Below the pieces are notes generated by a model. That model was given only the letters and a program-made list of their open reading frames with translations. It did no database searches and had not been told where the DNA came from. Source: Anaerolineaceae bacterium (GTDB lineage: Bacteria > Chloroflexota > Anaerolineae > Anaerolineales > Anaerolineaceae). From it: 64,000 nt of DNA. Within the stretch, counting starts at the first letter, position 1; each line of letters starts with the position of its first letter. The position numbers and the translations under genes are program-made. Shown here one piece after another: positions 1-64,000 of this stretch. The DNA is taken from contig JAJUGU010000004.1 of assembly GCA_029265815.1 (NCBI GenBank), forward strand, positions 124,001-188,000. The letters are read 5' to 3'.

Positions 1-18
1 AATGGAAGAAACGGCGAA

Positions 19-705
19 GTGAAACTACGCCCTCTGGCAGTCCTTCTGGGGGTGTTAACCACCCCTCCGGGGCCACAAATTTATGGCAATCAAGACGGCG
101 TCGTGTTCTATGCGGTGCAGGGAGATCTCGGGTATCACGTGCCATTAATCTTCGATGAATTTATCAGCACACACGGCGGGCTGGAGATTTCCGGTGATCC
201 GGTAGCAGAAACAATTGAAGTTCAACCCGGTCTTTACCGGCAGTGTTTCGAAAATTATTGCCTCGACTACCAGCCATCTGCCGCGGCTGGTCAGCAAGTC
301 AGCATGGCACCACTTGGAAAGCAGTATCTTGAGAATATGCAAGGAGCCAATTCGGGTGAAAAACCACTCGTGGTTTCCAGTAATACCGTATTGCTGCAGG
401 TTTCTGAGCAATATAAACGCCTGCCGTCTACAAGTCCGCAGCGCATTGACATCCTTGTCCTCAAGAAAGAAGATCAGAAACCACTGTCTGGTTTTGAATC
501 CACCCTTGACTTGCTTCTGCCAGATGGAAGCCATTACACCAGTGATATCACAGCCACACAGGCAGACGGTAAGGCATCGGTTATCATCCCGGCAATGAAC
601 GCCATACAGAACGGTTCGATCCTCACCTACAAGGTCTGCCTCAAGGCTGCCGCTGTCGAACCGGTATGTGCATCCGGTAATTACCTCATTTGGAATCTTC
701 CCTGA
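19..705 (+). CDS. hypothetical protein, possibly secreted
   Basis: ORF with GTG start close to the window edge; no family recognised. Confidence 0.6.
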   Translation: MKLRPLAVLLGVLTTPPGPQIYGNQDGVVFYAVQGDLGYHVPLIFDEFISTHGGLEISGDPVAETIEVQPGLYRQCFENYCLDYQPSAAAGQQVSMAPLGKQYLENMQGANSGEKPLVVSSNTVLLQVSEQYKRLPSTSPQRIDILVLKKEDQKPLSGFESTLDLLLPDGSHYTSDITATQADGKASVIIPAMNAIQNGSILTYKVCLKAAAVEPVCASGNYLIWNLP

Positions 706-1680
706 TCAGGGGAAGGCTTCTCCAAAAACCATGACATTGGCGATTTTTCCCCCTGTGCTGTAAACAGTAATTTCAAATGAATATTCGTCACCCGAAGCAA
801 GACCGGTGCTCACCTCTACCCGGCGCACACCGATCACTTCATCTGAAGCGTTGTAAGCCACTGCAGCAAGAACGATCCGGCTGGCTGACCAACCTTCACC
901 ATCCAGGGTTGCCCCACCATTGAAGACTGCTGATAAACCATCGGGGGCAACGATGAACTGGTTGTCTTCTATCTTTAGGAACATTTGATTCGTGTTTCCA
1001 TTTTCAACCGTAGCGGCGGTCAAGATGTTTAATTCGACATTTGGATTCATGGCGACCGGTGGCGAAAAGTAAGTATAGAAAGGCAGTGCTGTACCCGCTT
1101 TCAGACGGCTGAGTGGAAACTGCGCAGATTGTGAAATCACATCCCCTGAAGAAGGATCCGTCAACCGGAATTCAGCGGTAAGGTTCTCCAGGTCCATTTC
1201 CTGGTCATTCATGATCATCGCAAAGCAATAAAGCCCGCCTGTCAAAGACGGCGTGCAATTGACAGCCTGTACTGGAATGGGTGCCGGTGTGGGATTGGGC
1301 ACCGCCAGTGTGCTCTGTGCAGGTTTCGCTGCAGGAATAATCAATTTCGTCCCGATGGCAAGGTTATAGGGGTTAATATCAGGATTCGCGGCTTTCAGTT
1401 CATCAAGGGTAAGACCGTTCAGATAGGCAATGTCGATCAATGTATCATTCGCTTTCACCGTATACACCCGGGGGGTGGGGGTAATGGTTGGAGCAAGCGT
1501 AGGAGTAGGAGCATCCGGCGGAGTAGGCGTTATTGTGGCGGTTGCTGTGGCAGTCTGGTACGGCGTCAATTGAACCGACTGCGTAGAAGTTATTGGTCCT
1601 GCCGGTTTTTTCTGTGCACATGAAGCCAGAATGATTAAAGTCATGACAATTACAACAATCCGGTGTCTCATGTTTTGCAT
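706..1680 (-). CDS. LysM domain lipoprotein
   Basis: Lipobox-like N-terminus (IILASCAQ), Thr/Pro-rich linker, LysM motif YTVKANDTLIDIAYLNGLTLDELKAANPDIN. Confidence 0.85.
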   Translation of the reverse strand: MQNMRHRIVVIVMTLIILASCAQKKPAGPITSTQSVQLTPYQTATATATITPTPPDAPTPTLAPTITPTPRVYTVKANDTLIDIAYLNGLTLDELKAANPDINPYNLAIGTKLIIPAAKPAQSTLAVPNPTPAPIPVQAVNCTPSLTGGLYCFAMIMNDQEMDLENLTAEFRLTDPSSGDVISQSAQFPLSRLKAGTALPFYTYFSPPVAMNPNVELNILTAATVENGNTNQMFLKIEDNQFIVAPDGLSAVFNGGATLDGEGWSASRIVLAAVAYNASDEVIGVRRVEVSTGLASGDEYSFEITVYSTGGKIANVMVFGEAFP

Positions 1681-1744
1681 TATACCTGAGTTAATCGTTA
1701 ATTAACCGCTTGCCGGTCTTGAAGCCATATGCTAAACTCAACGC

Positions 1745-3562
1745 ATGACACCAGAAGAGCGTCTTTATCAGGAAGTCAAGGATGCACTGACGCAAAATGA
1801 TCTGCCAAAAGCCCGGCAGCTTCTCACGCAGCTCTTAAAAATTAATCGCAGCAATCCTGAATACTGGCTGTGGATGAGCGGTGTCGTTGAAACCCGCAAA
1901 GAACGCAGCATTTGCCTTAAAGAAGCTCTAAAACTTGATCCTGGCAACCTGACAGTGATCCGTGGTCTTCGTCTTCTCGATGAAAACATACCAGACCCCG
2001 AACCCCCACCTGGCATCAGATTTCTAAAACAGGATTGGAAAACAATCCTCGAAAAAGAGGAGCTTAAACCCGCCGCTGAACCTAAAGTCCGGCGCAAGGC
2101 GATCGCCTGGTCCATCCTGGGTGTGATCGCCCTGGCTCTGGTAACAACCGGTATCATCCTGGGTCTGCGCCCAAAAATTAAACCTGGCACAAATACAGTG
2201 CTTAAATTTTCTCTAACCCCGCCCCCCACAGAAACCGTTGTGATCACCCCCTCAGCCACATTCGAAGGTCCGCCCCCTCTCTGGACGCTGCTGGAAGCAA
2301 CATTTACCCCTACCCCGCTCTATGTGGCTACACCCCACAACCTGACCGAAGCGTACCGCGCAGCAATGAAAGCGTATGAGAAAGGTGAGTGGGCAAAAGC
2401 GCTTGAATACTTCAAGCAAGTGCTTGGCACTGAACCCAATTCACCAGATATCCAGTACTACATCGGGGAATCCTTCCGCTTCCTGGAGCAATACAAGAAC
2501 GCTGTCGCCGCGTATGATGCCGCGCTCAAAATCGACCCTGCCTTTGCTCCTGCTTATTTAGGTAAAGCCCGCGTACAGCTTCAAACCAACCCGCCTGATG
2601 CAAATGCGGCTGAAAAGAATCTGAAAAAAGCCGTGGAACTTGATCCTTTGATGCACGAAGCCATTCTGGAACTTGCCAATACCAGCCTCGCACGCGGAGA
2701 TGCTGAAGCCGCTCTAGACTATACCAGCCAGCTTGCCAGCAGCATGCCCCGCTCATCGCTCGTTGAAACGATCCGTGCTCAGGCGTTCTTGCTGCAGGGT
2801 GAGAATAGCCTCGCCTTAGACGCAATCGAAAATGCCAATCGATATGATGTATCTTCATTACCGGTATACAAACTATGGGCTGAGATCCTGCAGGCCAACG
2901 AACGCTACGAAGATTCCCTCAAACCCTTGAATACCTATCTCACATACAGCCACAGTGATGCCGAGACTGACCTCATGCTGGCCAAAGCGCATTTTTCTGC
3001 CGGGAACCTGGAAGAAGCACTCACTGCAGTGAACCATGCGCTTTCCTCTGACAACATGCTGGTTGATGCCCTGGTCATCCGCGGTAATATCTACCTTTAT
3101 CAAGAAGAGATTGATCTGGCTGAAAAAGATTTCGACCGCGCACTAGCCCTGCAGCCTAAATCTTTCGAAGCCAATATTGGTCAGATCCGCATTGCTCTTC
3201 TGCAAGACTACCCCGGACTGGCGTTCGAGTATGTGAAGGTTGCGGTGGAGTTGGCAAAAAGCGACCTTGAGAAAGCAACCGCCCTCTACTGGCGCGCTGT
3301 CTCATTGATCGAACTGGGTGAGACGAATTCCGCAATTCGTGACCTTGAAACTGTTTTAGCGCTTCCTGAAGATGTTTTACCAGATGAACTGCGCAAACAG
3401 GCTGAAGAAGCCTACCTGCCGCTGGTTACCCCAACCCCCAGCCTTACTCCTACAGAAACGGTCACGCCTTCCATTACGCCTACACCCAGCAAAACATCAA
3501 TCGTAACCCTCACTCCAACCCGTACGGCGGCCCGCACGCCAACTCGCACGCCAACTCATTAG
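1745..3562 (+). CDS. tetratricopeptide repeat membrane protein
   Basis: Multiple TPR-like repeats, one TM segment, C-terminal TPTPSLTPTETVTPS-rich tail. Confidence 0.85.
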   Translation: MTPEERLYQEVKDALTQNDLPKARQLLTQLLKINRSNPEYWLWMSGVVETRKERSICLKEALKLDPGNLTVIRGLRLLDENIPDPEPPPGIRFLKQDWKTILEKEELKPAAEPKVRRKAIAWSILGVIALALVTTGIILGLRPKIKPGTNTVLKFSLTPPPTETVVITPSATFEGPPPLWTLLEATFTPTPLYVATPHNLTEAYRAAMKAYEKGEWAKALEYFKQVLGTEPNSPDIQYYIGESFRFLEQYKNAVAAYDAALKIDPAFAPAYLGKARVQLQTNPPDANAAEKNLKKAVELDPLMHEAILELANTSLARGDAEAALDYTSQLASSMPRSSLVETIRAQAFLLQGENSLALDAIENANRYDVSSLPVYKLWAEILQANERYEDSLKPLNTYLTYSHSDAETDLMLAKAHFSAGNLEEALTAVNHALSSDNMLVDALVIRGNIYLYQEEIDLAEKDFDRALALQPKSFEANIGQIRIALLQDYPGLAFEYVKVAVELAKSDLEKATALYWRAVSLIELGETNSAIRDLETVLALPEDVLPDELRKQAEEAYLPLVTPTPSLTPTETVTPSITPTPSKTSIVTLTPTRTAARTPTRTPTH

Positions 3563-3568
3563 AAAACT

Positions 3569-6448
3569 GTGCGCAAAACTGAACTGTTCCTGCTGATCAA
3601 GAATCGACACCTCACCCGACAGGCTCATACCAGCCGGGTAAACCGTCTTATGAGGTATCTAGCAGTTGCACTGACCGCAATTTTCTCGATCGCGATTGCC
3701 CTGGCACTGTTCGGAAGTGGTTTTCTTTATGCAAAAATTACGGCTGATCTTCCTTCTGTGCAAGTTCTGCCGGTGCTGCTCAATGCCAGCGATGGAGAGC
3801 TGCTTACCCCCAGCCGCCTGCTAGACCGTTCAGGCGAAGTTGTTCTTTTTACATATCAAGACCCCGGAATTGAACGCAAGTATCTTTACGTTGATCCCGC
3901 AGAAACCGATCATATCAGCCCGCAAATGTTGCGAACCATCACCGCAGCGATGGAACCCGCCTTCTGGGAATCTCCGGGTTATGACCTGAAACAATGGAAT
4001 AACCCCGAACCTCAGACCATTGCCGAAAGATTGGTAGATGAACTCTTGCTTGATGGTGAACCTGCTTCGCAGACGCGCAGCCTCCGCATGCGCTTGCTGG
4101 CAGGTCAGGTGGTGGCTCAATATGGCAGAACGCGCGTTCTTGAATGGTATCTAAACAGCGCCTGGTTCGGTCATTACGCTTACGGTGTGGAAAGTGCTGC
4201 GCAGCTCTATCTCAATAAATCTGCTTCAGACCTTACGCTTGCAGAAGCTGCTCTGCTGACCCCATTGCTAGAAAGCCCCGCTCTGAATCCGCTGGATGCC
4301 CCCGACGCCGCGCTGAAAGCCCAGCGTGAATTTCTCGCGAAATTACTTAAGAACGGGGTGATTAATGAAAAGGAATACAAAGCAGCGTTGGAAGAAGATC
4401 TGAACCTGCGCCAAAAAACCGTCCAACCCTCATCTATTGCCGCCGGATTTATGAAACAGGTTGAACGCCAGATGAACAGTACGCTGGGCAGCCAACGCGT
4501 TCAGCGCGGCGGAGTGGACGTGATCACCACTCTGGATGCCGACCTGCAGCAGCAATTCCAGTGCACAACCGCCACCCAGCTTATCCGCGTGCAAAGCAGC
4601 AACATTTCTGGTGTTGCCCCTGCTCAGATTGATTGTGATGCGTCGCTTCTGTTGCCAACACAGAGCTTCCTCAGCGAATCAATATCAGGTCTTGCAGCCG
4701 GTGGTTTGATCATGGATCCCGCCACCGGTGAAGTACTGGCTTACCAGGACCCCGTAACGCTCGATGGTGAATCGCTGCCAGATAGTGGCTACGAACCCGG
4801 GTCTCTGCTCACCCCCTTTATTGCTGCCGCTTCCTTTGCCCGCGGGTATTCCCCTGGCAGTTTACTCTGGGATATTCCCAGCACCACGTCGCCTGTCATG
4901 AATACATCAGGCACATCTACCATTGAATACCATGGTGCAGTCAATATTCGTAGTGCAGTGGCAAACGATTACTTGAATCCACTCGTGTCACTGGTCAATA
5001 ACGTGGGCGCAGGCAATGTGTGGATGACAGCTTCCGCCGCCGGATTGACATCCCTTAAAAATGCCCCATATGATGCTAGCCCGCTCATCTCCAACACCAA
5101 GACCAGTCTGTTCCAACTTGCCACCGGATACAGCACTCTTGCCAATTCAGGGGTGCGCGCAGGCGTGTTTGACTCTCAAACATCCGAGATCATCCCCAAT
5201 ACCGTTTTACGCGCTGAAACAACCACGGGCCGAATCCTGTTGGATAATTCAACTCCTGCCACCAGCTCCATTTTAAGCCAACCTCTGGTTTACCTGGTTA
5301 ATCATATATTAAGTGATGAGAGCGCGCGTTGGCCCAGCATGGGATATCCAAATGTGCTCGAAATTGGCTCACCGGTTGCTGTCAAAACGGGCAGCGCAAC
5401 CAACGGTCACCAGGTCTGGACGGTAGGATACACGTCACAACGCCTAGTTTTGGTATGGATGAGAGATGATTTAGAAATCTCGACCGATTCGCAATTAAAT
5501 ACCCGTATGCCAGCTGGAATCTGGCACGCGCTTATGCGTTATGTCACGCGCACAGAAACCTTTACAGGCTGGGAAATGCCCACCGGTGTCACTTCAATGC
5601 AGGTCTGCAGTCCGTCTGGTATGCTTCCCACCGCAGACTGCCCCAGTATTGTGACCGATGTTTTTCTGCTCGGTAATGAACCAACCATCGCTGACACACT
5701 TTATACACGTATCAAAATTAACCGCGAAACAGGTCAGCGCGCCACAGTCTTCACCCAGCCTGACCTGGTTGAAGAACGCGTGTTCATGGATGTGCCGGCT
5801 GAAGCCCGTGAATGGGCACTGCAGGCCGGGATCGCGCTTGCCCCGCAAGGGTACGATTCCATTCAACTGACACAGCCTGACCCCAATGTGATGATCACTG
5901 AACCCGGACTGTTTTCAGTCGTTGCTGGCACAGTCAAGATCCGTGGGACTGCTTCAGGTGAAGGTTTTGTTTCTTACACCCTGCAAGTCGGCGCTGGAAT
6001 CAACCCCGATAGCTGGCTGCAGATCGGCGAGTCTGGCAGCCAGGCCGTGATCAACAACACGCTTGCTGAGTGGGATACCTCTGGGTTAAACGGTTTATAC
6101 GCCATTCGGCTGACGGTTGTGGGCGCTGACAACCTCATTAAGACCGCCATCACCCAGGTAACCGTGGATAACACCCCGCCTTCCGCGCGGATCACCTACC
6201 CGCAGGCAGGGCAGTTGGTGAAACCAGTACGCGGCGGTGTTACCCTTACCGCTTCTGTTGAGGATCTGGTTGGAATCGATAAGGTGGAATGGTGGGTGGA
6301 CGGCAAACTGGTTTCCACCCAGAATGCTGAACCTTATGTTAATCAGTTGCTTTCAGAATCAGGAAAACATAAAGCCCTGGTCAAGGCCTGGGATCAGGCT
6401 GGCAACCAGGTGAAATCAGTAGAAATTTCCTTTGAGATTTCAGACTAA
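3569..6448 (+). CDS. class A penicillin-binding protein-like (transglycosylase/transpeptidase fold, degenerate) with C-terminal Ig-like domains
   Basis: N-terminal TM, GT51-like region (VLEWYLNSAWFGHYAYGVESAAQLYLNKSASDLTLAEAALL), KTGSA box, C-terminal Ig-like repeats. Confidence 0.8.
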   Translation: MRKTELFLLIKNRHLTRQAHTSRVNRLMRYLAVALTAIFSIAIALALFGSGFLYAKITADLPSVQVLPVLLNASDGELLTPSRLLDRSGEVVLFTYQDPGIERKYLYVDPAETDHISPQMLRTITAAMEPAFWESPGYDLKQWNNPEPQTIAERLVDELLLDGEPASQTRSLRMRLLAGQVVAQYGRTRVLEWYLNSAWFGHYAYGVESAAQLYLNKSASDLTLAEAALLTPLLESPALNPLDAPDAALKAQREFLAKLLKNGVINEKEYKAALEEDLNLRQKTVQPSSIAAGFMKQVERQMNSTLGSQRVQRGGVDVITTLDADLQQQFQCTTATQLIRVQSSNISGVAPAQIDCDASLLLPTQSFLSESISGLAAGGLIMDPATGEVLAYQDPVTLDGESLPDSGYEPGSLLTPFIAAASFARGYSPGSLLWDIPSTTSPVMNTSGTSTIEYHGAVNIRSAVANDYLNPLVSLVNNVGAGNVWMTASAAGLTSLKNAPYDASPLISNTKTSLFQLATGYSTLANSGVRAGVFDSQTSEIIPNTVLRAETTTGRILLDNSTPATSSILSQPLVYLVNHILSDESARWPSMGYPNVLEIGSPVAVKTGSATNGHQVWTVGYTSQRLVLVWMRDDLEISTDSQLNTRMPAGIWHALMRYVTRTETFTGWEMPTGVTSMQVCSPSGMLPTADCPSIVTDVFLLGNEPTIADTLYTRIKINRETGQRATVFTQPDLVEERVFMDVPAEAREWALQAGIALAPQGYDSIQLTQPDPNVMITEPGLFSVVAGTVKIRGTASGEGFVSYTLQVGAGINPDSWLQIGESGSQAVINNTLAEWDTSGLNGLYAIRLTVVGADNLIKTAITQVTVDNTPPSARITYPQAGQLVKPVRGGVTLTASVEDLVGIDKVEWWVDGKLVSTQNAEPYVNQLLSESGKHKALVKAWDQAGNQVKSVEISFEISD

Positions 6449-6449
6449 C

Positions 6450-7133
6450 TTAGTTGTTTTGATTAAAAAGCGTGAGCAGTTCTGACAGATCATTAAGGAT
6501 CAAGTCTGCACCCGCACGCTGTAATTCATCTTTCGTACCAAAACCACACAACAAACCCACCGTTTGCGCTCCGGCCCGTTTTCCGGCGAGCACATCAACC
6601 GTTGTGTCACCGATCATCAGGCAATTTTCGGGGTTCAGGTTCATGCGCTGTGCAGCGTATATTACCGGATGCGGGTAAGGTTTTCCGCGCTCACAGGTTT
6701 GTGAAGTCACCACTTCACGAAAAAGCGAGTTTAGATTAAATCGCTCAAGAAATTCCCGCGTCGAATTCTGATCTCGGGCGCTCACTACAGAAAGGGGATA
6801 GCGCTGATGCACAAATTCCAGTAATTCCCTGGCTCCTTTCATCAAGATAAACGGTCTGATGGTTTTCCGCTTGCATTTAGACAGACGTTCATAAAGGCGA
6901 GCGAAATTATCGTCAAGGCTGAGAGAATCAGCCCAGCGGTACATCTCATTCATTGGTGATTCAGTGACCATCACCAACCAGCGGGCAAACGGCCTTAAAT
7001 TTCCATCTCTGGCGAGAAAGCGAAAAGGTCGGAGGAATCTTTCGAGGTTTTCCACCCAGACATCATCAGTGTCGCTGATCGTCCCATCAACGTCAAAACA
7101 TAACCCTTTGATGCGTGAAAAATCGATTGACAT
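6450..7133 (-). CDS. HAD-family hydrolase
   Basis: CFDVDGTISDTD motif I, GDTTVDVLAGKRAGAQTVGLLCGFG motif IV. Confidence 0.9.
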   Translation of the reverse strand: MSIDFSRIKGLCFDVDGTISDTDDVWVENLERFLRPFRFLARDGNLRPFARWLVMVTESPMNEMYRWADSLSLDDNFARLYERLSKCKRKTIRPFILMKGARELLEFVHQRYPLSVVSARDQNSTREFLERFNLNSLFREVVTSQTCERGKPYPHPVIYAAQRMNLNPENCLMIGDTTVDVLAGKRAGAQTVGLLCGFGTKDELQRAGADLILNDLSELLTLFNQNN

Positions 7134-7135
7134 GG

Positions 7136-8515
7136 TTAGTTATTAAAATCAGTCAGGAGTTGCAGCGCGTTGTCACTGATGGATTTAGAAGAACTCATCA
7201 ACCAGAGCACTTCTTTTCCAGCTTTACGCATCGTGATCTGACCATCTGTGTCAGAAGTCCAGGTGATGCGGTTATTCTTGTCCAGGCTTGGAATACCCCA
7301 GCGGGCCTTTCCATAATCCCCAGAGAGTGAAAAGAACTCATCAGCATCCTGCGGTGTCTCCCAGGAAATGCGCCACACGAACAGGTAATCTTCAGAATCA
7401 TCATCAACGTAATAAAGATAAGTGTCGCCACCCCAGCCTTCGGCGGCAGCTTTAGCTGTCTCATCATCCATCTGGAATTGGTCAGAGTAACCCTGTGCCA
7501 GAATCAGATAGGTGTACCACTCGCCCATCACATTATTATCCAGCTCAGACCATCCATCACCCAGTATGGATTTAAAGTCAGGCATGTTTACCTTCACCGG
7601 TGTATCTGAAGGATATTTTTCGGGGTGAAGGATCTGTTCCGTTGAAACGGGTGGATTGGCATAAGCATCATCCACCGCCTGCCAACCGCCTTCATTGTAA
7701 AGAGTCTCCACAAAGGCATACCCCTGGTCGTAAGGGAAGAGAAAATCCTGTTTCATGAAGGCCGGCGCAGAATCATATACCGGACTGATGTAATCGTTCT
7801 GGAAGGAGAGGAGATCCTGCTTATCCTTTTTTGTGCTGTACTGGATGAACCACTGGGTCTCTGACAGGGTGGCGTCCCCTTCAATTAATGCCGTGACCGC
7901 CGCGCAGTATTCGGTATCTGCTTCGCAGGTCTCGTCATTGAGTTTCATCCCATTTTCCAGGTCATAATTTTGATCCTGTAAGACGTGGGTGAACTCATGC
8001 GCGTATGTCATGCGCTCCATGCCGCCAAAGTTCTCGCCAGCGATCACATACATTTCCTTGGTTTCCTGATCGTAATAGCCCGCGATCTGTTCTGAATAGA
8101 GATCTAGATAAAATTGGTGTAAATCAAAACCCGGCTCAAGCAGACCCAGTGTGCTCAGAATTTTTCCATCCTCACGGGCATCCTCATCTGTATAGTCTTT
8201 GAAGAAATCGTTAATGACCACCTCTTCGAGTTCCGCAGGGGTCATCAGTGCTCGTTCCAGATCAGCCTTTTGATTCAATCCACGGTTGGTCTGCACTTCT
8301 TCTTGAATCTGGTTCATCTGTTTGATAATCTCAGGAGAAAGCGTGCCTTCCTCGACGGGGGTTTCAGGTTCTTCTGTGGTTACCACAGCAGTGGGGGCGG
8401 TGTAATTCTTTTGCGCTTTCAACAGGAAAAAGCCGCCCACAATGAAAGCTGCGCTCAAGAGCACGCATCCTGAAATGACCAAAACCAGTATCGAAATGCC
8501 AACTTTATTTTTCAT
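7136..8515 (-). CDS. putative secreted or membrane-anchored metallopeptidase-like protein
   Basis: N-terminal TM and zincin-like HEFTH motif (MTYAHEFTHVLQDQ). Confidence 0.7.
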   Translation of the reverse strand: MKNKVGISILVLVISGCVLLSAAFIVGGFFLLKAQKNYTAPTAVVTTEEPETPVEEGTLSPEIIKQMNQIQEEVQTNRGLNQKADLERALMTPAELEEVVINDFFKDYTDEDAREDGKILSTLGLLEPGFDLHQFYLDLYSEQIAGYYDQETKEMYVIAGENFGGMERMTYAHEFTHVLQDQNYDLENGMKLNDETCEADTEYCAAVTALIEGDATLSETQWFIQYSTKKDKQDLLSFQNDYISPVYDSAPAFMKQDFLFPYDQGYAFVETLYNEGGWQAVDDAYANPPVSTEQILHPEKYPSDTPVKVNMPDFKSILGDGWSELDNNVMGEWYTYLILAQGYSDQFQMDDETAKAAAEGWGGDTYLYYVDDDSEDYLFVWRISWETPQDADEFFSLSGDYGKARWGIPSLDKNNRITWTSDTDGQITMRKAGKEVLWLMSSSKSISDNALQLLTDFNN

Positions 8516-8633
8516 TTTTCGCTGCCTTTTTGAATGATCGAATGGCGACCCGGGTTGATAATTGAAGTAATTTTACCAAAGGATGAACATCCTCAATGAT
8601 GGAAACTCCGCGTTTCGCGTTATAATCACGCCC

Positions 8634-9947
8634 ATGAAATATCATGTGTGGACCGAAGGCTGCCAGATGAACGTGGCAGATTCCGAACGTGTTTCCTCAG
8701 CCCTGGAACACCTCGGTTATGAATATTCACCGGTGATTGAAGACGCTGATGTGATTGTTTTAAACACCTGCGTTGTGCGCCAGTCGGCTGAGGATAAGGC
8801 TTATGGCCGTCTGACCTCTCTTCTGCCTGTCAAACGCAAACGCCCTGAGGTGGTGATCAACCTCATGGGCTGTCTGGTCGGAATAAAAGACAACGCCCCC
8901 CTGCGTAAACGCTTTCCGTATGTAGATGTATTTTCACCGCCCTCCGACCCTTCCCCGCTTGTTGAATATTTGCTGCAGCGCGAAGCATATTCGGCAGAAC
9001 AGGCTGAGACAGCCAGGCGCTATGCCGTGATGGACGGCGACTTGCTGCTGCCGCACAACGCCGATGCGCAACCGGTGATTGGCTGGATCCCTGTTGTTTA
9101 CGGCTGCTCACACGCCTGTGCTTATTGCATTATCCCTTACCGCCGCGGTGTGGAAAAGAGTCGCCCGCCCGAAGAAATCATCAAAGAAGCGCGTTCTCTG
9201 GCTGCCCAGGGAGTGAAAGAGATCACCCTGCTGGGTCAGATCGTCGACCGTTATGGCATTGATGAGCCTTCTTACCCCAGGCTCGAAGGGCTCTTGCGCC
9301 AGTTAAGTGAGATCGAAGGCATTGAACGCCTGCGCTTTCTTACCTCGCACCCCAACTGGATGACAGATGAATTGTTGCGTGCCGTGGCGGAACTGCCCAA
9401 GGTTATGCCGCATATCGAGATCCCCAACCAGGCAGGTGATGACCAGGTGTTAAAGAACATGCGCCGTGGTTACACCGTTGACCAGTACCGCAGGCTGGTG
9501 TGGAAGATCCGTGAACGCATTCCGGGCGTTTCCATCGCCACCGATATTATCGTGGGCTTCCCGGGTGAAACTGAAGAGCAATTCCAGCACACCTACGACC
9601 TGCTGGCTGAACTCAAGCTCGACGTGGCTCACCTGGCGCGTTACTCGCCGCGCGCCGGCACCCTTTCAGAGCGCACTATGCCCGACGATGTGCCTGCTTC
9701 AGAAAAATGGCGCCGTTTCAGAGCGCTGGAAAAATTGCAGGAAAACATCGTGCGGGAGATTCACGCCTCATATCTGGATAAAACGGTCCCCATCCTCTTT
9801 GAAGAAAAGATAAAGAAACGCTGGAAGGGACGCACTCCCACCAACAAGATCGTATTCGTGGAATCCGATGCCGACCTGCGCGGTCAGATTTTGGATGTCA
9901 AGATCATCCGCACCGGCCCGTGGTCTATGCTGGGTGAGCTGGCGTAA
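8634..9947 (+). CDS. miaB: MiaB-family tRNA methylthiotransferase
   Basis: UPF0004 N-terminal Cys (TEGCQMNVADSE), radical SAM CSHACAYCIIPYRRG, C-terminal TRAM-like region. Start moved from 8583 to the internal ATG. Confidence 0.9.
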   Translation: MKYHVWTEGCQMNVADSERVSSALEHLGYEYSPVIEDADVIVLNTCVVRQSAEDKAYGRLTSLLPVKRKRPEVVINLMGCLVGIKDNAPLRKRFPYVDVFSPPSDPSPLVEYLLQREAYSAEQAETARRYAVMDGDLLLPHNADAQPVIGWIPVVYGCSHACAYCIIPYRRGVEKSRPPEEIIKEARSLAAQGVKEITLLGQIVDRYGIDEPSYPRLEGLLRQLSEIEGIERLRFLTSHPNWMTDELLRAVAELPKVMPHIEIPNQAGDDQVLKNMRRGYTVDQYRRLVWKIRERIPGVSIATDIIVGFPGETEEQFQHTYDLLAELKLDVAHLARYSPRAGTLSERTMPDDVPASEKWRRFRALEKLQENIVREIHASYLDKTVPILFEEKIKKRWKGRTPTNKIVFVESDADLRGQILDVKIIRTGPWSMLGELA

Positions 9948-10155
9948 CCATGCGCGCTTTTCATCGCGGGTATCCTATTCAAAGCGGTCTTCGCCATCAG
10001 TGTGGATAGATAGTATCTATAAAGTCAGTTCACGTGCTTTCAAACAATCTAAAACCGTCACTTCACACTACTCGTCATTCATCGCTTACAATTTTTGAAT
10101 GTCACACCAAGCCATTCATATTCCACCTTCGTTTCACGCGTAAAGGATACCCCTC

Positions 10156-10863
10156 ATGCGCAAATTCATCCTCATCGTTCTGCTCCCCCTGCTCACAGCC
10201 GCCGCCGCTCTGGCCTTTTATATCCTCTATTACAATCCTTCTGCCGGAAACCAGCGTACGCGCATGGTCATCCAGTTCATCCGCCGCCCGCAAGACCACC
10301 AGAACTGGTCAACCCCTGCCGGCCAGCGCTGCGGAGATGCACCCTTCTCCATGCCCACCAGTGGCTTTATCGGTTATCTGTGGAATGATACTTTCAAACC
10401 GGGCCACCCTCACGAGGGCATTGACATCTTTGCTGGAACCGACCCCGGTGTAACCCCCATTTACGCCACCTACGACGGTTACCTCACCCGCGAAGCCGAT
10501 TGGAAATCCACGGTCATCATCCGCATTCCCTCAGACCCGCTGCACCCCGGTACGCAGATTTGGACGTACTACACGCATATGGCTGATGCAGACGGCAATG
10601 ATCTGATCACCGCCAATTTTCCGCCCGGCACCAGCGAGGTCTTCGTCAAAGCCGGAACCCTACTCGGCTACCAGGGCAATTACTCAGGCACCGCGGGTAA
10701 CCCCGTGGGCGTGCACCTGCATTTTTCGATCGTAAAAGATGACGGCACCGGCAGGTACACCAATGAGTATGAGATCCAGAACACCCTTGACCCCTCGCCT
10801 TATTTTGGTTTGAACCTGAACGCTGATAATGATCCTGTGTTACCTCTGGTTTGTGGTAATTAA
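10156..10863 (+). CDS. M23-family peptidase (LytM-like)
   Basis: HEGIDIFAG ... GVHLHF motifs, N-terminal signal/TM. Confidence 0.8.
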   Translation: MRKFILIVLLPLLTAAAALAFYILYYNPSAGNQRTRMVIQFIRRPQDHQNWSTPAGQRCGDAPFSMPTSGFIGYLWNDTFKPGHPHEGIDIFAGTDPGVTPIYATYDGYLTREADWKSTVIIRIPSDPLHPGTQIWTYYTHMADADGNDLITANFPPGTSEVFVKAGTLLGYQGNYSGTAGNPVGVHLHFSIVKDDGTGRYTNEYEIQNTLDPSPYFGLNLNADNDPVLPLVCGN

Positions 10864-11038
10864 ATCGCGCGCAAAGCCGCAAAGTGCGTAACAGTCAAAT
10901 ACCCTCCCCCTTCATTATTATGTCAGTGATTTCTTAACCTCTTTACTGGTTTTAAACCAATTCGAAAATCTATTATTTTCAGAATATCCTTTTCGCGCCT
11001 TTCGCATTTTTCGTTTATTTCGTGTTTTTTAAAAAATC

Positions 11039-12415
11039 TTACAACCGCTTGATCACCAGTGTGGCAAAATCATCCTTGTGAATCGACCCTCCGCAGTAAT
11101 CTTGAACAGCGTCCCATAGATGTTTGCAGATCACCTTGCCGGTTTCGCTTCGCTGCTCCTGTAAAACCTTCATGATACGCATCACGCCAAATTCCCTGCC
11201 CGATTCGTCGCCAGCCTCATTCAGCCCGTCGGTATAAAACAGCGCCAGACCGCCCGGCGGAATTTGAACCTGCTGCAGGTCAAGTCGCACATCTTCGAAC
11301 AATCCCAGTGGCTGCCCCACATCCATCGGGATGTTAACCTTGCGACCTTTCGCATCTAAAACTATCGGCAAGACATGACCCGCCCGCGCATAGGTGAGCA
11401 CACCAGTGTTATAGTCCAGCAGGCAGTAGATCAGAGTCACAAACATGTTCATGGCGTTCATTTTCAGCAGGTAACGGTTGACAAGCTGCAATACCTGGCG
11501 CGGATCAGAGGATTTTTCACATTCCGCGCGCAGCAAGCTGAAGGTCAGCGCCATGAAGAGGGCTGCGGGCAGCCCCTTATCAGACACGTCGCCAATAACG
11601 ATTCCCAGTTGGTGATCATTAAAAGGGATGAAATCATAAAAGTCGCCGCCCACCGCGCGTGCGGGCATGATCAACGAACCAAAATCATAACCATTCTTGC
11701 GTGGTCGCCTTGCGGGCAGAATGCTCTTCTGCGTTTTACGGGCCAGTTCCATTTCTGATTCCAATACCCAGAGCAGGCGTTCGGTACGATTAAACAAACG
11801 CGCATTTTCGAGCGACAGAGTCATACTGTTGGTAAGGGTCATCAACAGGTCAATGTCTGCCTGTGAAAAAGCATTCTCTTCATCCAGGTTTTGCAGGCTG
11901 ACCACTCCGCGAGCGGTGTTCCCCACCAGCATAGGCACCCCCAGCCAGGTCTTAGGTAACTGCGTCCCCGGGATTACCTTCATGCGTCCCTCTTCTACTG
12001 CCTTGAGAATCTCTTGCAGGTTAATCATGAAAGGTTTTTTTGTACGAATAATCGTGGCCCTTGAGCTGTCAATCGGAAGCCATTGGTTGATGTTGAGATG
12101 CTCCCCGTTCTCAATGGCATAATGATGATAGACACGGCGGGTAAGGGGATCATACTGCGAGATCATCACTACCTGCGCATTGAAGGTGTCACGCAGTTTA
12201 TCTCCCACCAGGTTGTAAATGGCCTGCATCTCAAGCTTCGAAGAAAGCCCTTCCTGCACGCTGTTGATCAAAGCCAGCATCTCCGCGCGTTCAGTTGCGC
12301 ACCTGGCGTACAGTTCAGCTGCGGTCTTCCAGTCGCCCGCTGCTTCTGCCTTCCCCGCTGCTGCCTGCAATTCGTCGGCGTTTATACTGGATATCCTTGC
12401 CATGACACCCTCCAC
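11039..12415 (-). CDS. GAF domain PP2C/SpoIIE-type serine phosphatase
   Basis: GAF region followed by SILPARRPRKNGYDFGSLIMPARAVGGDFYDFI and GDVSDKGLPAALFMA. Confidence 0.88.
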   Translation of the reverse strand: MEGVMARISSINADELQAAAGKAEAAGDWKTAAELYARCATERAEMLALINSVQEGLSSKLEMQAIYNLVGDKLRDTFNAQVVMISQYDPLTRRVYHHYAIENGEHLNINQWLPIDSSRATIIRTKKPFMINLQEILKAVEEGRMKVIPGTQLPKTWLGVPMLVGNTARGVVSLQNLDEENAFSQADIDLLMTLTNSMTLSLENARLFNRTERLLWVLESEMELARKTQKSILPARRPRKNGYDFGSLIMPARAVGGDFYDFIPFNDHQLGIVIGDVSDKGLPAALFMALTFSLLRAECEKSSDPRQVLQLVNRYLLKMNAMNMFVTLIYCLLDYNTGVLTYARAGHVLPIVLDAKGRKVNIPMDVGQPLGLFEDVRLDLQQVQIPPGGLALFYTDGLNEAGDESGREFGVMRIMKVLQEQRSETGKVICKHLWDAVQDYCGGSIHKDDFATLVIKRL

Positions 12416-12568
12416 ACAAATTCTTAAAGCAAAAATTGGAAAGCATTAAATCTTTTAACCTGCACAAAGGACGTTTGAGTGTTATGGATAATTTCATTAT
12501 ACAAACCGATTGATGAGTTTCAACAGTATAGAAATACATGAACAACACCCTATGCTATACTGGTAAGC

Positions 12569-13726
12569 ATGACCCGTGAAACCTACACCCTTATCTGCCC
12601 TGAATGCGGTGCTCATTTTGATCCCACTCAACCGCAATCCTACTGCCGCTCTTGCAACTCACCTATACTGGCTAAATACGATCTTACCGCATTCTCCCGT
12701 TCACTCGACAGGGATGAGATTTCTGCCCGACCGCGCGGAATGTGGCGCTGGCGAGAACTGCTTCCTGTGCAGAACCATTCAAACGTGATCACCCTGGGTG
12801 AAGGCGACACCCCTTTACTGCGTCTGGAGAAGATCGGCAGCAACCTTCGCTGTTCAAATCTTTTTGTGAAGGACGAAGCACTCAATCCCACTGGCACTTT
12901 CAAAGCGCGCGGCATGGCCACAGCCGTCTCTCGCGCGGTTGAACTGGGCATCCGTGAATTTGTGATCCCCACTGCCGGAAACGCCGGCGGCGCGCTGGCT
13001 TTCTACGCCGGGCGGGCGGGATGCAAAGCGCATGTCTATATGCCTTCCGATACCCCCGTGCCAATCCAGACAGAAGTAAAAATGTCCGGCGCAGACCTGC
13101 ACCTCATAGACGGGTTGATCAGTGATGCCGCCCGCATAGCCGCAGCCGCCGCTGCTGAACACGGCTGGTTCGACGTCTCCACCTTTAAAGAACCGTACCG
13201 CGTGGAAGGTAAAAAGATCATGGGCTACGAGATCGCTGAAAGCATGGAGTGGAAGTTACCGGACGTGATCATCTACCCCACCGGCGGCGGAACCGGGTTG
13301 GTGGGTATGTGGAAAGCATTCGACGAAATGGAAGCCCTGGGCTGGATCGATTCCCGACGCCCGCGCATGGTAACGGTGCAATCCAACGGCTGCGCTCCGG
13401 TTGTTCGTGCCTTTCAACACCGCGCCGAGCGGGTTGAATTCTGGCAAAATGCATCCACGATCGCCGCGGGTTTACGCGTCCCTGCTGTATTCGCAGACCG
13501 GCTGGTGCTGCGCTGCCTGCGCCAAAGCAGCGGAACCGCTATCAGCGTGACTGATGAAGAAATCCTTACTTCTCAACGAGAACTTGCAGCCATGGAAGGA
13601 ATCTGGGCCGCGCCTGAAGGAGCCGCCCCTCTCGCTGCCCTCAAATACTTACTCAAAATCGGGTGGTGTCATTCGGATGAGAAAATCGTATTATTTAATA
13701 CAGGAAGCGGATTGAAATATATTTGA
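12569..13726 (+). CDS. thrC: threonine synthase
   Basis: N-terminal Zn-ribbon, PLP Lys motif NPTGTFKARGMA, GGGTGLVGMWKAF. Confidence 0.9.
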   Translation: MTRETYTLICPECGAHFDPTQPQSYCRSCNSPILAKYDLTAFSRSLDRDEISARPRGMWRWRELLPVQNHSNVITLGEGDTPLLRLEKIGSNLRCSNLFVKDEALNPTGTFKARGMATAVSRAVELGIREFVIPTAGNAGGALAFYAGRAGCKAHVYMPSDTPVPIQTEVKMSGADLHLIDGLISDAARIAAAAAAEHGWFDVSTFKEPYRVEGKKIMGYEIAESMEWKLPDVIIYPTGGGTGLVGMWKAFDEMEALGWIDSRRPRMVTVQSNGCAPVVRAFQHRAERVEFWQNASTIAAGLRVPAVFADRLVLRCLRQSSGTAISVTDEEILTSQRELAAMEGIWAAPEGAAPLAALKYLLKIGWCHSDEKIVLFNTGSGLKYI

Positions 13727-13733
13727 GTGACCC

Positions 13734-15302
13734 ATGAGCCCGAGTGAAGAACGCACTGCTCTTGAAATTCTTTACAGTATCAGCCGTGAACTGGCGGCAA
13801 GTCTCGACCTGCATACCGTCATCTCGCGGGTGCTCGAACTCTCCACTGAACAATTAGGCACTGTGCGTGCCAGCCTGATCGTGCTAAATAGCAACGGTCA
13901 GCCAGTCGACGCAGCGATTATCTATGACGGTAAACCGGTTTCAACAACCACCGAGCAGATGAACGACATTATCCAATTCGGACTTGCCGGCTGGGTAGTG
14001 CGCAATAAACAGCCTGTGCTGCTGTCTAATACCCATCAAGACAAACGCTGGCTCGTCAGACCAGATGAAATGGGCCAAAAAGACTTCGCCAAGTCTGCTT
14101 TGTGTCTGCCGCTCATGGCTCAGGAACAACTTGTGGGAGTGCTCACCATCGTCCATCCGCAGGTGGATTTCTTCACCAATGAACAATTCAAATTACAACA
14201 GGCTATCGCTGACCTGTCAGGCATCGCCATCCGCAATGCCCAGTTGTATGAAGATATTCGAACTGCCCGCGTTCGCTACCATGACCTTTTTGAGGATAGC
14301 ATCGATCCCATTCTGGTTACAGATACTGAAGGGCGAATCATCGAAGCCAACCGTCAGGCTGTATCAGAAACAGAGTACACCCGTCAGGAGCTTGTCTCGC
14401 TGAAGATTTCTGCCATCCACGAAATTCCAGCAGGCAAGATCGAAGAGGTGATCAACAAAAAGAACAGCGATGAAACAGTTAAATATGAATCCAGGCTTCA
14501 TTGCAAGGTCAGTGGAAGCCTGCCTGTGGAAGTCTATGCGTCATGCATCACCATTCAGGATAAAGACTATATCCAATGGATCATCCATGATATTACCGAA
14601 CGAAAAAGCCTCGATACGCTGCGCGCAGACCTGAGCGCGATGATCTACCACGACCTGCGCTCACCCCTTTCCAACGTGATCTCCAGCCTTGAGATCATGA
14701 CCAGCATCCTCACCCCCGAGGAGAGCGCGCATTTACAACAATTGATCGATATTGCCAATCGCTCCGCCAGCCGTATGCAGCGCCTGGTGAATTCCCTGCT
14801 GGATATCAACCGCCTGGAAGCCGGTCAGCCTGTAATGCAAAAAACAGCAGTGGATGTTGAACAGTTGATTAACGAAGCCATAGACATCATCCTTCCCACT
14901 GTACAGAATAAGGAACTGGATATTGAAAAATTAATACCGGCGATGATCCCTTCGCTTCTTGTGGATGAAGATATGATCCGCCGCGTCATCATTAATCTGC
15001 TCGAAAACGGTGCTAAATTCGCTCCACAGCGGTCGAAGATCACCATCGGTGCAAAACTAAACGGAAATCTTATCACCCTGTGGGTGGAAGATCGCGGACC
15101 TGGTATACCTGATGAAGCACGTGAGCAGATCTTTGAGAAATTTGTGCGCCTGCGCGGTGACGGATTCACCCGCGGGTTAGGTCTCGGCCTTGCTTTTTGC
15201 CGCCTCGCCGTACAGGCCCACGGTGGTAAAATTTGGGTTGAGAACCTTAAGGACGGCGGGTCGCGTTTCCTCTTTACCCTGCCAGCAGCCCTAAAAGGTT
15301 GA
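13734..15302 (+). CDS. GAF-PAS sensor histidine kinase
   Basis: GAF, PAS, HisKA (MIYHDLRSPLSNV), HATPase_c (GPGIPDEAREQIFEKF, GLGLGLAFCRLAVQAHGG). Confidence 0.93.
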   Translation: MSPSEERTALEILYSISRELAASLDLHTVISRVLELSTEQLGTVRASLIVLNSNGQPVDAAIIYDGKPVSTTTEQMNDIIQFGLAGWVVRNKQPVLLSNTHQDKRWLVRPDEMGQKDFAKSALCLPLMAQEQLVGVLTIVHPQVDFFTNEQFKLQQAIADLSGIAIRNAQLYEDIRTARVRYHDLFEDSIDPILVTDTEGRIIEANRQAVSETEYTRQELVSLKISAIHEIPAGKIEEVINKKNSDETVKYESRLHCKVSGSLPVEVYASCITIQDKDYIQWIIHDITERKSLDTLRADLSAMIYHDLRSPLSNVISSLEIMTSILTPEESAHLQQLIDIANRSASRMQRLVNSLLDINRLEAGQPVMQKTAVDVEQLINEAIDIILPTVQNKELDIEKLIPAMIPSLLVDEDMIRRVIINLLENGAKFAPQRSKITIGAKLNGNLITLWVEDRGPGIPDEAREQIFEKFVRLRGDGFTRGLGLGLAFCRLAVQAHGGKIWVENLKDGGSRFLFTLPAALKG

Positions 15303-15323
15303 TCCCATATTCAAGGAACTAAT

Positions 15324-16178
15324 ATGCAAGAGATAGCCTCTCATGTTTTTATCGAAACAGATTTCCCGGGTGTTACACTGGGCGCAATCAGCTGGCCGCA
15401 TGGTCTGATCCTCATCGATGCCCCATTCCTGCCTGATGATATTCGCCAGTGGCGGACTTCCACCGTGACACTCACCCACAGCATCGAACGACTCATGATC
15501 AACCTCGATGAACATTATGACCGCACACTTGGCTCGCGCCAGTTTGAATGCGCTGTAATCGGACATGAACGTATGACCCAGCTTTTTAAAGACCGCCCGG
15601 TTGCCTTTAAACCGCAAACCCTTGAAACGGGCGCGGAATGGGAATCATTCAATAACCTGGGCAGTATCCGTTGGTCGCCCCCAGAGATCACATTCAGCGA
15701 TACCATGGAGATCCACTGGGATGATCACACCCTGCTTCTAGAGTCTCACCCGGGACCTTCGAATGCCGCCATTTGGGCAGTGCTGCCTGCAGAACAGATC
15801 ATCTTTGTGGGTGACGCTGTCGTGCCATCCGCTCCCCCATTTCTTTCTAATGCTGACCTTGGGGCATGGATGCAAATCCTCTCTGATCTGCAAAAACCTG
15901 AATTCAAGCGGTTCACCATTGTCAGCGGTCGCGGTGGTGTTGTCACCCAGAACGAGGTAAAGAACCAGCAAAAGACCCTCGAAAAGATCACCAAAGTGAT
16001 TGAAAAACTAATCGAAAATAGTTCAAATCAGGAAGAAATCGAAAAAGCAGCTCACACAATTCTAAAGAATTTCGAGACTCCCAAAGGCAAGGAACAGCAA
16101 TATTTCCTGCGCTTGCGTTACGGATTGATGCAGTACCTGCGCAGGCAATTCGGAACAGCGCCAGAAACCAGCGAATAA
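15324..16178 (+). CDS. metallo-beta-lactamase-fold protein with divergent active site
   Basis: MBL-like layout (GLILIDAPF, LMINLDEHYDRTLGS, GPSNAAIWAVLPAEQIIFVGDAV) but no canonical HxHxDH. Confidence 0.65.
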   Translation: MQEIASHVFIETDFPGVTLGAISWPHGLILIDAPFLPDDIRQWRTSTVTLTHSIERLMINLDEHYDRTLGSRQFECAVIGHERMTQLFKDRPVAFKPQTLETGAEWESFNNLGSIRWSPPEITFSDTMEIHWDDHTLLLESHPGPSNAAIWAVLPAEQIIFVGDAVVPSAPPFLSNADLGAWMQILSDLQKPEFKRFTIVSGRGGVVTQNEVKNQQKTLEKITKVIEKLIENSSNQEEIEKAAHTILKNFETPKGKEQQYFLRLRYGLMQYLRRQFGTAPETSE

Positions 16179-16195
16179 CATCCATATTTGATATC

Positions 16196-16879
16196 TTGGC
16201 CGTGACACAGCCCTTTCCAGCGAATAAAAAACAAATGGCAGCTGTACTACAGAGGCTTGTCACAGTATTTGGCAATCCCACCTGGCGCACCCCGTTGCCC
16301 GCTGTGGATGAACTCGTTTCAACAATCCTTTCACAAAATACGAACGATGTTAATCGTGACAGGGCATTCCATGAATTAAAATCGCGTTTCCCTGATTGGA
16401 ACCAGGTTCGCCAGGCAAATGAAGAAGAGATTATCGAGACAATTCGAGTCGCCGGGTTGGCCAATCAGAAAGGTCCGCGTATCAAATCCGTTCTTAATCA
16501 GATCTATGAGGAAACTGGTGGACTGGATCTCAACTTCCTGGCCGACCTGCCGGTGGATAAAGCCCGCGCCTGGTTGCTGCGCTTTAAAGGTGTAGGGTTG
16601 AAGACCGCAGCCATCGTCTTGCAGTTTTCGCTCAACCGTCCAGCCTTTCCTGTGGACACACATATTTACCGCGTGAGCAGAAGGCTCGGTTTACGTCCTG
16701 AGGCAATGAACCTCGAAAAAACTCACTTATTGATGGAAGAATTGGCCAACCCCGAGGATTATTATGCCGGCCACCTCAACCTCATCCGGCTTGGTCGTGA
16801 GTTTTGCCACGCTCGCAAACCCGAGTGCCCGCGCTGTCCGGTCAACGATCTGTGTCCATACCCAAACAAGACAGCCTGA
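16196..16879 (+). CDS. nth: endonuclease III
   Basis: HhH-GPD LLRFKGVGLKTAAIVL ... FPVDTHIYRVSRRLGL and C-terminal 4Cys cluster CHARKPECPRCPVNDLC. Confidence 0.93.
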   Translation: MAVTQPFPANKKQMAAVLQRLVTVFGNPTWRTPLPAVDELVSTILSQNTNDVNRDRAFHELKSRFPDWNQVRQANEEEIIETIRVAGLANQKGPRIKSVLNQIYEETGGLDLNFLADLPVDKARAWLLRFKGVGLKTAAIVLQFSLNRPAFPVDTHIYRVSRRLGLRPEAMNLEKTHLLMEELANPEDYYAGHLNLIRLGREFCHARKPECPRCPVNDLCPYPNKTA

Positions 16880-17006
16880 TCGAATCATTGGATCTGTAAG
16901 TTCATTGGTTGTATTTCCTTCCTCCCTATGTCATAATCTAAATAGATCCACCCATCCGCAAAATCAAATAGGCTTTGCTGCACACGGAATCAGATACGGA
17001 GGTATC

Positions 17007-17933
17007 ATGATCAGCTGTCCAAGGTGTCAGACGGTCAACCGCCCGGACGCGGTCATGTGCAGCAAATGTGCTGCCAGCTTGCTCACCCAGCCCACCTTCG
17101 GGGAACGGGTCAAAAGGAATTTGATTTGGATTATCTTATTCTTCCTGGGCCTGGCAGCTTCAACAATTATGAACATTATCCTGGATGCTGCAGATTTCGC
17201 ATTCATGCAAATCTGCTTTTCGGTCGTATTGCTTGTGCTGCTGGTCATCCTACTGGTGGCTTTGTTTAGAAAATCCCCACAGAACGAACTCTACCAGCAA
17301 CGCGCTGAAAGGCACCTGACAATTGATCCCGATCAGGCAAAAATGGATTATTTAAGGGCATTCCATTCCACGAAGCCAGAAGCAAGGTTCAAATCGCTGC
17401 TCAACTACTTTACCCCATGGAATCAGCTCGATCCCGACACCGCGCAGCTATCACTGATCAATTTGATCCGCATCCTTCCGGCCAATGAAAGGCAATCACT
17501 GGGAGGAAAATATCCAAAGACCATGATTGGTCTGGATCAGATCTTCGATGAAGAAGGGCAGAATGCCCTGATCCAGGGCGATGCTGTCAAGGCAGCCCGC
17601 AAACAGATCTATCGCTCGTATTTTCTTGAATCAAAGGTCAGCAGTATGTTTCAAACGAAACAAACCACCAATCTGCTCGAAGCCGCGGTGGATGGCGCCC
17701 AGAAAGGATGGCAGCAGGCATCTTACATTGGGTCGATCAACGAACTGCGCAATAAGATTCAGGCAGGTGGATCCGCGCTGATGCTACAAGCCTGTCCTGT
17801 CTGCAAAGCGATCGTTGATGAAAATCACGAACCAAAACATAAGAAGAAGCTTTATCCCATTCACCTGATTCCAGATGAAATTTCATCTGTCAAACAGGCG
17901 TTTCAAGAGAGGTACGCGCCTGTTCGAAAGTAG
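17007..17933 (+). CDS. zinc-ribbon membrane protein, hypothetical
   Basis: N-terminal CPRCQTVNRPDAVMCSKC, two TM segments. Start trimmed to the ATG after AGGAGG-like GGAGGT. Confidence 0.8.
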   Translation: MISCPRCQTVNRPDAVMCSKCAASLLTQPTFGERVKRNLIWIILFFLGLAASTIMNIILDAADFAFMQICFSVVLLVLLVILLVALFRKSPQNELYQQRAERHLTIDPDQAKMDYLRAFHSTKPEARFKSLLNYFTPWNQLDPDTAQLSLINLIRILPANERQSLGGKYPKTMIGLDQIFDEEGQNALIQGDAVKAARKQIYRSYFLESKVSSMFQTKQTTNLLEAAVDGAQKGWQQASYIGSINELRNKIQAGGSALMLQACPVCKAIVDENHEPKHKKKLYPIHLIPDEISSVKQAFQERYAPVRK

Positions 17934-17961
17934 CCCGTTCTTTCGGTTATAATCTGTCGTT

Positions 17962-18558
17962 ATGACAGAAATGTGGCTCGTCAGGCATGGTCAAACGGAT
18001 TGGAACCTGGCTGGGATTTACCAGGGGCAGAGCGATATTCCACTCAATGCAACAGGAATCAAACAGGCGTCTGAACTGGCACTGAAACTAAAAGGGACGC
18101 ATTTTGATGCCATTTATTCCAGCGATCTCAAGCGCGCCCGGCAAACCGCAGAAATAATTGCCGAACAGGTTGGCGCACCTGTTTTTATTGATCCGCGTTT
18201 GCGCGAAATCAAGCAGGGCGTGTGGGAGGGGATGACAATCGAAGAGGTCAAACAAAAATTCGCTCCCGACTTCAACCGCGATCCCGAATTGATAAATGTT
18301 CCCCGCGCTGAAGGAGCTGAATCTCTGGCTGAAGTGATCACGCGCATGGTAGAAGCGGCCAACGAAATCCACAACCGGCATAATGGAAGCCGCGTTTTGC
18401 TCGCCTCACATGGCCTGGCGGTGGCTGTGCTTTATCTCACAGTAAATCAGTCATCTTTTCTCAACGTCTACAAACATATCCCTGAAAATGGCCAGCCATT
18501 GGTGATCAACGTCGATTCCAAAATTGAATTACCAGATTTTCGACAGTATTCAGCGTAG
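17962..18558 (+). CDS. histidine phosphatase family protein (phosphoglycerate mutase-like)
   Basis: LVRHGQTDWNLAGIYQGQSDIPLN and LLASHGLAVAVL. Confidence 0.93.
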   Translation: MTEMWLVRHGQTDWNLAGIYQGQSDIPLNATGIKQASELALKLKGTHFDAIYSSDLKRARQTAEIIAEQVGAPVFIDPRLREIKQGVWEGMTIEEVKQKFAPDFNRDPELINVPRAEGAESLAEVITRMVEAANEIHNRHNGSRVLLASHGLAVAVLYLTVNQSSFLNVYKHIPENGQPLVINVDSKIELPDFRQYSA

Positions 18559-18588
18559 AACAAATATAGAACAATTTTCCTAAATCTA

Positions 18589-18617
18589 TTGACATTTTAG
18601 AATAATTGTTCTATAAT
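18589..18617 (+). promoter_or_regulatory. consensus sigma70-type promoter with overlapping palindromic operator-like site
   Basis: TTGACA - 17 bp - TATAAT; inverted repeats TAGAACAATT (18567-18576) / AATTGTTCTA (18604-18613). Confidence 0.85.
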
Positions 18618-18665
18618 GTGACTGTTCGATCTCATCAGAAGCGACACGATTCAGGAGGAACAGTC

Positions 18666-19391
18666 ATGAACTTGAACGCCACCCACTCAGGAACCCGCAA
18701 TCCTTTTCTATCACTTAGCCGGGTTAAAGTCCGCTCTAATACCGTTTACACGCTCATCATTGTCCTCGCTCTTGTGGCTTTTGAAGCCATTAATTACAGC
18801 ACTACTGCTTATGCATTAAGAGACCTGCTTGGCGATCTGCGCTTCGCTGGCATCCAATGGGCAACGCTGATGGCGCTGGCATTTTGCGGCCTGGATTTTG
18901 CCGGAATCGCCCGCCTGATCACCCAAAAAGAAAAATCTAACGACCGCAAGGAATCATGGTACCTCTTCAGCGCATGGCTGATCGCCGCCGCCTTCAACGC
19001 CACGCTCACCTGGTGGGGTGTTTCCATCGCAATTAATAATCACTCGCTGACCAGTTCACTGGTGGCTGACACTCAATACCTCACCACCATTGTCCCCGTG
19101 CTTGTCGCAGTGATGGTATGGGTGATCCGCGTTTTGATCATCGGCTCACTTACCTCGACCCTTGAACATCACCGCCCGGATCACAACCAGGGTGAAAGAC
19201 AACGCAGCGCAAGTTTCCCCATCAACCATCAAGCCCCCTCTACATCTGCCCATACCCAGTCTCAGAGCCAGCCAGTGAAACCTCTCGCAGCCAGACCTCT
19301 CCAGGGGCAGTCCTATCGGAATTACACCAGTGCCACCAATCAGAAACAGAACGGCTTCATGGTAGCAGAAAATCGCTCGCGCGATTTCTAA
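18666..19391 (+). CDS. hypothetical multi-pass membrane protein
   Basis: Hydrophobic segments, ATG preceded by AGGAGGAA; downstream of the consensus promoter. Confidence 0.8.
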   Translation: MNLNATHSGTRNPFLSLSRVKVRSNTVYTLIIVLALVAFEAINYSTTAYALRDLLGDLRFAGIQWATLMALAFCGLDFAGIARLITQKEKSNDRKESWYLFSAWLIAAAFNATLTWWGVSIAINNHSLTSSLVADTQYLTTIVPVLVAVMVWVIRVLIIGSLTSTLEHHRPDHNQGERQRSASFPINHQAPSTSAHTQSQSQPVKPLAARPLQGQSYRNYTSATNQKQNGFMVAENRSRDF

Positions 19392-19417
19392 AAACAATTG
19401 AATACGCTTTGATCCAC

Positions 19418-19450
19418 TGAAGCAGCCCGCCCACCCCGGGCTGTTTCAGT
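19418..19450 (+). terminator. putative intrinsic terminator
   Basis: CAGCCCG ... CGGGCTG stem (19423-19429/19437-19443) followed by a T-rich tract. Confidence 0.55.
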
Positions 19451-19557
19451 TAATTTTCCAAGTTCAATCCTTTAAATCAAAGAGTGCATCTTTTTTTCGA
19501 TTGATTGTGTTTCCGCGTTGTTTATGGAACCTCGATAAAGAAGGTTATAATTTCTGC

Positions 19558-20697
19558 ATGATAGCGTTACCAGACACTGAACCGGTCTTGATTTCCAATC
19601 AGGATCATTTTTTTGACTTTATCAGGGCGATTCAGAACGAGCCCGTGCTTGCAGTGGATACCGAATCCAACAGCCTTTTTGCTTATCATGAAAAGGTCTG
19701 CCTGATCCAGATCGCTACCCCCGCGCAGGATTTTATCATCGACCCATTAACTGTTTTGGATATTTCGTTACTTTCTGCCATCTTTGCCAACCCAAAGCAG
19801 CAAAAAATTTTTCATGCCGCAGAATATGACCTGATATGTCTCAAACGCGATTATGGTTTCAAATTTGCAAATCTCTTTGATACCATGATCGCTGCTCGTA
19901 TTCTTGGAGAACCGCAGGTAGGTCTCGGTTCGCTGCTGGATTTTTACTTCGGAATAAAAGTGGATAAACGATTTCAGCGTGCCAACTGGGGAGTTCGCCC
20001 GCTCTCCAGAATAATGCTGGATTACGCGCGCATGGATACCCACTACCTTTTTGCATTAAAATCCATATTTGAAGAGAAGTTAAAACAGCGGGGGTTATGG
20101 GAGCTGGCAAAAGAAGATTTTGACATTCTTTGTCGGGTTGAACCGCCTGCCATTGAATCGAACGGCAAATCATGTTGGAAGATTTGCGGCGCAGCCCGCA
20201 TTAATGGCCGCCAGGCTGCCATTCTTCAGTCATTGTGCACCTACCGCGACCTGCAGGCGCGTAAGATGGACCTGCCGCATTTCAAAGTGCTTTCCAATGC
20301 TTTTCTCGTAGACCTTTGTCAGAACCCACCTCATTCAATTGAAGAGCTCAGAACAAAACGTGGTGCGACTGAACGCTTGATTAACAGGCACGGTGCCAAT
20401 TTACTCAAGGCGATCCAGCAGGGTGAAGACAGCCCACCGCTTAGCCGACAACCGAGTACGAGACCCAACGAGAAATATCTCAAGCGTCTTGAAAAATTAA
20501 AGGAGTGGCGAAAGCTGAAAGCCCAGGATTTGAAGATTGAATCAGATGTCGTGATCCCGAAAGACATCATGGAAAAAATCGCCGCGCTTAATCCTAAAAA
20601 CAAAGGGGATTTAAGAAAGATCATGCAGAGTACTCCCTGGCGGTTCAGGCATTACGGCGAATCCATTCTGAGTGAATTATCGAGTTTGGAGGAGTGA
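19558..20697 (+). CDS. ribonuclease D-like 3'-5' exonuclease with HRDC domain
   Basis: DEDDy motifs LAVDTESNSL, HAAEYDLICLKRDYG, DYARMDTHYLFAL. Start trimmed to the ATG. Confidence 0.88.
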   Translation: MIALPDTEPVLISNQDHFFDFIRAIQNEPVLAVDTESNSLFAYHEKVCLIQIATPAQDFIIDPLTVLDISLLSAIFANPKQQKIFHAAEYDLICLKRDYGFKFANLFDTMIAARILGEPQVGLGSLLDFYFGIKVDKRFQRANWGVRPLSRIMLDYARMDTHYLFALKSIFEEKLKQRGLWELAKEDFDILCRVEPPAIESNGKSCWKICGAARINGRQAAILQSLCTYRDLQARKMDLPHFKVLSNAFLVDLCQNPPHSIEELRTKRGATERLINRHGANLLKAIQQGEDSPPLSRQPSTRPNEKYLKRLEKLKEWRKLKAQDLKIESDVVIPKDIMEKIAALNPKNKGDLRKIMQSTPWRFRHYGESILSELSSLEE

Positions 20698-22091
20698 TGA
20701 AAATTACCTTCGATGGTGCAGCTCGCACAGTGACAGGTTCCAAATATTTAATAGAAGTCAATGGCAGCAAACTCCTGTTAGACTGCGGATTATTCCAGGG
20801 CAGACGCGCCGATACCTACCAGCGCAATCAGAATTTTTCGTTTGATCCCAAGACGATTGATGCCGTAATCCTTTCTCACGCGCATATCGATCATAGCGGC
20901 AACCTTCCCAACCTGGTCAAAAATGGGTTTAGCGGTCCAATTTACGCCACCCCTCCCACAGCCACTCTGGGCAATATCATGCTACAAGATGCAGGGTATA
21001 TTCAAGAATCAGATATCGAATATGTGAATAAAAAACGGGCGCGCCGCGGAGAACCGCCTGTAAAACCGCTCTATACGGTGGCGGATGCGGTAAAGGCGGT
21101 TGAACAATTCTATCCGATAAACTACAATGAATCCTTCTCGCCTGTGCCAGGAGTGGAAGTGCATTTCTATGAAGCTGGTCACATTCTTGGTTCAGCGGCT
21201 ATACGCCTCGACATCGATGACAAGGGTACCCATAAAAGTCTCTGGTTCTCAGGTGACATCGGCCGTAGTGATCTACCTCTGATCAACAGTCCAGTCTTAC
21301 CCTCAGACGTGGATTATTTGCTGATGGAGTGCACTTATGGTGATATGGAACACTTAACGGTTGAAGAGGCTTTCGAATCCTTCAAAGTGGCAGTAAAAAA
21401 GACTTTTAAACGCGGTGGAAAGGTGATTATCCCCGCCTTTGCAGTAGGGCGCACGCAGGAAATTGTTTTCTTCTTGAACCGTCTCATTTCAGAGGGTGAA
21501 ATACCCGCCATTCCTGTTTATGTCGATAGCCCCCTGGCCGTTGAGGCATCAAAGATATTCCGGCAATATCCAGAATACTTTGATGCTGAAACCAATGCCT
21601 TCATCCGTGAAAACCATCATCCCGCTCTGGATTTCAAAGCCCTCACATACATCAATTCAGTTGAGGAATCCAAAGCGCTCAACAACAAACACGAACCCAT
21701 GGTGATCATCTCGGCTTCGGGCATGGCCGAAACCGGGCGCATCTTACACCACTTGAAGAACAATGTGGAGAATCCCCGGAATATGATCCTCATTGTCGGC
21801 TGGCAGGCACCCGACACCCTTGGCCGCCGGCTGGTAGAAGGCGCTAAAGAACTGCGAATTTTTGGCCAACTTTTTGAAGTACGCGCCGAAGTACAAATCA
21901 TCAGTGGGCTTTCTGCTCACGCCGGCCAGGATTTCTTATTAAAATACGCCGCTGCCGTCAACGGACGTGTGAAAAAGATCTACCTGGTGCACGGCGAAGA
22001 AGATGCAGCGACGGCCTTTATGGCCAAGCTGAAAGAAAATGGGATTGGCCCGTTTGAATACCCGGTTTTAAATGACACAGTGGAGTTTTAG
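20694..22091 (+). CDS. beta-CASP MBL-fold exoribonuclease/CPSF-like RNA-processing hydrolase
   Basis: SHAHIDHSGNLP, GHILGSAAIRL, SASGMAETGRILHHLKNN, SGLSAHAGQDFLL. Confidence 0.93.
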   Translation: MMKITFDGAARTVTGSKYLIEVNGSKLLLDCGLFQGRRADTYQRNQNFSFDPKTIDAVILSHAHIDHSGNLPNLVKNGFSGPIYATPPTATLGNIMLQDAGYIQESDIEYVNKKRARRGEPPVKPLYTVADAVKAVEQFYPINYNESFSPVPGVEVHFYEAGHILGSAAIRLDIDDKGTHKSLWFSGDIGRSDLPLINSPVLPSDVDYLLMECTYGDMEHLTVEEAFESFKVAVKKTFKRGGKVIIPAFAVGRTQEIVFFLNRLISEGEIPAIPVYVDSPLAVEASKIFRQYPEYFDAETNAFIRENHHPALDFKALTYINSVEESKALNNKHEPMVIISASGMAETGRILHHLKNNVENPRNMILIVGWQAPDTLGRRLVEGAKELRIFGQLFEVRAEVQIISGLSAHAGQDFLLKYAAAVNGRVKKIYLVHGEEDAATAFMAKLKENGIGPFEYPVLNDTVEF

Positions 22092-22118
22092 CCGAATTCA
22101 GGTATAATTCCCTTCGCT

Positions 22119-22206
22119 GGAGAGGTGCCGGAGTGGTTGAACGGGGCGGTCTCGAAAACCGTTATGGCTCTCGTGGTCATCGTGGGTTCGAATCCCACCC
22201 TCTCCG
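22119..22206 (+). tRNA. tRNA-Ser (anticodon CGA)
   Basis: GGAGAGG/CCTCTCC acceptor, anticodon stem-loop GCGGT-CTCGAAA-ACCGT, long variable arm, T-loop GGTTCGAATCC. Confidence 0.95.
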
Positions 22207-22251
22207 CCTGAAAACAAGTCTGCGAGGGTGCACAGTTCGCGACCCTCTCCG
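22197..22251 (+). repeat. direct repeat copy A, overlapping the tRNA-Ser 3' end
   Basis: ACCCTCTCCGCCTGAAAACAAGTCTGCGAGGGTGCACAGTTCGCGACCCTCTCCG. Confidence 0.9.
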
Positions 22252-22318
22252 CCTTTTCATTTAATTTTGCCAATTTTATTCGGGTTCGAATCCTCACTCC
22301 CGTAGGGAGTGCTTCGCG

Positions 22319-22373
22319 ACCCTCTCCGCCTGAAAACAAGTCTGCGAGGGTGCACAGTTCGCGGCCCTCTCCG
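22319..22373 (+). repeat. direct repeat copy B
   Basis: 54/55 identical to copy A (one A-to-G difference). Confidence 0.9.
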
Positions 22374-22477
22374 TTAATCGAATATTTCCCAATATCCATA
22401 CACAGAATTTCGTCCCATTTTATACGCATCATTTATTGTTTGATATAATAGAACATATTTTCGTTACGGAGCGGCAC

Positions 22478-23698
22478 ATGTCGATCCTCACACTCAATTT
22501 GCATCAGGCACGGTTGATCAACCTCGAAGCTCAAGGATTGCTCACCCCACCTATCTCTCCGGCAACCAAGACAGATGTTCTGAACGCCATTCGGCGTATG
22601 GGTGTTTTACAAATCGATACCATTCATGTGGTCGCGCGCAGCCCATACTTCGTGCTCTTCAGCCGTGTGGGCAATTATCAACCCGGCTGGCTGGATGAAC
22701 TCCAGGCAGAGAAATCCATTCTTGAACAATGGGCTCATGAAGCCAGCTTTATACCAGTGGAAGATTACCCCCTCCACCGCCAGCGCACCTTAGAAGGATC
22801 GCGCCGCGCTTATTTCCACGGCTGGGCTGTGGAAAACTGGGAAAAAGTGACTGCGGTTCTAGATGCAGTGCAAAACAACGGGGCAATGCGCTCTGCTGAT
22901 TTCAAGACTGAGAAACACCCTGGCGGCTGGTGGAACTGGAAATTCGAAAAAGCTGCTTTGGAATACTGGTTCAACGAGGGCAAACTGCTGGTCGTCAAGC
23001 GAGAGAATTTTCAGCGGATCTACGACTTACACGAACGCGTATTCCCCGATTGGAACGATTCACTTCTACCAACTGCAAACGAGGTTTATCGTCAATTAAT
23101 CTTTAAAACGGTACGCGCCCTCGGAGTGGCTCGCCCTGCATGGATCGCAGACTATTTTCGAGTTAATAAAAAAACCGCCGCCAGCCTGCTGCCAGAACTG
23201 ATTAATTCCGGCCAGGTATGCGAGGTTGCCGTTGATGGATGGGCAGAACCTGCGCTGTACCTTCCCGAACAGGAAGCTTTGTTTCACGCTGCGATAGAAG
23301 GCCGTCTTGAACCGTCTCACACCACCCTGCTTTCTCCCTTTGATCCACTCGTGTGGGATCGTGCAAGAACACGGCAGTTATTCAATTTTGATTTTTCTAT
23401 CGAATGCTATCTTCCGGCAGAAAAACGCATTTATGGCTATTTTCCTCTGCCCATCCTTCATAATGGTGAATTAATTGGCCGGCTGGATGCAAAGGCACAC
23501 CGTAAAGAAGGTTTCTTTGAAATTAAATCGGTCTATTTTGAGAAAAAAATCAACCCAACTAAAGAAATGGTTAATGCCCTCGTAAACGCTGTGACGACCT
23601 GTGCTGCCTGGCACAAGACCCCGCAAGTCGTCCTATCACGATGCGACCCTTCTGAATTTGAACCCCTTTTACGATCTGCTCTTGCCGCTTTCGGATAG
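22478..23698 (+). CDS. winged-helix DNA-binding domain protein (YcaQ/HTH_42 family)
   Basis: ARSPYFVLFSRVGNY, LSPFDPLVWDRARTRQLFNFDFSIECYLPAEKRIYGYFPLPIL. Confidence 0.87.
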   Translation: MSILTLNLHQARLINLEAQGLLTPPISPATKTDVLNAIRRMGVLQIDTIHVVARSPYFVLFSRVGNYQPGWLDELQAEKSILEQWAHEASFIPVEDYPLHRQRTLEGSRRAYFHGWAVENWEKVTAVLDAVQNNGAMRSADFKTEKHPGGWWNWKFEKAALEYWFNEGKLLVVKRENFQRIYDLHERVFPDWNDSLLPTANEVYRQLIFKTVRALGVARPAWIADYFRVNKKTAASLLPELINSGQVCEVAVDGWAEPALYLPEQEALFHAAIEGRLEPSHTTLLSPFDPLVWDRARTRQLFNFDFSIECYLPAEKRIYGYFPLPILHNGELIGRLDAKAHRKEGFFEIKSVYFEKKINPTKEMVNALVNAVTTCAAWHKTPQVVLSRCDPSEFEPLLRSALAAFG

Positions 23699-23721
23699 TT
23701 AATTTTTCGATTTTGCTCAGT

Positions 23722-23753
23722 TAAAAAAGCCCCGGCTATTAAGTTCACCGGGG
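23722..23753 (-). terminator. intrinsic terminator of the SWIM gene
   Basis: CCCCGG ... CCGGGG stem followed on the minus strand by CTTTTTT. Confidence 0.65.
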
Positions 23754-23775
23754 TCATGATGAGTATGCAGAAGAA

Positions 23776-24024
23776 TTAATTAACAGCCACCGGTGAAGGA
23801 GCGGTCATCCCTTCGAGGATGGTTTCAAGCGACATGGTATGTACGCAGCGACCGCGAGTTCTAAAATACTCACAATCGCAGGTCCAAATTCCATTTTCAT
23901 AATACACTTCGTGAGAGTTATTGTCACCTTTCACAGTAACTTTGAAGGAATGAAACTCGAAGCGCTCGCGTTCTTGAGCGTATCGTTTGGCTTTTTCGAT
24001 CTTTCCGATCATACTGTAATCCAT
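23776..24024 (-). CDS. small SWIM zinc-finger protein
   Basis: CDCEYFRTRGRCVH (CxCx(n)CxH). Start trimmed to MDYSMIGK because the longer ORF runs into an upstream hairpin (24059-24087). Confidence 0.82.
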   Translation of the reverse strand: MDYSMIGKIEKAKRYAQERERFEFHSFKVTVKGDNNSHEVYYENGIWTCDCEYFRTRGRCVHTMSLETILEGMTAPSPVAVN

Positions 24025-24198
24025 TAGGTGTATCTCCTTTTCAAGGATATATAAACAAAAAGGCACGCAGAATTACAGCGTGCCTTTCATCGAGTACTAA
24101 CGAATTGTGAAGCCAAAACTCGCATATCGATCAAGTCTCCTACATTTGTAATATAGTAGTCGATTAATCCGTGTTTGTCAACAATACCTACTCTACAA

Positions 24199-24669
24199 TT
24201 ACTCTACATTATTAAACTCAGGCAGTCGTTTCTCCATTACAAGTGCGTCTTCGCCGCCTTCATAATATCCTATCCAGACATCTTTATGATGATACCCACA
24301 CTTCAAATATAGCGCTTGTGCTTGAACATTTGATCGGCGGACGGAAAGTTTAACATACGGCATACCCATTTCTTGCTCACAAGCCCTGAGCAATGCTTCT
24401 GCGATCCCTTGCCTTCTGAACTCGGGAAGCACCGCCAGAGTTGTGATCCACCCCACCCTTTGATTGCGCTTTACCTCCCCACCAGTGAAACCAACCATAC
24501 GGCCTTCATACACAGCCTTAATGCGCACAAGCCCAGGTAGAATCAATGCTGCGATTTGTTCGATAAGAGGCCACGCATCCAGTGGAAAGCAGGCTTTTTC
24601 CATTTCCCCCATTTGCTGCAGGTCGCTAATTGTTGCATGAGCCAATTCAAAATTAATTTTGGATGCCAT
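24199..24669 (-). CDS. GNAT N-acetyltransferase (RimI-like)
   Basis: ITTLAVLPEFRRQGIAEALLRACEQEMG, ALYLKCGY. Start may be 24669 or 24705. Confidence 0.88.
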   Translation of the reverse strand: MASKINFELAHATISDLQQMGEMEKACFPLDAWPLIEQIAALILPGLVRIKAVYEGRMVGFTGGEVKRNQRVGWITTLAVLPEFRRQGIAEALLRACEQEMGMPYVKLSVRRSNVQAQALYLKCGYHHKDVWIGYYEGGEDALVMEKRLPEFNNVE

Positions 24670-24734
24670 GTCGTTGAGAAAAGTGGGTTGGGATTCGATA
24701 CCCAACCCACTTCGAAAATGATTGGTTACCCGGC

Positions 24735-25646
24735 TTACTTTTCCTTGGTTTCACTCTTCTTCACGAAATCACCAAGCAGGCTGGTGAATTCCATTGGGAA
24801 GATGTACTTGGTAGATGCACCCTGCGCCATATTTTTGAGGGTTTCGAAGTATTGCAGGGTCATCGTCTTTTGATCGATATCCTTGGCTGCGGCAAAGATC
24901 GCCTTGAGTGCCTGCTGGTAACCCTCTGCCTGAAGAATTTGAGCCTGCCGGTTGCCTTCTGCCCTGAGGATCGCAGCCTGCTTTTCACCTTCAGCTTTGA
25001 GGATGTTGGACTGCTTTTCACCCTGTGCCACATTAATGGCTGCTTCGCGTGTACCGGTGGATTCCGTCACAACCGCGCGGCGTGTTCGTTCTGCAGTCAA
25101 CTGCCGGTTCATCGATTCTTGAACATCACGCGGAGGAACGATCTCACGAATTTCCACATTGGTCACCTTGACACCCCAGCGTTCAGTCACTTCATCTAGG
25201 CGGGCGCGTAAAGATGTATTGATTTTTTCGCGCTCAGAAAGCACACCATCAAGCATAATACCGCCAATCACCGAACGCAGGGTGGTAGTGGCAATACCCT
25301 GTGCTGCGAGTTCAAAATTCTGAACCTGCAAAACAGATTGCACAGGATCGAATACCTTGTAATACCACAGGAAATCGATTGAAATAGGTGCGTTATCCTG
25401 CGTGATGGAAGTCTGCGCGGGTATCTCACGCACCTGTTCGCGCAGATCAACCGTGACCGGGCGATCAATGAACGGGATCAGCAACACCAGACCTGGACCC
25501 TTGGCACCGATGCAGCGCCCAAGCCTGAAGACAACCACGCGGCGGTACTCGGGGACAATTTTAATGGCGGCTGCCAGAAAAATGACCACCAGAATAACGA
25601 CGATGCCGATCAAACAATAGACTAGTACCTGTCCTTCACCAAACAA
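24735..25646 (-). CDS. SPFH/band 7 (stomatin-like) protein
   Basis: EYRRVVVFRLGRCIGAKGPGLVLLIPFIDRPVTVDLREQV, coiled-coil region. Confidence 0.95.
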   Translation of the reverse strand: MFGEGQVLVYCLIGIVVILVVIFLAAAIKIVPEYRRVVVFRLGRCIGAKGPGLVLLIPFIDRPVTVDLREQVREIPAQTSITQDNAPISIDFLWYYKVFDPVQSVLQVQNFELAAQGIATTTLRSVIGGIMLDGVLSEREKINTSLRARLDEVTERWGVKVTNVEIREIVPPRDVQESMNRQLTAERTRRAVVTESTGTREAAINVAQGEKQSNILKAEGEKQAAILRAEGNRQAQILQAEGYQQALKAIFAAAKDIDQKTMTLQYFETLKNMAQGASTKYIFPMEFTSLLGDFVKKSETKEK

Positions 25647-25688
25647 CTTTACACCTCCTGTTTTTTAATTCGGATGATTCACGTATTT

Positions 25689-26291
25689 TTACTGCTTATC
25701 TTTTACAGGCTCCACCAGCAGGAGCAAACCTTCTCTGCCTGTCACCCTGGCCAGTGCGCCTTTTCGAATCGGTTCCTGACTGCGGGCAGTCCACTCTTCC
25801 CCGCCAACATAGATCGTACCCTCATAATGTATATCTGTGCGGGCTTCACCAGTTTTGCCAATCAAGATGCTGAGATCCTGTGCGGGGGTCATTTTCAGAG
25901 CCTCAATGCCTTTTCTTGCAATGATCCACAACAATCCCACCGCTATGATACTCACCACCGTGGCCAACGCCGGGTGAATAGCGGGGGCACCCGAGTCGAC
26001 GCGGAAGAGAAAAACTGATCCAACCACAATGGAAGCAACCGCAGGAATAAGCAATATCCAGCGTTTGTACTTCCGCAGTGCAAGAAGAAAGGGTGCTACA
26101 CCTACCACCAAAAGAATGAGAGCCCAAAGATTGATCGGCAGCGTATAAACAGCATATCCAGCGAACCCGATGGCGATCAATACCCCCACTTCCAGAAACC
26201 CCGTACCTGGCGTGAAAAGCGCCAGAACACCGAGAATAAAACCAATGACGAGGATCAGGTAGGCAACATTCGGATCAATTAGTAAGTTCAT
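25689..26291 (-). CDS. NfeD-like membrane protein
   Basis: TM segments, C-terminal OB-like domain (LIGKTGEARTDIHYEGTIYVGGEEWTARS); upstream of the SPFH gene. Confidence 0.88.
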   Translation of the reverse strand: MNLLIDPNVAYLILVIGFILGVLALFTPGTGFLEVGVLIAIGFAGYAVYTLPINLWALILLVVGVAPFLLALRKYKRWILLIPAVASIVVGSVFLFRVDSGAPAIHPALATVVSIIAVGLLWIIARKGIEALKMTPAQDLSILIGKTGEARTDIHYEGTIYVGGEEWTARSQEPIRKGALARVTGREGLLLLVEPVKDKQ

Positions 26292-26517
26292 TTTTTCCTT
26301 TCGATTTCTCCCTTATTCATTCTACACTACTCTCATGCCTTTGTATGACACATTTCAATACACAATTCAATTATAAAGATTATTTATCTTTTTTATATCA
26401 GAAACCAGCAAAACAATAGACCGTGCTTTCTCATTCAACTTGTAATACACCAGACTTTATGAAATAATACTTTAACTATTTCTCCTTTCAAACTACCTGC
26501 TTAAAAGGGGTTTTACT

Positions 26518-27414
26518 ATGAGTCTCAAAGATCTTTACCCTGCAATCGAAAGTGCGTATCATGCACTGGAACCGTTGTATACCCCGGTGCTTCAGGAAGG
26601 CTGTATTTCAGCAGGTTTATCCGGTCCAGAGTTTTTCTTATTGCTTACCCTACCCTCCTTCCACCCCGACCCGATCAATGCAAAAATATTGCAAATTCGT
26701 GGCGCTTATACATCACTGGAACGGTATGAATTCCTCTTAAACAGTCTTCAATCAAAGAATCTATTGGAAAGTGCCGGAGACAAAAGTTACACGCTAACAG
26801 CAGTAGGTCTACGAACTATTAAAGAGATCTTGCAGCCAGTATACGCCGCGATAAGCGGTATTCAGGCACTTTCAACAACCGAGATGATGGATCTCGCCAG
26901 TCGTCTCAAAGACTACGCGGATGCCTGTCTGGCAGCGCCAGAACCGCCCGGCACCTGGTGCATTCAACATGCTCGCCGCAACAGTCCAGAGTCTGGGGCT
27001 ACAATCATGGTCAGGATCGAACAGTTCTTAACAGAATTAACCGCTTTCCGTGACGATGCCCACCTGGCTGCCTGGAGAAGTTACGAGATCAGCGGTCATG
27101 CCTGGGATGTGTTGACGCTGCTCTGGGTAGAAAAAAGCCTTCCATTGGAAGAGGTCAACGGAAAACTTAAACGCCGAGGGAACACACCAGAACAGACGCT
27201 CACAGCGATCAATCAATTGGTTAAAAAGGGATGGGCAATCTTGAGTGATGGAAAAATCGCGCAGATCACCCCCTTTGGCACCGAGATCCGGCAAATTGCA
27301 GAAGAAACCACCAACCGCTATTATTACATCCCATTTAGATCCTTTAGCGATACTAACCTGAAACAGACAATCGATTTGTTGACCAATTTTCGCCGCTCGC
27401 TGTCCAAGGTATAA
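26518..27414 (+). CDS. hypothetical protein, possible winged-helix/SCO6745-like
   Basis: Complete ORF; C-terminal SGHAWDVLTLLW and helix-rich segment. Confidence 0.65.
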   Translation: MSLKDLYPAIESAYHALEPLYTPVLQEGCISAGLSGPEFFLLLTLPSFHPDPINAKILQIRGAYTSLERYEFLLNSLQSKNLLESAGDKSYTLTAVGLRTIKEILQPVYAAISGIQALSTTEMMDLASRLKDYADACLAAPEPPGTWCIQHARRNSPESGATIMVRIEQFLTELTAFRDDAHLAAWRSYEISGHAWDVLTLLWVEKSLPLEEVNGKLKRRGNTPEQTLTAINQLVKKGWAILSDGKIAQITPFGTEIRQIAEETTNRYYYIPFRSFSDTNLKQTIDLLTNFRRSLSKV

Positions 27415-27438
27415 AGGATCTTTTATAAGGAGTCTATC

Positions 27439-28125
27439 GTGCCTACAACTTTTACCTGGTACGGACATGCCGCAATTGGTATTTCCACTTCTGGCTTTAA
27501 CCTGCTTATCGACCCATTTTTCAAAGGCAACTCTCAAGCCACTCAGGATTCATCTTCACTGCCAGCTGACTATATCCTTGTGACCCACGGACACGGTGAT
27601 CACGTGGGGGATACGGTTGAGATAGCGAAAAGAACGGGAGCAACCGTCATTTCCAACGCAGAAATTTGCAACTGGCTTGCCCGAAAAGAGATCAAAGTGC
27701 ACGGGTTGCACCTCGGCGGTGGTTTTCATTTTCCGTTCGGCTATTTAAAAATGACCTTCGCCCTGCATGGATCGGCTCTTCCCGATGGTTCCAACGGCGG
27801 CAACCCCGGTGGGTTCTTGCTCACCACGCTGGATGGCAAGAAAATCTATCTGGCCGGAGATACCGGGTTGTTTGGAGATATGCAGTTGATCGGCCAGGAA
27901 GGTATCGACCTGGCAGCACTGCCCATAGGAGACAACTACACCATGGGGCCTGATGATGCCCTGCGTGCTGTTAAATTGCTGCAGCCGGCAGTAGTGGTTC
28001 CCATTCACTACAATACTTTTCCGGTCATCCAGCAGGATCCGGCTTCATGGGTTAAACACGTCTCACAAGAGACCAACACCAAAGTGATTCTGATGAAACC
28101 AGGCGATACGATCGAAATCGAATAA
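27439..28125 (+). CDS. UPF0173-type metal-dependent hydrolase (MBL fold)
   Basis: TWYGHAAIGI, THGHGDHVGDTVEIAK, LAGDTGLFGDMQLIG, PIHYNTFPVI. Confidence 0.93.
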   Translation: MPTTFTWYGHAAIGISTSGFNLLIDPFFKGNSQATQDSSSLPADYILVTHGHGDHVGDTVEIAKRTGATVISNAEICNWLARKEIKVHGLHLGGGFHFPFGYLKMTFALHGSALPDGSNGGNPGGFLLTTLDGKKIYLAGDTGLFGDMQLIGQEGIDLAALPIGDNYTMGPDDALRAVKLLQPAVVVPIHYNTFPVIQQDPASWVKHVSQETNTKVILMKPGDTIEIE

Positions 28126-28146
28126 TCCATCTTTGTTGTGTTATTT

Positions 28147-28174
28147 CAGAATCCGCCTAACAAGGCGGATTCTG
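28147..28174 (+). terminator. perfect 11-bp hairpin, putative terminator
   Basis: CAGAATCCGCC-taacaa-GGCGGATTCTG. Confidence 0.5.
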
Positions 28175-28211
28175 GCACTATTCATGCAACTATAGAACAA
28201 ACTGCTGCTGC

Positions 28212-29282
28212 ATGTTCTGTGGAGGTATGAATATGAACACTTTCTTAGAACTTTTATCCACCATCGGAAGGTTTGCCGTTGGTCTTTGGCCGGTGATGTT
28301 CATCGCGCTGTTGATTGGTATTTTCAAACGCCGTGAAGGATTCGGTACTATGCTGCGAGCTTCAATCAAAGCGCTCATCATCAGTTGGGCAGTCTTTGCT
28401 GTCTTGCGCTCGCTCTTTCACTTTCTCAAAATGGAGACGTTCGTGCTGATACCGGAACCAGCCAACTCAAGATTATTCCTGATCGTCGGCTTGTTGCTTT
28501 TGCCATTGGTTGTCGCCATTGTACTTGAAGAACGCCGCCGTCATTTCATCATCAAATCAATTGAAGATATGCAAGCGCTTTCTCCTTCAGAATTCGAGCA
28601 GCTCGTGGCTGATACCTATCGCGACCAGGGACACCAGGTCGAGGTCGTAGGTGCATCTGGTGATCATGGAATTGATCTGATCGTCCGTACCCGCCGGGGA
28701 GATATCTGGATCGTGCAGTGTAAAAAATACCGCGGCAAGGTTGGCGAACCTGTTGTCCGCGATTTTTATGGAACGCTGAGGGCTTCGCATGCCAGCGCCG
28801 GCGCAATCGTTACCAGCGGTTATATTACCGACCAGGCGCGGTTATGGGCTGAAGGCAAGCCAATCTACCTCTATGATGGGCGGGAATTCTTGAAAATCAT
28901 TGAATCGACGCGGTACCGCCGCAACCTTCCTCTCAAAGCACGTGAAAAACTTCGCGAAGTTGCTGCAATACCTGCTGCTGCGCCCGCTTCAGGTAATACA
29001 GTTACCGTTCCCGCGGCTGCCCCACTTAAAAATGCTTACCAGCCAGCTATGGAATTTGTGTATGCCTCTCGTACAGCCCCCTCTGAACCGGTTTCAGAAA
29101 CCACTAATGAATCAGAATTGCCTGACAAGACGCCCTTCATGAATATGTCCAATATCCCCGACTGCCCGGTTTGCGGCATCCCAATGGTCGAGCGTACCGT
29201 GAAAGTATTCCCTTTCAGGACGAAAAAGGAATACATCTGCGCCAATGCACCAGCGTGCAGCGAGACCATGCCGGCTGAATAA
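28212..29282 (+). CDS. membrane-anchored Mrr-like restriction endonuclease-fold protein with C-terminal zinc finger
   Basis: Two N-terminal TMs; GHQVEVVGASGDHGIDLIV ... WIVQCKKYRG (D-QxK); C-terminal CPVCGIPMVERTVK ... CANAPAC. Confidence 0.85.
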   Translation: MFCGGMNMNTFLELLSTIGRFAVGLWPVMFIALLIGIFKRREGFGTMLRASIKALIISWAVFAVLRSLFHFLKMETFVLIPEPANSRLFLIVGLLLLPLVVAIVLEERRRHFIIKSIEDMQALSPSEFEQLVADTYRDQGHQVEVVGASGDHGIDLIVRTRRGDIWIVQCKKYRGKVGEPVVRDFYGTLRASHASAGAIVTSGYITDQARLWAEGKPIYLYDGREFLKIIESTRYRRNLPLKAREKLREVAAIPAAAPASGNTVTVPAAAPLKNAYQPAMEFVYASRTAPSEPVSETTNESELPDKTPFMNMSNIPDCPVCGIPMVERTVKVFPFRTKKEYICANAPACSETMPAE

Positions 29283-29303
29283 CATTCTCTTTTTTGACTC
29301 AAA

Positions 29304-29338
29304 GAAGCGCTCTCACATCGAGAGCGCTTCATTTTTAT
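29304..29338 (+). terminator. intrinsic terminator
   Basis: GAAGCGCTCTC-acatc-GAGAGCGCTTC followed by ATTTTT. Confidence 0.7.
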
Positions 29339-29951
29339 GTTCGTCGAGCAGCTTCTGAAAATACCTGCCGCGCGGGGTCTCGTGGAAGTGTGAATAGCCA
29401 TATTTCTCATAGTTGAACCCTCTGGCTGCGGCTTTCTCTTTCGCCTTCTCCGGAAAGATAAAAGCGGTCACTGTTTCAGCAAAATCTTCAAGAGAGTTGA
29501 ATTTTTCATTCACACCGCAGGGCGGTGGAGGGCTTCCCACCCGGTACCAGAAAATTTTCCATCTCGGAAAAGCCTTATGCAGAATCTTGATCGGGAACCC
29601 GCTGCCCGTCTCAACGCGCATACGCTGAGAAAGCCGCCAGCCATAACTGGCGTCTAACGCGTGCCCCAGTTCGTGAACGATTGTCCATTCAGTCAAACCG
29701 AGCGAATTGAAATGGATATGGTTTTGATGCGCAAACTGATTTCCACTCTTGCGATCCACCCGAACCACATAATTTTTTAGAGAATTAACCGGGAATAAGG
29801 AGCCAGTGATCTCATAGAAGAGATCAATGGTCCTCACAAGCTTCTCCTCTAATTCAGAAGACAAGTCTCCATCGATTTCAAATCGATGCTCCAATTCCAG
29901 GCCTGCGCTTCTAACCTGATGGTACTTCATATCCAAGTTGCGTTTATCCAA
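29313..29951 (-). CDS. zincin-like putative metallopeptidase
   Basis: WTIVHELGHALDASYG (HEXXH). Confidence 0.75.
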   Translation of the reverse strand: MDKRNLDMKYHQVRSAGLELEHRFEIDGDLSSELEEKLVRTIDLFYEITGSLFPVNSLKNYVVRVDRKSGNQFAHQNHIHFNSLGLTEWTIVHELGHALDASYGWRLSQRMRVETGSGFPIKILHKAFPRWKIFWYRVGSPPPPCGVNEKFNSLEDFAETVTAFIFPEKAKEKAAARGFNYEKYGYSHFHETPRGRYFQKLLDEHKNEALSM

Positions 29952-30933
29952 TTCCCTTTTGGAAAATGATCCACATGCCAGTAAGATACAGGATGATCAA
30001 TGCCATCGCGTCCGCTTCAATGAAGCCAATCCGCTTTTCTAACCTTCCCAGATTCCCAACCAGCGCAACCACCGTCATGAGCAGGCCCAACATGCCAATG
30101 AATTGAAATGTGGGATCGATCACACTCAAGAACCTGCCTTTGGTGTAGAAGAAATCCGTTAATCCCAGCGCAAACATATTAAACATATTACTGCCAAAGA
30201 GATTACCAATTGCCATATCGCTTGCGCCGATCTTGATCGCTGCTATCGTGGTGACCAATTCAGGCAGAGATGTGACCATCGCTACCAGCGTTGTGCCGAT
30301 AAACGTCGTGCCAAGTCCAGTGATATCTGCAATCTCCGCACTGCTATTCACCATTATGGGGGTAATGGCGATAAGAACTGCCGCAGCGACCAGGAACCCC
30401 ACGATACCGACCCATAATTTCGGCGTGTCAGAAGGAATTTCATTCTCAGGAACGGAAATTTGTTGGCTTTCATGTGAAATGAGCCTCACCGCAACCACAT
30501 AAACTGCCACAATGATCAGTGCGTCTAAGCCAACCCAGCCAATCTTGATGTTGATATCAGCCAGTAGGAAATATAGAACGAGGGTAATGAGCATGACAGC
30601 CAGGCTTCCTGAAAGAGCATGCCGTCTTGCCGCTTTTCTCAGCAACCGCTGGTTGCGATTGATAATATCCAGTGTGGCCAACAATAACATGTTGAAGGAA
30701 TTGCTTCCCAGCAGGTTTCCAGCGGCAATATTGGGTGATTGCTGGTTCACGGCGCTGATAGAGGTGAGAATCTCAGGCAATGACGTCGCTCCTGCCATTA
30801 AAAGCACGCCTATGAACATACCCCCTAATTTTGTGCGCACAGCAATAACATCACCATACTTAGCCAGGTAATAAGCAGCGATAACAATAAGAGCAGCCGA
30901 TACAAGAAATTTAACCCATACCATGCTGATCAC
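29944..30933 (-). CDS. CaCA-family sodium/calcium (cation) exchanger
   Basis: Two alpha-repeats: GATSLPEILTSISAVNQQSPNIAAGNLLGSNSFNM and MVTSLPELVTTIAAIKIGASDMAIGNLFGSNMFNM. Confidence 0.93.
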   Translation of the reverse strand: MISMVWVKFLVSAALIVIAAYYLAKYGDVIAVRTKLGGMFIGVLLMAGATSLPEILTSISAVNQQSPNIAAGNLLGSNSFNMLLLATLDIINRNQRLLRKAARRHALSGSLAVMLITLVLYFLLADINIKIGWVGLDALIIVAVYVVAVRLISHESQQISVPENEIPSDTPKLWVGIVGFLVAAAVLIAITPIMVNSSAEIADITGLGTTFIGTTLVAMVTSLPELVTTIAAIKIGASDMAIGNLFGSNMFNMFALGLTDFFYTKGRFLSVIDPTFQFIGMLGLLMTVVALVGNLGRLEKRIGFIEADAMALIILYLTGMWIIFQKGIG

Positions 30934-31273
30934 CTTGAGTGTTGCAACCGGGAATTCCCTTGGTCATATCCAATTTCCATGCCGCAAAAATACCCGTATC
31001 CGGCTGGTTTAAATCGCCAAGCACCTCTTCCACGATGGTTTGACATTTCGTGACCGCGGCTTGATCTTCAACGATCATCACGACCGTGACATTATCCATT
31101 TCATTCGAATCAATAGGGGCATATAGATATGGCAACGGCAAGCGTTTCTTCTGATGCCGATGCATCCCTGATGACTCAAAAATCGTCGCTCCGCCAATGC
31201 CGCCCTTTTCAAGCGCCACCAGCACTTTATCCAATTTGGTAGGGTCATCGATGACACAAAAGATCATGTACAT
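30911..31273 (-). CDS. PII-like fold protein (putative regulator of the adjacent exchanger)
   Basis: About 120 aa, MYMIFCVIDDPTKLDKVLVALEKGGIGGATIFESSGM, ferredoxin-like layout; overlaps the exchanger start. Confidence 0.6.
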   Translation of the reverse strand: MYMIFCVIDDPTKLDKVLVALEKGGIGGATIFESSGMHRHQKKRLPLPYLYAPIDSNEMDNVTVVMIVEDQAAVTKCQTIVEEVLGDLNQPDTGIFAAWKLDMTKGIPGCNTQGDQHGMG

Positions 31274-31445
31274 TTCTTACTCCTCTCTGATTCTCTGATC
31301 CTCTCCAAATTTCATGACTTCAGAATGATTCACAGATAAGGAAAACCACGATCACTATTATCAATATTACTATAGAAAATTCTGTAATTTTACAATCAGA
31401 AAATATCCACCATTTAGAAGAAGAGATGACAATTTTGATATTTTT

Positions 31446-31465
31446 ATAAATCTTGATAGGTTTTG
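31446..31465 (+). promoter_or_regulatory. mevalonate-cluster upstream motif, copy 1
   Basis: ATAAATCTTGATAGGTTTTG, upstream of HMG-CoA reductase. Confidence 0.55.
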
Positions 31466-31516
31466 CCAGTGACTGACCGTTAGCATTGAAGCGTCAATCA
31501 AAATGCGGGAGTGTGT

Positions 31517-32794
31517 ATGTCAAAAAAGGATTTAAAATTTTACGAACTTACGCTCTTCGAGCGTCTGCAGCGTCTGGCGCAGGAAAGTGGAGTCGTACTT
31601 GAAGACCTTAAAGCCCTGAGCGGAAAAGATGGTTTAACCCCAGAACAGGCCGATCACATGGTTGAGAACGCAGTGGGGGTTTTTTCATTGCCGCTGGGAA
31701 TTGCCCGCAATTTTCTCATCAACGGCCGTACCGTGTTGGTTCCCATGGCGGTTGAAGAACCTTCGGTGATCGCTGGAGCATCCTTCATGGCCAAACTTGC
31801 CCGGGCTGGTGGTGGATTCCATGCCAAAGCAGATCCGCCTGAAATGATCGGCCAGCTCCAGCTGCTCGACCTGCCAGACCTCGAAACGGCTAAAAACGCC
31901 CTCGATGCCCACCGCAGCGAATTACTGGAGATGGCCGCTGCCATCGATCCCGTGCTTTCTCGCTTCGGCGGCGGTCCGCGCGATCTGGTGGTGCGTGAAA
32001 TTACCTCATCTCCAATTGGCGCTTTCCTTGTACTCCACCTCATTTACGATGTGCGTGACGCCATGGGCGCAAACGCCATTAACACCGCGCTTGAAAAACT
32101 GGCTCCGCGCGTGGCTGAGATCAGCGGCGGCAGGGTGCATCTGCGCATCCTGTCCAACCTGGCAGACCGGCGGCTGGCGCGCGCCGAATGTACTATCCCT
32201 CTATCTGCTCTGGGGTTCGACGCCTACAGCCCTGAAACCGTGCGCGACGGCATCATTGAAGCCTGGGCTTTTGCCGCCGCAGACCCCTACCGCGCCGCCA
32301 CTCACAACAAAGGAATTATGAACGGTATTGATGCCGTGCTGATCGCCACCGGCAACGACTGGCGCGCTGTGGAAGCTGGCGCACACGCTTACGCTGCAAA
32401 AGACGGAAAATACACCAGCCTCACCCGCTGGGAAAAGGACGAAGAGGGTAACCTTAAAGGCTCATTAGAAATGCCAATGGCTGTGGGGATAATCGGCGGT
32501 GCAACGCGCGTTCACCCTGCAGCGCAAGCCGCCTTAAAGTTAATGAAAGTAAAAACAGCATCCGATCTGGCGGAAATCATTGTTTCGGTCGGACTGGCAC
32601 AAAACCTGGCAGCCCTGCGCGCTCTTGCCACCGAGGGCATCCAGCGCGGCCACATGAGTTTGCACGCGCGCCAGGTGGCGCTTGCCGCAGGAGCCGTTGG
32701 CAGTGAGGTTGACCGCCTGGCTGATCAATTGGTTAAAGAAAAAGCGATCCGCTCTGATCGAGCGATAGAAATACTGAACGAGTGGAGAAAGTAG
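31517..32794 (+). CDS. mvaA: hydroxymethylglutaryl-CoA reductase, class II-type
   Basis: [59 protein letters not shown]. Confidence 0.94.
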
Positions 32795-32799
32795 GATTT

Positions 32800-33879
32800 A
32801 TGGAAAATAAGCAAACCACCAATACGAAACTACTGCGCACCAATCGTAAGACCGGGATCGTTGGTTATGGTGCTTACATCCCCCGTTACCGACTGCCGGG
32901 CAGCGAGGTGGCAATGGTTTGGACGGGTTCTGAAAAGGGTTCGCCGGTAAAAGAAAAAGCCGTTGCCGGTTTGGATGAAGATGTGATCACGATGTCGATC
33001 GAAGCCGCCCGCAACGCACTGCTGCGCGCAGATATCGACCCCTGCGAACTGCGTGCGGTGTGGATCGGATCTGAATCTCATCCTTACGCGGTCAAGCCCA
33101 GCGGCACAGTCGTCGCTGAAGCCATCGGCGCTTCCAACAACATCCAGTCTGGCGACTGGGAATTTGCCTGCAAAGCGGGAAGCGAAGCTATGGTGGCCGC
33201 GGTAGCCATGGTCGGCTCAGGTATGGCCAATTACGCACTGGCTATCGGAATGGACACCGCCCAGGGCAAACCCTCCGATGCCCTTGAATACACCGCCGGC
33301 AGCGGAGGAGCCGCCTATATCATCGGTCCGGCCGAAGAGTCTGTAGCCGAGATCGAGGCATCCTATTCCTTCGTCTCTGACACCCCCGACTTCTGGCGCC
33401 GTCCCGAGCAAAAATACCCCGAACACGGGCAGCGCTTCACCGGCGACCCGGCATATTTCCATCACATTGAATCCGCAGGAAGGACCCTGCTTGAAGAACT
33501 GGGGGCAAAAGCCTCCGATTTCACCTATGCCATTTTTCATCAACCCAACCCAAAATTCCCCATGAAGGCTGGTAAAGACCTGGGATTTACCGAAGAACAG
33601 ATCAAACCAGGTTTGCTCGTGCCCGTCATTGGTAACACCTACGCAGGTTCCTCCCTCGTAGGACTTTCCGCTGTGTTGGATATTGCCAAACCCGGCGACC
33701 GCATCCTGTTGGTTTCATTTGGCTCAGGAGCCGGTTCAGATGCCTTTGCTCTGACCGTGACCGACAGGATCACATCACGCCGCAACAGCGCTCCCACCAC
33801 GGCGGAATATATCGCCCGCCGCACCGAGATCAATTACGCCACCTACACCCGCTTCCGCGGCAAGATCGATATGGGATAA
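32800..33879 (+). CDS. hydroxymethylglutaryl-CoA synthase, archaeal type
   Basis: [28 protein letters not shown] (catalytic Cys), [15 protein letters not shown] (catalytic His). Confidence 0.93.
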
Positions 33880-33889
33880 GGAGGGTTTT

Positions 33890-35056
33890 ATGACCGATGT
33901 CGTGGTTGCGGGAATCGGACAGATCCCGGTCGGAGATCATTACTCCCTCAGTCTGCGCTCGATGGGCGTTCAGGCACTGAACAAAGCGCTGCATGATAGC
34001 GGAGATCTCAAACCTGATGCTCTTTATATTGGTAACCTGCTCGGATCGACCCTTTCGCACCAGGCTAACCTGGGAGCGTTGTTTACAGATTATGCCCGCC
34101 TGGGTCATATTGAAGCCTACACCACCGAAGCTGCCGGAGCTTCCGGCGCAGCCGCGCTGCGTGTGGCTTACCTGGCCATCCTAAGCGGCTATGCAGATAC
34201 CGTTGCCGTGCTGGGTGTCGAAAAATGGAGCGATGTCACCCGCGAAGAAGCAGATGCCTTGCTTTCGCAGGAGTTGGACTACGATTACGAGGCCATCCCA
34301 GGGCTGAACAGCGCAGGTGAAGCCGGGCTGCTGATGCAGCGCTACCTGTACGAATACAATTTACCCAAGGATGCACTTGCAGGTTTTCCAATACAGGCAC
34401 ACGCGAACGCACTCAACAACCCAAACGCTTTATTACGTAAATCCCTTACAGCCGAAACCTATGCCAGCGCACCCATGTTAAGTGACCCACTCAATCTTTA
34501 TGATGGTGCAGCTTACGCCGACGGCGCAGCGGCGCTCATCCTTACCCGGCGCGAACTTCTGCCTAAAAACTTTCCTCACCCGATCGTCAGGCTGCTGGGA
34601 TCAAGTGTCAGCGTGGATGCTCTTTCCTTGCACGACCGCCGTGACCCGCTGGCGTTCAATGCCGTTAAAACTGCGGTAGAGAGCGCTGCCCTCCAGGCAG
34701 GCATCATGCCTGTGTATACAGATGTATTCGAGCTGGATGATTCCTTTTCCATCTACGCTGCTCTTACCCTTGAAGCCTGCGGTTTTGCCGAAAAAGGCAC
34801 CGCCTGGCAGATGGCACGCGACGGACTGCTGGCACCCGGTGCAAAACTGCCAGCCATGACCATGGGCGGTTGCAAGGCGCGCGGCAACCCCATCGGCGCC
34901 AAAGGTGTCTACCAGGCCGTTGAAGCTGTGCAGCAGCTGCGTGGAGCGGCTGGACCAAACCAGGTCAAGAACGCACGCATCGCGCTCACCCTGGCCCTCG
35001 GCGGCCCCGCCTCCACTGCTATCGCGCATGTGTTTGACCGGGTGGAAACAAGGTAG
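33890..35056 (+). CDS. thiolase-like protein (archaeal/SCP2-type fold) lacking canonical catalytic residues
   Basis: Thiolase-superfamily layout, but EAAGASG instead of EAACASG, ELDDSF instead of ExHDxF, GNPIGAKG instead of GHPxGATG. Confidence 0.88.
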   Translation: MTDVVVAGIGQIPVGDHYSLSLRSMGVQALNKALHDSGDLKPDALYIGNLLGSTLSHQANLGALFTDYARLGHIEAYTTEAAGASGAAALRVAYLAILSGYADTVAVLGVEKWSDVTREEADALLSQELDYDYEAIPGLNSAGEAGLLMQRYLYEYNLPKDALAGFPIQAHANALNNPNALLRKSLTAETYASAPMLSDPLNLYDGAAYADGAAALILTRRELLPKNFPHPIVRLLGSSVSVDALSLHDRRDPLAFNAVKTAVESAALQAGIMPVYTDVFELDDSFSIYAALTLEACGFAEKGTAWQMARDGLLAPGAKLPAMTMGGCKARGNPIGAKGVYQAVEAVQQLRGAAGPNQVKNARIALTLALGGPASTAIAHVFDRVETR

Positions 35057-35105
35057 TGTAAAAAGCGTGACACGCAGGTTAAAAAGACTTATGCTTCTGC
35101 TGCAC

Positions 35106-35130
35106 ATAAAACTTGATAGGTTTTGATAGG
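35106..35130 (+). promoter_or_regulatory. mevalonate-cluster upstream motif, copy 2
   Basis: ATAAAACTTGATAGGTTTTGATAGG, upstream of the DUF35 gene; 19/20 match to copy 1. Confidence 0.55.
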
Positions 35131-35187
35131 CTTCACCCCCTACACTTACGCTTGCAAGTTGAATAACTGTAAGGAACGGAGTAAAAA

Positions 35188-35589
35188 ATGGAAAATCCAC
35201 GCCACTGGCGCTTAAACAAACAAAGATATGCCCTCGTGGGTGAAGTCTGCCCCCACTGCGAGGCCAAGATCTTCCCCCCGCGCGACGTCTGCCCGGAATG
35301 CGGCGGCGAAGCCAAAAACCGCTTTGGATTCAGCGGCAAGGGCAAGGTGTTTTCATATACGATCATGCGTGATGCCCCGGCTGGCTACGAACACAACACG
35401 CCCTACACTGTGGCCATCGTTGCCCTCGATGAAGGCCCCATGGTCACCGCTCAGCTCACCGACCTTGGCAGCGAGAAGGTAGAGATCGGCATGCCCGTGG
35501 AAATGGTCACCCGCAAGATCCGCGAAGACGTGGAAAAGAAAGGCATGATCATTTACGGCTATAAGTTCAGGCCGGTGATGCAGGGGTAA
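35188..35589 (+). CDS. DUF35 Zn-ribbon/OB-fold protein (acyl-CoA-associated scaffold)
   Basis: CPHCEAKIFPPRDVCPECGGE rubredoxin-like Zn ribbon followed by OB domain; next to HMGCS/thiolase-like genes. Confidence 0.92.
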   Translation: MENPRHWRLNKQRYALVGEVCPHCEAKIFPPRDVCPECGGEAKNRFGFSGKGKVFSYTIMRDAPAGYEHNTPYTVAIVALDEGPMVTAQLTDLGSEKVEIGMPVEMVTRKIREDVEKKGMIIYGYKFRPVMQG

Positions 35590-35618
35590 AATCTTTGCTT
35601 TTTTGAATTATCGTCATA

Positions 35619-35649
35619 AAGCGCCCTTCAGAAATGAGGGGCGTTTTTG
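35619..35649 (+). terminator. intrinsic terminator after the DUF35 gene
   Basis: GCGCCCttcagaaatgaGGGGCGTTTTTG. Confidence 0.55.
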
Positions 35650-35839
35650 TATTTCTTCCTTCAATTGTTTTATGAAGAATGCATCTATAATTGCACATCA
35701 TATTGATAAAGTAAGTGTGTAGTGCTTTGCATTACTAATATTAATGACCTGTCGTTTAGGTATAGAAAATTACTTTCGGAAAATTTCTATGAGGAAGCAG
35801 GTCTTACTGAAACTCAAATTTAAAAACAGGAAAAATTAG

Positions 35840-36184
35840 ATGAAAAAAGAAAACAGTCAGGTAATGCAAATTTCTTTGCTCTATTTCGAGGGCTGCCCAT
35901 CCTGGGAGACCGCCTTACAAAATGTAAAAAAAGTGATTGAAATGGATAAGATTCCAGCGGAGATCCGACTGATCAAAATTGAAACCCCTGAGCAGGCGCA
36001 GCAAGAACGATTTCTTGGCTCCCCTTCTTTTCACCTCAATGAGGTGGATCTATGGCCTGAAGAACGGGATCATTACTCCTTGAGTTGTCGTGTCTATCAA
36101 ACTCCGGAGGGCTATAAAGGCTCTCCTACAATTGAAATGCTGCGCGAACGATTAAGAGAGGCGTTTGGAGAAGCCTCAATATGA
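35840..36184 (+). CDS. thioredoxin-fold small protein
   Basis: ISLLYFEGCPSWETALQNVKKVI. Confidence 0.7.
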   Translation: MKKENSQVMQISLLYFEGCPSWETALQNVKKVIEMDKIPAEIRLIKIETPEQAQQERFLGSPSFHLNEVDLWPEERDHYSLSCRVYQTPEGYKGSPTIEMLRERLREAFGEASI

Positions 36185-36288
36185 ATATTAAATTTCATTT
36201 CTCCGCTGCATACTGAGTTAGATCTATGGTAAAAAACTCAGCCATTGATGCAGGGTTAAATAACACCATTAAAACTACAGATGAGATC

Positions 36289-36324
36289 AAAGCACTCTCA
36301 AATCGCGAGAGTGCTTTCTTTTTT
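36289..36324 (+). terminator. intrinsic terminator
   Basis: AAAGCACTCTC ... GAGAGTGCTTT followed by CTTTTTT. Confidence 0.7.
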
Positions 36325-36520
36325 ACACAATGCATTGCCTGAATCAAATGATCGATCATTCATTCAATGATCAACCACCTTAATTAGAAACAAAACCGAA
36401 CGCGCACCATGAATATTAAATTTTTTGTATAATGGATGTGGGTTATTTGGTTGCATATCGCAACTATTATTCTGCCCAAACCACCCATCATTTTCTAATG
36501 AATCACCAGGAGGCATGAAT

Positions 36521-37612
36521 ATGGGAGAGTACAGCAAGTACATTTCCAGTGTTCGCAGAAGTCTGCCAACACCAAAGGATCTGGTCACAGATGGTAAGTG
36601 CGTATTTGGTACCTTCGATAAAGAATTTGAAACCATGGAACTTCTCAAGATCAAAAATCCGACTTCAGCCCCCGATTTCTTGCGGAAATATAAATTAACC
36701 TTATGGGAAGCGGCAGAAGTCCACTTTGATGAAGGGGTATTACTTGCTGTCGCCTGCGACATGGGCATCTTTGGAATGAACTTGCATGTGTTCTATGACA
36801 AGCGGAAGAAAAAAGTCTATAGCTGGACGACAAATCTAAAAAGCAAAGATACGGTGATTGCCCCCAATTTATTGCGCGGATCAATTACCGAAGTGGTCAC
36901 ACCTGTTTCTGCTCTGCGCTATGTTAACCGCTTTGAAGCCGGTGAGTGTGAAATGAAAGGTCACCATCATGACAGGACCAATCACATTGAGTATGAATTT
37001 AAACTACAACGGCTTTCAAAGCCCAGTGTTGTTTCAATTCCTTTTGCAGACCCCGCGGTGCGACACCGGCCTCTTTATACCCAGAAAGATTTCTTTACAG
37101 CGACCGGGTCATTAACACTGAATGGAGAGACCTTCCATACCACAGAAACCAGCACCGCCGTTGTGGATGATCACCGCGGATACTACCCACGCCGCGCGCA
37201 TTATGACTGGCTCACCACCATGGGGGTGAACGAAACGAATGGCGTAAAGAAGTGGTTTGCTTTCAACCTGACCCGAAACCAATCGATCGACCAGGAAAAA
37301 TACAATGAAAACCTGATCTGGTTCAAAGACGCCACAAGTCTATTGCCGCCGGTTACCTTCCATAGAAATCCTGAAACAATGCAGTTTAAAGATCATGCCG
37401 TATGGGAAGTCAAGGACGATCATGATATGGTCAACATCACCTTTGAAGTTGATGATATCTTCCGCATGATCACGCATGCGAAGCTGTTCGTAAACATTGA
37501 ATACTTTGTCGCCTTCGGTGTATTAAAGGGGTACATACGCGATGAAGACGGCTACAAATACATACTGGATGGCATGATGGGAATGGGTGAAGATAAAACA
37601 CTGCTCCTGTGA
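36521..37612 (+). CDS. DUF2804 family protein
   Basis: DUF2804-like features: WTTNLKSKDTVIAPNLLRGS, DDHRGYYPRRAHYDWLTT, FAFNLTRNQSIDQEKYNENLIW. Start taken at the ATG after CAGGAGGC (36515 is an alternative). Confidence 0.8.
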   Translation: MGEYSKYISSVRRSLPTPKDLVTDGKCVFGTFDKEFETMELLKIKNPTSAPDFLRKYKLTLWEAAEVHFDEGVLLAVACDMGIFGMNLHVFYDKRKKKVYSWTTNLKSKDTVIAPNLLRGSITEVVTPVSALRYVNRFEAGECEMKGHHHDRTNHIEYEFKLQRLSKPSVVSIPFADPAVRHRPLYTQKDFFTATGSLTLNGETFHTTETSTAVVDDHRGYYPRRAHYDWLTTMGVNETNGVKKWFAFNLTRNQSIDQEKYNENLIWFKDATSLLPPVTFHRNPETMQFKDHAVWEVKDDHDMVNITFEVDDIFRMITHAKLFVNIEYFVAFGVLKGYIRDEDGYKYILDGMMGMGEDKTLLL

Positions 37613-37647
37613 TGGGGCAAGAACGCTAGACCAGACTCAAAATATTT

Positions 37648-37676
37648 AACCGCTTTCCCAAAGGAAAGCGGTTTTT
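37648..37676 (+). terminator. intrinsic terminator upstream of the heliorhodopsin gene
   Basis: AACCGCTTTCC-caaa-GGAAAGCGGTT followed by TTT. Confidence 0.75.
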
Positions 37677-37925
37677 AGCGTTTAAATTGAAATTCAAAAT
37701 GAATACGAAATAAAGAAAACCAAATTCCCTGGATTGAGCTGGTTTCCAGATTAATTTAATCAATTTGGGGTGTGGCGCTGGCAAGAGGAAAAAATTCGTT
37801 GAAACAATCAGGGGTGAATCCGGTAGAATCTTTTTATAAACGTGAATGATCTGTAACATCGCAGTTGCGCACAGGTCTGGTAATAAAAAATGGCACTTAT
37901 AACAATCAGAAAAGGAGATGATAAG

Positions 37926-38711
37926 ATGACAGCAGCTTTAGAAGAATTGAATAAAAAGTATGCTGGTCTAAGGCGATTCAATCTCATCATGGGCTTCCTG
38001 CACCTGATTCAAGGCGTCTTCATGATTCTGGTGAGCAACGCCACCACCTACCCGATTTTCACCAATTATCTGAGCTTTGATATCGCCACCCGCTCACTCA
38101 AACCCAACACCCAGCTTTTATATGAACTCCCCTTTGGTCCCGCCGTGGCTTGCTTCTTGCTCATTTCGGCGGTGGCGCACTTCTATCTGTCAACGATTGG
38201 TTATCGGCGTTATGTGGAAAACCTGAAAAAGGGCATGAACCCGGTACGCTTCTATGAGTATGCCCTTAGCTCATCTCTGATGATCGCTTTGATTGGAATG
38301 TTGATCGGCCTCTGGGATCTGGGCGCGCTGATCTTGATCTTCACGCTCAACGCCACGATGAACCTGTTCGGCATCATGATGGAACTGCATAACCAGAACA
38401 CTCAAAAAACAAACTGGACCGCGTTCATTTACGGTTGTATTGCAGGCATTGTGCCCTGGATCGTCATCCTGCTGTATTTCCTCGGCGCAGTAAACTCCGG
38501 CGATGCCAAACCGCCAGCCTTCGTTTATGCCATTGTTCCTACGCTGTTTGTATTCTTCAACATCTTCGCGATCAACATGGTGCTGCAATACAAGAAGATC
38601 GGACCGTGGAAGGATTACCTCTTCGGCGAACGCGTCTACATCATCCTCAGTCTGACGGCCAAAAGCGTTTTGTGCTGGCTGATCTGGACCGGCACACTGG
38701 CACCCGTTTAG
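37926..38711 (+). CDS. heliorhodopsin
   Basis: 261 aa, seven hydrophobic segments; RRFNLIMGFLHLIQG, AVAHFYLST, RFYEYALSSSLMI, MNLFGIMMELHN, WKDYLFGERVYIILSLTAKSVLCW. K246 (Schiff base), E111 (counterion), H26, H85, S115, S242, E153, E235 align in register with known heliorhodopsin pocket residues. Confidence 0.93.
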   Translation: MTAALEELNKKYAGLRRFNLIMGFLHLIQGVFMILVSNATTYPIFTNYLSFDIATRSLKPNTQLLYELPFGPAVACFLLISAVAHFYLSTIGYRRYVENLKKGMNPVRFYEYALSSSLMIALIGMLIGLWDLGALILIFTLNATMNLFGIMMELHNQNTQKTNWTAFIYGCIAGIVPWIVILLYFLGAVNSGDAKPPAFVYAIVPTLFVFFNIFAINMVLQYKKIGPWKDYLFGERVYIILSLTAKSVLCWLIWTGTLAPV

Positions 38712-38884
38712 GGCAAACTCTGCTCGATACCAGATTTCTGGTGCCCTATCGCAATTTTTCTAAAATAACGACACCCTCCTTCACCACGAGGGCGTTCGTT
38801 TCATTTCGCGGCTCGAATTGTATAATCTATAAGTGATCACGTTCTTGTTCTTTCTGAAACCAGGTTAAATCCGCTGGAGTCAAA

Positions 38885-39235
38885 ATGCCAAGACAGCCAA
38901 TCTCCAAAATGAAGTTCGCCGATCTCTATCCACTCTATATTCAAAAAGCGAACCGGAAGAACCGTAGCAGAGATGAAGTTGATCAAATCATCTGCTGGCT
39001 GACCGGTTATGATCAGGCAGGTTTGCAGCAACAGATTGACTCAGAGGCCACACTTGAAACTTTCTTCGCGCAGGCGCCAGCCATGAACCCCAATTGTTCA
39101 ATGATCAAAGGCGTGGTCTGCGGGGTTCGGGTGGAAGAAATCGCTGACCCGCTGATGCAAAAGATTCGCTACCTTGATAAACTGATCGATGAGCTTGCAA
39201 AAGGCAGAGTTATGGAGAAAATTCTCAGGTATTAG
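38885..39235 (+). CDS. DUF2200 family protein
   Basis: [35 protein letters not shown] ... [27 protein letters not shown]. Confidence 0.85.
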
Positions 39236-39350
39236 ATCATAATCAAACGAAGAGAAAATAAAAGATACCTCCCCCTCACCGTGCAACTACACGTTTGCAC
39301 CCGAAAAGTGAGCCAAATTTCTCATTTCAACTTATTTAGTGAGGATCCCT

Positions 39351-39824
39351 ATGACAGAATCTCATATCCAGAATAACTCTCATGATGGACAAACCGAAAA
39401 ACCAATTCCGCTGCAGGTGGGTGCGTTAACGCCGGAACAGATTGCCTTGATTTTTACCCATCTTCCTGTTGATGTAACGTTCGTTGATGAAGGCAATGAT
39501 GTGCAGTTTTATTCCGGCGGCAAGAACCGCATTTTCGAGCGCACCCCCGATATCATCGGGCGCAACGTATTGAATTGCCATCATCCCGACAGCGTGCAGC
39601 TGGTTTTCAAAATCCTTGAGGATTTCCGCGCCGGAACCAGGGACAGGGCTGAATTCTGGATCCAGACTAAACCCACTGATGAGGGCAGCCGCTTCATCCA
39701 TATCCGGTACTTTGCCGTGCGCGACGCTCAGGGCAAGTTCCGCGGGACGCTGGAAGTGACGCAGGATGTCACCGATATCCGCCAGTTACAGGGAGAACGC
39801 CGCCTGCTGGATGAAGCAAAATAA
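39351..39824 (+). CDS. PAS domain protein (DUF438-type PAS)
   Basis: LPVDVTFVDEGNDVQFYSGGKNRIFERTPDIIGRNVLNCHHPDSVQLVFKILEDF. ATG at 39351 (39339 is an upstream alternative). Confidence 0.83.
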   Translation: MTESHIQNNSHDGQTEKPIPLQVGALTPEQIALIFTHLPVDVTFVDEGNDVQFYSGGKNRIFERTPDIIGRNVLNCHHPDSVQLVFKILEDFRAGTRDRAEFWIQTKPTDEGSRFIHIRYFAVRDAQGKFRGTLEVTQDVTDIRQLQGERRLLDEAK

Positions 39825-39875
39825 CCAGAGCAGCATTAGCATCATCATCTTCCAACCGAACCCGGGAGGTAACCG

Positions 39876-40335
39876 ATGCCTGAGACCCATTTTTTTTGAG
39901 CGGTTGTTTGTCGTCGCTTCCTTTCTGTACCAGGTCGTCCTGATCATTCATTTCTCGCTGCGCAAATGGCGCTTTGTTACCGCAATGCGTTATGGGCTAA
40001 TGGTGTATGCCCTCGGCGTCCCCGCCGCAGCGTTTAGCCTGTTGCTCCTGCTCGACGGCAGACCCTGGTCTCTGTGGCTTAGCGGGTTTCTCTATCTCGT
40101 TTGGGGCATCTATGGCTACTGGATCGAATACGTCAGAAAAATCGAGTGGCGCTCCCCAATCCGATGGGCAGTATTTATCCCCTATATTCTGCTCTACCTG
40201 GCCACGACCATGTTCTACTGGTTCCCGCTGGCGTTGATTTGGAAACCTTTCTGGTATATTTACGCAGTTCTCTTTATTATCGCCACTTATCTGAACGTGA
40301 GTTCGCATAAAAGACCGGCGGGGCGTGAGAATTAA
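39876..40335 (+). pseudogene. small multi-pass membrane protein, frameshifted in an 8-T run (or programmed slippage)
   Basis: GGGAGGTaaccgATG start gives MPETHFF*; removing one T from the 39890-39897 run gives a continuous 152-aa membrane protein MPETHFFERLFVVASFLYQ... Confidence 0.75.
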
Positions 40336-40537
40336 GACCCAATCGCTCTAATCCTCGCTTGTTCTCCTTGCGATGCGAATGATTATCATCACGAATAAAG
40401 CTTCAAATCGCCTGATTAGTCAAATTAAATTCGTGAAGGATAAAAACGCGGTATCTTTCGGTATTACAAGATCAATTCGGATAATTTTGCTCTTGACTCT
40501 CTTATTCATAATGGGTAAGATTTCTCAAGGAGTAAAA

Positions 40538-41101
40538 ATGGACAATAAAAAAGAGTTATCACCAGAATTCGTTAAAAAATTGGTCGAAACCTTGAAAACT
40601 CGTTTTGAGAAAAACCCTACCCACCATGCAGGCATCGAATGGAATAACCTTCAAGCAAGGCTGGAAGCCAATCCCGAGAAACTCTGGTCGCTTTACGAGA
40701 TGGAAAGAACGGGAGGAGAACCGGATGTTGTCGGGTTCGACAAAACAACCGGGGAATATACTTTCTATGATTGTTCCATTGAAACACCTGCCGGACGCAG
40801 GAATCTTTGTTATGACCATGAGGCCTTGGAGTCAAGGAAAACGTTTAAACCTCAAGACAGCGCGATGAACATGGCCGCTGCCATGGGGGTCGATTTATTG
40901 ACCGAAGAGCAATACTACGAGCTTCAGGCACTCGGCCAATTTGACCTGAAGACTTCGAGCTGGTTGAAAACGCCCGATGGAATTCGCAGGCTCGGCGGGG
41001 CCATCTTTGGTGACCGCCGTTATGGGCGTGTCTTTGTGTATCACAATGGCGCCGAATCTTACTACGGAGTCAGGGGGTTTCGCGGTGTGTTGAAAGTTTA
41101 A
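40538..41101 (+). CDS. DUF4256 family protein
   Basis: YEMERTGGEPDVVGFDKTTGEYTFYDCSIETPAGRRNLCYDHEALESRK; ATG after AAGGAGT. Confidence 0.85.
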   Translation: MDNKKELSPEFVKKLVETLKTRFEKNPTHHAGIEWNNLQARLEANPEKLWSLYEMERTGGEPDVVGFDKTTGEYTFYDCSIETPAGRRNLCYDHEALESRKTFKPQDSAMNMAAAMGVDLLTEEQYYELQALGQFDLKTSSWLKTPDGIRRLGGAIFGDRRYGRVFVYHNGAESYYGVRGFRGVLKV

Positions 41102-41220
41102 TAACGCCCGTTCCTAAACAACACATTAATCTTGCCATCTTGACATGAGACCAGACCAGGCGTAAATGATGTCACAATCATAACCGGATGATGCCATCTC
41201 ACCCTTACGTTAGTAAACAG

Positions 41221-41256
41221 AAGAGCAGTGACCAATTGGTCACTGCTCTTTTATTC
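41221..41256 (+). terminator. intrinsic terminator, 30-nt perfect palindrome
   Basis: AAGAGCAGTGACCAATTGGTCACTGCTCTT followed by a T-rich tract. Confidence 0.8.
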
Positions 41257-41339
41257 TTTTTTATAAGTGCCCTTTTATTCGATGCCCCCCCGGGCTCTCA
41301 ACAAGTAATGATTCTGGTGTTACCCAATGTTCAGACTCA

Positions 41340-43151
41340 TTACTTGGCGGTGATTCCAGTTTCCTCGATCGTGCCGGAACCGCCAGCCAGTGCTGCCGCA
41401 TGCTTGCCTGCCAGGCGGCCAAAGGTGTAGCAACGGCCGAGCGAAAGGCCTGTGGCATGGAATGGATAGTCTGCACCACCATAGAACTGACCGCCGAGAT
41501 TACCTACGCAGTATAAACCTGGGATGGGTTCTTTGTTGGCATCAAGTGCCTGGCCGTTAGCGTTGGTGTATACACCAGAGCACAAGGCCGAAACGCGCAG
41601 GTGGCGGCGGATGCCATAGAACGGAGGTGTTTTAATGGCGTTCATCCACTTGGCATCCTTGCCAAAGTCTTCATCCTTACCCTTTTCACACAGCTCATTA
41701 TAGCGGGCAACGGTCGCCAGGAATTTTTCCTTGTCCTCGATTCCCAGTTTGTCGCAAAGTTCTTCGAGAGTGTCTGCGCGGTAGGTATCAATCAGGTGTG
41801 AGAACACGCCTGTGCGTGGTTGGCCGTCATGAGTGGCTTTGTAATCTTCGTCGGAGATTTCGGGCATATACTTTTCCATGACCGCGGGAGGTACCAGGCT
41901 GGAAACAGATTCATGATTCATGTATTCACTGTCATAGATCTGGCAATACCAACCCTTTGAGCCTCGTTCAGGATCTTCGTAATTTTTTCCGCCCTTATAG
42001 AGATCCTGGTGCAGCATGATGTCATTCATGTACACAAACCCAACGAATTCGTTGCAGAAACGTTCACCCTTCATATTGACATACAGGAAGGGTTCTTCGT
42101 ACATAAGGCCGGCATCGAAGTCGTGGAGCATCTTGGTATGGCCAAGATTTTCCATAACTGCGCCCGCACTAACAGCCATCAGGTGGCCATCACCGGTCTT
42201 CGAATACTGCTTTTTATCAAAGTCAGCCACATCCGGGCACCAGTGTTTCACCATCGAGGGGTTGTTCTGATAATCACCGGTTGCCAGAATAACAGCTTTT
42301 TTCGCATTGAACTTAACAAAAGTTCCATCAGCAAGTTTACCAACAACACCAACAACCTTGCTATCTTCTTTGATCAGTTGCACACCCGGGGTATTAAAGT
42401 AAACCTTAAGGCGGCCATTAAACTCCTCAACGGCCTCTTCCAAAACATAGGTCAGGATTGTGCCGACGTTATTCGGTTTCGGTCCCATCCATGGGGCATA
42501 CATGTGGGCTTTAGCGGTGCCATAGTCATAACGTGCAAATCGGCCATCACTCCACTCGCCGGTAAAGTCCTGGCTGGTATTCAAGTACATAAACAAACCT
42601 TTGTCATTGGGCTTGTCCGCTGAAGTTCCATTCAAACGCGCGCGGTCATAGAACCAGTTGACCGCCTCTCCGGAGTTCATGACATACGCTTTCAGAAGTT
42701 CAGTGTCTGATCGCCAGTTATTTAAGCTGTTCGTGTGTTGAATATAGCGCAGCAAACCTTCAGGGTCGCTCTCGTCAAGAATAAGACCTGAGCCGCAATT
42801 ACCCTGTGAGACTGGGGTATCATGTTTCTGAAGGATCACAACTGAACTGCCTTCTTCAGCCGCGGTAATCGCCGCAGGTACGCCTGCAGCGCCCGCACCC
42901 ACCACCACGATATCAGCGGTTACTTCGCCGACAAAATCAGTGATTGGATCCAATACAACTGAAGAATCTTTATACTCATCTATTGAAAAAGGACCGGTGA
43001 GACAGGTTGATGAAGCTTCTTCACCGGTTGGAGCAGGAGTCCCCTCAGTTGCCACTGTGGGTTTGCAGCCGGTCAACCCCATAATACCGATTCCAGCGGA
43101 GCCGATAGCCGCACCTTTTAGAAAATCCCTACGAGAAATCTTGTTGGTCAT
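41340..43151 (-). CDS. Tat-exported FAD-dependent reductase (flavocytochrome c/fumarate- or urocanate-reductase-like)
   Basis: SRRDFLKGAAIGSAGIGIMGLTGC (Tat/lipobox), VVVGAGAAGVPAAITAAEEGSSVVILQKH, C-terminal GADYPFHATGLSLGRCYTFGRLAGKHAA. Confidence 0.88.
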   Translation of the reverse strand: MTNKISRRDFLKGAAIGSAGIGIMGLTGCKPTVATEGTPAPTGEEASSTCLTGPFSIDEYKDSSVVLDPITDFVGEVTADIVVVGAGAAGVPAAITAAEEGSSVVILQKHDTPVSQGNCGSGLILDESDPEGLLRYIQHTNSLNNWRSDTELLKAYVMNSGEAVNWFYDRARLNGTSADKPNDKGLFMYLNTSQDFTGEWSDGRFARYDYGTAKAHMYAPWMGPKPNNVGTILTYVLEEAVEEFNGRLKVYFNTPGVQLIKEDSKVVGVVGKLADGTFVKFNAKKAVILATGDYQNNPSMVKHWCPDVADFDKKQYSKTGDGHLMAVSAGAVMENLGHTKMLHDFDAGLMYEEPFLYVNMKGERFCNEFVGFVYMNDIMLHQDLYKGGKNYEDPERGSKGWYCQIYDSEYMNHESVSSLVPPAVMEKYMPEISDEDYKATHDGQPRTGVFSHLIDTYRADTLEELCDKLGIEDKEKFLATVARYNELCEKGKDEDFGKDAKWMNAIKTPPFYGIRRHLRVSALCSGVYTNANGQALDANKEPIPGLYCVGNLGGQFYGGADYPFHATGLSLGRCYTFGRLAGKHAAALAGGSGTIEETGITAK

Positions 43152-43284
43152 AGACTGCTCTCCTTATGAAAAATAATAAAATACTCAGTGGGGCTGAGTT
43201 TGATTTATTTATATCCAGGCATCAGTTTAGCAAATCTTGACCATACCCGTCGGACAAAAATAAAAATTTGCCCAAAATATTACC

Positions 43285-43322
43285 CCCCAAATAGACAAAT
43301 GTAAAAAATTGTCTATTTGGGG
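43285..43322. promoter_or_regulatory. palindromic operator candidate between divergent TetR and reductase genes
   Basis: CCCCAAATAGACAA-atgtaaaaaa-TTGTCTATTTGGGG, 14-bp perfect arms. Confidence 0.75.
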
Positions 43323-43420
43323 AATTTCTAGATTTGGAAAAAGATTTTTAAAAAATCCGGTAAAATAGGGAAAATTTATCAAAAGATATAGGGTTCAAGT
43401 AAATTAATAGGGGAATACTC

Positions 43421-43966
43421 GTGGGTAAACAGCAAGAAATTCAAGAAAAAATTTACAAAGCGCTGGAACAACTGGTTCAAACAAAACCACTTTCAGAAAT
43501 TAAAGTGATCGACCTGTGCCGGATAAGTGGTGTGGCACGTTCCACATTTTATTCGTATTTTTGCGATATTTATTCTGTACCGCAGTGGCTGTGGGACGAC
43601 ATGATGAGCCCGTCGCTTTACATGATAGGCAACACGCTAACCTGGGATGAAGGCCACCGGTTGATGTTTCTCAACCTTCTCAAATATAAATCTCTTTTCA
43701 CGAAGATTTACTGGGAAAACGATTACCACTCCATTCTGGAGTACGGTTATCGCGGTGGGTTTGCTGCGGTCAAAGAAAACGTGGAAAAACGCAAAAAACA
43801 CGTTTGGACGGATGAAGAGCTCCTGGATCTGGACTATTGCATCAAGGCTCTTGCAAGTCTTACCACCAAATGGGGACGGGATGGGATGGTGGTTCCCGTT
43901 GAGCGGATCGTAAAAATCTTTAACGATCACATTCCTGATTTTCTTAAAGACCTTTGCGACACGTAA
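43421..43966 (+). CDS. TetR/AcrR family transcriptional regulator
   Basis: N-terminal HTH IKVIDLCRISGVARSTFYSYFCDIYSV. Confidence 0.85.
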   Translation: MGKQQEIQEKIYKALEQLVQTKPLSEIKVIDLCRISGVARSTFYSYFCDIYSVPQWLWDDMMSPSLYMIGNTLTWDEGHRLMFLNLLKYKSLFTKIYWENDYHSILEYGYRGGFAAVKENVEKRKKHVWTDEELLDLDYCIKALASLTTKWGRDGMVVPVERIVKIFNDHIPDFLKDLCDT

Positions 43967-44017
43967 TGATTCTGCCGGGTTGAGATAGCGTATTTATACA
44001 TCAATGGAGCCTAAACT

Positions 44018-45229
44018 TCATAATCTGTTCTTCCGCCACCATCTACCCAGCTTGAGGTAGAACATGTAGATCAATACCAGCACAGCCACCGTTGCGGCAG
44101 AAATTCCAACGCTGGCCAGCCCCTGCGCTTTGAATAATCCCCAGTTCACCCCCGACCCCCCCTGCGCATTTGCCAGATTGATCAACACCGACAACACACT
44201 TACATAAAGCGGAAGCGCCATTGCCAGCCCACATCCAGCGCATAGAATCACCAACCGCGGAGCGTTGGAAAACGCGATCGTTCCGAACAGCGCTGCTTCC
44301 GTCTTCCTTTTCTCATCCTGTGGCGCAGGGAATAACGCGCGCTTGGGCAGCACCACCCTGATCAACACCAATAGATTCACCAGACTCAAAACCCAACACA
44401 CGAGTACAGAGACCATCACCAGCGGATAGTAGAGGCTTTCAATATTGGCAAAGACCAAAACAATCAGCAGTACTGGCGCAGTGATAATTCCCACATAGGC
44501 CGCCATCTTGATCTCATCCATCGCGCAACGGTGAATGGCATGCCCTGTTTCGTGAGGGATCACCAGAGTCAACGCCAGGTGACCAACCACCAGTATGAAA
44601 AGTGCAGTGATCAGCGGCAGTTTCGCAACATTTTCTGAAACACCATTGGGTAAATGATTGAAAGCTGCCGCCGCAACAGCAACCGCCAGCATCGACGCTG
44701 GCACAGCGGTGATCGAGGCATTCAGCACCATTTGCGGATCAGCCCTGTCAAATGTCTCAATGTTTCCGCTGTGCTGCAGTGATGCACACCAGCCTCCCAA
44801 CCCTCCCAGCCCGGCTCCGCCGAGAAAGAGCGCAAGGAAGGCATACTGCGTGCGCAGAATGAGTGCCTCAATCAGCGCCACCTTTGAAACAACCACGCTC
44901 GCGATCATCCGCTCTGGTAAAAACCACATCGCTTGCCCGGCTAAAGCCGCTCCCCACAGGCAGAAAATCACGATCCCTGCCAGAGCGCCGGCCAGAGCCC
45001 CCAGAATGATGAGCCGACCAGACAAGACGGAACCGCTGCGGCGCGCCGCCCTCCAACCGCCAATGATGATCATCAAAGCGGTTACCACACCTGCGATCCA
45101 GAATGGATATGACATGCAGGTTGCTGATGTTCCAAGAAATGCATCCGGCTGAATGATGAACAGTAAAAAATTGATCACAGATGCGATCAATCCAGTCAAC
45201 AACCCTACAGCTCCGGCACGTGTGCTCAT
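44018..45229 (-). CDS. multi-pass membrane protein with HETGH motif
   Basis: Many hydrophobic segments; LTLVIPHETGHAIHRCAMDE. Confidence 0.7.
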   Translation of the reverse strand: MSTRAGAVGLLTGLIASVINFLLFIIQPDAFLGTSATCMSYPFWIAGVVTALMIIIGGWRAARRSGSVLSGRLIILGALAGALAGIVIFCLWGAALAGQAMWFLPERMIASVVVSKVALIEALILRTQYAFLALFLGGAGLGGLGGWCASLQHSGNIETFDRADPQMVLNASITAVPASMLAVAVAAAAFNHLPNGVSENVAKLPLITALFILVVGHLALTLVIPHETGHAIHRCAMDEIKMAAYVGIITAPVLLIVLVFANIESLYYPLVMVSVLVCWVLSLVNLLVLIRVVLPKRALFPAPQDEKRKTEAALFGTIAFSNAPRLVILCAGCGLAMALPLYVSVLSVLINLANAQGGSGVNWGLFKAQGLASVGISAATVAVLVLIYMFYLKLGRWWRKNRL

Positions 45230-45366
45230 GCTCCAATTTTATGCTTTTTTCAAGAAAAGCCAGCGTCATTGTCGTGAACAGGTATAATTCACAGATCTTG
45301 CCTGATTCTTCCCGGCCAGTTTTGAGTAAACGAGTCGCGCCGTTTGACGCTAAAAGTAGATCCTCA

Positions 45367-46584
45367 TTGAAAAATTTCGAAAGCAATTTTAGAAGGCTTA
45401 CAGTAAGTTATTCCCTGGTTCAGATCGTGTTTACCATGGGATACTGTACGATCTACGTGCTTGCCGGGATATTCCTGCTTTCACGCGGTTTTTCCAATTC
45501 TCAGGTTGGGGTCACGATCACTATTGCCAATGCCGTTTCTCTGCTTTCACAGCCGGTGGTGGCTGCGGCTGCTGACAGGAGTAAAAAGCTGTCACTGCAA
45601 AGCATCACAGCCCTCATGCTCCTGGCTGAGATCCTGATTGCTTTGGCCTTGTTGTTCCTTCCTCCGGTGGTTCTTCCAACCTCGATCCTCTTCATTTTGC
45701 TGGTGAGCCTCTTCATCCCGCAGGTTTCACTGGTGACCTCGATGTCGATCGAACACATCAACAGCGGCGTTCCTCTCAACTACAGTCTGGCACGCGGGAT
45801 CGGTTCCTTCGCCTTTGCAATTCTCTCGCTGTTGATGGGGTTCCTGATTGAGACTTTCGGAACCGGAACCGTAATGATCGCCGATATCGTTCGCTGTCTC
45901 CTTGGCATCTTGCTGGTGCTAACCTTTCCCAGAGCCAAAAGCAAGCTCTCAACATCCAGAAATGTGGAGTCAGCAGCTTCAGGTCTGTTTGAATTTGCAG
46001 TTAAGAACAAGCGCTTCATCGCTGTGGTCATCAGTTCAGCCATCCTTTTTATGTCCCATTCCTTCATCAATACATTCACCATCCAGATCGTCCGGCACAT
46101 CGGTGGCGACAGCTCCGAAATGGGGGTGGCAATTGCTGTAGCCGGGTTCGTGGAATTACCCGCGATGGCTTTATTCCCGCTGATTTATAAAAAGATCCGT
46201 AACCCGGGAACCATTATGAAACTCTCAGGGACATTCTTTGTGATCAAAGCCGCGATTACCCTCGCAGCCCCCAACATGCTTTGGATTAATGTGGCACAAT
46301 GCCTTCAATTCTTCACTTATGCCATGTTTCTGCCCGCTTCTGTGTATTATGTGAATCACGTAGTGAGGGAAGCAGATAAGGTAAAAGGGCAGGCTTTGAT
46401 GGGAATGTCGTGGGGGATAAGCGGAATGCTGGGCGGTGTTTTAGGTGGATTCATGCTCGATGCCAGCGGAGGTGTAAATCTCATGCTGACGATGGGTGTC
46501 GTCATCTCCACTGCCGGATTACTGCTGTTAACCTTCATCGATAATTACCGCCTTAAACCAGCGCGCGATATCGAAGAAGATTGA
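45367..46584 (+). CDS. MFS transporter
   Basis: About 12 hydrophobic segments; LSRGFSNSQVGVTITIANAVSLLSQPVVAAAADRSKKL. Start (TTG) uncertain. Confidence 0.82.
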   Translation: MKNFESNFRRLTVSYSLVQIVFTMGYCTIYVLAGIFLLSRGFSNSQVGVTITIANAVSLLSQPVVAAAADRSKKLSLQSITALMLLAEILIALALLFLPPVVLPTSILFILLVSLFIPQVSLVTSMSIEHINSGVPLNYSLARGIGSFAFAILSLLMGFLIETFGTGTVMIADIVRCLLGILLVLTFPRAKSKLSTSRNVESAASGLFEFAVKNKRFIAVVISSAILFMSHSFINTFTIQIVRHIGGDSSEMGVAIAVAGFVELPAMALFPLIYKKIRNPGTIMKLSGTFFVIKAAITLAAPNMLWINVAQCLQFFTYAMFLPASVYYVNHVVREADKVKGQALMGMSWGISGMLGGVLGGFMLDASGGVNLMLTMGVVISTAGLLLLTFIDNYRLKPARDIEED

Positions 46585-46657
46585 GGATATTGGATCATTT
46601 TCGTGGACTTTGGGCTGTCACTGATGCCCGCTTAATCGAATATTTTTAAAATCGTCA

Positions 46658-47173
46658 TCACGGGCGGGCCTGACCCGCCCCTCCACTGCAGGAGGGAGTC
46701 TGAGCTGACCCCGATGGATTACGCGAGTTTCGTGAAAACAACTTGCTCCAGTGAGGCTTCGCCAACTGCACTTTTTTAAGAGGAAATTCAGAATCGCAGG
46801 CTACCTGGTTTAAACTTTCCATCGTAAGAGGTGGCAAATTCCAGGCAGCGCGCGCTTTGTTACAGCGTTCAAGATCTTCAGAACTGATGGAATTTCTTCC
46901 GTGTTTGTATTGAATGCCAAATTCCCTGCAGGGTGAGGGACGGCGGCTGTATATCGTACACGCCACCCTTTCCCCGATCTTTCCACTGAGCGCGGCACAA
47001 TAAGGATGAGCCTGGTTTGTGCCCTTCATGTTATCGTAAAATTCGGTTTCCTCTTCCACAAACTCTAATGGTACGCTGCCGGCCTGAGATGGATCGGCTT
47101 CGCGCCAGTAGAATGAGACCCGAAAATAAGCGCAGCATGCCCCACAATGAATGCACACATTTTCAGAAAACAT
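46658..47173 (-). CDS. YkgJ-family cysteine cluster protein
   Basis: CIHCGACCAYFRVSFYW ... CTIYSRRPSPCREFG ... CNKARAAWNLPPL. Confidence 0.87.
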   Translation of the reverse strand: MFSENVCIHCGACCAYFRVSFYWREADPSQAGSVPLEFVEEETEFYDNMKGTNQAHPYCAALSGKIGERVACTIYSRRPSPCREFGIQYKHGRNSISSEDLERCNKARAAWNLPPLTMESLNQVACDSEFPLKKVQLAKPHWSKLFSRNSRNPSGSAQTPSCSGGAGQARP

Positions 47174-47320
47174 AAGGCGGAATTATATTCCTGATGCAAA
47201 TTTTTGATCAGGGGTGTGTTACAGATTCTGGCAATCGATTCTTGATCGAAAACGAGGCATTCTTGACCAAGACATAATTTTGAACTTGATTACACTTCCT
47301 TGCAGGGGTATGATTTTTTT

Positions 47321-48094
47321 ATGGAACACGCGCTGGTAAATCCAGAATTTAACGCTCTTTCACCTGTCGTTTTCATTGGAACTTCGGGCTGGACATACGA
47401 CCATTGGAAGGGAGTTTTTTATCCAATTGGGCTGTCGAAAAGTCACTGGTTTGATTATTATGCAGCACGGTTTAATTCGGTCGAGATCAACGCCACGTTT
47501 TACCGCACATTCCAGGATCAGACATACCAGAAATGGAAAGGCCAGGCCCCTCCTGGGTTTGGTTACGTTCTTAAAGCCCCAAAAATCATCACCCACTATA
47601 AACTGCTGAAAGATGTTGAATCAGAAATTCAGGGCTTCTGGCATTCTGCAAGTCTACTGGAAGAGACTTTCGAAATGATCCTGCTGCAAGTTTCCCCAAA
47701 CCAGCCGTACGACATGGGGCTTTTACTGAGTGCGCTGAAAGCCTTTCCCGATCCGTCACGCGTGGCCGTTGAATTTCGCAACAAACGCTGGTTCAACCGC
47801 GAAGTAGAAGGGTTACTGACGTCGGTCGGCGCAGCTTTCTGCGGTGTAGACTCGCCCCACCAGCGTCTGACCGAACAACTCACCTCCGATCGCGCATATT
47901 TACGCCTGCATGGCCGAAGGCGCTGGTATTCAGATAATTACGCCAACGAGGACCTGCTCCAAATCGCCGGGCTTGTCCGTAGATTGATCACACTCGGCGC
48001 CAGGCGCGTATATATATTCTTCAATAATGATTTTAGTGGTTATGCTCCGGCCAATGCCCTCGCCCTGCAGAAACTGCTCACTGAAGGTGAATAA
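47321..48094 (+). CDS. DUF72 domain protein
   Basis: IGTSGWTYDHWKGVFYP, FNSVEINATFYRTF, YIFFNNDFSGYAPANALALQ. Confidence 0.92.
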   Translation: MEHALVNPEFNALSPVVFIGTSGWTYDHWKGVFYPIGLSKSHWFDYYAARFNSVEINATFYRTFQDQTYQKWKGQAPPGFGYVLKAPKIITHYKLLKDVESEIQGFWHSASLLEETFEMILLQVSPNQPYDMGLLLSALKAFPDPSRVAVEFRNKRWFNREVEGLLTSVGAAFCGVDSPHQRLTEQLTSDRAYLRLHGRRRWYSDNYANEDLLQIAGLVRRLITLGARRVYIFFNNDFSGYAPANALALQKLLTEGE

Positions 48095-48425
48095 CCAGAG
48101 ATGTGAATGGAATACCGTGGGTGCGCAACAGTCTAAATCCTTCCATCAGCTTTTAACCCGTTGAAGAGTTCAAAACCACTGATTTCGCACTTAGTAAGCC
48201 ACGGAACATTTTGTTACGTTTAGAGGAAACAGCCCGGTAGATGTGTGCCATCTGAGTGATCAAGCGCTGCGGAAAGACCAAACTCGCGGTTCGGGTTGCC
48301 TTTACCAGGCTGGAACATTTGGGTGAACGTGGGTGAATGGATCATCATATAAATATTGTTCTCGTTCCCTGAAGGGATTGGATTTTGAGACTGTTGGAAT
48401 AACTATGACTCACACCCGGATTACA

Positions 48426-49085
48426 TCAGGGTAAATCACCCACAAAATTCACATCCGCATACCCCAGTGCGCGTAAGAAACGTGAAAGGTACGCTTCAGC
48501 GTTCAGGCGGGCAACTTCCAGAATTCCATCCTCAATGGCCGCGGCGCGTATTTCCTCTTCAGCAGATTGTCGGGCCAGTGTCTCCAGATCCACGCTGGGC
48601 ATACGCAGAATCCCGGTATCGCGTTCATAAACATAGGTCTTGTCATTATCCAGTGTGGCAACGAACACTTCAGCCTGCGGCAGGCGAACGTTCAATATAC
48701 TTCCCTCAAGCCATATGTCCTTCGATTCCAGTTTTTCCATGTCAATCCCCGCAATCACCGTCCCGTGTGCCACCAGGAGCAGCCTGTCTTCAAAAAGAAA
48801 GGCAAAGGCGCCCTCTCCGGTTTCTGCCGCGATAACCTTTTCCACGCTGTATTGAATCGTCTCCAGCCACGCCAGAGAACGCACCTCGTGGATGATTGTG
48901 ACAGGATCTGGAATGATAGTAGGGGTGGGATTCAGTAATTGGTTGATCTGGGTGCTCACAACATCATTGGCTTTTTTGAGGGGATTAATGGCGTTGGAAA
49001 TGTTTTTATTAATCGAGATGACGCCGAATGCAGCCAGCGCGATCACGACAATCAATAAAATTGCCTGAAAGAGTATCTTTTTCAT
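48426..49085 (-). CDS. DUF4230 family protein
   Basis: N-terminal TM; ITIHEVRSLAWLETIQYSVEKVI-like segment, VARLNAEAYLSRFLRALGYADVNF. Confidence 0.82.
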   Translation of the reverse strand: MKKILFQAILLIVVIALAAFGVISINKNISNAINPLKKANDVVSTQINQLLNPTPTIIPDPVTIIHEVRSLAWLETIQYSVEKVIAAETGEGAFAFLFEDRLLLVAHGTVIAGIDMEKLESKDIWLEGSILNVRLPQAEVFVATLDNDKTYVYERDTGILRMPSVDLETLARQSAEEEIRAAAIEDGILEVARLNAEAYLSRFLRALGYADVNFVGDLP

Positions 49086-49280
49086 AGATTCATTATACGG
49101 TGTGCATCAAGTAATTTTTTCCACTTAATTTGCTGTTAGCCAGTATAAAATTAATTCTACTATGTTTATCTATAATATCGTGTTATTATTAAGAAAAAGG
49201 TGGCTTACCACGTTTTCAGGCTAGTAACCTTAGACAGGAATCACTACTTTACTGTCACTAATTTTTTAAGGAGGACCCAG

Positions 49281-50927
49281 ATGTTTTGTTATCAGTGCCA
49301 GGAAACGTCTAAAAACCAGGGCTGTGTCGTTGCGGGAGTATGTGGAAAGATGAGCGAAACCGCCAACCTGCAGGATCTGCTGGTGTATATCGCGAAGGGC
49401 GTTGCAGTGCATGGCGAGAAACTGGCTGAGGGCGGCACGGTTGATCGCGAAGCCGGACGGTTCATTGTGAAAGCGCTGTTCACCACCATCACCAACGCTG
49501 CCTGGGACAACACAGCGATTATTAACATGATCAAGGAAGGGCTCACCGTCCGTGAAACCATCAGCCAAAAAGTTGGTGCGGCTGCACCAGGTTTGCTGCC
49601 AGATTGCGCCACATGGTTGCCTGTTGATGATGAAGATATGCTTGCCAAAGCCATGTCAGATGATCTGCGCCTCACAGCCGTTGAAAATGAAGACGAACGT
49701 TCTTTGCGAGAATTGCTCATTGGTGGCTGCAAGGGCATTTCAGCCTATGCCGATCACGCCCTGGTTCTTGGCTATGAAAAAGATGAGATCTACAGCTTTT
49801 TGATGCGCGCCTTGGCTTCTACCACTCGCAGCCTTCCAGTCGACGAAATGATCGCTCTGGTGATGAAGGCTGGCGAGACCGCCGTCACGACGATGGCACT
49901 GCTGGATGAAGCGAACACATCGACCTATGGACATCCCGAAATGACCGAAGTCAACATTGGTGTGCGCAACAACCCCGCAATCCTCATTTCAGGTCACGAC
50001 CTGAAAGATATGGAGGAACTGCTGCGGCAAACGGAGGGAACCGGGGTGGATGTGTATACACATGGTGAAATGCTTCCAGCCAATTCTTACCCGGCATTTA
50101 AGAAATATCGCCACCTTGCCGGCAATTACGGCGGTGCGTGGTGGCAGCAGAATGCTGATTTTGAATCCTTCAACGGTCCTGTGATCCTCACCACCAACTG
50201 TTTGACTCCTGTGAAGCGCGAAAATACATACCTCAACAGGCTCTTTACCACTGGTGTGGTCAGTCATCCGGGCGCAAGACACATTCCAGATAGAGCACCA
50301 GGCGGTGAAAAAGATTTTTCAGAGGTCATCGCACTGGCCAAAACCTGCCCTCCTCCGCAAGAAATCGAATCTGGAACGGTGATTGGCGGGTTTGCCCATA
50401 ATCAGGTGCTGGCGTTGGCAGATAAGATTGTGGATGCAGTGAAATCTGGTGCCATCAAGCGTTTCGTGGTCATGGGCGGCTGCGACGGCCGCCAGCGCTC
50501 GCGCTCATATTACACCGAGGTTGCCAGAAATCTGCCAGCCGATACGGTTATCCTTACCGCGGGCTGTGCCAAGTTCCGCTATAACAAACTTGAACTGGGC
50601 GAGATTGGCGGCATTCCTCGTGTGCTCGATGCCGGTCAGTGTAACGATTCTTATTCTCTGGCAGTGATCGCCCTTAAGTTAAAAGAGGCTTTCGGCTTGC
50701 AGGATATCAACGAACTGCCCATCTCCTTTGATATCGCCTGGTATGAACAGAAAGCAGTGGCTGTGCTGCTGGCACTGTTGTTCCTGGGTGTTAAAGGCAT
50801 TCGCCTGGGACCCACGCTTCCTGCATTTCTCTCACCCAATGTGGCTGCAGTTCTGGTTGAGAAATTTAATATCAAACCAATCGGAAGCGTTGAAGAAGAT
50901 ATCGCGGCGATGATGGTGGGGGAATAA
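49281..50927 (+). CDS. hcp: hydroxylamine reductase (hybrid cluster protein)
   Basis: [23 protein letters not shown] (Cx2Cx8Cx5C), [37 protein letters not shown]. Confidence 0.96.
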
Positions 50928-50961
50928 TCGGCAATCCTTCAATACTGAAATAACCCAAAAT

Positions 50962-50995
50962 GCCTGGAACAGACCGCTCATGTTCCAGGCTTTTT
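50962..50995 (+). terminator. intrinsic terminator of hcp
   Basis: GCCTGGAACA ... TGTTCCAGGC TTTTTC. Confidence 0.8.
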
Positions 50996-51228
50996 CAAAG
51001 ATAGATCATCTATCTGGGCATTCATATGGCTGGTTTTACTTTGCTTGGGTGATCTTTGAAACAATGCCGAAAATAGTTGAAACGAAAAATTGACAAAAAA
51101 AGATCAGGGCTTTACCAGTTGCCCTTTCAGCCATCTCCATGTGGCCAGTACGTTTCCATCAGCCATTCCTGCTCAAGAGGTGATCAATGCTGCCCATCCA
51201 AATCGTTGAAAAAGCCTTTTGAAAGAAT

Positions 51229-51271
51229 AAAGAGGTCGTCACCCTTGAATCCATCTGGTGACAACCTCTTT
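51229..51271 (-). terminator. intrinsic terminator of the CrtI-like gene
   Basis: AAAGAGGTcGTCACC ... GGTGACaACCTCTTT, one mismatch. Confidence 0.6.
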
Positions 51272-51288
51272 TGTGGCTCAGTTGATGA

Positions 51289-52794
51289 CTACTCGTATTC
51301 AACGATCTGGTTGGCGGCAATAACCCCTGATGCCATCACGGTGGGAACACCGCCACCCGGATGGGTGGAAGCACCTGTCAGGTATAAACCTTTGATCGAC
51401 TTTGATTTTGAAGCAGGTCTGAAGACCACCTGTGCCGTAAGGTCCTGCTGGAAGCAGTAAAACGCTCCGCCAGGATTTCCGAGCCGGCGCTCGAAATCTA
51501 ACGGGGTTGATACCACCATGGTTTTCACATGTTCTTTCAAACCAGGGATGATCTTTTGCGACAGATAGTCGACGAGGCTTTCACTGAATTCTTCCTTAAT
51601 ATCATCCCATGTGCCACTTGCCAGCTTTGACGGCCCCTGGAAATCGAGGGCGACGATATGGTGTCCTTTTGGCGCAAGAGAAGAATCGGTCTTGGTCGGG
51701 CAGCAAATTAAGCCAAACTGTTCCTCGGGCTTTGGCACAATTCCGATGCGATATTTTTCCCACCAAAACTCGTTGATCTCATCGACATCACGCGTAACCA
51801 GCGTGTGGTGGGCATCAAGGGGCGGATCATAATCCACACCCAGGCAAATGTAAGGTGTCGATTTTGAAAGCGCGTAGCTCTTGATGCCTTTTCGAACAAT
51901 TGGCTTGAGGTGCTCTTCACCAATCAGATCGAGATAGAGTTTGCGGGCATTAATGTTTGAAACGACAACATCAGCCTCGATCGTCTCTCCATCGGCGGTA
52001 ACCACACCGGTGACCTTTTTGTTCGCGTCCACCAGCACTTTGGTTACATTGGTGTTCAGCCTTACCTCCATGCCGTGCTGTTCGCCGATGCGCTGAATAG
52101 CCTGCGGGATCTTGATCATACCGCCGCGGGGATAATAGATGCCCTTGTGTTCCATGTAGGGGATAATCGCAAAGATGCCCACCGCCTGCTCGGGCGAGTG
52201 ACCGCAGTAGAAAGATTGATATGCCATGCTCTGACGAACTTTAGGGTTCTTGAAATACTTGCGCAGCACATCGTCATACGTCATCGCGAAGAACGAACCA
52301 AATTTCGTGAGAATCGGAACTTTCTTAAATGACGCCAGCATATCCCCCAGGGTGTTCATCGGCATCATAAAGAAGTCCAGCCCATTCCCTTCAATAAAAG
52401 ACTCGAACTTCTTCGCGTATTGCAAGAAACCTTCCTTATCTTCTTTCGAGATCTTGCCAATCTCTTCTGCGGCTCCCTCCACCGACATGGGGATGGTAAG
52501 ACGCTCTCCATCCGGGAAGATCACCGAGTAGATCGGATCGCATTGAATCAGGTCAACTTCCCTGGCAAAGGTGGTTCCAAGTTGAGCAAAGGCGTGATCG
52601 ATAATGGGGATCATCTCAACCACAGATGCACCAATATCGAATTTATAGCCATCAATCTCGTATGTAGAGCAGCAGCCGCCTACACGGTCATTCTGCTCGA
52701 GAACCAGTACCTTGCGTCCCCTTTTTGAGAGGATAGCACCTGCAGTTAATCCGCCTAATCCAGAACCAATGATGACCACATCGTATTTTGACAT
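51289..52794 (-). CDS. phytoene desaturase/carotenoid isomerase-like FAD oxidoreductase (CrtI family)
   Basis: VVIIGSGLGGLTAGAILSKRGRKVLVLEQNDRVGGCCSTYEIDGYKFDIG ... LTGASTHPGGGVPTVMASGVIAANQI. Confidence 0.87.
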   Translation of the reverse strand: MSKYDVVIIGSGLGGLTAGAILSKRGRKVLVLEQNDRVGGCCSTYEIDGYKFDIGASVVEMIPIIDHAFAQLGTTFAREVDLIQCDPIYSVIFPDGERLTIPMSVEGAAEEIGKISKEDKEGFLQYAKKFESFIEGNGLDFFMMPMNTLGDMLASFKKVPILTKFGSFFAMTYDDVLRKYFKNPKVRQSMAYQSFYCGHSPEQAVGIFAIIPYMEHKGIYYPRGGMIKIPQAIQRIGEQHGMEVRLNTNVTKVLVDANKKVTGVVTADGETIEADVVVSNINARKLYLDLIGEEHLKPIVRKGIKSYALSKSTPYICLGVDYDPPLDAHHTLVTRDVDEINEFWWEKYRIGIVPKPEEQFGLICCPTKTDSSLAPKGHHIVALDFQGPSKLASGTWDDIKEEFSESLVDYLSQKIIPGLKEHVKTMVVSTPLDFERRLGNPGGAFYCFQQDLTAQVVFRPASKSKSIKGLYLTGASTHPGGGVPTVMASGVIAANQIVEYE

Positions 52795-52804
52795 GTTGAT
52801 CCCC

Positions 52805-52951
52805 CTAGACGTTATATCGCGCGATCAGAGATGAAGCCTGACGCAGGATATAAGATAAATAGCGTTTTTTTGATTTTGGCAGCAGGCTTATGATGATTGC
52901 AACAATCGCGATTACACCTAATACGATCCACAGCCACAGCAAATTTTTCAT
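52805..52951 (-). CDS. small single-TM membrane protein (48 aa), not in the supplied ORF track
   Basis: ATG preceded by GGAGGGAGTA: MKNLLWLWIVLGVIAIVAIIISLLPKSKKRYLSYILRQASSLIARYNV; stops 10 bp before the CrtI-like gene. Confidence 0.7.
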   Translation of the reverse strand: MKNLLWLWIVLGVIAIVAIIISLLPKSKKRYLSYILRQASSLIARYNV

Positions 52952-53243
52952 TACTCCCTCCGTGTATGGATATGTGGTTATGGGGTTTTTTTACCCCCGT
53001 TGATTGTGATGGTTATATAGTACGAATTTTGTCATTTCAAGTCAATTTTTTGATGTACTATGTCAAACATGTGGATCATAAATCTGGCTGAAAGAGATAA
53101 CTTAAACCAAAAGCAGAAGATAAAAAAATTGCGCCCTCTTATCGATGGCGCAAATTCTTTTTCATCATGATGAATACCCGGCCTGGAAAGAGATCTCCGT
53201 TAATTCTTTCGCGCGCTGATCATCCCTCGCAAAGACTCAGAAT

Positions 53244-54245
53244 TTAATTCCAGTAAGGGTGTTCATCGTCGCTGGGATCATTGGTCAAATTGATCAGGCC
53301 GCTTCCATCGGAGTTCATTACGTAGATCTCCCAATTACCATCGCGGTTCGTCTGAAACGCGATCATCTTGCCATCGGGTGACCAGGCTGGCGACCATTCT
53401 TCTGAAGCCGAGTTGGTAAGATTCATCATCTCACTGCCGTCAGCCTTCATTAAGAATATATCCGATTGTCCATCCCGAACAGACCTGAACGCAATCCATG
53501 ATCCATCTGGTGACCACACGGGGGTGTAATCATTGCCTTCACCAAAAGTCAAACGGGTGACCCCCGATCCGTCGGTGTTCATCATATATATCGAGTTAAT
53601 CCCTAAATCGTTATCGCGGTCAGAAACGAAAAGTATCCGGCTGCCATCTGGTGACCAACAGGGGGCAAAATCGTCTCTGGGATGATTGGTCAACCGCACT
53701 GGATTCGAGCCATCTGCATTCATTACATATATTTCATTATTCCCATCCCGCCGTGATGTAAAGACAATCTGCATCCCATCCGGCGACCAGGCCGGGAATC
53801 CTTCATCAACATCTTCAAGACTGGTAAGGTTGGTTTGTCCGCTGCCGTCGCTGTTCATGACCCCAACGTAGCTGGTAGTGAGACCAAAACCGGTAAATAA
53901 AAGGCGTGTACCATTAGGTGAGAAGGGCCCTGGAAAGCTGGTCGAGTCGCCCTGAGTTAATCGAACAACCTGGGTGCCGTTGACCTTCATGATATAAATA
54001 TCTTCGTAATCTCCACCCCGTTTTGAGCCGAATACGATCTCCCCTGATCCTCCACCAAGAGGCATTGAGGTTACTTCAGGTTCAGGCGTAGCGGTAATCT
54101 GCACTTCGGCAGCGGTTGGACTCGTGAAAGTATCCGTAGCCTTTGATGCAGTCGTCTCCTGTGTGGGAAGTGCCGTCGGGGCGGCACATCCAGCCACAAA
54201 AAGCATTGCTGTGATGATTCCAATCATCCTGATTTTACTTTTCAT
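53244..54245 (-). CDS. TolB-like/PD40 beta-propeller lipoprotein
   Basis: Lipobox MLFVAGCAA; repeated 'PxWSPDGxxIxFxSxRDGxxxIYxMNxDGSxxxxLT' units. Confidence 0.92.
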   Translation of the reverse strand: MKSKIRMIGIITAMLFVAGCAAPTALPTQETTASKATDTFTSPTAAEVQITATPEPEVTSMPLGGGSGEIVFGSKRGGDYEDIYIMKVNGTQVVRLTQGDSTSFPGPFSPNGTRLLFTGFGLTTSYVGVMNSDGSGQTNLTSLEDVDEGFPAWSPDGMQIVFTSRRDGNNEIYVMNADGSNPVRLTNHPRDDFAPCWSPDGSRILFVSDRDNDLGINSIYMMNTDGSGVTRLTFGEGNDYTPVWSPDGSWIAFRSVRDGQSDIFLMKADGSEMMNLTNSASEEWSPAWSPDGKMIAFQTNRDGNWEIYVMNSDGSGLINLTNDPSDDEHPYWN

Positions 54246-54434
54246 ATTCTCCTGCTTTCTAATTCTGCACTCCTTTAGAGCAAATTGATTATATCTCACA
54301 TAATCCTGGTGATTTTGTAAGGAAGATTCACCTGCTCTTAAGATAAATTCTAAGAATGTTTGTAGCAATTGATGATAATATGAAAAGAAATCCAAAATAG
54401 TTTTTTTCTACAAAATCAGTCTAAGAGGTGTTGG

Positions 54435-55076
54435 ATGAGCAAATTTGACGCAATCCTCGTTCCGGGCGGTGGCGTGCGGGAAGGTGGTATTCTACCGCTC
54501 TGGGTAGAACGGAGGTTTGATAAAGCCCTCGAAGTTTACCAGGGAGAATTCATCATTTCTCTCAGCGCCGGTACAATTCATAAACCCCCTCTGCTGGATG
54601 AACGAGGTTATCCGCTTTTCGAATCTGTTGCCGGAGCAAATTATCTGTTGCGCAACGGAATCTCACCTGATAAGATTTTGATCGAAACCAGTTCCTATGA
54701 CACCATCGGAAACGCGTTTTTCTCGCGGATAATTCATGCCGAACCAAGGAAATTCAAGAAGCTGCTCGTGATCACTTCTGATTTCCACATGCCGCGCACC
54801 GAAAGCGTGTTCAGGTGGATCTATTCTCTTCATCCGTTGCCGATTAAATTTGAATTGGAATTTCTTGCTGCTACTGATGAGGGAATGGATGAAACCTCAT
54901 TGAGTGCCAGAAAAAAAGCCGAGAAAGAAAATTTAGCACGGTTAGAAATCACCAGAGAGCACATCCATGATTTGCAGGATTTTCACCGCTGGCTCTATTC
55001 TGAACATGATGCTTACCGTACTGGAGGCTGGTCCTTGCAGCGTGGCATGAGTGACGACCTGATGAAAACCTACTGA
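54435..55076 (+). CDS. YdcF/DUF218-like protein
   Basis: DAILVPGGGVREGG, LIETSSYDTIGNAFFSR, LLVITSDFHMPRTESVFRWIY. Confidence 0.87.
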   Translation: MSKFDAILVPGGGVREGGILPLWVERRFDKALEVYQGEFIISLSAGTIHKPPLLDERGYPLFESVAGANYLLRNGISPDKILIETSSYDTIGNAFFSRIIHAEPRKFKKLLVITSDFHMPRTESVFRWIYSLHPLPIKFELEFLAATDEGMDETSLSARKKAEKENLARLEITREHIHDLQDFHRWLYSEHDAYRTGGWSLQRGMSDDLMKTY

Positions 55077-55204
55077 TCGGCGATTCACTCACGCGGTCCT
55101 TTGAAAAGTCATTTTTACGATCATCATGAGTGAAAGCATGATTAGAAAAATTTGATCAGTCGATCAAACCATTGACCCTTTGAAAAAATGAAAAAGGAGT
55201 TGAA

Positions 55205-55573
55205 ATGAGTTCCGCTCAAACAAAAGTCATAATTTCGTGTGCATTCTTTCTCTTCATTTTCCTTTTTGGTTACTGGCTGAACCGCAGTCGAAAGCCTTAC
55301 AACACCCTTTTAATCACGCTGCACAAACTCATCGCACTGGGTGCAGCAGTATATCTGATTATCATGCTGGTTCAACTGGGACGGATCGCGCCCCTTCAAC
55401 CACTGCAGATTTCTGCCGCTGTGGTGACCGCGGTGTGCTTTGCAGGTACCGCAGCCACTGGTGTGTTATTGAGTTTCGAGAAGGACTGGCCCGATATGGT
55501 GCACGCGCTGCATCACGTCACCCCTTACCTGACCCTGATTTCAACAGCTGCATTGCTGTATCTAATGATCTAA
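55205..55573 (+). CDS. small four-TM membrane protein
   Basis: Four hydrophobic segments with His in or near TMs (TLHKLIALG, MVHALHHVTPYLT). Confidence 0.75.
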   Translation: MSSAQTKVIISCAFFLFIFLFGYWLNRSRKPYNTLLITLHKLIALGAAVYLIIMLVQLGRIAPLQPLQISAAVVTAVCFAGTAATGVLLSFEKDWPDMVHALHHVTPYLTLISTAALLYLMI

Positions 55574-55772
55574 CAGAGGCGAATGAAAAATCGCCAACTT
55601 CTTCAATATATACTATCCTTCTGAATTGCGAATACATCTTTCTGTAAAAAACAAGGCTGCTAAAGTATCAATCAAAAGAATCTATCCCTCTATTCTTATT
55701 TTTGAGTGATTGCCGGTTTTTCCTATCGATTCATTTTATAATTTAAGGAAATTCGAATGCCTGGAGTATCCC

Positions 55773-56408
55773 ATGATGATCAATCCTGAAGATTTTTTAC
55801 GAATTCTGCTCGCGGTGGTCGCCGGAGGGCTGATCGGTATCGAACGTGAATTTCGTGACAAGGCCGCCGGGTTCCGCACATTGATCTTCATCTGCGCCGG
55901 AGCCTGTCTCTTCACCATCCTGTCCTCAAAACTAGCTCCAGATAGCGACCCGACCCGCATCGCGGCCAATATCGTTACCGGGGTTGGTTTTTTGGGCGCC
56001 GGGGTCATCCTGCGTGACGGTGGAAAGATCATTGGGCTGACAACCGCTGCCACCATCTGGTTGACGGCTGCCATCGGCATGGGCCTCGGCGGAGGGCAAT
56101 ACCTGATCTCAGCTCTGATGGTGGCCATCACCATGATCATCCTCTGGATTCTGCCAACCTTCGAGCAGCGTATCGACAACCTGCGTGAAGAGCACCGTTA
56201 TGAGATCGTCTGTTCCGCCAGGCTTGAAAAGTTTGATGCACTTGAACGTGCCTTCCGCGAAAGCGGATTGCGCATCCACAGCCGCAGTCACGTTAAAACC
56301 GGTGACAGTATGACCTGCAGCTGGAGAGCCGCTGGCACCCCACAGGAACATGACCGACTGAAACGTGCGCTGTTTGAAGATCCTGATATTATAGAATTCA
56401 AGTGTTAG
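55773..56408 (+). CDS. MgtC/SapB family membrane protein
   Basis: LAVVAGGLIGIEREFRDKAAGFRTLIFICAGACLFTILS, GVGFLGAGVILRDGG. Confidence 0.94.
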   Translation: MMINPEDFLRILLAVVAGGLIGIEREFRDKAAGFRTLIFICAGACLFTILSSKLAPDSDPTRIAANIVTGVGFLGAGVILRDGGKIIGLTTAATIWLTAAIGMGLGGGQYLISALMVAITMIILWILPTFEQRIDNLREEHRYEIVCSARLEKFDALERAFRESGLRIHSRSHVKTGDSMTCSWRAAGTPQEHDRLKRALFEDPDIIEFKC

Positions 56409-56417
56409 TCATTATTC

Positions 56418-56455
56418 AACAGGAGCATGGTGTCCCGCGCTCCTGTTTTTTTATT
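56418..56455 (+). terminator. intrinsic terminator
   Basis: AACAGGAGC ... GCTCCTGTT TTTTT. Confidence 0.7.
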
Positions 56456-56459
56456 ATCT

Positions 56460-57143
56460 TCACCGTTCGATATAAATATATTTTGCGATTACGTTACCCA
56501 GCGTGACAGACTTCTCTCCCGCCTCAAGAGTAATGGTATGGTTGAAGGGCAAAATCTCGATCACCTTGACTCTCTGGCCTGGTATGATCTGATTCGATTC
56601 CAGAAAATCCAAAACTTCAGGCTTTTCCTCTGCCAGTTCGTGAATACGGCGAATGGTCACAATTTCTCCACGATTCACTTCTGTCAAAGGCACCCAGCTC
56701 TCTACCGCCGCTTCATTTCCGGGCAGTGGATTGCCATGCGGACAGGTTTTTGGGTTTCCAAGCTGCTCTAGTAATGCTGTTTCAGCTGCATTTGAAATGG
56801 CATGCTCCAGATGGTGTGCCTCTCCGTGAAGTTTTGCCCAGGGCAATGTCTTAACCATCATCCATTCCATCAACATGTGCCTGCGCATGATCACTTTGCC
56901 GGCCGCCCAGCCTGTTTTGGTCAGGTGGGTGCCATCCTGGTTCATGGTGATCAGCCCGTCGCGCGTCATGCGCTTGAGCGTGTTGGTGACGGTTGGGGGT
57001 GTCACACCAAGGAGTTCTGCCAGCCTTGACCCGATCACCGGATCACCATCGCGCTCCATCACGTAGATCAGCGAAAGATAATCCTGGATGATCGGACTTA
57101 TTTCTGTGATATCGAATTCCTGCATACCGGTGACATTTGTCAT
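56460..57143 (-). CDS. DtxR/MntR-family metal-dependent transcriptional regulator
   Basis: GSRLAELLGVTPPTVTNTLKRMTRDGLITMNQDGTHLTKTGW, C-terminal FeoA-like SH3 region. Confidence 0.92.
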   Translation of the reverse strand: MTNVTGMQEFDITEISPIIQDYLSLIYVMERDGDPVIGSRLAELLGVTPPTVTNTLKRMTRDGLITMNQDGTHLTKTGWAAGKVIMRRHMLMEWMMVKTLPWAKLHGEAHHLEHAISNAAETALLEQLGNPKTCPHGNPLPGNEAAVESWVPLTEVNRGEIVTIRRIHELAEEKPEVLDFLESNQIIPGQRVKVIEILPFNHTITLEAGEKSVTLGNVIAKYIYIER

Positions 57144-57161
57144 GTTTAATCTCTTGTTTTC

Positions 57162-57192
57162 TTATATACTAATATTCTTTATTAGTATATAA
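57162..57192. promoter_or_regulatory. palindromic operator candidate between dtxR-like and feoABC
   Basis: TTATATACTAATA-ttctt-TATTAGTATATAA, 13-bp perfect arms. Confidence 0.75.
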
Positions 57193-57240
57193 TAATATCT
57201 GGCATTGCTTAATTGATTATAACATCTTTGGTGTTTGGAG

Positions 57241-57489
57241 ATGCACATGACCCCAACGGAAAAACGAACAACACTGGCCGGGATTTTTGCCGGAGAAAGC
57301 GCCACAATACTGGAGTTCAAAGGTGGTCAGGCGGTTAATAACCGTCTGGCTTCGATGGGATTTACCCCCGGAGCCCGTGTAACCATTGTTCAAAACTTCC
57401 AGAGGGGCCCCTTGATCGTCACCGTGCGTGGCACCCGTGTAGCGCTGGGCCGCGGAGAAGCGGCAAAAATCATTGTTGAGCGGGTTTAG
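57241..57489 (+). CDS. feoA: FeoA family protein
   Basis: VNNRLASMGFTPGARVTIVQNFQRGPLIVTVRGTRVALGRGEAAKIIV. Confidence 0.92.
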   Translation: MHMTPTEKRTTLAGIFAGESATILEFKGGQAVNNRLASMGFTPGARVTIVQNFQRGPLIVTVRGTRVALGRGEAAKIIVERV

Positions 57490-57490
57490 C

Positions 57491-59533
57491 ATGCTGCAAT
57501 TGCACCGTCATCCACACATTCACACCAGACACCACCATCAAATCACCGGCAATGAACCACTCATCGCGCTGGTCGGGCAGCCCAACATGGGTAAATCTAC
57601 TCTGTTTAATCTGCTGACCGGCCTCAATCAGCATGTGGGCAACTGGCCCGGGAAGACGGTGGAACACCGAGAAGGTCATTTTAATTTTATGGGTGGCACA
57701 GTCAGATTGGTCGACCTGCCCGGTACGTACAGTCTGACCGCCAATTCCCCTGAAGAAGTCATTACGCGAGAATTCATTCTGCATGAAAAGCCAGACGTGG
57801 TCGTGGCAGTGGTCAGCGCTGCAAACCTCGAACGAAGCCTGTACCTTGTGGCTGAATTAACCGCATTGAACGCTCCACTGGTGGTGGCATTGAACATGAT
57901 GGATGTCGCTGCGCAAGAAGGCATCCAGGTTGATGCGCATATTCTTGAAGCGGCATTGGGCGTTCCTGTCGTTCCAATGGTTGCCGCAAAGGCCGCAGGG
58001 GTTCACCGGCTGCTAAAAGTTGTCGAAGATGTACTCATCGGCAAGGTCATCCCCTGCCCGAAATCACCCGAAGTCCGTCCCGATCACCAACAAGTGTTGG
58101 ATCACATCCGTTCTCTGATTGCTCAACATGTTCCCGACCCCTACCCGCAGAACTGGGTATCACTCAAATTACTGGAAGGCGATATCGAGGTCACCCGCAT
58201 GATGCGGCAGGCACTGCCTGATGCAGACTGGAACGCTGTGCATGATATCCTGCGCCAGCATGACGATGCTTATATGGCAGTCGCCTCCGGTCGCTACCAG
58301 TGGATCAACCGCCTGCTTTCAGCGGCAATGAGCAGGCCGCGCAAAGGTCAGATTGGTCTCACCGAGCGTCTCGATCGCTGGGCGGTACACCCCTTCTGGG
58401 GGCTGGTCATTCTTGCACTGATCCTGGGGGTTGTTTACGAGCTTACCTTTGCCATCGGCGCGCCCATCCAGGCATGGTTAGATGCACATTTGATCACTCC
58501 GCTTGGCAGCCTGGCAGCGATCGCCCTCAGCACTGCGCCGCTCTGGGTGCGCGGTATGATCGTTGAAGGTCTCATCGGTGGAGTGGGTTCGGTGCTCACC
58601 TTTCTGCCGATTCTTGTAATCTTTTTTGCCGCGTTTGCATTTCTCGAGGATGTGGGCTACATGGCGCGCGCTGCTTATGTGATGGACAGCTTTATGCACA
58701 TCATGGGGCTTCACGGAAAATCTTTCCTGCCGCTCTTCCTCGGCTTTGGTTGTAATGTTCCAGCTGTGCTGGGCACGCGCGTTATCGATTCACGCCCGGC
58801 GCGCCTGGTAACCATCCTGATCGCCCCCTTTGTGCCCTGCACGGCGCGCATGGCGGTCATCGCCTTCATCGCCCCCGCCTTTTTTGGTGAGAAAGCCGTG
58901 TGGGTCTCATGGGGGTTGGTGCTTCTCTCGTTGTCGGTGCTGGTGCTCAGCGGCACACTGCTGAACAAGATTTTCTTCAAAGGCGAACGTTCAGCGTTTA
59001 TTATGGAGATGCCGCTCTATCACGTCCCCAACACACGCACCATCGGGCTTTCAGTCTGGCAGCGTTCGATCTCCTTCGTCCGCAAGGCCGGCACTGCCAT
59101 CCTGGCAATGGCACTGCTGGTCTGGGTGCTTTCGTACCTGCCCAACGGAGACCTCAACACCAGTTACCTGGCGCAGTTTGGTAAGTTCCTCGAACCGGTG
59201 GGCCGGTGGATGGGTTTCGATTGGAGGTTGATGGTATCGCTCATCACCAGCTTCCCCGCAAAAGAGAACATCATTGCCACCCTGGGTGTGCTCTTCGGCA
59301 GTTCCGCCGAAAGCGGATTGGCCGATGTGCTTGCCGCGAACTACTCTACCGCTTCGGCGCTCGCCTTACTCGTGGTCACCGTCCTCTTTATACCCTGCAT
59401 CTCCACAGTCGTGGTTCAGAAGCAAGAAACCCATTCGTGGGGCTGGACGCTTCTGGGTGTCGCTCTGATGCTGGGTCTCTCTCTTGCTGCCGGCGCAGCG
59501 ACCTATCATATCGTGCTTTCCATGGGGTTATAA
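57491..59533 (+). CDS. feoB: ferrous iron transporter B
   Basis: ALVGQPNMGKSTLFNLLTG, VDLPGTYSL, LNMMD; membrane core GFGCNVPAVLGTR. Confidence 0.97.
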   Translation: MLQLHRHPHIHTRHHHQITGNEPLIALVGQPNMGKSTLFNLLTGLNQHVGNWPGKTVEHREGHFNFMGGTVRLVDLPGTYSLTANSPEEVITREFILHEKPDVVVAVVSAANLERSLYLVAELTALNAPLVVALNMMDVAAQEGIQVDAHILEAALGVPVVPMVAAKAAGVHRLLKVVEDVLIGKVIPCPKSPEVRPDHQQVLDHIRSLIAQHVPDPYPQNWVSLKLLEGDIEVTRMMRQALPDADWNAVHDILRQHDDAYMAVASGRYQWINRLLSAAMSRPRKGQIGLTERLDRWAVHPFWGLVILALILGVVYELTFAIGAPIQAWLDAHLITPLGSLAAIALSTAPLWVRGMIVEGLIGGVGSVLTFLPILVIFFAAFAFLEDVGYMARAAYVMDSFMHIMGLHGKSFLPLFLGFGCNVPAVLGTRVIDSRPARLVTILIAPFVPCTARMAVIAFIAPAFFGEKAVWVSWGLVLLSLSVLVLSGTLLNKIFFKGERSAFIMEMPLYHVPNTRTIGLSVWQRSISFVRKAGTAILAMALLVWVLSYLPNGDLNTSYLAQFGKFLEPVGRWMGFDWRLMVSLITSFPAKENIIATLGVLFGSSAESGLADVLAANYSTASALALLVVTVLFIPCISTVVVQKQETHSWGWTLLGVALMLGLSLAAGAATYHIVLSMGL

Positions 59534-59535
59534 CA

Positions 59536-59769
59536 ATGCTGGAAAAACTACTGGCTGAAATCCGTTCTGGAGGCACTCAAGAGATCCGCACCCTGGCCGG
59601 CAAACTGGGCACCACCCCCGCCATGGTAGCAGCCATGCTCGAACACCTCGAGCGCAGCGGTCTGCTCAAGGCTTATCAGGGCTGCAGCGGAGCCTGCCCG
59701 GGCTGTTCTCTAAAAGAGGCCTGCCAGCGCTCTGATTTCCCCCACGGTATGCGCATCTGGCAAGATTAA
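59536..59769 (+). CDS. FeoC-like winged-helix protein with Cys cluster
   Basis: MLEKLLAEIRSGGTQEIRTLAGKLGTTPAMVAAMLEHLERSGLLKAYQGCSGACPGCSLKEAC; directly after feoB. Confidence 0.88.
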   Translation: MLEKLLAEIRSGGTQEIRTLAGKLGTTPAMVAAMLEHLERSGLLKAYQGCSGACPGCSLKEACQRSDFPHGMRIWQD

Positions 59770-59891
59770 GTCAATTCGCCGTGTTGACACATCTCCTATA
59801 ATAAAAGTTGAGAGGCATTCCCTGCAATTAAAACAGCGGGGCGTGTTATTGTTCCCACCCGTTTCATAGGTTCGAAGTTAGGGAGAGTTAT

Positions 59892-60404
59892 ATGACCACA
59901 TCTGTGCTGGTTGGTTTTGCAACACGCTATGGATCAACACAGGAGATCGCCGGAGAGGTAGCCTCAGTGCTGCTAGAAGCCGGGTTAGCGGTCAACTTAC
60001 TTCCATTAAGAGAAATTCATTCCCTTGATGGATACCAGGCGGTGGTGATCGGGGCACCGCTGCAGATGTACCGTTGGCATAAAGACGCGGTAAATTTCAT
60101 CGCGAAGCAGCGAAAAGCCCTGGCGCAAATTCCGGCCGCGGTCTTTGCGGTAGGACCGGTGCAGTCACCGCGCGTCGAGCAGGAGTGGATTGACGCTCGC
60201 AACCAGATCGAGAAGGAACTGTCCAGGTTCCCGTGGTTCAAACCGATTTCGGTTGAGGTGCTTGGCGGGGTCTTCGACCCCAATCAATTAACCGGGTTAA
60301 TGAAAACCTTTGCCAGGGTTGCACCGGCCAGCACAGCGCGTGACACTGAGCAGGTGAAAGCCTGGGCAGGGGGATTGGTTGAGAAATTTTATCAACCTGA
60401 ATAA
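59892..60404 (+). CDS. flavodoxin-domain protein (HemG-like)
   Basis: VGFATRYGSTQEIAGEVASVL, VVIGAPLQMYRWHKDAVNFI. Confidence 0.87.
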   Translation: MTTSVLVGFATRYGSTQEIAGEVASVLLEAGLAVNLLPLREIHSLDGYQAVVIGAPLQMYRWHKDAVNFIAKQRKALAQIPAAVFAVGPVQSPRVEQEWIDARNQIEKELSRFPWFKPISVEVLGGVFDPNQLTGLMKTFARVAPASTARDTEQVKAWAGGLVEKFYQPE

Positions 60405-60483
60405 AGCACTTGGGGAGTGGAATTATAGATCAACCCTACTTTGTTCCTTAATCCCCGGGTAGTTTTGATAAGGAAGGTCCAAG

Positions 60484-60908
60484 ATGAAAATCGTAATTGC
60501 CGTATTGCTTGCGATACACGGCTTGATTAACGCCTTTCAACCAGCGGTAGCTTGAAACCCACAGGTGGAATTCCCAACCCGGGCTGGCTGAGCTGGTGGC
60601 CCGTCCCAATGGGTCAATCCTGGCTGCTTGTCCGCCTCGGCATTGAAAGGACATTCGCCGGTACGCTGGCCGGGATCCTGTGGCTGGCTGCAGGCGCCGC
60701 GCTGATCGCTGCCGGGATGGGGCTGCTCAATATCCTGATCCCCACCACCTGGTGGCGTCCTCTGGCCGGTATTGGCGCCGGGCTGTCGCTGCTGATGCTC
60801 ATTCTCTATGCTAACCCCATGTATTTGGTGGGCATTGGTGCCAACCTTGCAATTTTGATCGTCTTGCTGTGGGCGCAGTGGCCTTCGCCTGAGGTACTTG
60901 GCTCATGA
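60484..60908 (+). pseudogene. small membrane protein, apparently frameshifted
   Basis: MKIVIAVLLAIHGLINA in one frame, STSGSLKPTGGIPNPGWLSWWPVPMGQSWLLV... in another, joined near 60531-60540. Confidence 0.55.
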
Positions 60909-61007
60909 ATCCATCAATCGTGTTATGAGAGAACCCGCACCAGATTAACTCCTGTAAACCAATATATAATTGATACATCAATCTGCGCTCGCAACGGGAG
61001 GAAAAAA

Positions 61008-61718
61008 ATGAGCCGTATTCCAACTGAACATCAGCAGCTTGATGATCTTAAGCTTGCCTTCTGCCAGTACGGCAGCGGCCCCGATCTTCTTCTGCTGCAC
61101 GGCAACTCCGAGAGCAAACATATCTTTGAAAAGCATCAGATACAGCACTTCGCCGACTTTCACACCTGCGCCCTCGACAGCCGCGGACACGGACAGAGCG
61201 TCTGCAGCGACGATGTGCTCACCATTGAACAGATCGCTGATGATGTGATCGCCTTCTGCAGGGCAAGAAACATCGACAGTGCCTTTGTGATCGGCTACAG
61301 CGACGGCGGCAATGTCGCCCTGCACCTGGCGCGCAAGGCACCGGAACTCTTCCCGCGCATCATCGCCATCTCGCCCAATACCCTGGTGAGCGGCACCACC
61401 GACGACTCGCTGCGCACCTTCACTACCATTTACAGGGTCATGGGGTTCTTCAAACGCCTTGGCCTGCCCATGCAGAGATATATACGCGTCTGGGAGCTGA
61501 TGCTGAAAGACATCGGTCTCAGCGATGACGACCTGAAAAGCATACAAACACGGGTGAAGATCATCTACGCCGAAAAGGATATGATCAAGGAAGAGCACAT
61601 CCTGCACATCGCGGGCCTCATCCCTGGCGCAGAAGTTGAAAAGATCGCCGGCACCACGCACATGAACATTATCAGAAACGCGAAGGCGATCGAGGTGATG
61701 CGGGATTGGTTGAGGTAG
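61008..61718 (+). CDS. alpha/beta hydrolase
   Basis: LLLHGNSESKHIFEKH, ALDSRGHGQS, VIGYSDGGNVALHLA, GTTHMNI. Confidence 0.92.
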   Translation: MSRIPTEHQQLDDLKLAFCQYGSGPDLLLLHGNSESKHIFEKHQIQHFADFHTCALDSRGHGQSVCSDDVLTIEQIADDVIAFCRARNIDSAFVIGYSDGGNVALHLARKAPELFPRIIAISPNTLVSGTTDDSLRTFTTIYRVMGFFKRLGLPMQRYIRVWELMLKDIGLSDDDLKSIQTRVKIIYAEKDMIKEEHILHIAGLIPGAEVEKIAGTTHMNIIRNAKAIEVMRDWLR

Positions 61719-61765
61719 GGTGGTTACAAACACCACAAAGCTATACCCAAGCGAAAGGTGGTAAG

Positions 61766-62368
61766 ATGTGGATATCCCCAAATCATCAAGAAACTGATTT
61801 CAATTCACTCTTATCAATCGACGATAAAATCACTATTTTCGTTGACAGAACACTTGGGTGGCAACTTGATATCGCTAATATATGCATCAATGGTAAAAAA
61901 GATAATTATGGAAATATTGTAATTGAGGCTATACCCCACTCTGGTTATGCAGTCTTATCAATTGTTTTCAGTTATTTTGAAATGATTGGTAAATTCATTA
62001 ACGGATATGATAAAAATGGTTCATCACAAACACACTTTGTAAAAGGTATATATCTCGTATTCCCCGAATTGGAAAATTTTCCTAAAGACTCTGTAAATGA
62101 CTTTTTAGAGGCTCTATATGAAGGTGCACGATGCGGTCTTTATCATGGAGGATTGCCAGATTCTCGCATTGTTTTATTTGGACAATCTAATTGCCCAATT
62201 TTTTACCATAACGGATGTAAAAAAATAATTATCAACCCACATTTGTTAATACCGAAACTTGTTGAGCACCTAAAGAAATACGAATCCGATCTAAGAAATC
62301 CAGAGAATGAGATTTTGAGAAGCAATTTTGAAAATAGATTCGATTTCCTTAACAAGCCCTTCGATTAA
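61766..62368 (+). CDS. hypothetical protein, AT-rich relative to neighbours
   Basis: Complete ORF from ATG at 61766 (MWISPNHQETDFNS...); no recognised family. Confidence 0.65.
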   Translation: MWISPNHQETDFNSLLSIDDKITIFVDRTLGWQLDIANICINGKKDNYGNIVIEAIPHSGYAVLSIVFSYFEMIGKFINGYDKNGSSQTHFVKGIYLVFPELENFPKDSVNDFLEALYEGARCGLYHGGLPDSRIVLFGQSNCPIFYHNGCKKIIINPHLLIPKLVEHLKKYESDLRNPENEILRSNFENRFDFLNKPFD

Positions 62369-62507
62369 AAACTACCTTGATACAAAAGCCACAGTGTCAT
62401 TCCGACAAGGTTCACTCCACATTTTATTGTCCCCGAAATTGTCTAATTATTTGATAAGTTGCATGAAATGTACATCCAACTGATATCCCCAAGCAGGTCA
62501 ACACATC

Positions 62508-63560
62508 CTACCCCATAATTTCTCTTAACTTTTGCGCCTGGTATTCCATGTGTTTATGCCCCCACCGCTGATCGGTGACCAGCGTCAGTATGCTGCGCGC
62601 CATCTCCACAGCTGTTTCATTCCCGTTCAATCGCGAGTCGCAGAGCAGACCATCCCAGTGTACGGTCAGGCCGATTCCCGCTTCGCCCAGCGCGTCGAAC
62701 AAATGGTCGCGGTCGATGCCCGACACATAAACCGGCAATCCCAGCGGTGCCAGATCCGGCGGCAACAGCGGGAAGATCGGTTCGATCCCGCGAATGTCTT
62801 TGATCAAAGCCAGCAAATACGCATAATTCACATGCCGCCTGGCGCGCATGGAATTCCAGTCCAGGTATTTGATCGCTTCCTGTTCCTGCGCGTCGCCTTC
62901 CACAGTCATATCCTCCGCGTAGACCCTTTCCGCCTGTTCGTAGAGGTTCACCAATTGCTCGCGGCTGCCCAGCCCCTTATAAAGATACTCCGCCAGTCGG
63001 GCGCGGTATTCGCGGATCAACGGCAGTCTGCGGTTCGGAATTCCGTTGCGCTTCTCGATAAACGGCGCAACATCATGCGGAGTGATCAGATACCCGCCGT
63101 CATAAGGAGCCAGCTTGCGCAGGCTGTAAAACACGAAATCACCCAGAGTCTTAACGCTGAAGATCGCATGAGCGTTATCTTCTACTACGAACATGCCCTT
63201 TGATTTAAGAAAAGAAATGAAATTTTGCTCCAGACCAGAGTGTTGAAAACCGAAATAATTGATGAAATATAATGCACGATGCCGCTCCGCCTGACGCTGC
63301 AAGTCTTCCAGATCGATGGAGAGATCGCGCTTGACCTGGTAGTAATCGCAGGCCAGACCGCAGCGTTCCAGAGTGTCGACGATGGTCGGGCACAAATACG
63401 AGGGCAGCAGAATGCGCTCAATACCGCGGCTGAGCAGGTAATCGCTGATCACGATCAGGCAAGCCTTGCCGCCGCTGAGAAAGGTCATTCCCCGGGTATC
63501 GATCACCGGCTGAGTGATTTTTCCCCACCCGTCATAATAGAATTCACCACCAACGAACAT
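62508..63560 (-). CDS. DegT/DnrJ-like PLP-dependent aminotransferase-fold protein
   Basis: GKACLIVISDYLLSRGIERILLPSYLCPTIVDTLERCGL, VVEDNAHAIFSVKTLGDFVFYSLRKLAPYDGGYLI. Confidence 0.78.
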   Translation of the reverse strand: MFVGGEFYYDGWGKITQPVIDTRGMTFLSGGKACLIVISDYLLSRGIERILLPSYLCPTIVDTLERCGLACDYYQVKRDLSIDLEDLQRQAERHRALYFINYFGFQHSGLEQNFISFLKSKGMFVVEDNAHAIFSVKTLGDFVFYSLRKLAPYDGGYLITPHDVAPFIEKRNGIPNRRLPLIREYRARLAEYLYKGLGSREQLVNLYEQAERVYAEDMTVEGDAQEQEAIKYLDWNSMRARRHVNYAYLLALIKDIRGIEPIFPLLPPDLAPLGLPVYVSGIDRDHLFDALGEAGIGLTVHWDGLLCDSRLNGNETAVEMARSILTLVTDQRWGHKHMEYQAQKLREIMG

Positions 63561-63852
63561 TTTTCTCCAATTCCATTTCTATTGCAAACCTTTTATATCA
63601 CCATCTGTAAATTTACGATGGATTTCATCAACCCATTCAAGATGCAAATTATAAAGGGGAAAATTCATCACATATAGAAATTACCAGCAAATTTTTGCCA
63701 TCAGCATTTTTTGTGACAAAGTGATTTGCGATTCCTGTTTATCCAGAGATTGAAACTCTTTTCAGTCGAAGCAATCAAATTAATGTTTCAGGTCGGTCAT
63801 CATTCGTGTAATAATATTCATGAAGCTCTCCTGTTTTGTTGAAAGGAATCAC

Positions 63853-64000
63853 ATGAAATACTTCAAGTATTGGGCAAGCCGTGATTACCCACTTCCCGTC
63901 GTCGTTTTCATCATGTTATGTGCAGGTGGGCTTTTTGTCTTCCTGATTCCCTGGACGCTGATCGTCCCCCTGCCCCGCCTGGATGTGAGACTCGGGCTGC
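63853..64000 (+). CDS. membrane protein, N-terminus only (truncated by window end)
   Basis: ATG after GAAAGGAATCAC; MKYFKYWASRDYPLPVVVFIMLCAGGLFVFLIPWTLIVPLPRL... Confidence 0.55.
   Translation, partial: MKYFKYWASRDYPLPVVVFIMLCAGGLFVFLIPWTLIVPLPRLDVRLGL

Follow-up and report, generated by a model that had tools for sequence, protein, structure and literature searches.

What a thiolase is for once it has lost the residues with which thiolases work, and why it should still sit in the middle of a mevalonate operon, is the question raised by the stretch of DNA analysed here (64,000 nucleotides, hereafter the window), which comes from a genome of 2.58 Mb that is 99.4% complete and whose relatives among named collections belong to the Anaerolineaceae (Chloroflexota). 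The gene in question lies at 33890..35056 on the forward strand, where an ATG at 33890, with GGAGG a short way before it, opens a frame that stops at 35056, and it encodes a 388-residue protein with the archaeal acetoacetyl-CoA thiolase fold that we call a pseudo-thiolase. The initial annotation had reported that all three of its catalytic motifs are altered, and reading the codons directly bears this out: the expected EAACASG is EAAGASG (codon 83, GGA, Gly for the nucleophilic Cys, 34136..34138), ExHD is ELDD (codon 283, GAT, Asp for His, 34736..34738), and GHPxGATG is GNPIGAKG (codon 333, AAC, Asn for His, 34886..34888). In sequence alignments with 7yvy and 6esq, Gly83, Asp283 and Asn333 fall opposite the Cys and the two His, respectively, with no Cys at the positions neighbouring 83, and misalignment of these sites is unlikely because the single-chain AF2 model is a confident one (pLDDT 91.8, pTM 0.93).

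In fold the protein is recognizably a thiolase. Pfam Thiolase_N and Thiolase_C_1 both exceed their cut-offs, as expected of the two-halved fold, and NCBIfam returns thiolase domain-containing subfamilies, every one of them under its curated cut-off (the best, PRK06064, at 330 of 420 bits; AcCoTHIOL_METTL at 252 of 600); the nucleophilic Cys and GHP His that would mark an enzyme are both missing. Among solved structures the model is matched best by 7YVY, a Pyrococcus thiolase, and by the thiolase of 6ET9/6ESQ, the Methanothermococcus complex (TM 0.93-0.94 for 6et9/6esq), and the sequence matches to solved chains likewise rank 7yvy first, followed by 6esq_A. The closest solved sequence, Pyrococcus furiosus PFC_04095 (7YVY, ~40% identity), differs in that EAACASG, EVHD and GHPVGATG are all intact. 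Another archaeal thiolase-like protein, Sulfolobus tokodaii ST0096 (4YZO), also lacks Cys at the aligned position but, unlike the pseudo-thiolase, retains ELHD and GHPIGA.

The neighbouring genes, all on the forward strand, place the protein in a specific context. The operon opens with a class II HMG-CoA reductase (HMGR; 31511..32794; identified by Pfam and NCBIfam), which exceeds the cut-off of the 'degradative' NAD-type model TIGR00532 despite its biosynthetic setting. Next comes an archaeal-type HMG-CoA synthase (HMGS; 32800..33879), the sole TIGR00748 protein in the genome, whose frame opens at a GTG at 32782, with the ATG at 32800 the likelier start. Downstream of the pseudo-thiolase is a DUF35 linker protein (35188..35589; OB_ChsH2_C plus zinc ribbon), the sole PF01796 protein in the genome, with its zinc-ribbon cysteines and an RxWR N-terminal segment both present. 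The synthase appears catalytically intact by sequence: it had been said to keep its Cys and His, and we find Glu82, Cys114 and His237 in place and invariant among 10 diverse relatives, Glu82 and Cys114 being the residues named as catalytic in archaeal HMG-CoA synthase (PMC6392133). The best match of the synthase is chain I of 6ESQ (6esq_I, 403 bits, next family 212) and that of the DUF35 protein is chain E (6esq_E, 115 bits, next 54), so the three adjacent genes are one-to-one counterparts of a single solved complex. Adjoined by HMGS and DUF35 genes of the 6ESQ kinds, the pseudo-thiolase has the gene context of a thiolase/HMGS/DUF35 complex member, and the order HMGR-HMGS-thiolase-DUF35 is found repeatedly across families of the order.

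In the archaeal complex, according to two published accounts (PMC12329534, PMC6392133), it is DUF35 that brings thiolase and HMGS together, and in 6ESQ CoA is bound at an interface to which all three proteins contribute residues. Counterparts of the three Methanothermococcus proteins stand side by side in the window with the same folds and with the HMGS catalytic residues intact, whereas the window's thiolase subunit is without the Cys, the ExHD His and the GHP His, and should therefore be unable to start the channelled reaction. We believe, at a probability of roughly two in three, that the protein is a pseudoenzyme subunit that would hold the HMG-CoA synthase-DUF35 complex together and contribute its part of the CoA site that the proteins share. 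The pseudo-thiolase would no longer make acetoacetyl-CoA, and would have been kept because the assembly of HMGS with DUF35 needs a thiolase-fold partner. DUF35 would bridge the pseudo-thiolase and HMG-CoA synthase, the former providing one wall of the site where the synthase binds CoA and stabilizing the assembly, and acetoacetyl-CoA would be delivered by an intact archaeal-type paralogue, by a classical thiolase, or by both. A non-catalytic HMGS partner, with acetoacetyl-CoA made elsewhere, was the first of two alternatives offered by the initial annotation, and it is the one favoured by the operon linkage, the co-occurrence with HMGS, the intact synthase, the genome's two further intact thiolases and the drift of the catalytic site.

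The loss itself is conserved across Anaerolineae, as had been proposed for checking, and beyond them. A non-redundant Chloroflexota set of 154 sequences divides into 112 without the Cys ("dead") and 42 with it ("live"). Because the Cys defines both sets, its absence from the nucleophile site in all 112 dead copies is a given, although the residue that replaces it varies. The two histidines are independent positions: the GHP His is kept in 3 of 112 dead copies versus 41 of 42 live ones, and the ExHD His in 48 of 112 versus 42 of 42, having been lost in the window's lineage and in many others. The statement that all canonical residues are gone thus holds in the window and, clade-wide, is near-universally true of the Cys and the GHP His, but it does not extend to the ExHD His.

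Almost all of the 112 dead copies adjoin an HMG-CoA synthase. The Cys is replaced in each of the first 30 orthologous loci (60 related genomes), and in these same loci the thiolase gene adjoins HMGS wherever the contig extends far enough. Among 80 named HMGS loci, for which HMGS rather than the thiolase was the selection criterion, the Cys is missing from the nearby thiolase in all readable motifs except those of L119 and L127 (L081 is unreadable there). Carriers of a dead copy include the named Anaerolineaceae strains Levilinea saccharolytica KIBI-1, Longilinea arvoryzae KOME-1 and Leptolinea tardivitalis YMTK-2, and a dead HMGS-adjacent thiolase is also found in four families of the same phylum outside the window's class (f29, f39, f64 and f67). 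A literature search for catalytically dead thiolases in the mevalonate clusters of Chloroflexi found nothing relevant, and a study of the mevalonate pathway of Roseiflexus in eLife makes no mention of thiolase.

Several individual loci depart from the common pattern. The HMGS-adjacent gene of L119 (3455-4693) has Cys and ELHD intact with Asn in place of the GHP His, and may be a decay intermediate or a variant enzyme. A stand-alone relative of the live type in genome G057 (L045, 4465-6102, minus strand) is without the Cys (GAATAGG) and keeps EVHD and GHPVGA; the same genome additionally carries an orthologue of the HMGS-type pseudo-thiolase elsewhere. In the single-contig genome G031 (L044/L202), an HMGS-adjacent dead thiolase of ~40% identity sits on a very long branch, the neighbouring HMGS and DUF35 standing at ~67%.

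Where catalytic residues once stood, the dead copies carry a wide assortment: G/E/D/Q/N at position 83, D/H/S/T/C/W/Y/F/A/N at 283 and N/F/D/Y/L/C/S/E/H at 333. New chemistry should fix new residues, so positions that vary this freely argue against one shared by the clade, and the second alternative of the initial annotation, an enzyme whose new activity depends on other residues (an Ltp2/Sal-like aldolase or a CoA-ester hydrolase, for example), is weakened accordingly. Such enzymes do have a precedent in the steroid aldolases Ltp2/ChsH2-DUF35 and Sal/Shy-DUF35 (6OK1, 9MYR), thiolase folds without thiolase chemistry that, as in the window, have a DUF35 partner, and that carry out retro-aldol chemistry with Tyr-based motifs (PMC12329534). 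However, these aldolases are paired with hydratases, whereas the window's clade pairs with HMGS, a mevalonate enzyme, and conserves no such motif. The Tyr of YDxF, a motif taken from PMC12329534 and aligned to ExHD on the strength of the motif itself, is Asp283 in the window and is present in 6 of 112 dead copies. No single substitute is conserved clade-wide at any of the three sites, the Cys is absent throughout, and the positions conserved in the dead set but not in the live set number three, each an Ala. One sub-clade does have a fairly uniform EYHD...GFP and another set L[TS]DPHG...GD[VIA], and separate new chemistries may exist in these; as an explanation of the pseudo-thiolase, a new activity strikes us as improbable.

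Much of the protein has nonetheless been preserved. At least 93% conservation is seen in dead and live sets alike at 56 positions, including KxRG, HxN and E111-K112, and the fold, the C-terminal Gly pair (G371, G372) and KxRG persist in the dead copies. This retention is what could be expected if some weak chemistry or substrate docking continued without the Cys, for instance the binding of acetoacetyl-CoA delivered from outside and its handing on to HMGS. We think this very improbable, however, since changing the Cys to Ala or Ser abolishes the activity of the related PhlC (PMC6392133), and since F141, N145, Y267 and S373, further positions that are invariant in live copies, drift in the dead ones as well. 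The enrichment of lost positions in active-site loops is mild and was obtained with broad loop definitions (Fisher p 0.029), and no argument here depends on it.

The conservation of the dead copy is also evident in its rate of change. Its dN/dS is ~0.06, a value that indicates purifying selection and comes from close pairs only, genus-wide values being mostly unusable because dS is saturated. Ratios of its dN to that of other proteins, taken across the same genome pairs, are 1.93 for the live paralogue, 1.96 for HMGS and 2.64 for DUF35, and the approximately two-fold excess over the live paralogue or HMGS is what would be expected when a catalytic constraint is lifted. The faster rate, and nothing else, speaks for a pseudogene in decay or for an error of sequencing or assembly; we reject both, at a probability close to nil, in view of the frame's being open in ~110 relatives (the three named strains among them), the low dN/dS and what appears to be one old origin. 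In the final tree, from which the catalytic columns were removed and the long branches left out, one branch (support 87/95; present in 88% of bootstrap trees) separates all the dead copies from a live side that includes the archaeal thiolases. A first tree, in which the long branches were included and the dropped columns were one off from two of the catalytic sites, needed two changes for the dead copies. These sequences are most simply read as descending from a live ancestor that lost catalysis once, short of firm proof.

The distribution of dead and live copies among genomes bears on how the complex might be composed. Six genomes belonging to the window's order or class (G037, G051, G090, G138, G185 and G201) have a live copy next to HMGS. 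In the window genome and most of the Anaerolineales examined, a dead copy beside HMGS is accompanied by a live paralogue elsewhere. The dead copy is the only one in 13 genomes of other families that have the archaeal-type HMGS and are 98-100% complete, and G044 (92% complete) likewise has a dead copy and no live archaeal-type paralogue. In G040 (L167, contig C177, 2763-5733, minus strand), both kinds of thiolase share a single cluster behind HMGS and are separated by DUF35. Adjacency is not absolute, as in three MAGs (L120, L118 and L080) DUF35 comes directly after HMGS and the retrieved flanking sequence contains no thiolase; the full-length archaeal-type copy that these genomes have elsewhere is live.

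The genomes with both kinds of thiolase suggest that the dead copy and its intact archaeal-type paralogue might form a mixed oligomer, in which the dead chain would contact HMGS-DUF35 and the live chain would carry out the condensation, so that channelling would be preserved. The coexistence of the two copies in the window genome and many Anaerolineales is consistent with this idea, as are a live paralogue for which there is no separate HMGS or DUF35, the tandem in G040, and the HMGS-adjacent copies of the live kind in other genomes. The 13 near-complete genomes and G044, which offer the dead copy no such partner, show that a dead/live heteromer cannot be the general reason for its retention, and while one may apply where both copies exist, overall we consider it rather unlikely. 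The wider distribution accords with a structural requirement for some partner of thiolase fold: apart from MAGs with HMGS on a broken contig and MAG L087, which has no thiolase match, none of the archaeal-type HMGS genomes examined is without an archaeal-type thiolase of one kind or the other. G011, G041, G042 and G053 are without HMGS and without a dead copy.

A subunit of this kind presupposes another source of acetoacetyl-CoA. The search for a second thiolase that had been recommended turned up two, both intact by motif, and these are the only Thiolase_N proteins in the window genome besides the pseudo-thiolase. One is the live archaeal-type paralogue, which stands alone at C3:349003-350157 (EAACSSG, ELHD, GHPVGATG); the other is a classical thiolase at C2:121852-123069, ~1 kb before the start of the window (LCASG, GHPLG, CVGVG). 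A classical thiolase-like protein is present in 14 of 14 genomes tested, including dead-only ones. DXR was not found in the window genome and mevalonate kinase is present, which, together with the single HMGS and single DUF35, places the operon on the apparent sole isoprenoid route.

A dead subunit kept for assembly is not without parallel. The PhlABC acyltransferase (PpATase, 5M3K) has the same three-part architecture, and its HMGS-like subunit PhlA, in which Gly (Gly115) likewise replaces the Cys, is thought to serve assembly (PMC6392133). The roles are reversed, though: PhlABC combines a dead PhlA with a live thiolase, PhlC, and the window a dead thiolase with a live HMGS. The reaction differs as well. 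By this analogy, the window protein would be the mirror case of PhlABC, with a dead thiolase making the complex and its CoA site complete for a live HMGS. More broadly, the evidence seems to us evenly balanced on whether, in Chloroflexota, the thiolase of the channelling complex lost catalysis once, and early, and was kept as an obligate non-catalytic subunit completing the HMGS CoA site, with HMGS taking free instead of channelled acetoacetyl-CoA.

For these bacteria, the automatic labels acetyl-CoA acetyltransferase and thiolase would be misleading in an apparently indispensable pathway, and the source of acetoacetyl-CoA would lie outside the dead thiolase. The natural variants, with a live copy in cis, dead in cis and live in trans, dead only, or live in trans only, offer a means of separating assembly, CoA binding and channelling from one another, and L167 in G040 is a natural case for the mixed-oligomer question. 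Substrate channelling has so far been the explanation for the archaeal complex; that a large bacterial lineage retains the full architecture minus its first catalytic centre suggests that the assembly is valuable apart from channelling.

Follow-up and report, generated by a model that had tools for sequence, protein, structure and literature searches.

A heliorhodopsin in an Anaerolineaceae genome without known retinal synthesis

Introduction

Among described heliorhodopsins (HeRs), the closest to the protein studied here is BcHeR of Bellilinea caldifistulae, likewise from Anaerolineaceae, whose photochemistry has been characterised according to the accounts of Shibukawa et al. (2019, Biochemistry 58:2934, doi 10.1021/acs.biochem.9b00257) given in PMC7807009 and PMC9769723. 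The two proteins are 81% identical (locus L060) and have identical pockets, and the genome that carries the BcHeR sequence (G202) likewise lacks matches to phytoene synthase, BCD and RPE65 in profile searches; the studied HeR nevertheless sits in another sub-branch of the Anaerolineae HeR tree, and its gene neighbourhood differs. The best structural match is TaHeR of Thermoplasmatales archaeon SG8-52-1 (6is6, 7clj, 7u55), with 51% identity over 254 columns, a TM-score of 0.91 and an rmsd of 1.7, although this protein is archaeal and about half of its positions differ. The actinobacterial 48C12 (6su3, 6uh3) is more distant, at about 42% identity and a TM-score of 0.85–0.87, with eight pocket residues in register with ours. 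Type-1 rhodopsins such as xenorhodopsin 7zn0 have the seven-helix retinal fold in common but match weakly (TM-score 0.61, 12–16% identity) and carry a DxxxK motif in place of the SxxxK formed here by S242 and K246.

HeRs have also been noted in Chloroflexi (PMC8612252, PMC11109279), and these reports, together with BcHeR, agree with the original prediction's statement that the family is known from Chloroflexota. The HeR studied here thus adds one heliorhodopsin to a well-sampled branch, in a lineage already explored through BcHeR.

Results

We analysed a 64,000-nucleotide stretch of DNA (the window), which belongs to a genome of 2.58 Mb, 99.4% complete, with a single HeR gene on contig C2. The features of the gene and its immediate flanks are:

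37648–37673, no strand given: strong inverted repeat with an 11-pair stem and a 4-nt loop, between the DUF2804 gene and HeR
37909–37925, + strand: putative ribosome-binding site AAAAGGAGATGATAAG, directly 5' of the ATG at 37926, read from the sequence
37926–38711, + strand: heliorhodopsin (HeR) gene, 261 aa, with retinal lysine K246 and counterion E111
38778–38802, + strand: weak terminator-like hairpin of 5 pairs, 3' of HeR, from the terminator scan

The original prediction of a heliorhodopsin gene at 37926–38711 is borne out by profile searches, in which the product matched Pfam PF18761 (Heliorhodopsin) over the whole model (E=3e-100, 335 bits against a cut-off of 26.7) and the HeR equivalog NCBIfam NF038020 (370 bits against a cut-off of 100, E=4e-111). 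PF18761 was the sole Pfam family at E<=0.01, and thus no type-1 rhodopsin family could be assigned; the proposed comparison of heliorhodopsin and type-1 profiles came out with a strong match to the former and none to the latter. All six solved-structure sequences matching at E<=0.001 were heliorhodopsins.

An AlphaFold2 model built from 19 homologues (mean pLDDT 78.6) contains seven transmembrane helices, at residues 2–36, 70–89, 106–126, 132–159, 165–190, 200–223 and 231–258, together with the HeR beta-hairpin of the long AB loop at 41–69 (strands 41–52 and 57–69). K246 lies inside the last helix, in agreement with the predicted seven-helix protein carrying K246 in TM7, and the SxxxK motif reads S242-L-T-A-K246, with S242 occupying the position of the D in the DxxxK motif of type-1 rhodopsins. 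Searched with Foldseek, this model returned TaHeR as its top match and type-1 rhodopsins far lower. Judged by its sequence and modelled fold, the gene encodes a true heliorhodopsin.

The open reading frame is uninterrupted. We favour ATG 37926 as its start over ATG 37890 because an AAGGAG ribosome-binding site immediately precedes the former. The terminator scan assigns the upstream inverted repeat to the − strand, and T-rich DNA also follows its + strand copy; the repeat is probably a terminator that parts the DUF2804 and HeR transcription units. The hairpin downstream of HeR may be a chance occurrence, as the scan of the region returned 4 terminator-like sites against 1.7 in shuffled sequences. 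Given the 11-pair repeat upstream and a gap of 173 bp to the next gene downstream, HeR is probably transcribed alone.

The eight pocket residues that the original prediction had placed in the register of 48C12 were all recovered by a phmmer alignment to 6su3: H26, H85, E111 and S115 correspond to H23, H80, E107 and S111, and E153, E235, S242 and K246 to E149, E230, S237 and K241. None of the eight varies among 133 aligned HeRs (102 distinct sequences, as certain genomes are present twice), an alignment in which 65 of the 261 columns are invariant overall. HeRs from genomes negative for phytoene synthase (n=34) retain every pocket residue, as do those from positive genomes (n=19); this comparison covered 14 columns, of which 6 were chosen after viewing the alignment, so that the 8 pre-named ones constitute the fair test. 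Relative to its nearest relatives, the gene has a dN/dS of about 0.05, with dN of 0.07–0.10 and dS of 1.5 or more, that is, near saturation. As read from these alignments, HeR, including its retinal pocket, is under strong selection in the class Anaerolineae.

Across the class, HeR was found in 49 of 396 sampled genomes (12%), and within the family in 33 of 101, fragments counted. In the genus, the studied genome carries an intact gene, as does one other (G475), a third holds a fragment (G457) and five have none. The G475 copy (L138) forms a divergent long branch in the HeR tree, apart from the studied HeR; vertical inheritance inside the genus was therefore set aside, and transfer or differential loss may account for the pattern. 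Elsewhere in the family, the HeR matches of three genomes (G401, G409, G456) contain in-frame stops and that of a fourth (G421) is split. This apparent decay, along with the patchy occurrence in the genus, indicates that HeR is dispensable in certain lineages. HeRs identical to those in records labelled Bellilinea, Anaerolinea, Longilinea and Brevefilum occur in other genomes of the family, which supports placing the organism in Anaerolineaceae. Several loci from genomes of the family (L131, L133–L137) make up a divergent HeR clade, which an exceptionally long branch of 4.5 changes per column sets apart; in a member of the divergent clade, L153, HeR (566–1354, −) and a photolyase gene (2063–3463, −) lie about 0.7 kb apart.

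Retinal supply was assessed by family profile searches of the 99.4% complete genome. Phytoene synthase (SQS_PSY, PF00494) had no match there, while it was found in 7 of 14 control genomes; nor was it present in the seven other genus members examined. The RPE65-type oxygenase (PF03055) was likewise without a match in the genome and found in 2 of the 14 controls. BCD/Brp-Blh (PF15461) matched neither in this genome nor in the control genomes, and the model does recover a genuine family member in another genome of the class (E=1e-68). Among the 49 HeR genomes of the class, phytoene synthase is missing from 27 and a BCD/RPE65 match above the cut-off from 46; part of these genomes are incomplete, which makes single absences uncertain but not the pattern. 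We rejected a link between HeR and carotenoid synthesis, as phytoene synthase showed no association with HeR in the class (22/49 genomes with HeR vs 180/347 without, Fisher p=0.37) or in the family (9/33 vs 21/68, Fisher p=0.82); for retinal-type oxygenases in the class, the figures were 3/49 with HeR vs 11/347 without (p=0.40). There are precedents for retinal auxotrophy: earlier papers discuss organisms with rhodopsins but no known route to retinal among hot-spring Chloroflexi (PMC5459899), Bathyarchaeota that carry HeR (PMC7110647) and bacteria of fresh water (PMC11561045). A small literature sample contained no class-wide tally of HeRs without retinal synthesis.

The wider neighbourhood includes:

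31511–35589, + strand: mevalonate-type cluster with HMG-CoA reductase, archaeal-type HMG-CoA synthase (TIGR00748), thiolase and a ChsH2-type OB-fold protein
35840–36184, + strand: small DF-family (seleno)protein-like gene (NF049942)
49200–50927: hydroxylamine reductase Hcp
51292–52794, − strand: gene resembling CrtI-family carotenoid desaturases (TIGR02734, 326 bits; cut-off 238)
57473–59533: FeoB

The Hcp and FeoB genes confirm that anaerobe-type genes lie nearby, as had been noted. The CrtI-family gene lies 12.6 kb downstream of HeR, in a genome without phytoene synthase. Directly upstream of HeR is the DUF2804 gene, beyond which lie the DF-family gene and the mevalonate cluster; downstream, Pfam assigns DUF2200, a lone PAS-domain protein (39351–39824) and DUF4256. 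DUF2804, DUF2200, PAS, DUF4256, HMG-CoA reductase and HMG-CoA synthase are all missing from about 110 further HeR loci; in this set, the flanks extend no more than 1.5 kb at about 30 loci, and certain genomes are represented twice. Because these flanking genes are absent from the other loci, the neighbourhood names no partner. In the literature, HeR partners are encoded by adjacent genes of the operon, namely glutamine synthetase (PMC9529153), class 2 photolyase (PMC9769723) and an ABC transporter (PMC11109279), none of which adjoins the studied HeR. DUF2804 was dropped as a retinoid-related partner, being found at no other HeR locus and giving a single-sequence model with a mean pLDDT of 30. 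PAS and DUF2200 were set aside as partners for the same lack of recurrence, and a congener holds matching DNA away from its HeR. A conserved Anaerolineae HeR operon was rejected as well: over 80 named loci, the families that recur near HeR include, by raw count, DegV (10 loci, several from close relatives) and DUF2177 (6 loci), and neither lies beside the studied HeR.

Discussion

The product is best read as a putative light-responsive or retinal-linked membrane protein. More specifically, we favour, with a probability of roughly 0.65, a stand-alone photosensory or regulatory HeR with a partner encoded elsewhere and retinal scavenged from neighbours, and no ion-pumping function. The N-terminus of heliorhodopsins faces the cytoplasm, an inverted topology that the studied HeR would share by homology. 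By the same token, all-trans retinal would bind K246 through a protonated Schiff base whose counterion is E111, and green light would drive a slow photocycle that alters the cytoplasmic face, as in characterised HeRs including BcHeR. The cytoplasmic side could then signal to a partner whose gene lies at another place in the genome, with HeR itself probably expressed alone and serving a photosensory or regulatory role rather than that of an ion pump. The retinal would most likely be scavenged from neighbouring organisms, since absent synthesis genes combined with unbroken conservation of the pocket are what scavenging predicts. Against this reading, no retinal importer was identified in our analysis, HeR is patchy and has decayed in a few family relatives, and the CrtI-family desaturase leaves room for an unrecognised retinal-forming enzyme.

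That enzyme is the starting point of an explanation we consider unlikely, in which the organism supplies its own retinal through a pathway not yet recognised and HeR acts as a self-sufficient photosensor of the ordinary type. Besides the desaturase, the mevalonate gene cluster upstream would fit such a pathway, and a bacterium without known retinal genes has been described as having functional rhodopsins (Nakajima et al. 2020, as related in PMC11561045). This is countered by the absence of phytoene synthase from a nearly complete genome and from seven other genus members, and by the many substrates on which members of the CrtI family act. The known retinal-forming oxygenases require oxygen, and the nearby genes look anaerobic. 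It is also quite improbable that HeR regulates the genome's DNA photolyase, in the way that TfHeR regulates the photolyase of its operon. The genome does encode a photolyase (G000:C25, 465 aa, FAD_binding_7), photolyases occur in 24 of the 33 HeR genomes of the family against 36 of the 68 without HeR, and one relative has a divergent HeR and a photolyase on the same strand about 0.7 kb apart. Yet the difference within the family falls short of significance (Fisher p=0.08, uncorrected for relatedness), and the photolyase gene lies on contig C25 and HeR on C2, unlike the operon type. Moreover, the genome's photolyase has a full-length FAD_binding_7 domain, usual for class I photolyases, whereas the published pair uses a class 2 photolyase (PMC9769723).

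A local signalling unit of HeR with the PAS protein or the upstream DUF2804 protein appears very improbable. According to PMC8612252, HeRs of several phyla, Chloroflexi among them, do have PAS and histidine-kinase genes in their vicinity, but neither PAS nor DUF2804 recurs at the 110 other loci, a hairpin separates DUF2804 from HeR, and in the congener the PAS- and DUF2200-matching DNA adjoin each other with HeR on another contig. We find it hardly credible that the protein is a light-driven proton transporter like V2HeR3 of Emiliania huxleyi virus: although V2HeR3 shows that HeRs are capable of proton transport (PMC9448325), the studied HeR is much nearer to BcHeR and TaHeR, and PMC8612252 treats HeRs as sensory, with no ion pumping demonstrated by then.

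The stand-alone, retinal-scavenging HeR that we prefer has its novel side in the cofactor, as HeR is kept under strong selection in many genomes without known retinal synthesis. The question that it raises concerns retinal supply rather than the opsin, and a cultured relative, Bellilinea, exists. A bolder proposal, which we regard as a long shot, is that HeR in fermentative Anaerolineaceae without retinal synthesis reports both light and retinal from oxygen-using neighbours; if so, apo-HeR would be loaded only in a lit, oxic community, and retinal would double as cofactor and external cue.

The comparison of HeR loci yielded several further observations. A DegV-family gene lies at most ten genes from HeR at 10 of 80 named loci (L084, L098, L099, L104, L108, L072, L047, L033, L032 and L038), a raw count that includes four close relatives. 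On visual inspection, HeR loci often seemed to include a TspO-like family, which was discarded because its representative matched nothing in Pfam. Immediately 3' of HeR at L072, a gene at 2075–3382 (+) encodes a MerR regulator with B12-binding domains, a CarH-like architecture, and the sequence cluster to which it belongs was found near HeR at three named loci. HeR also occurs on contigs assigned to three Spirochaetia bins (L071, L094, L100), and the HeRs on contigs assigned to twelve Trueperaceae (Deinococcota) bins (L070, L073, L074, L077–L080, L082, L087, L088, L090 and L095) form one well-supported clade.
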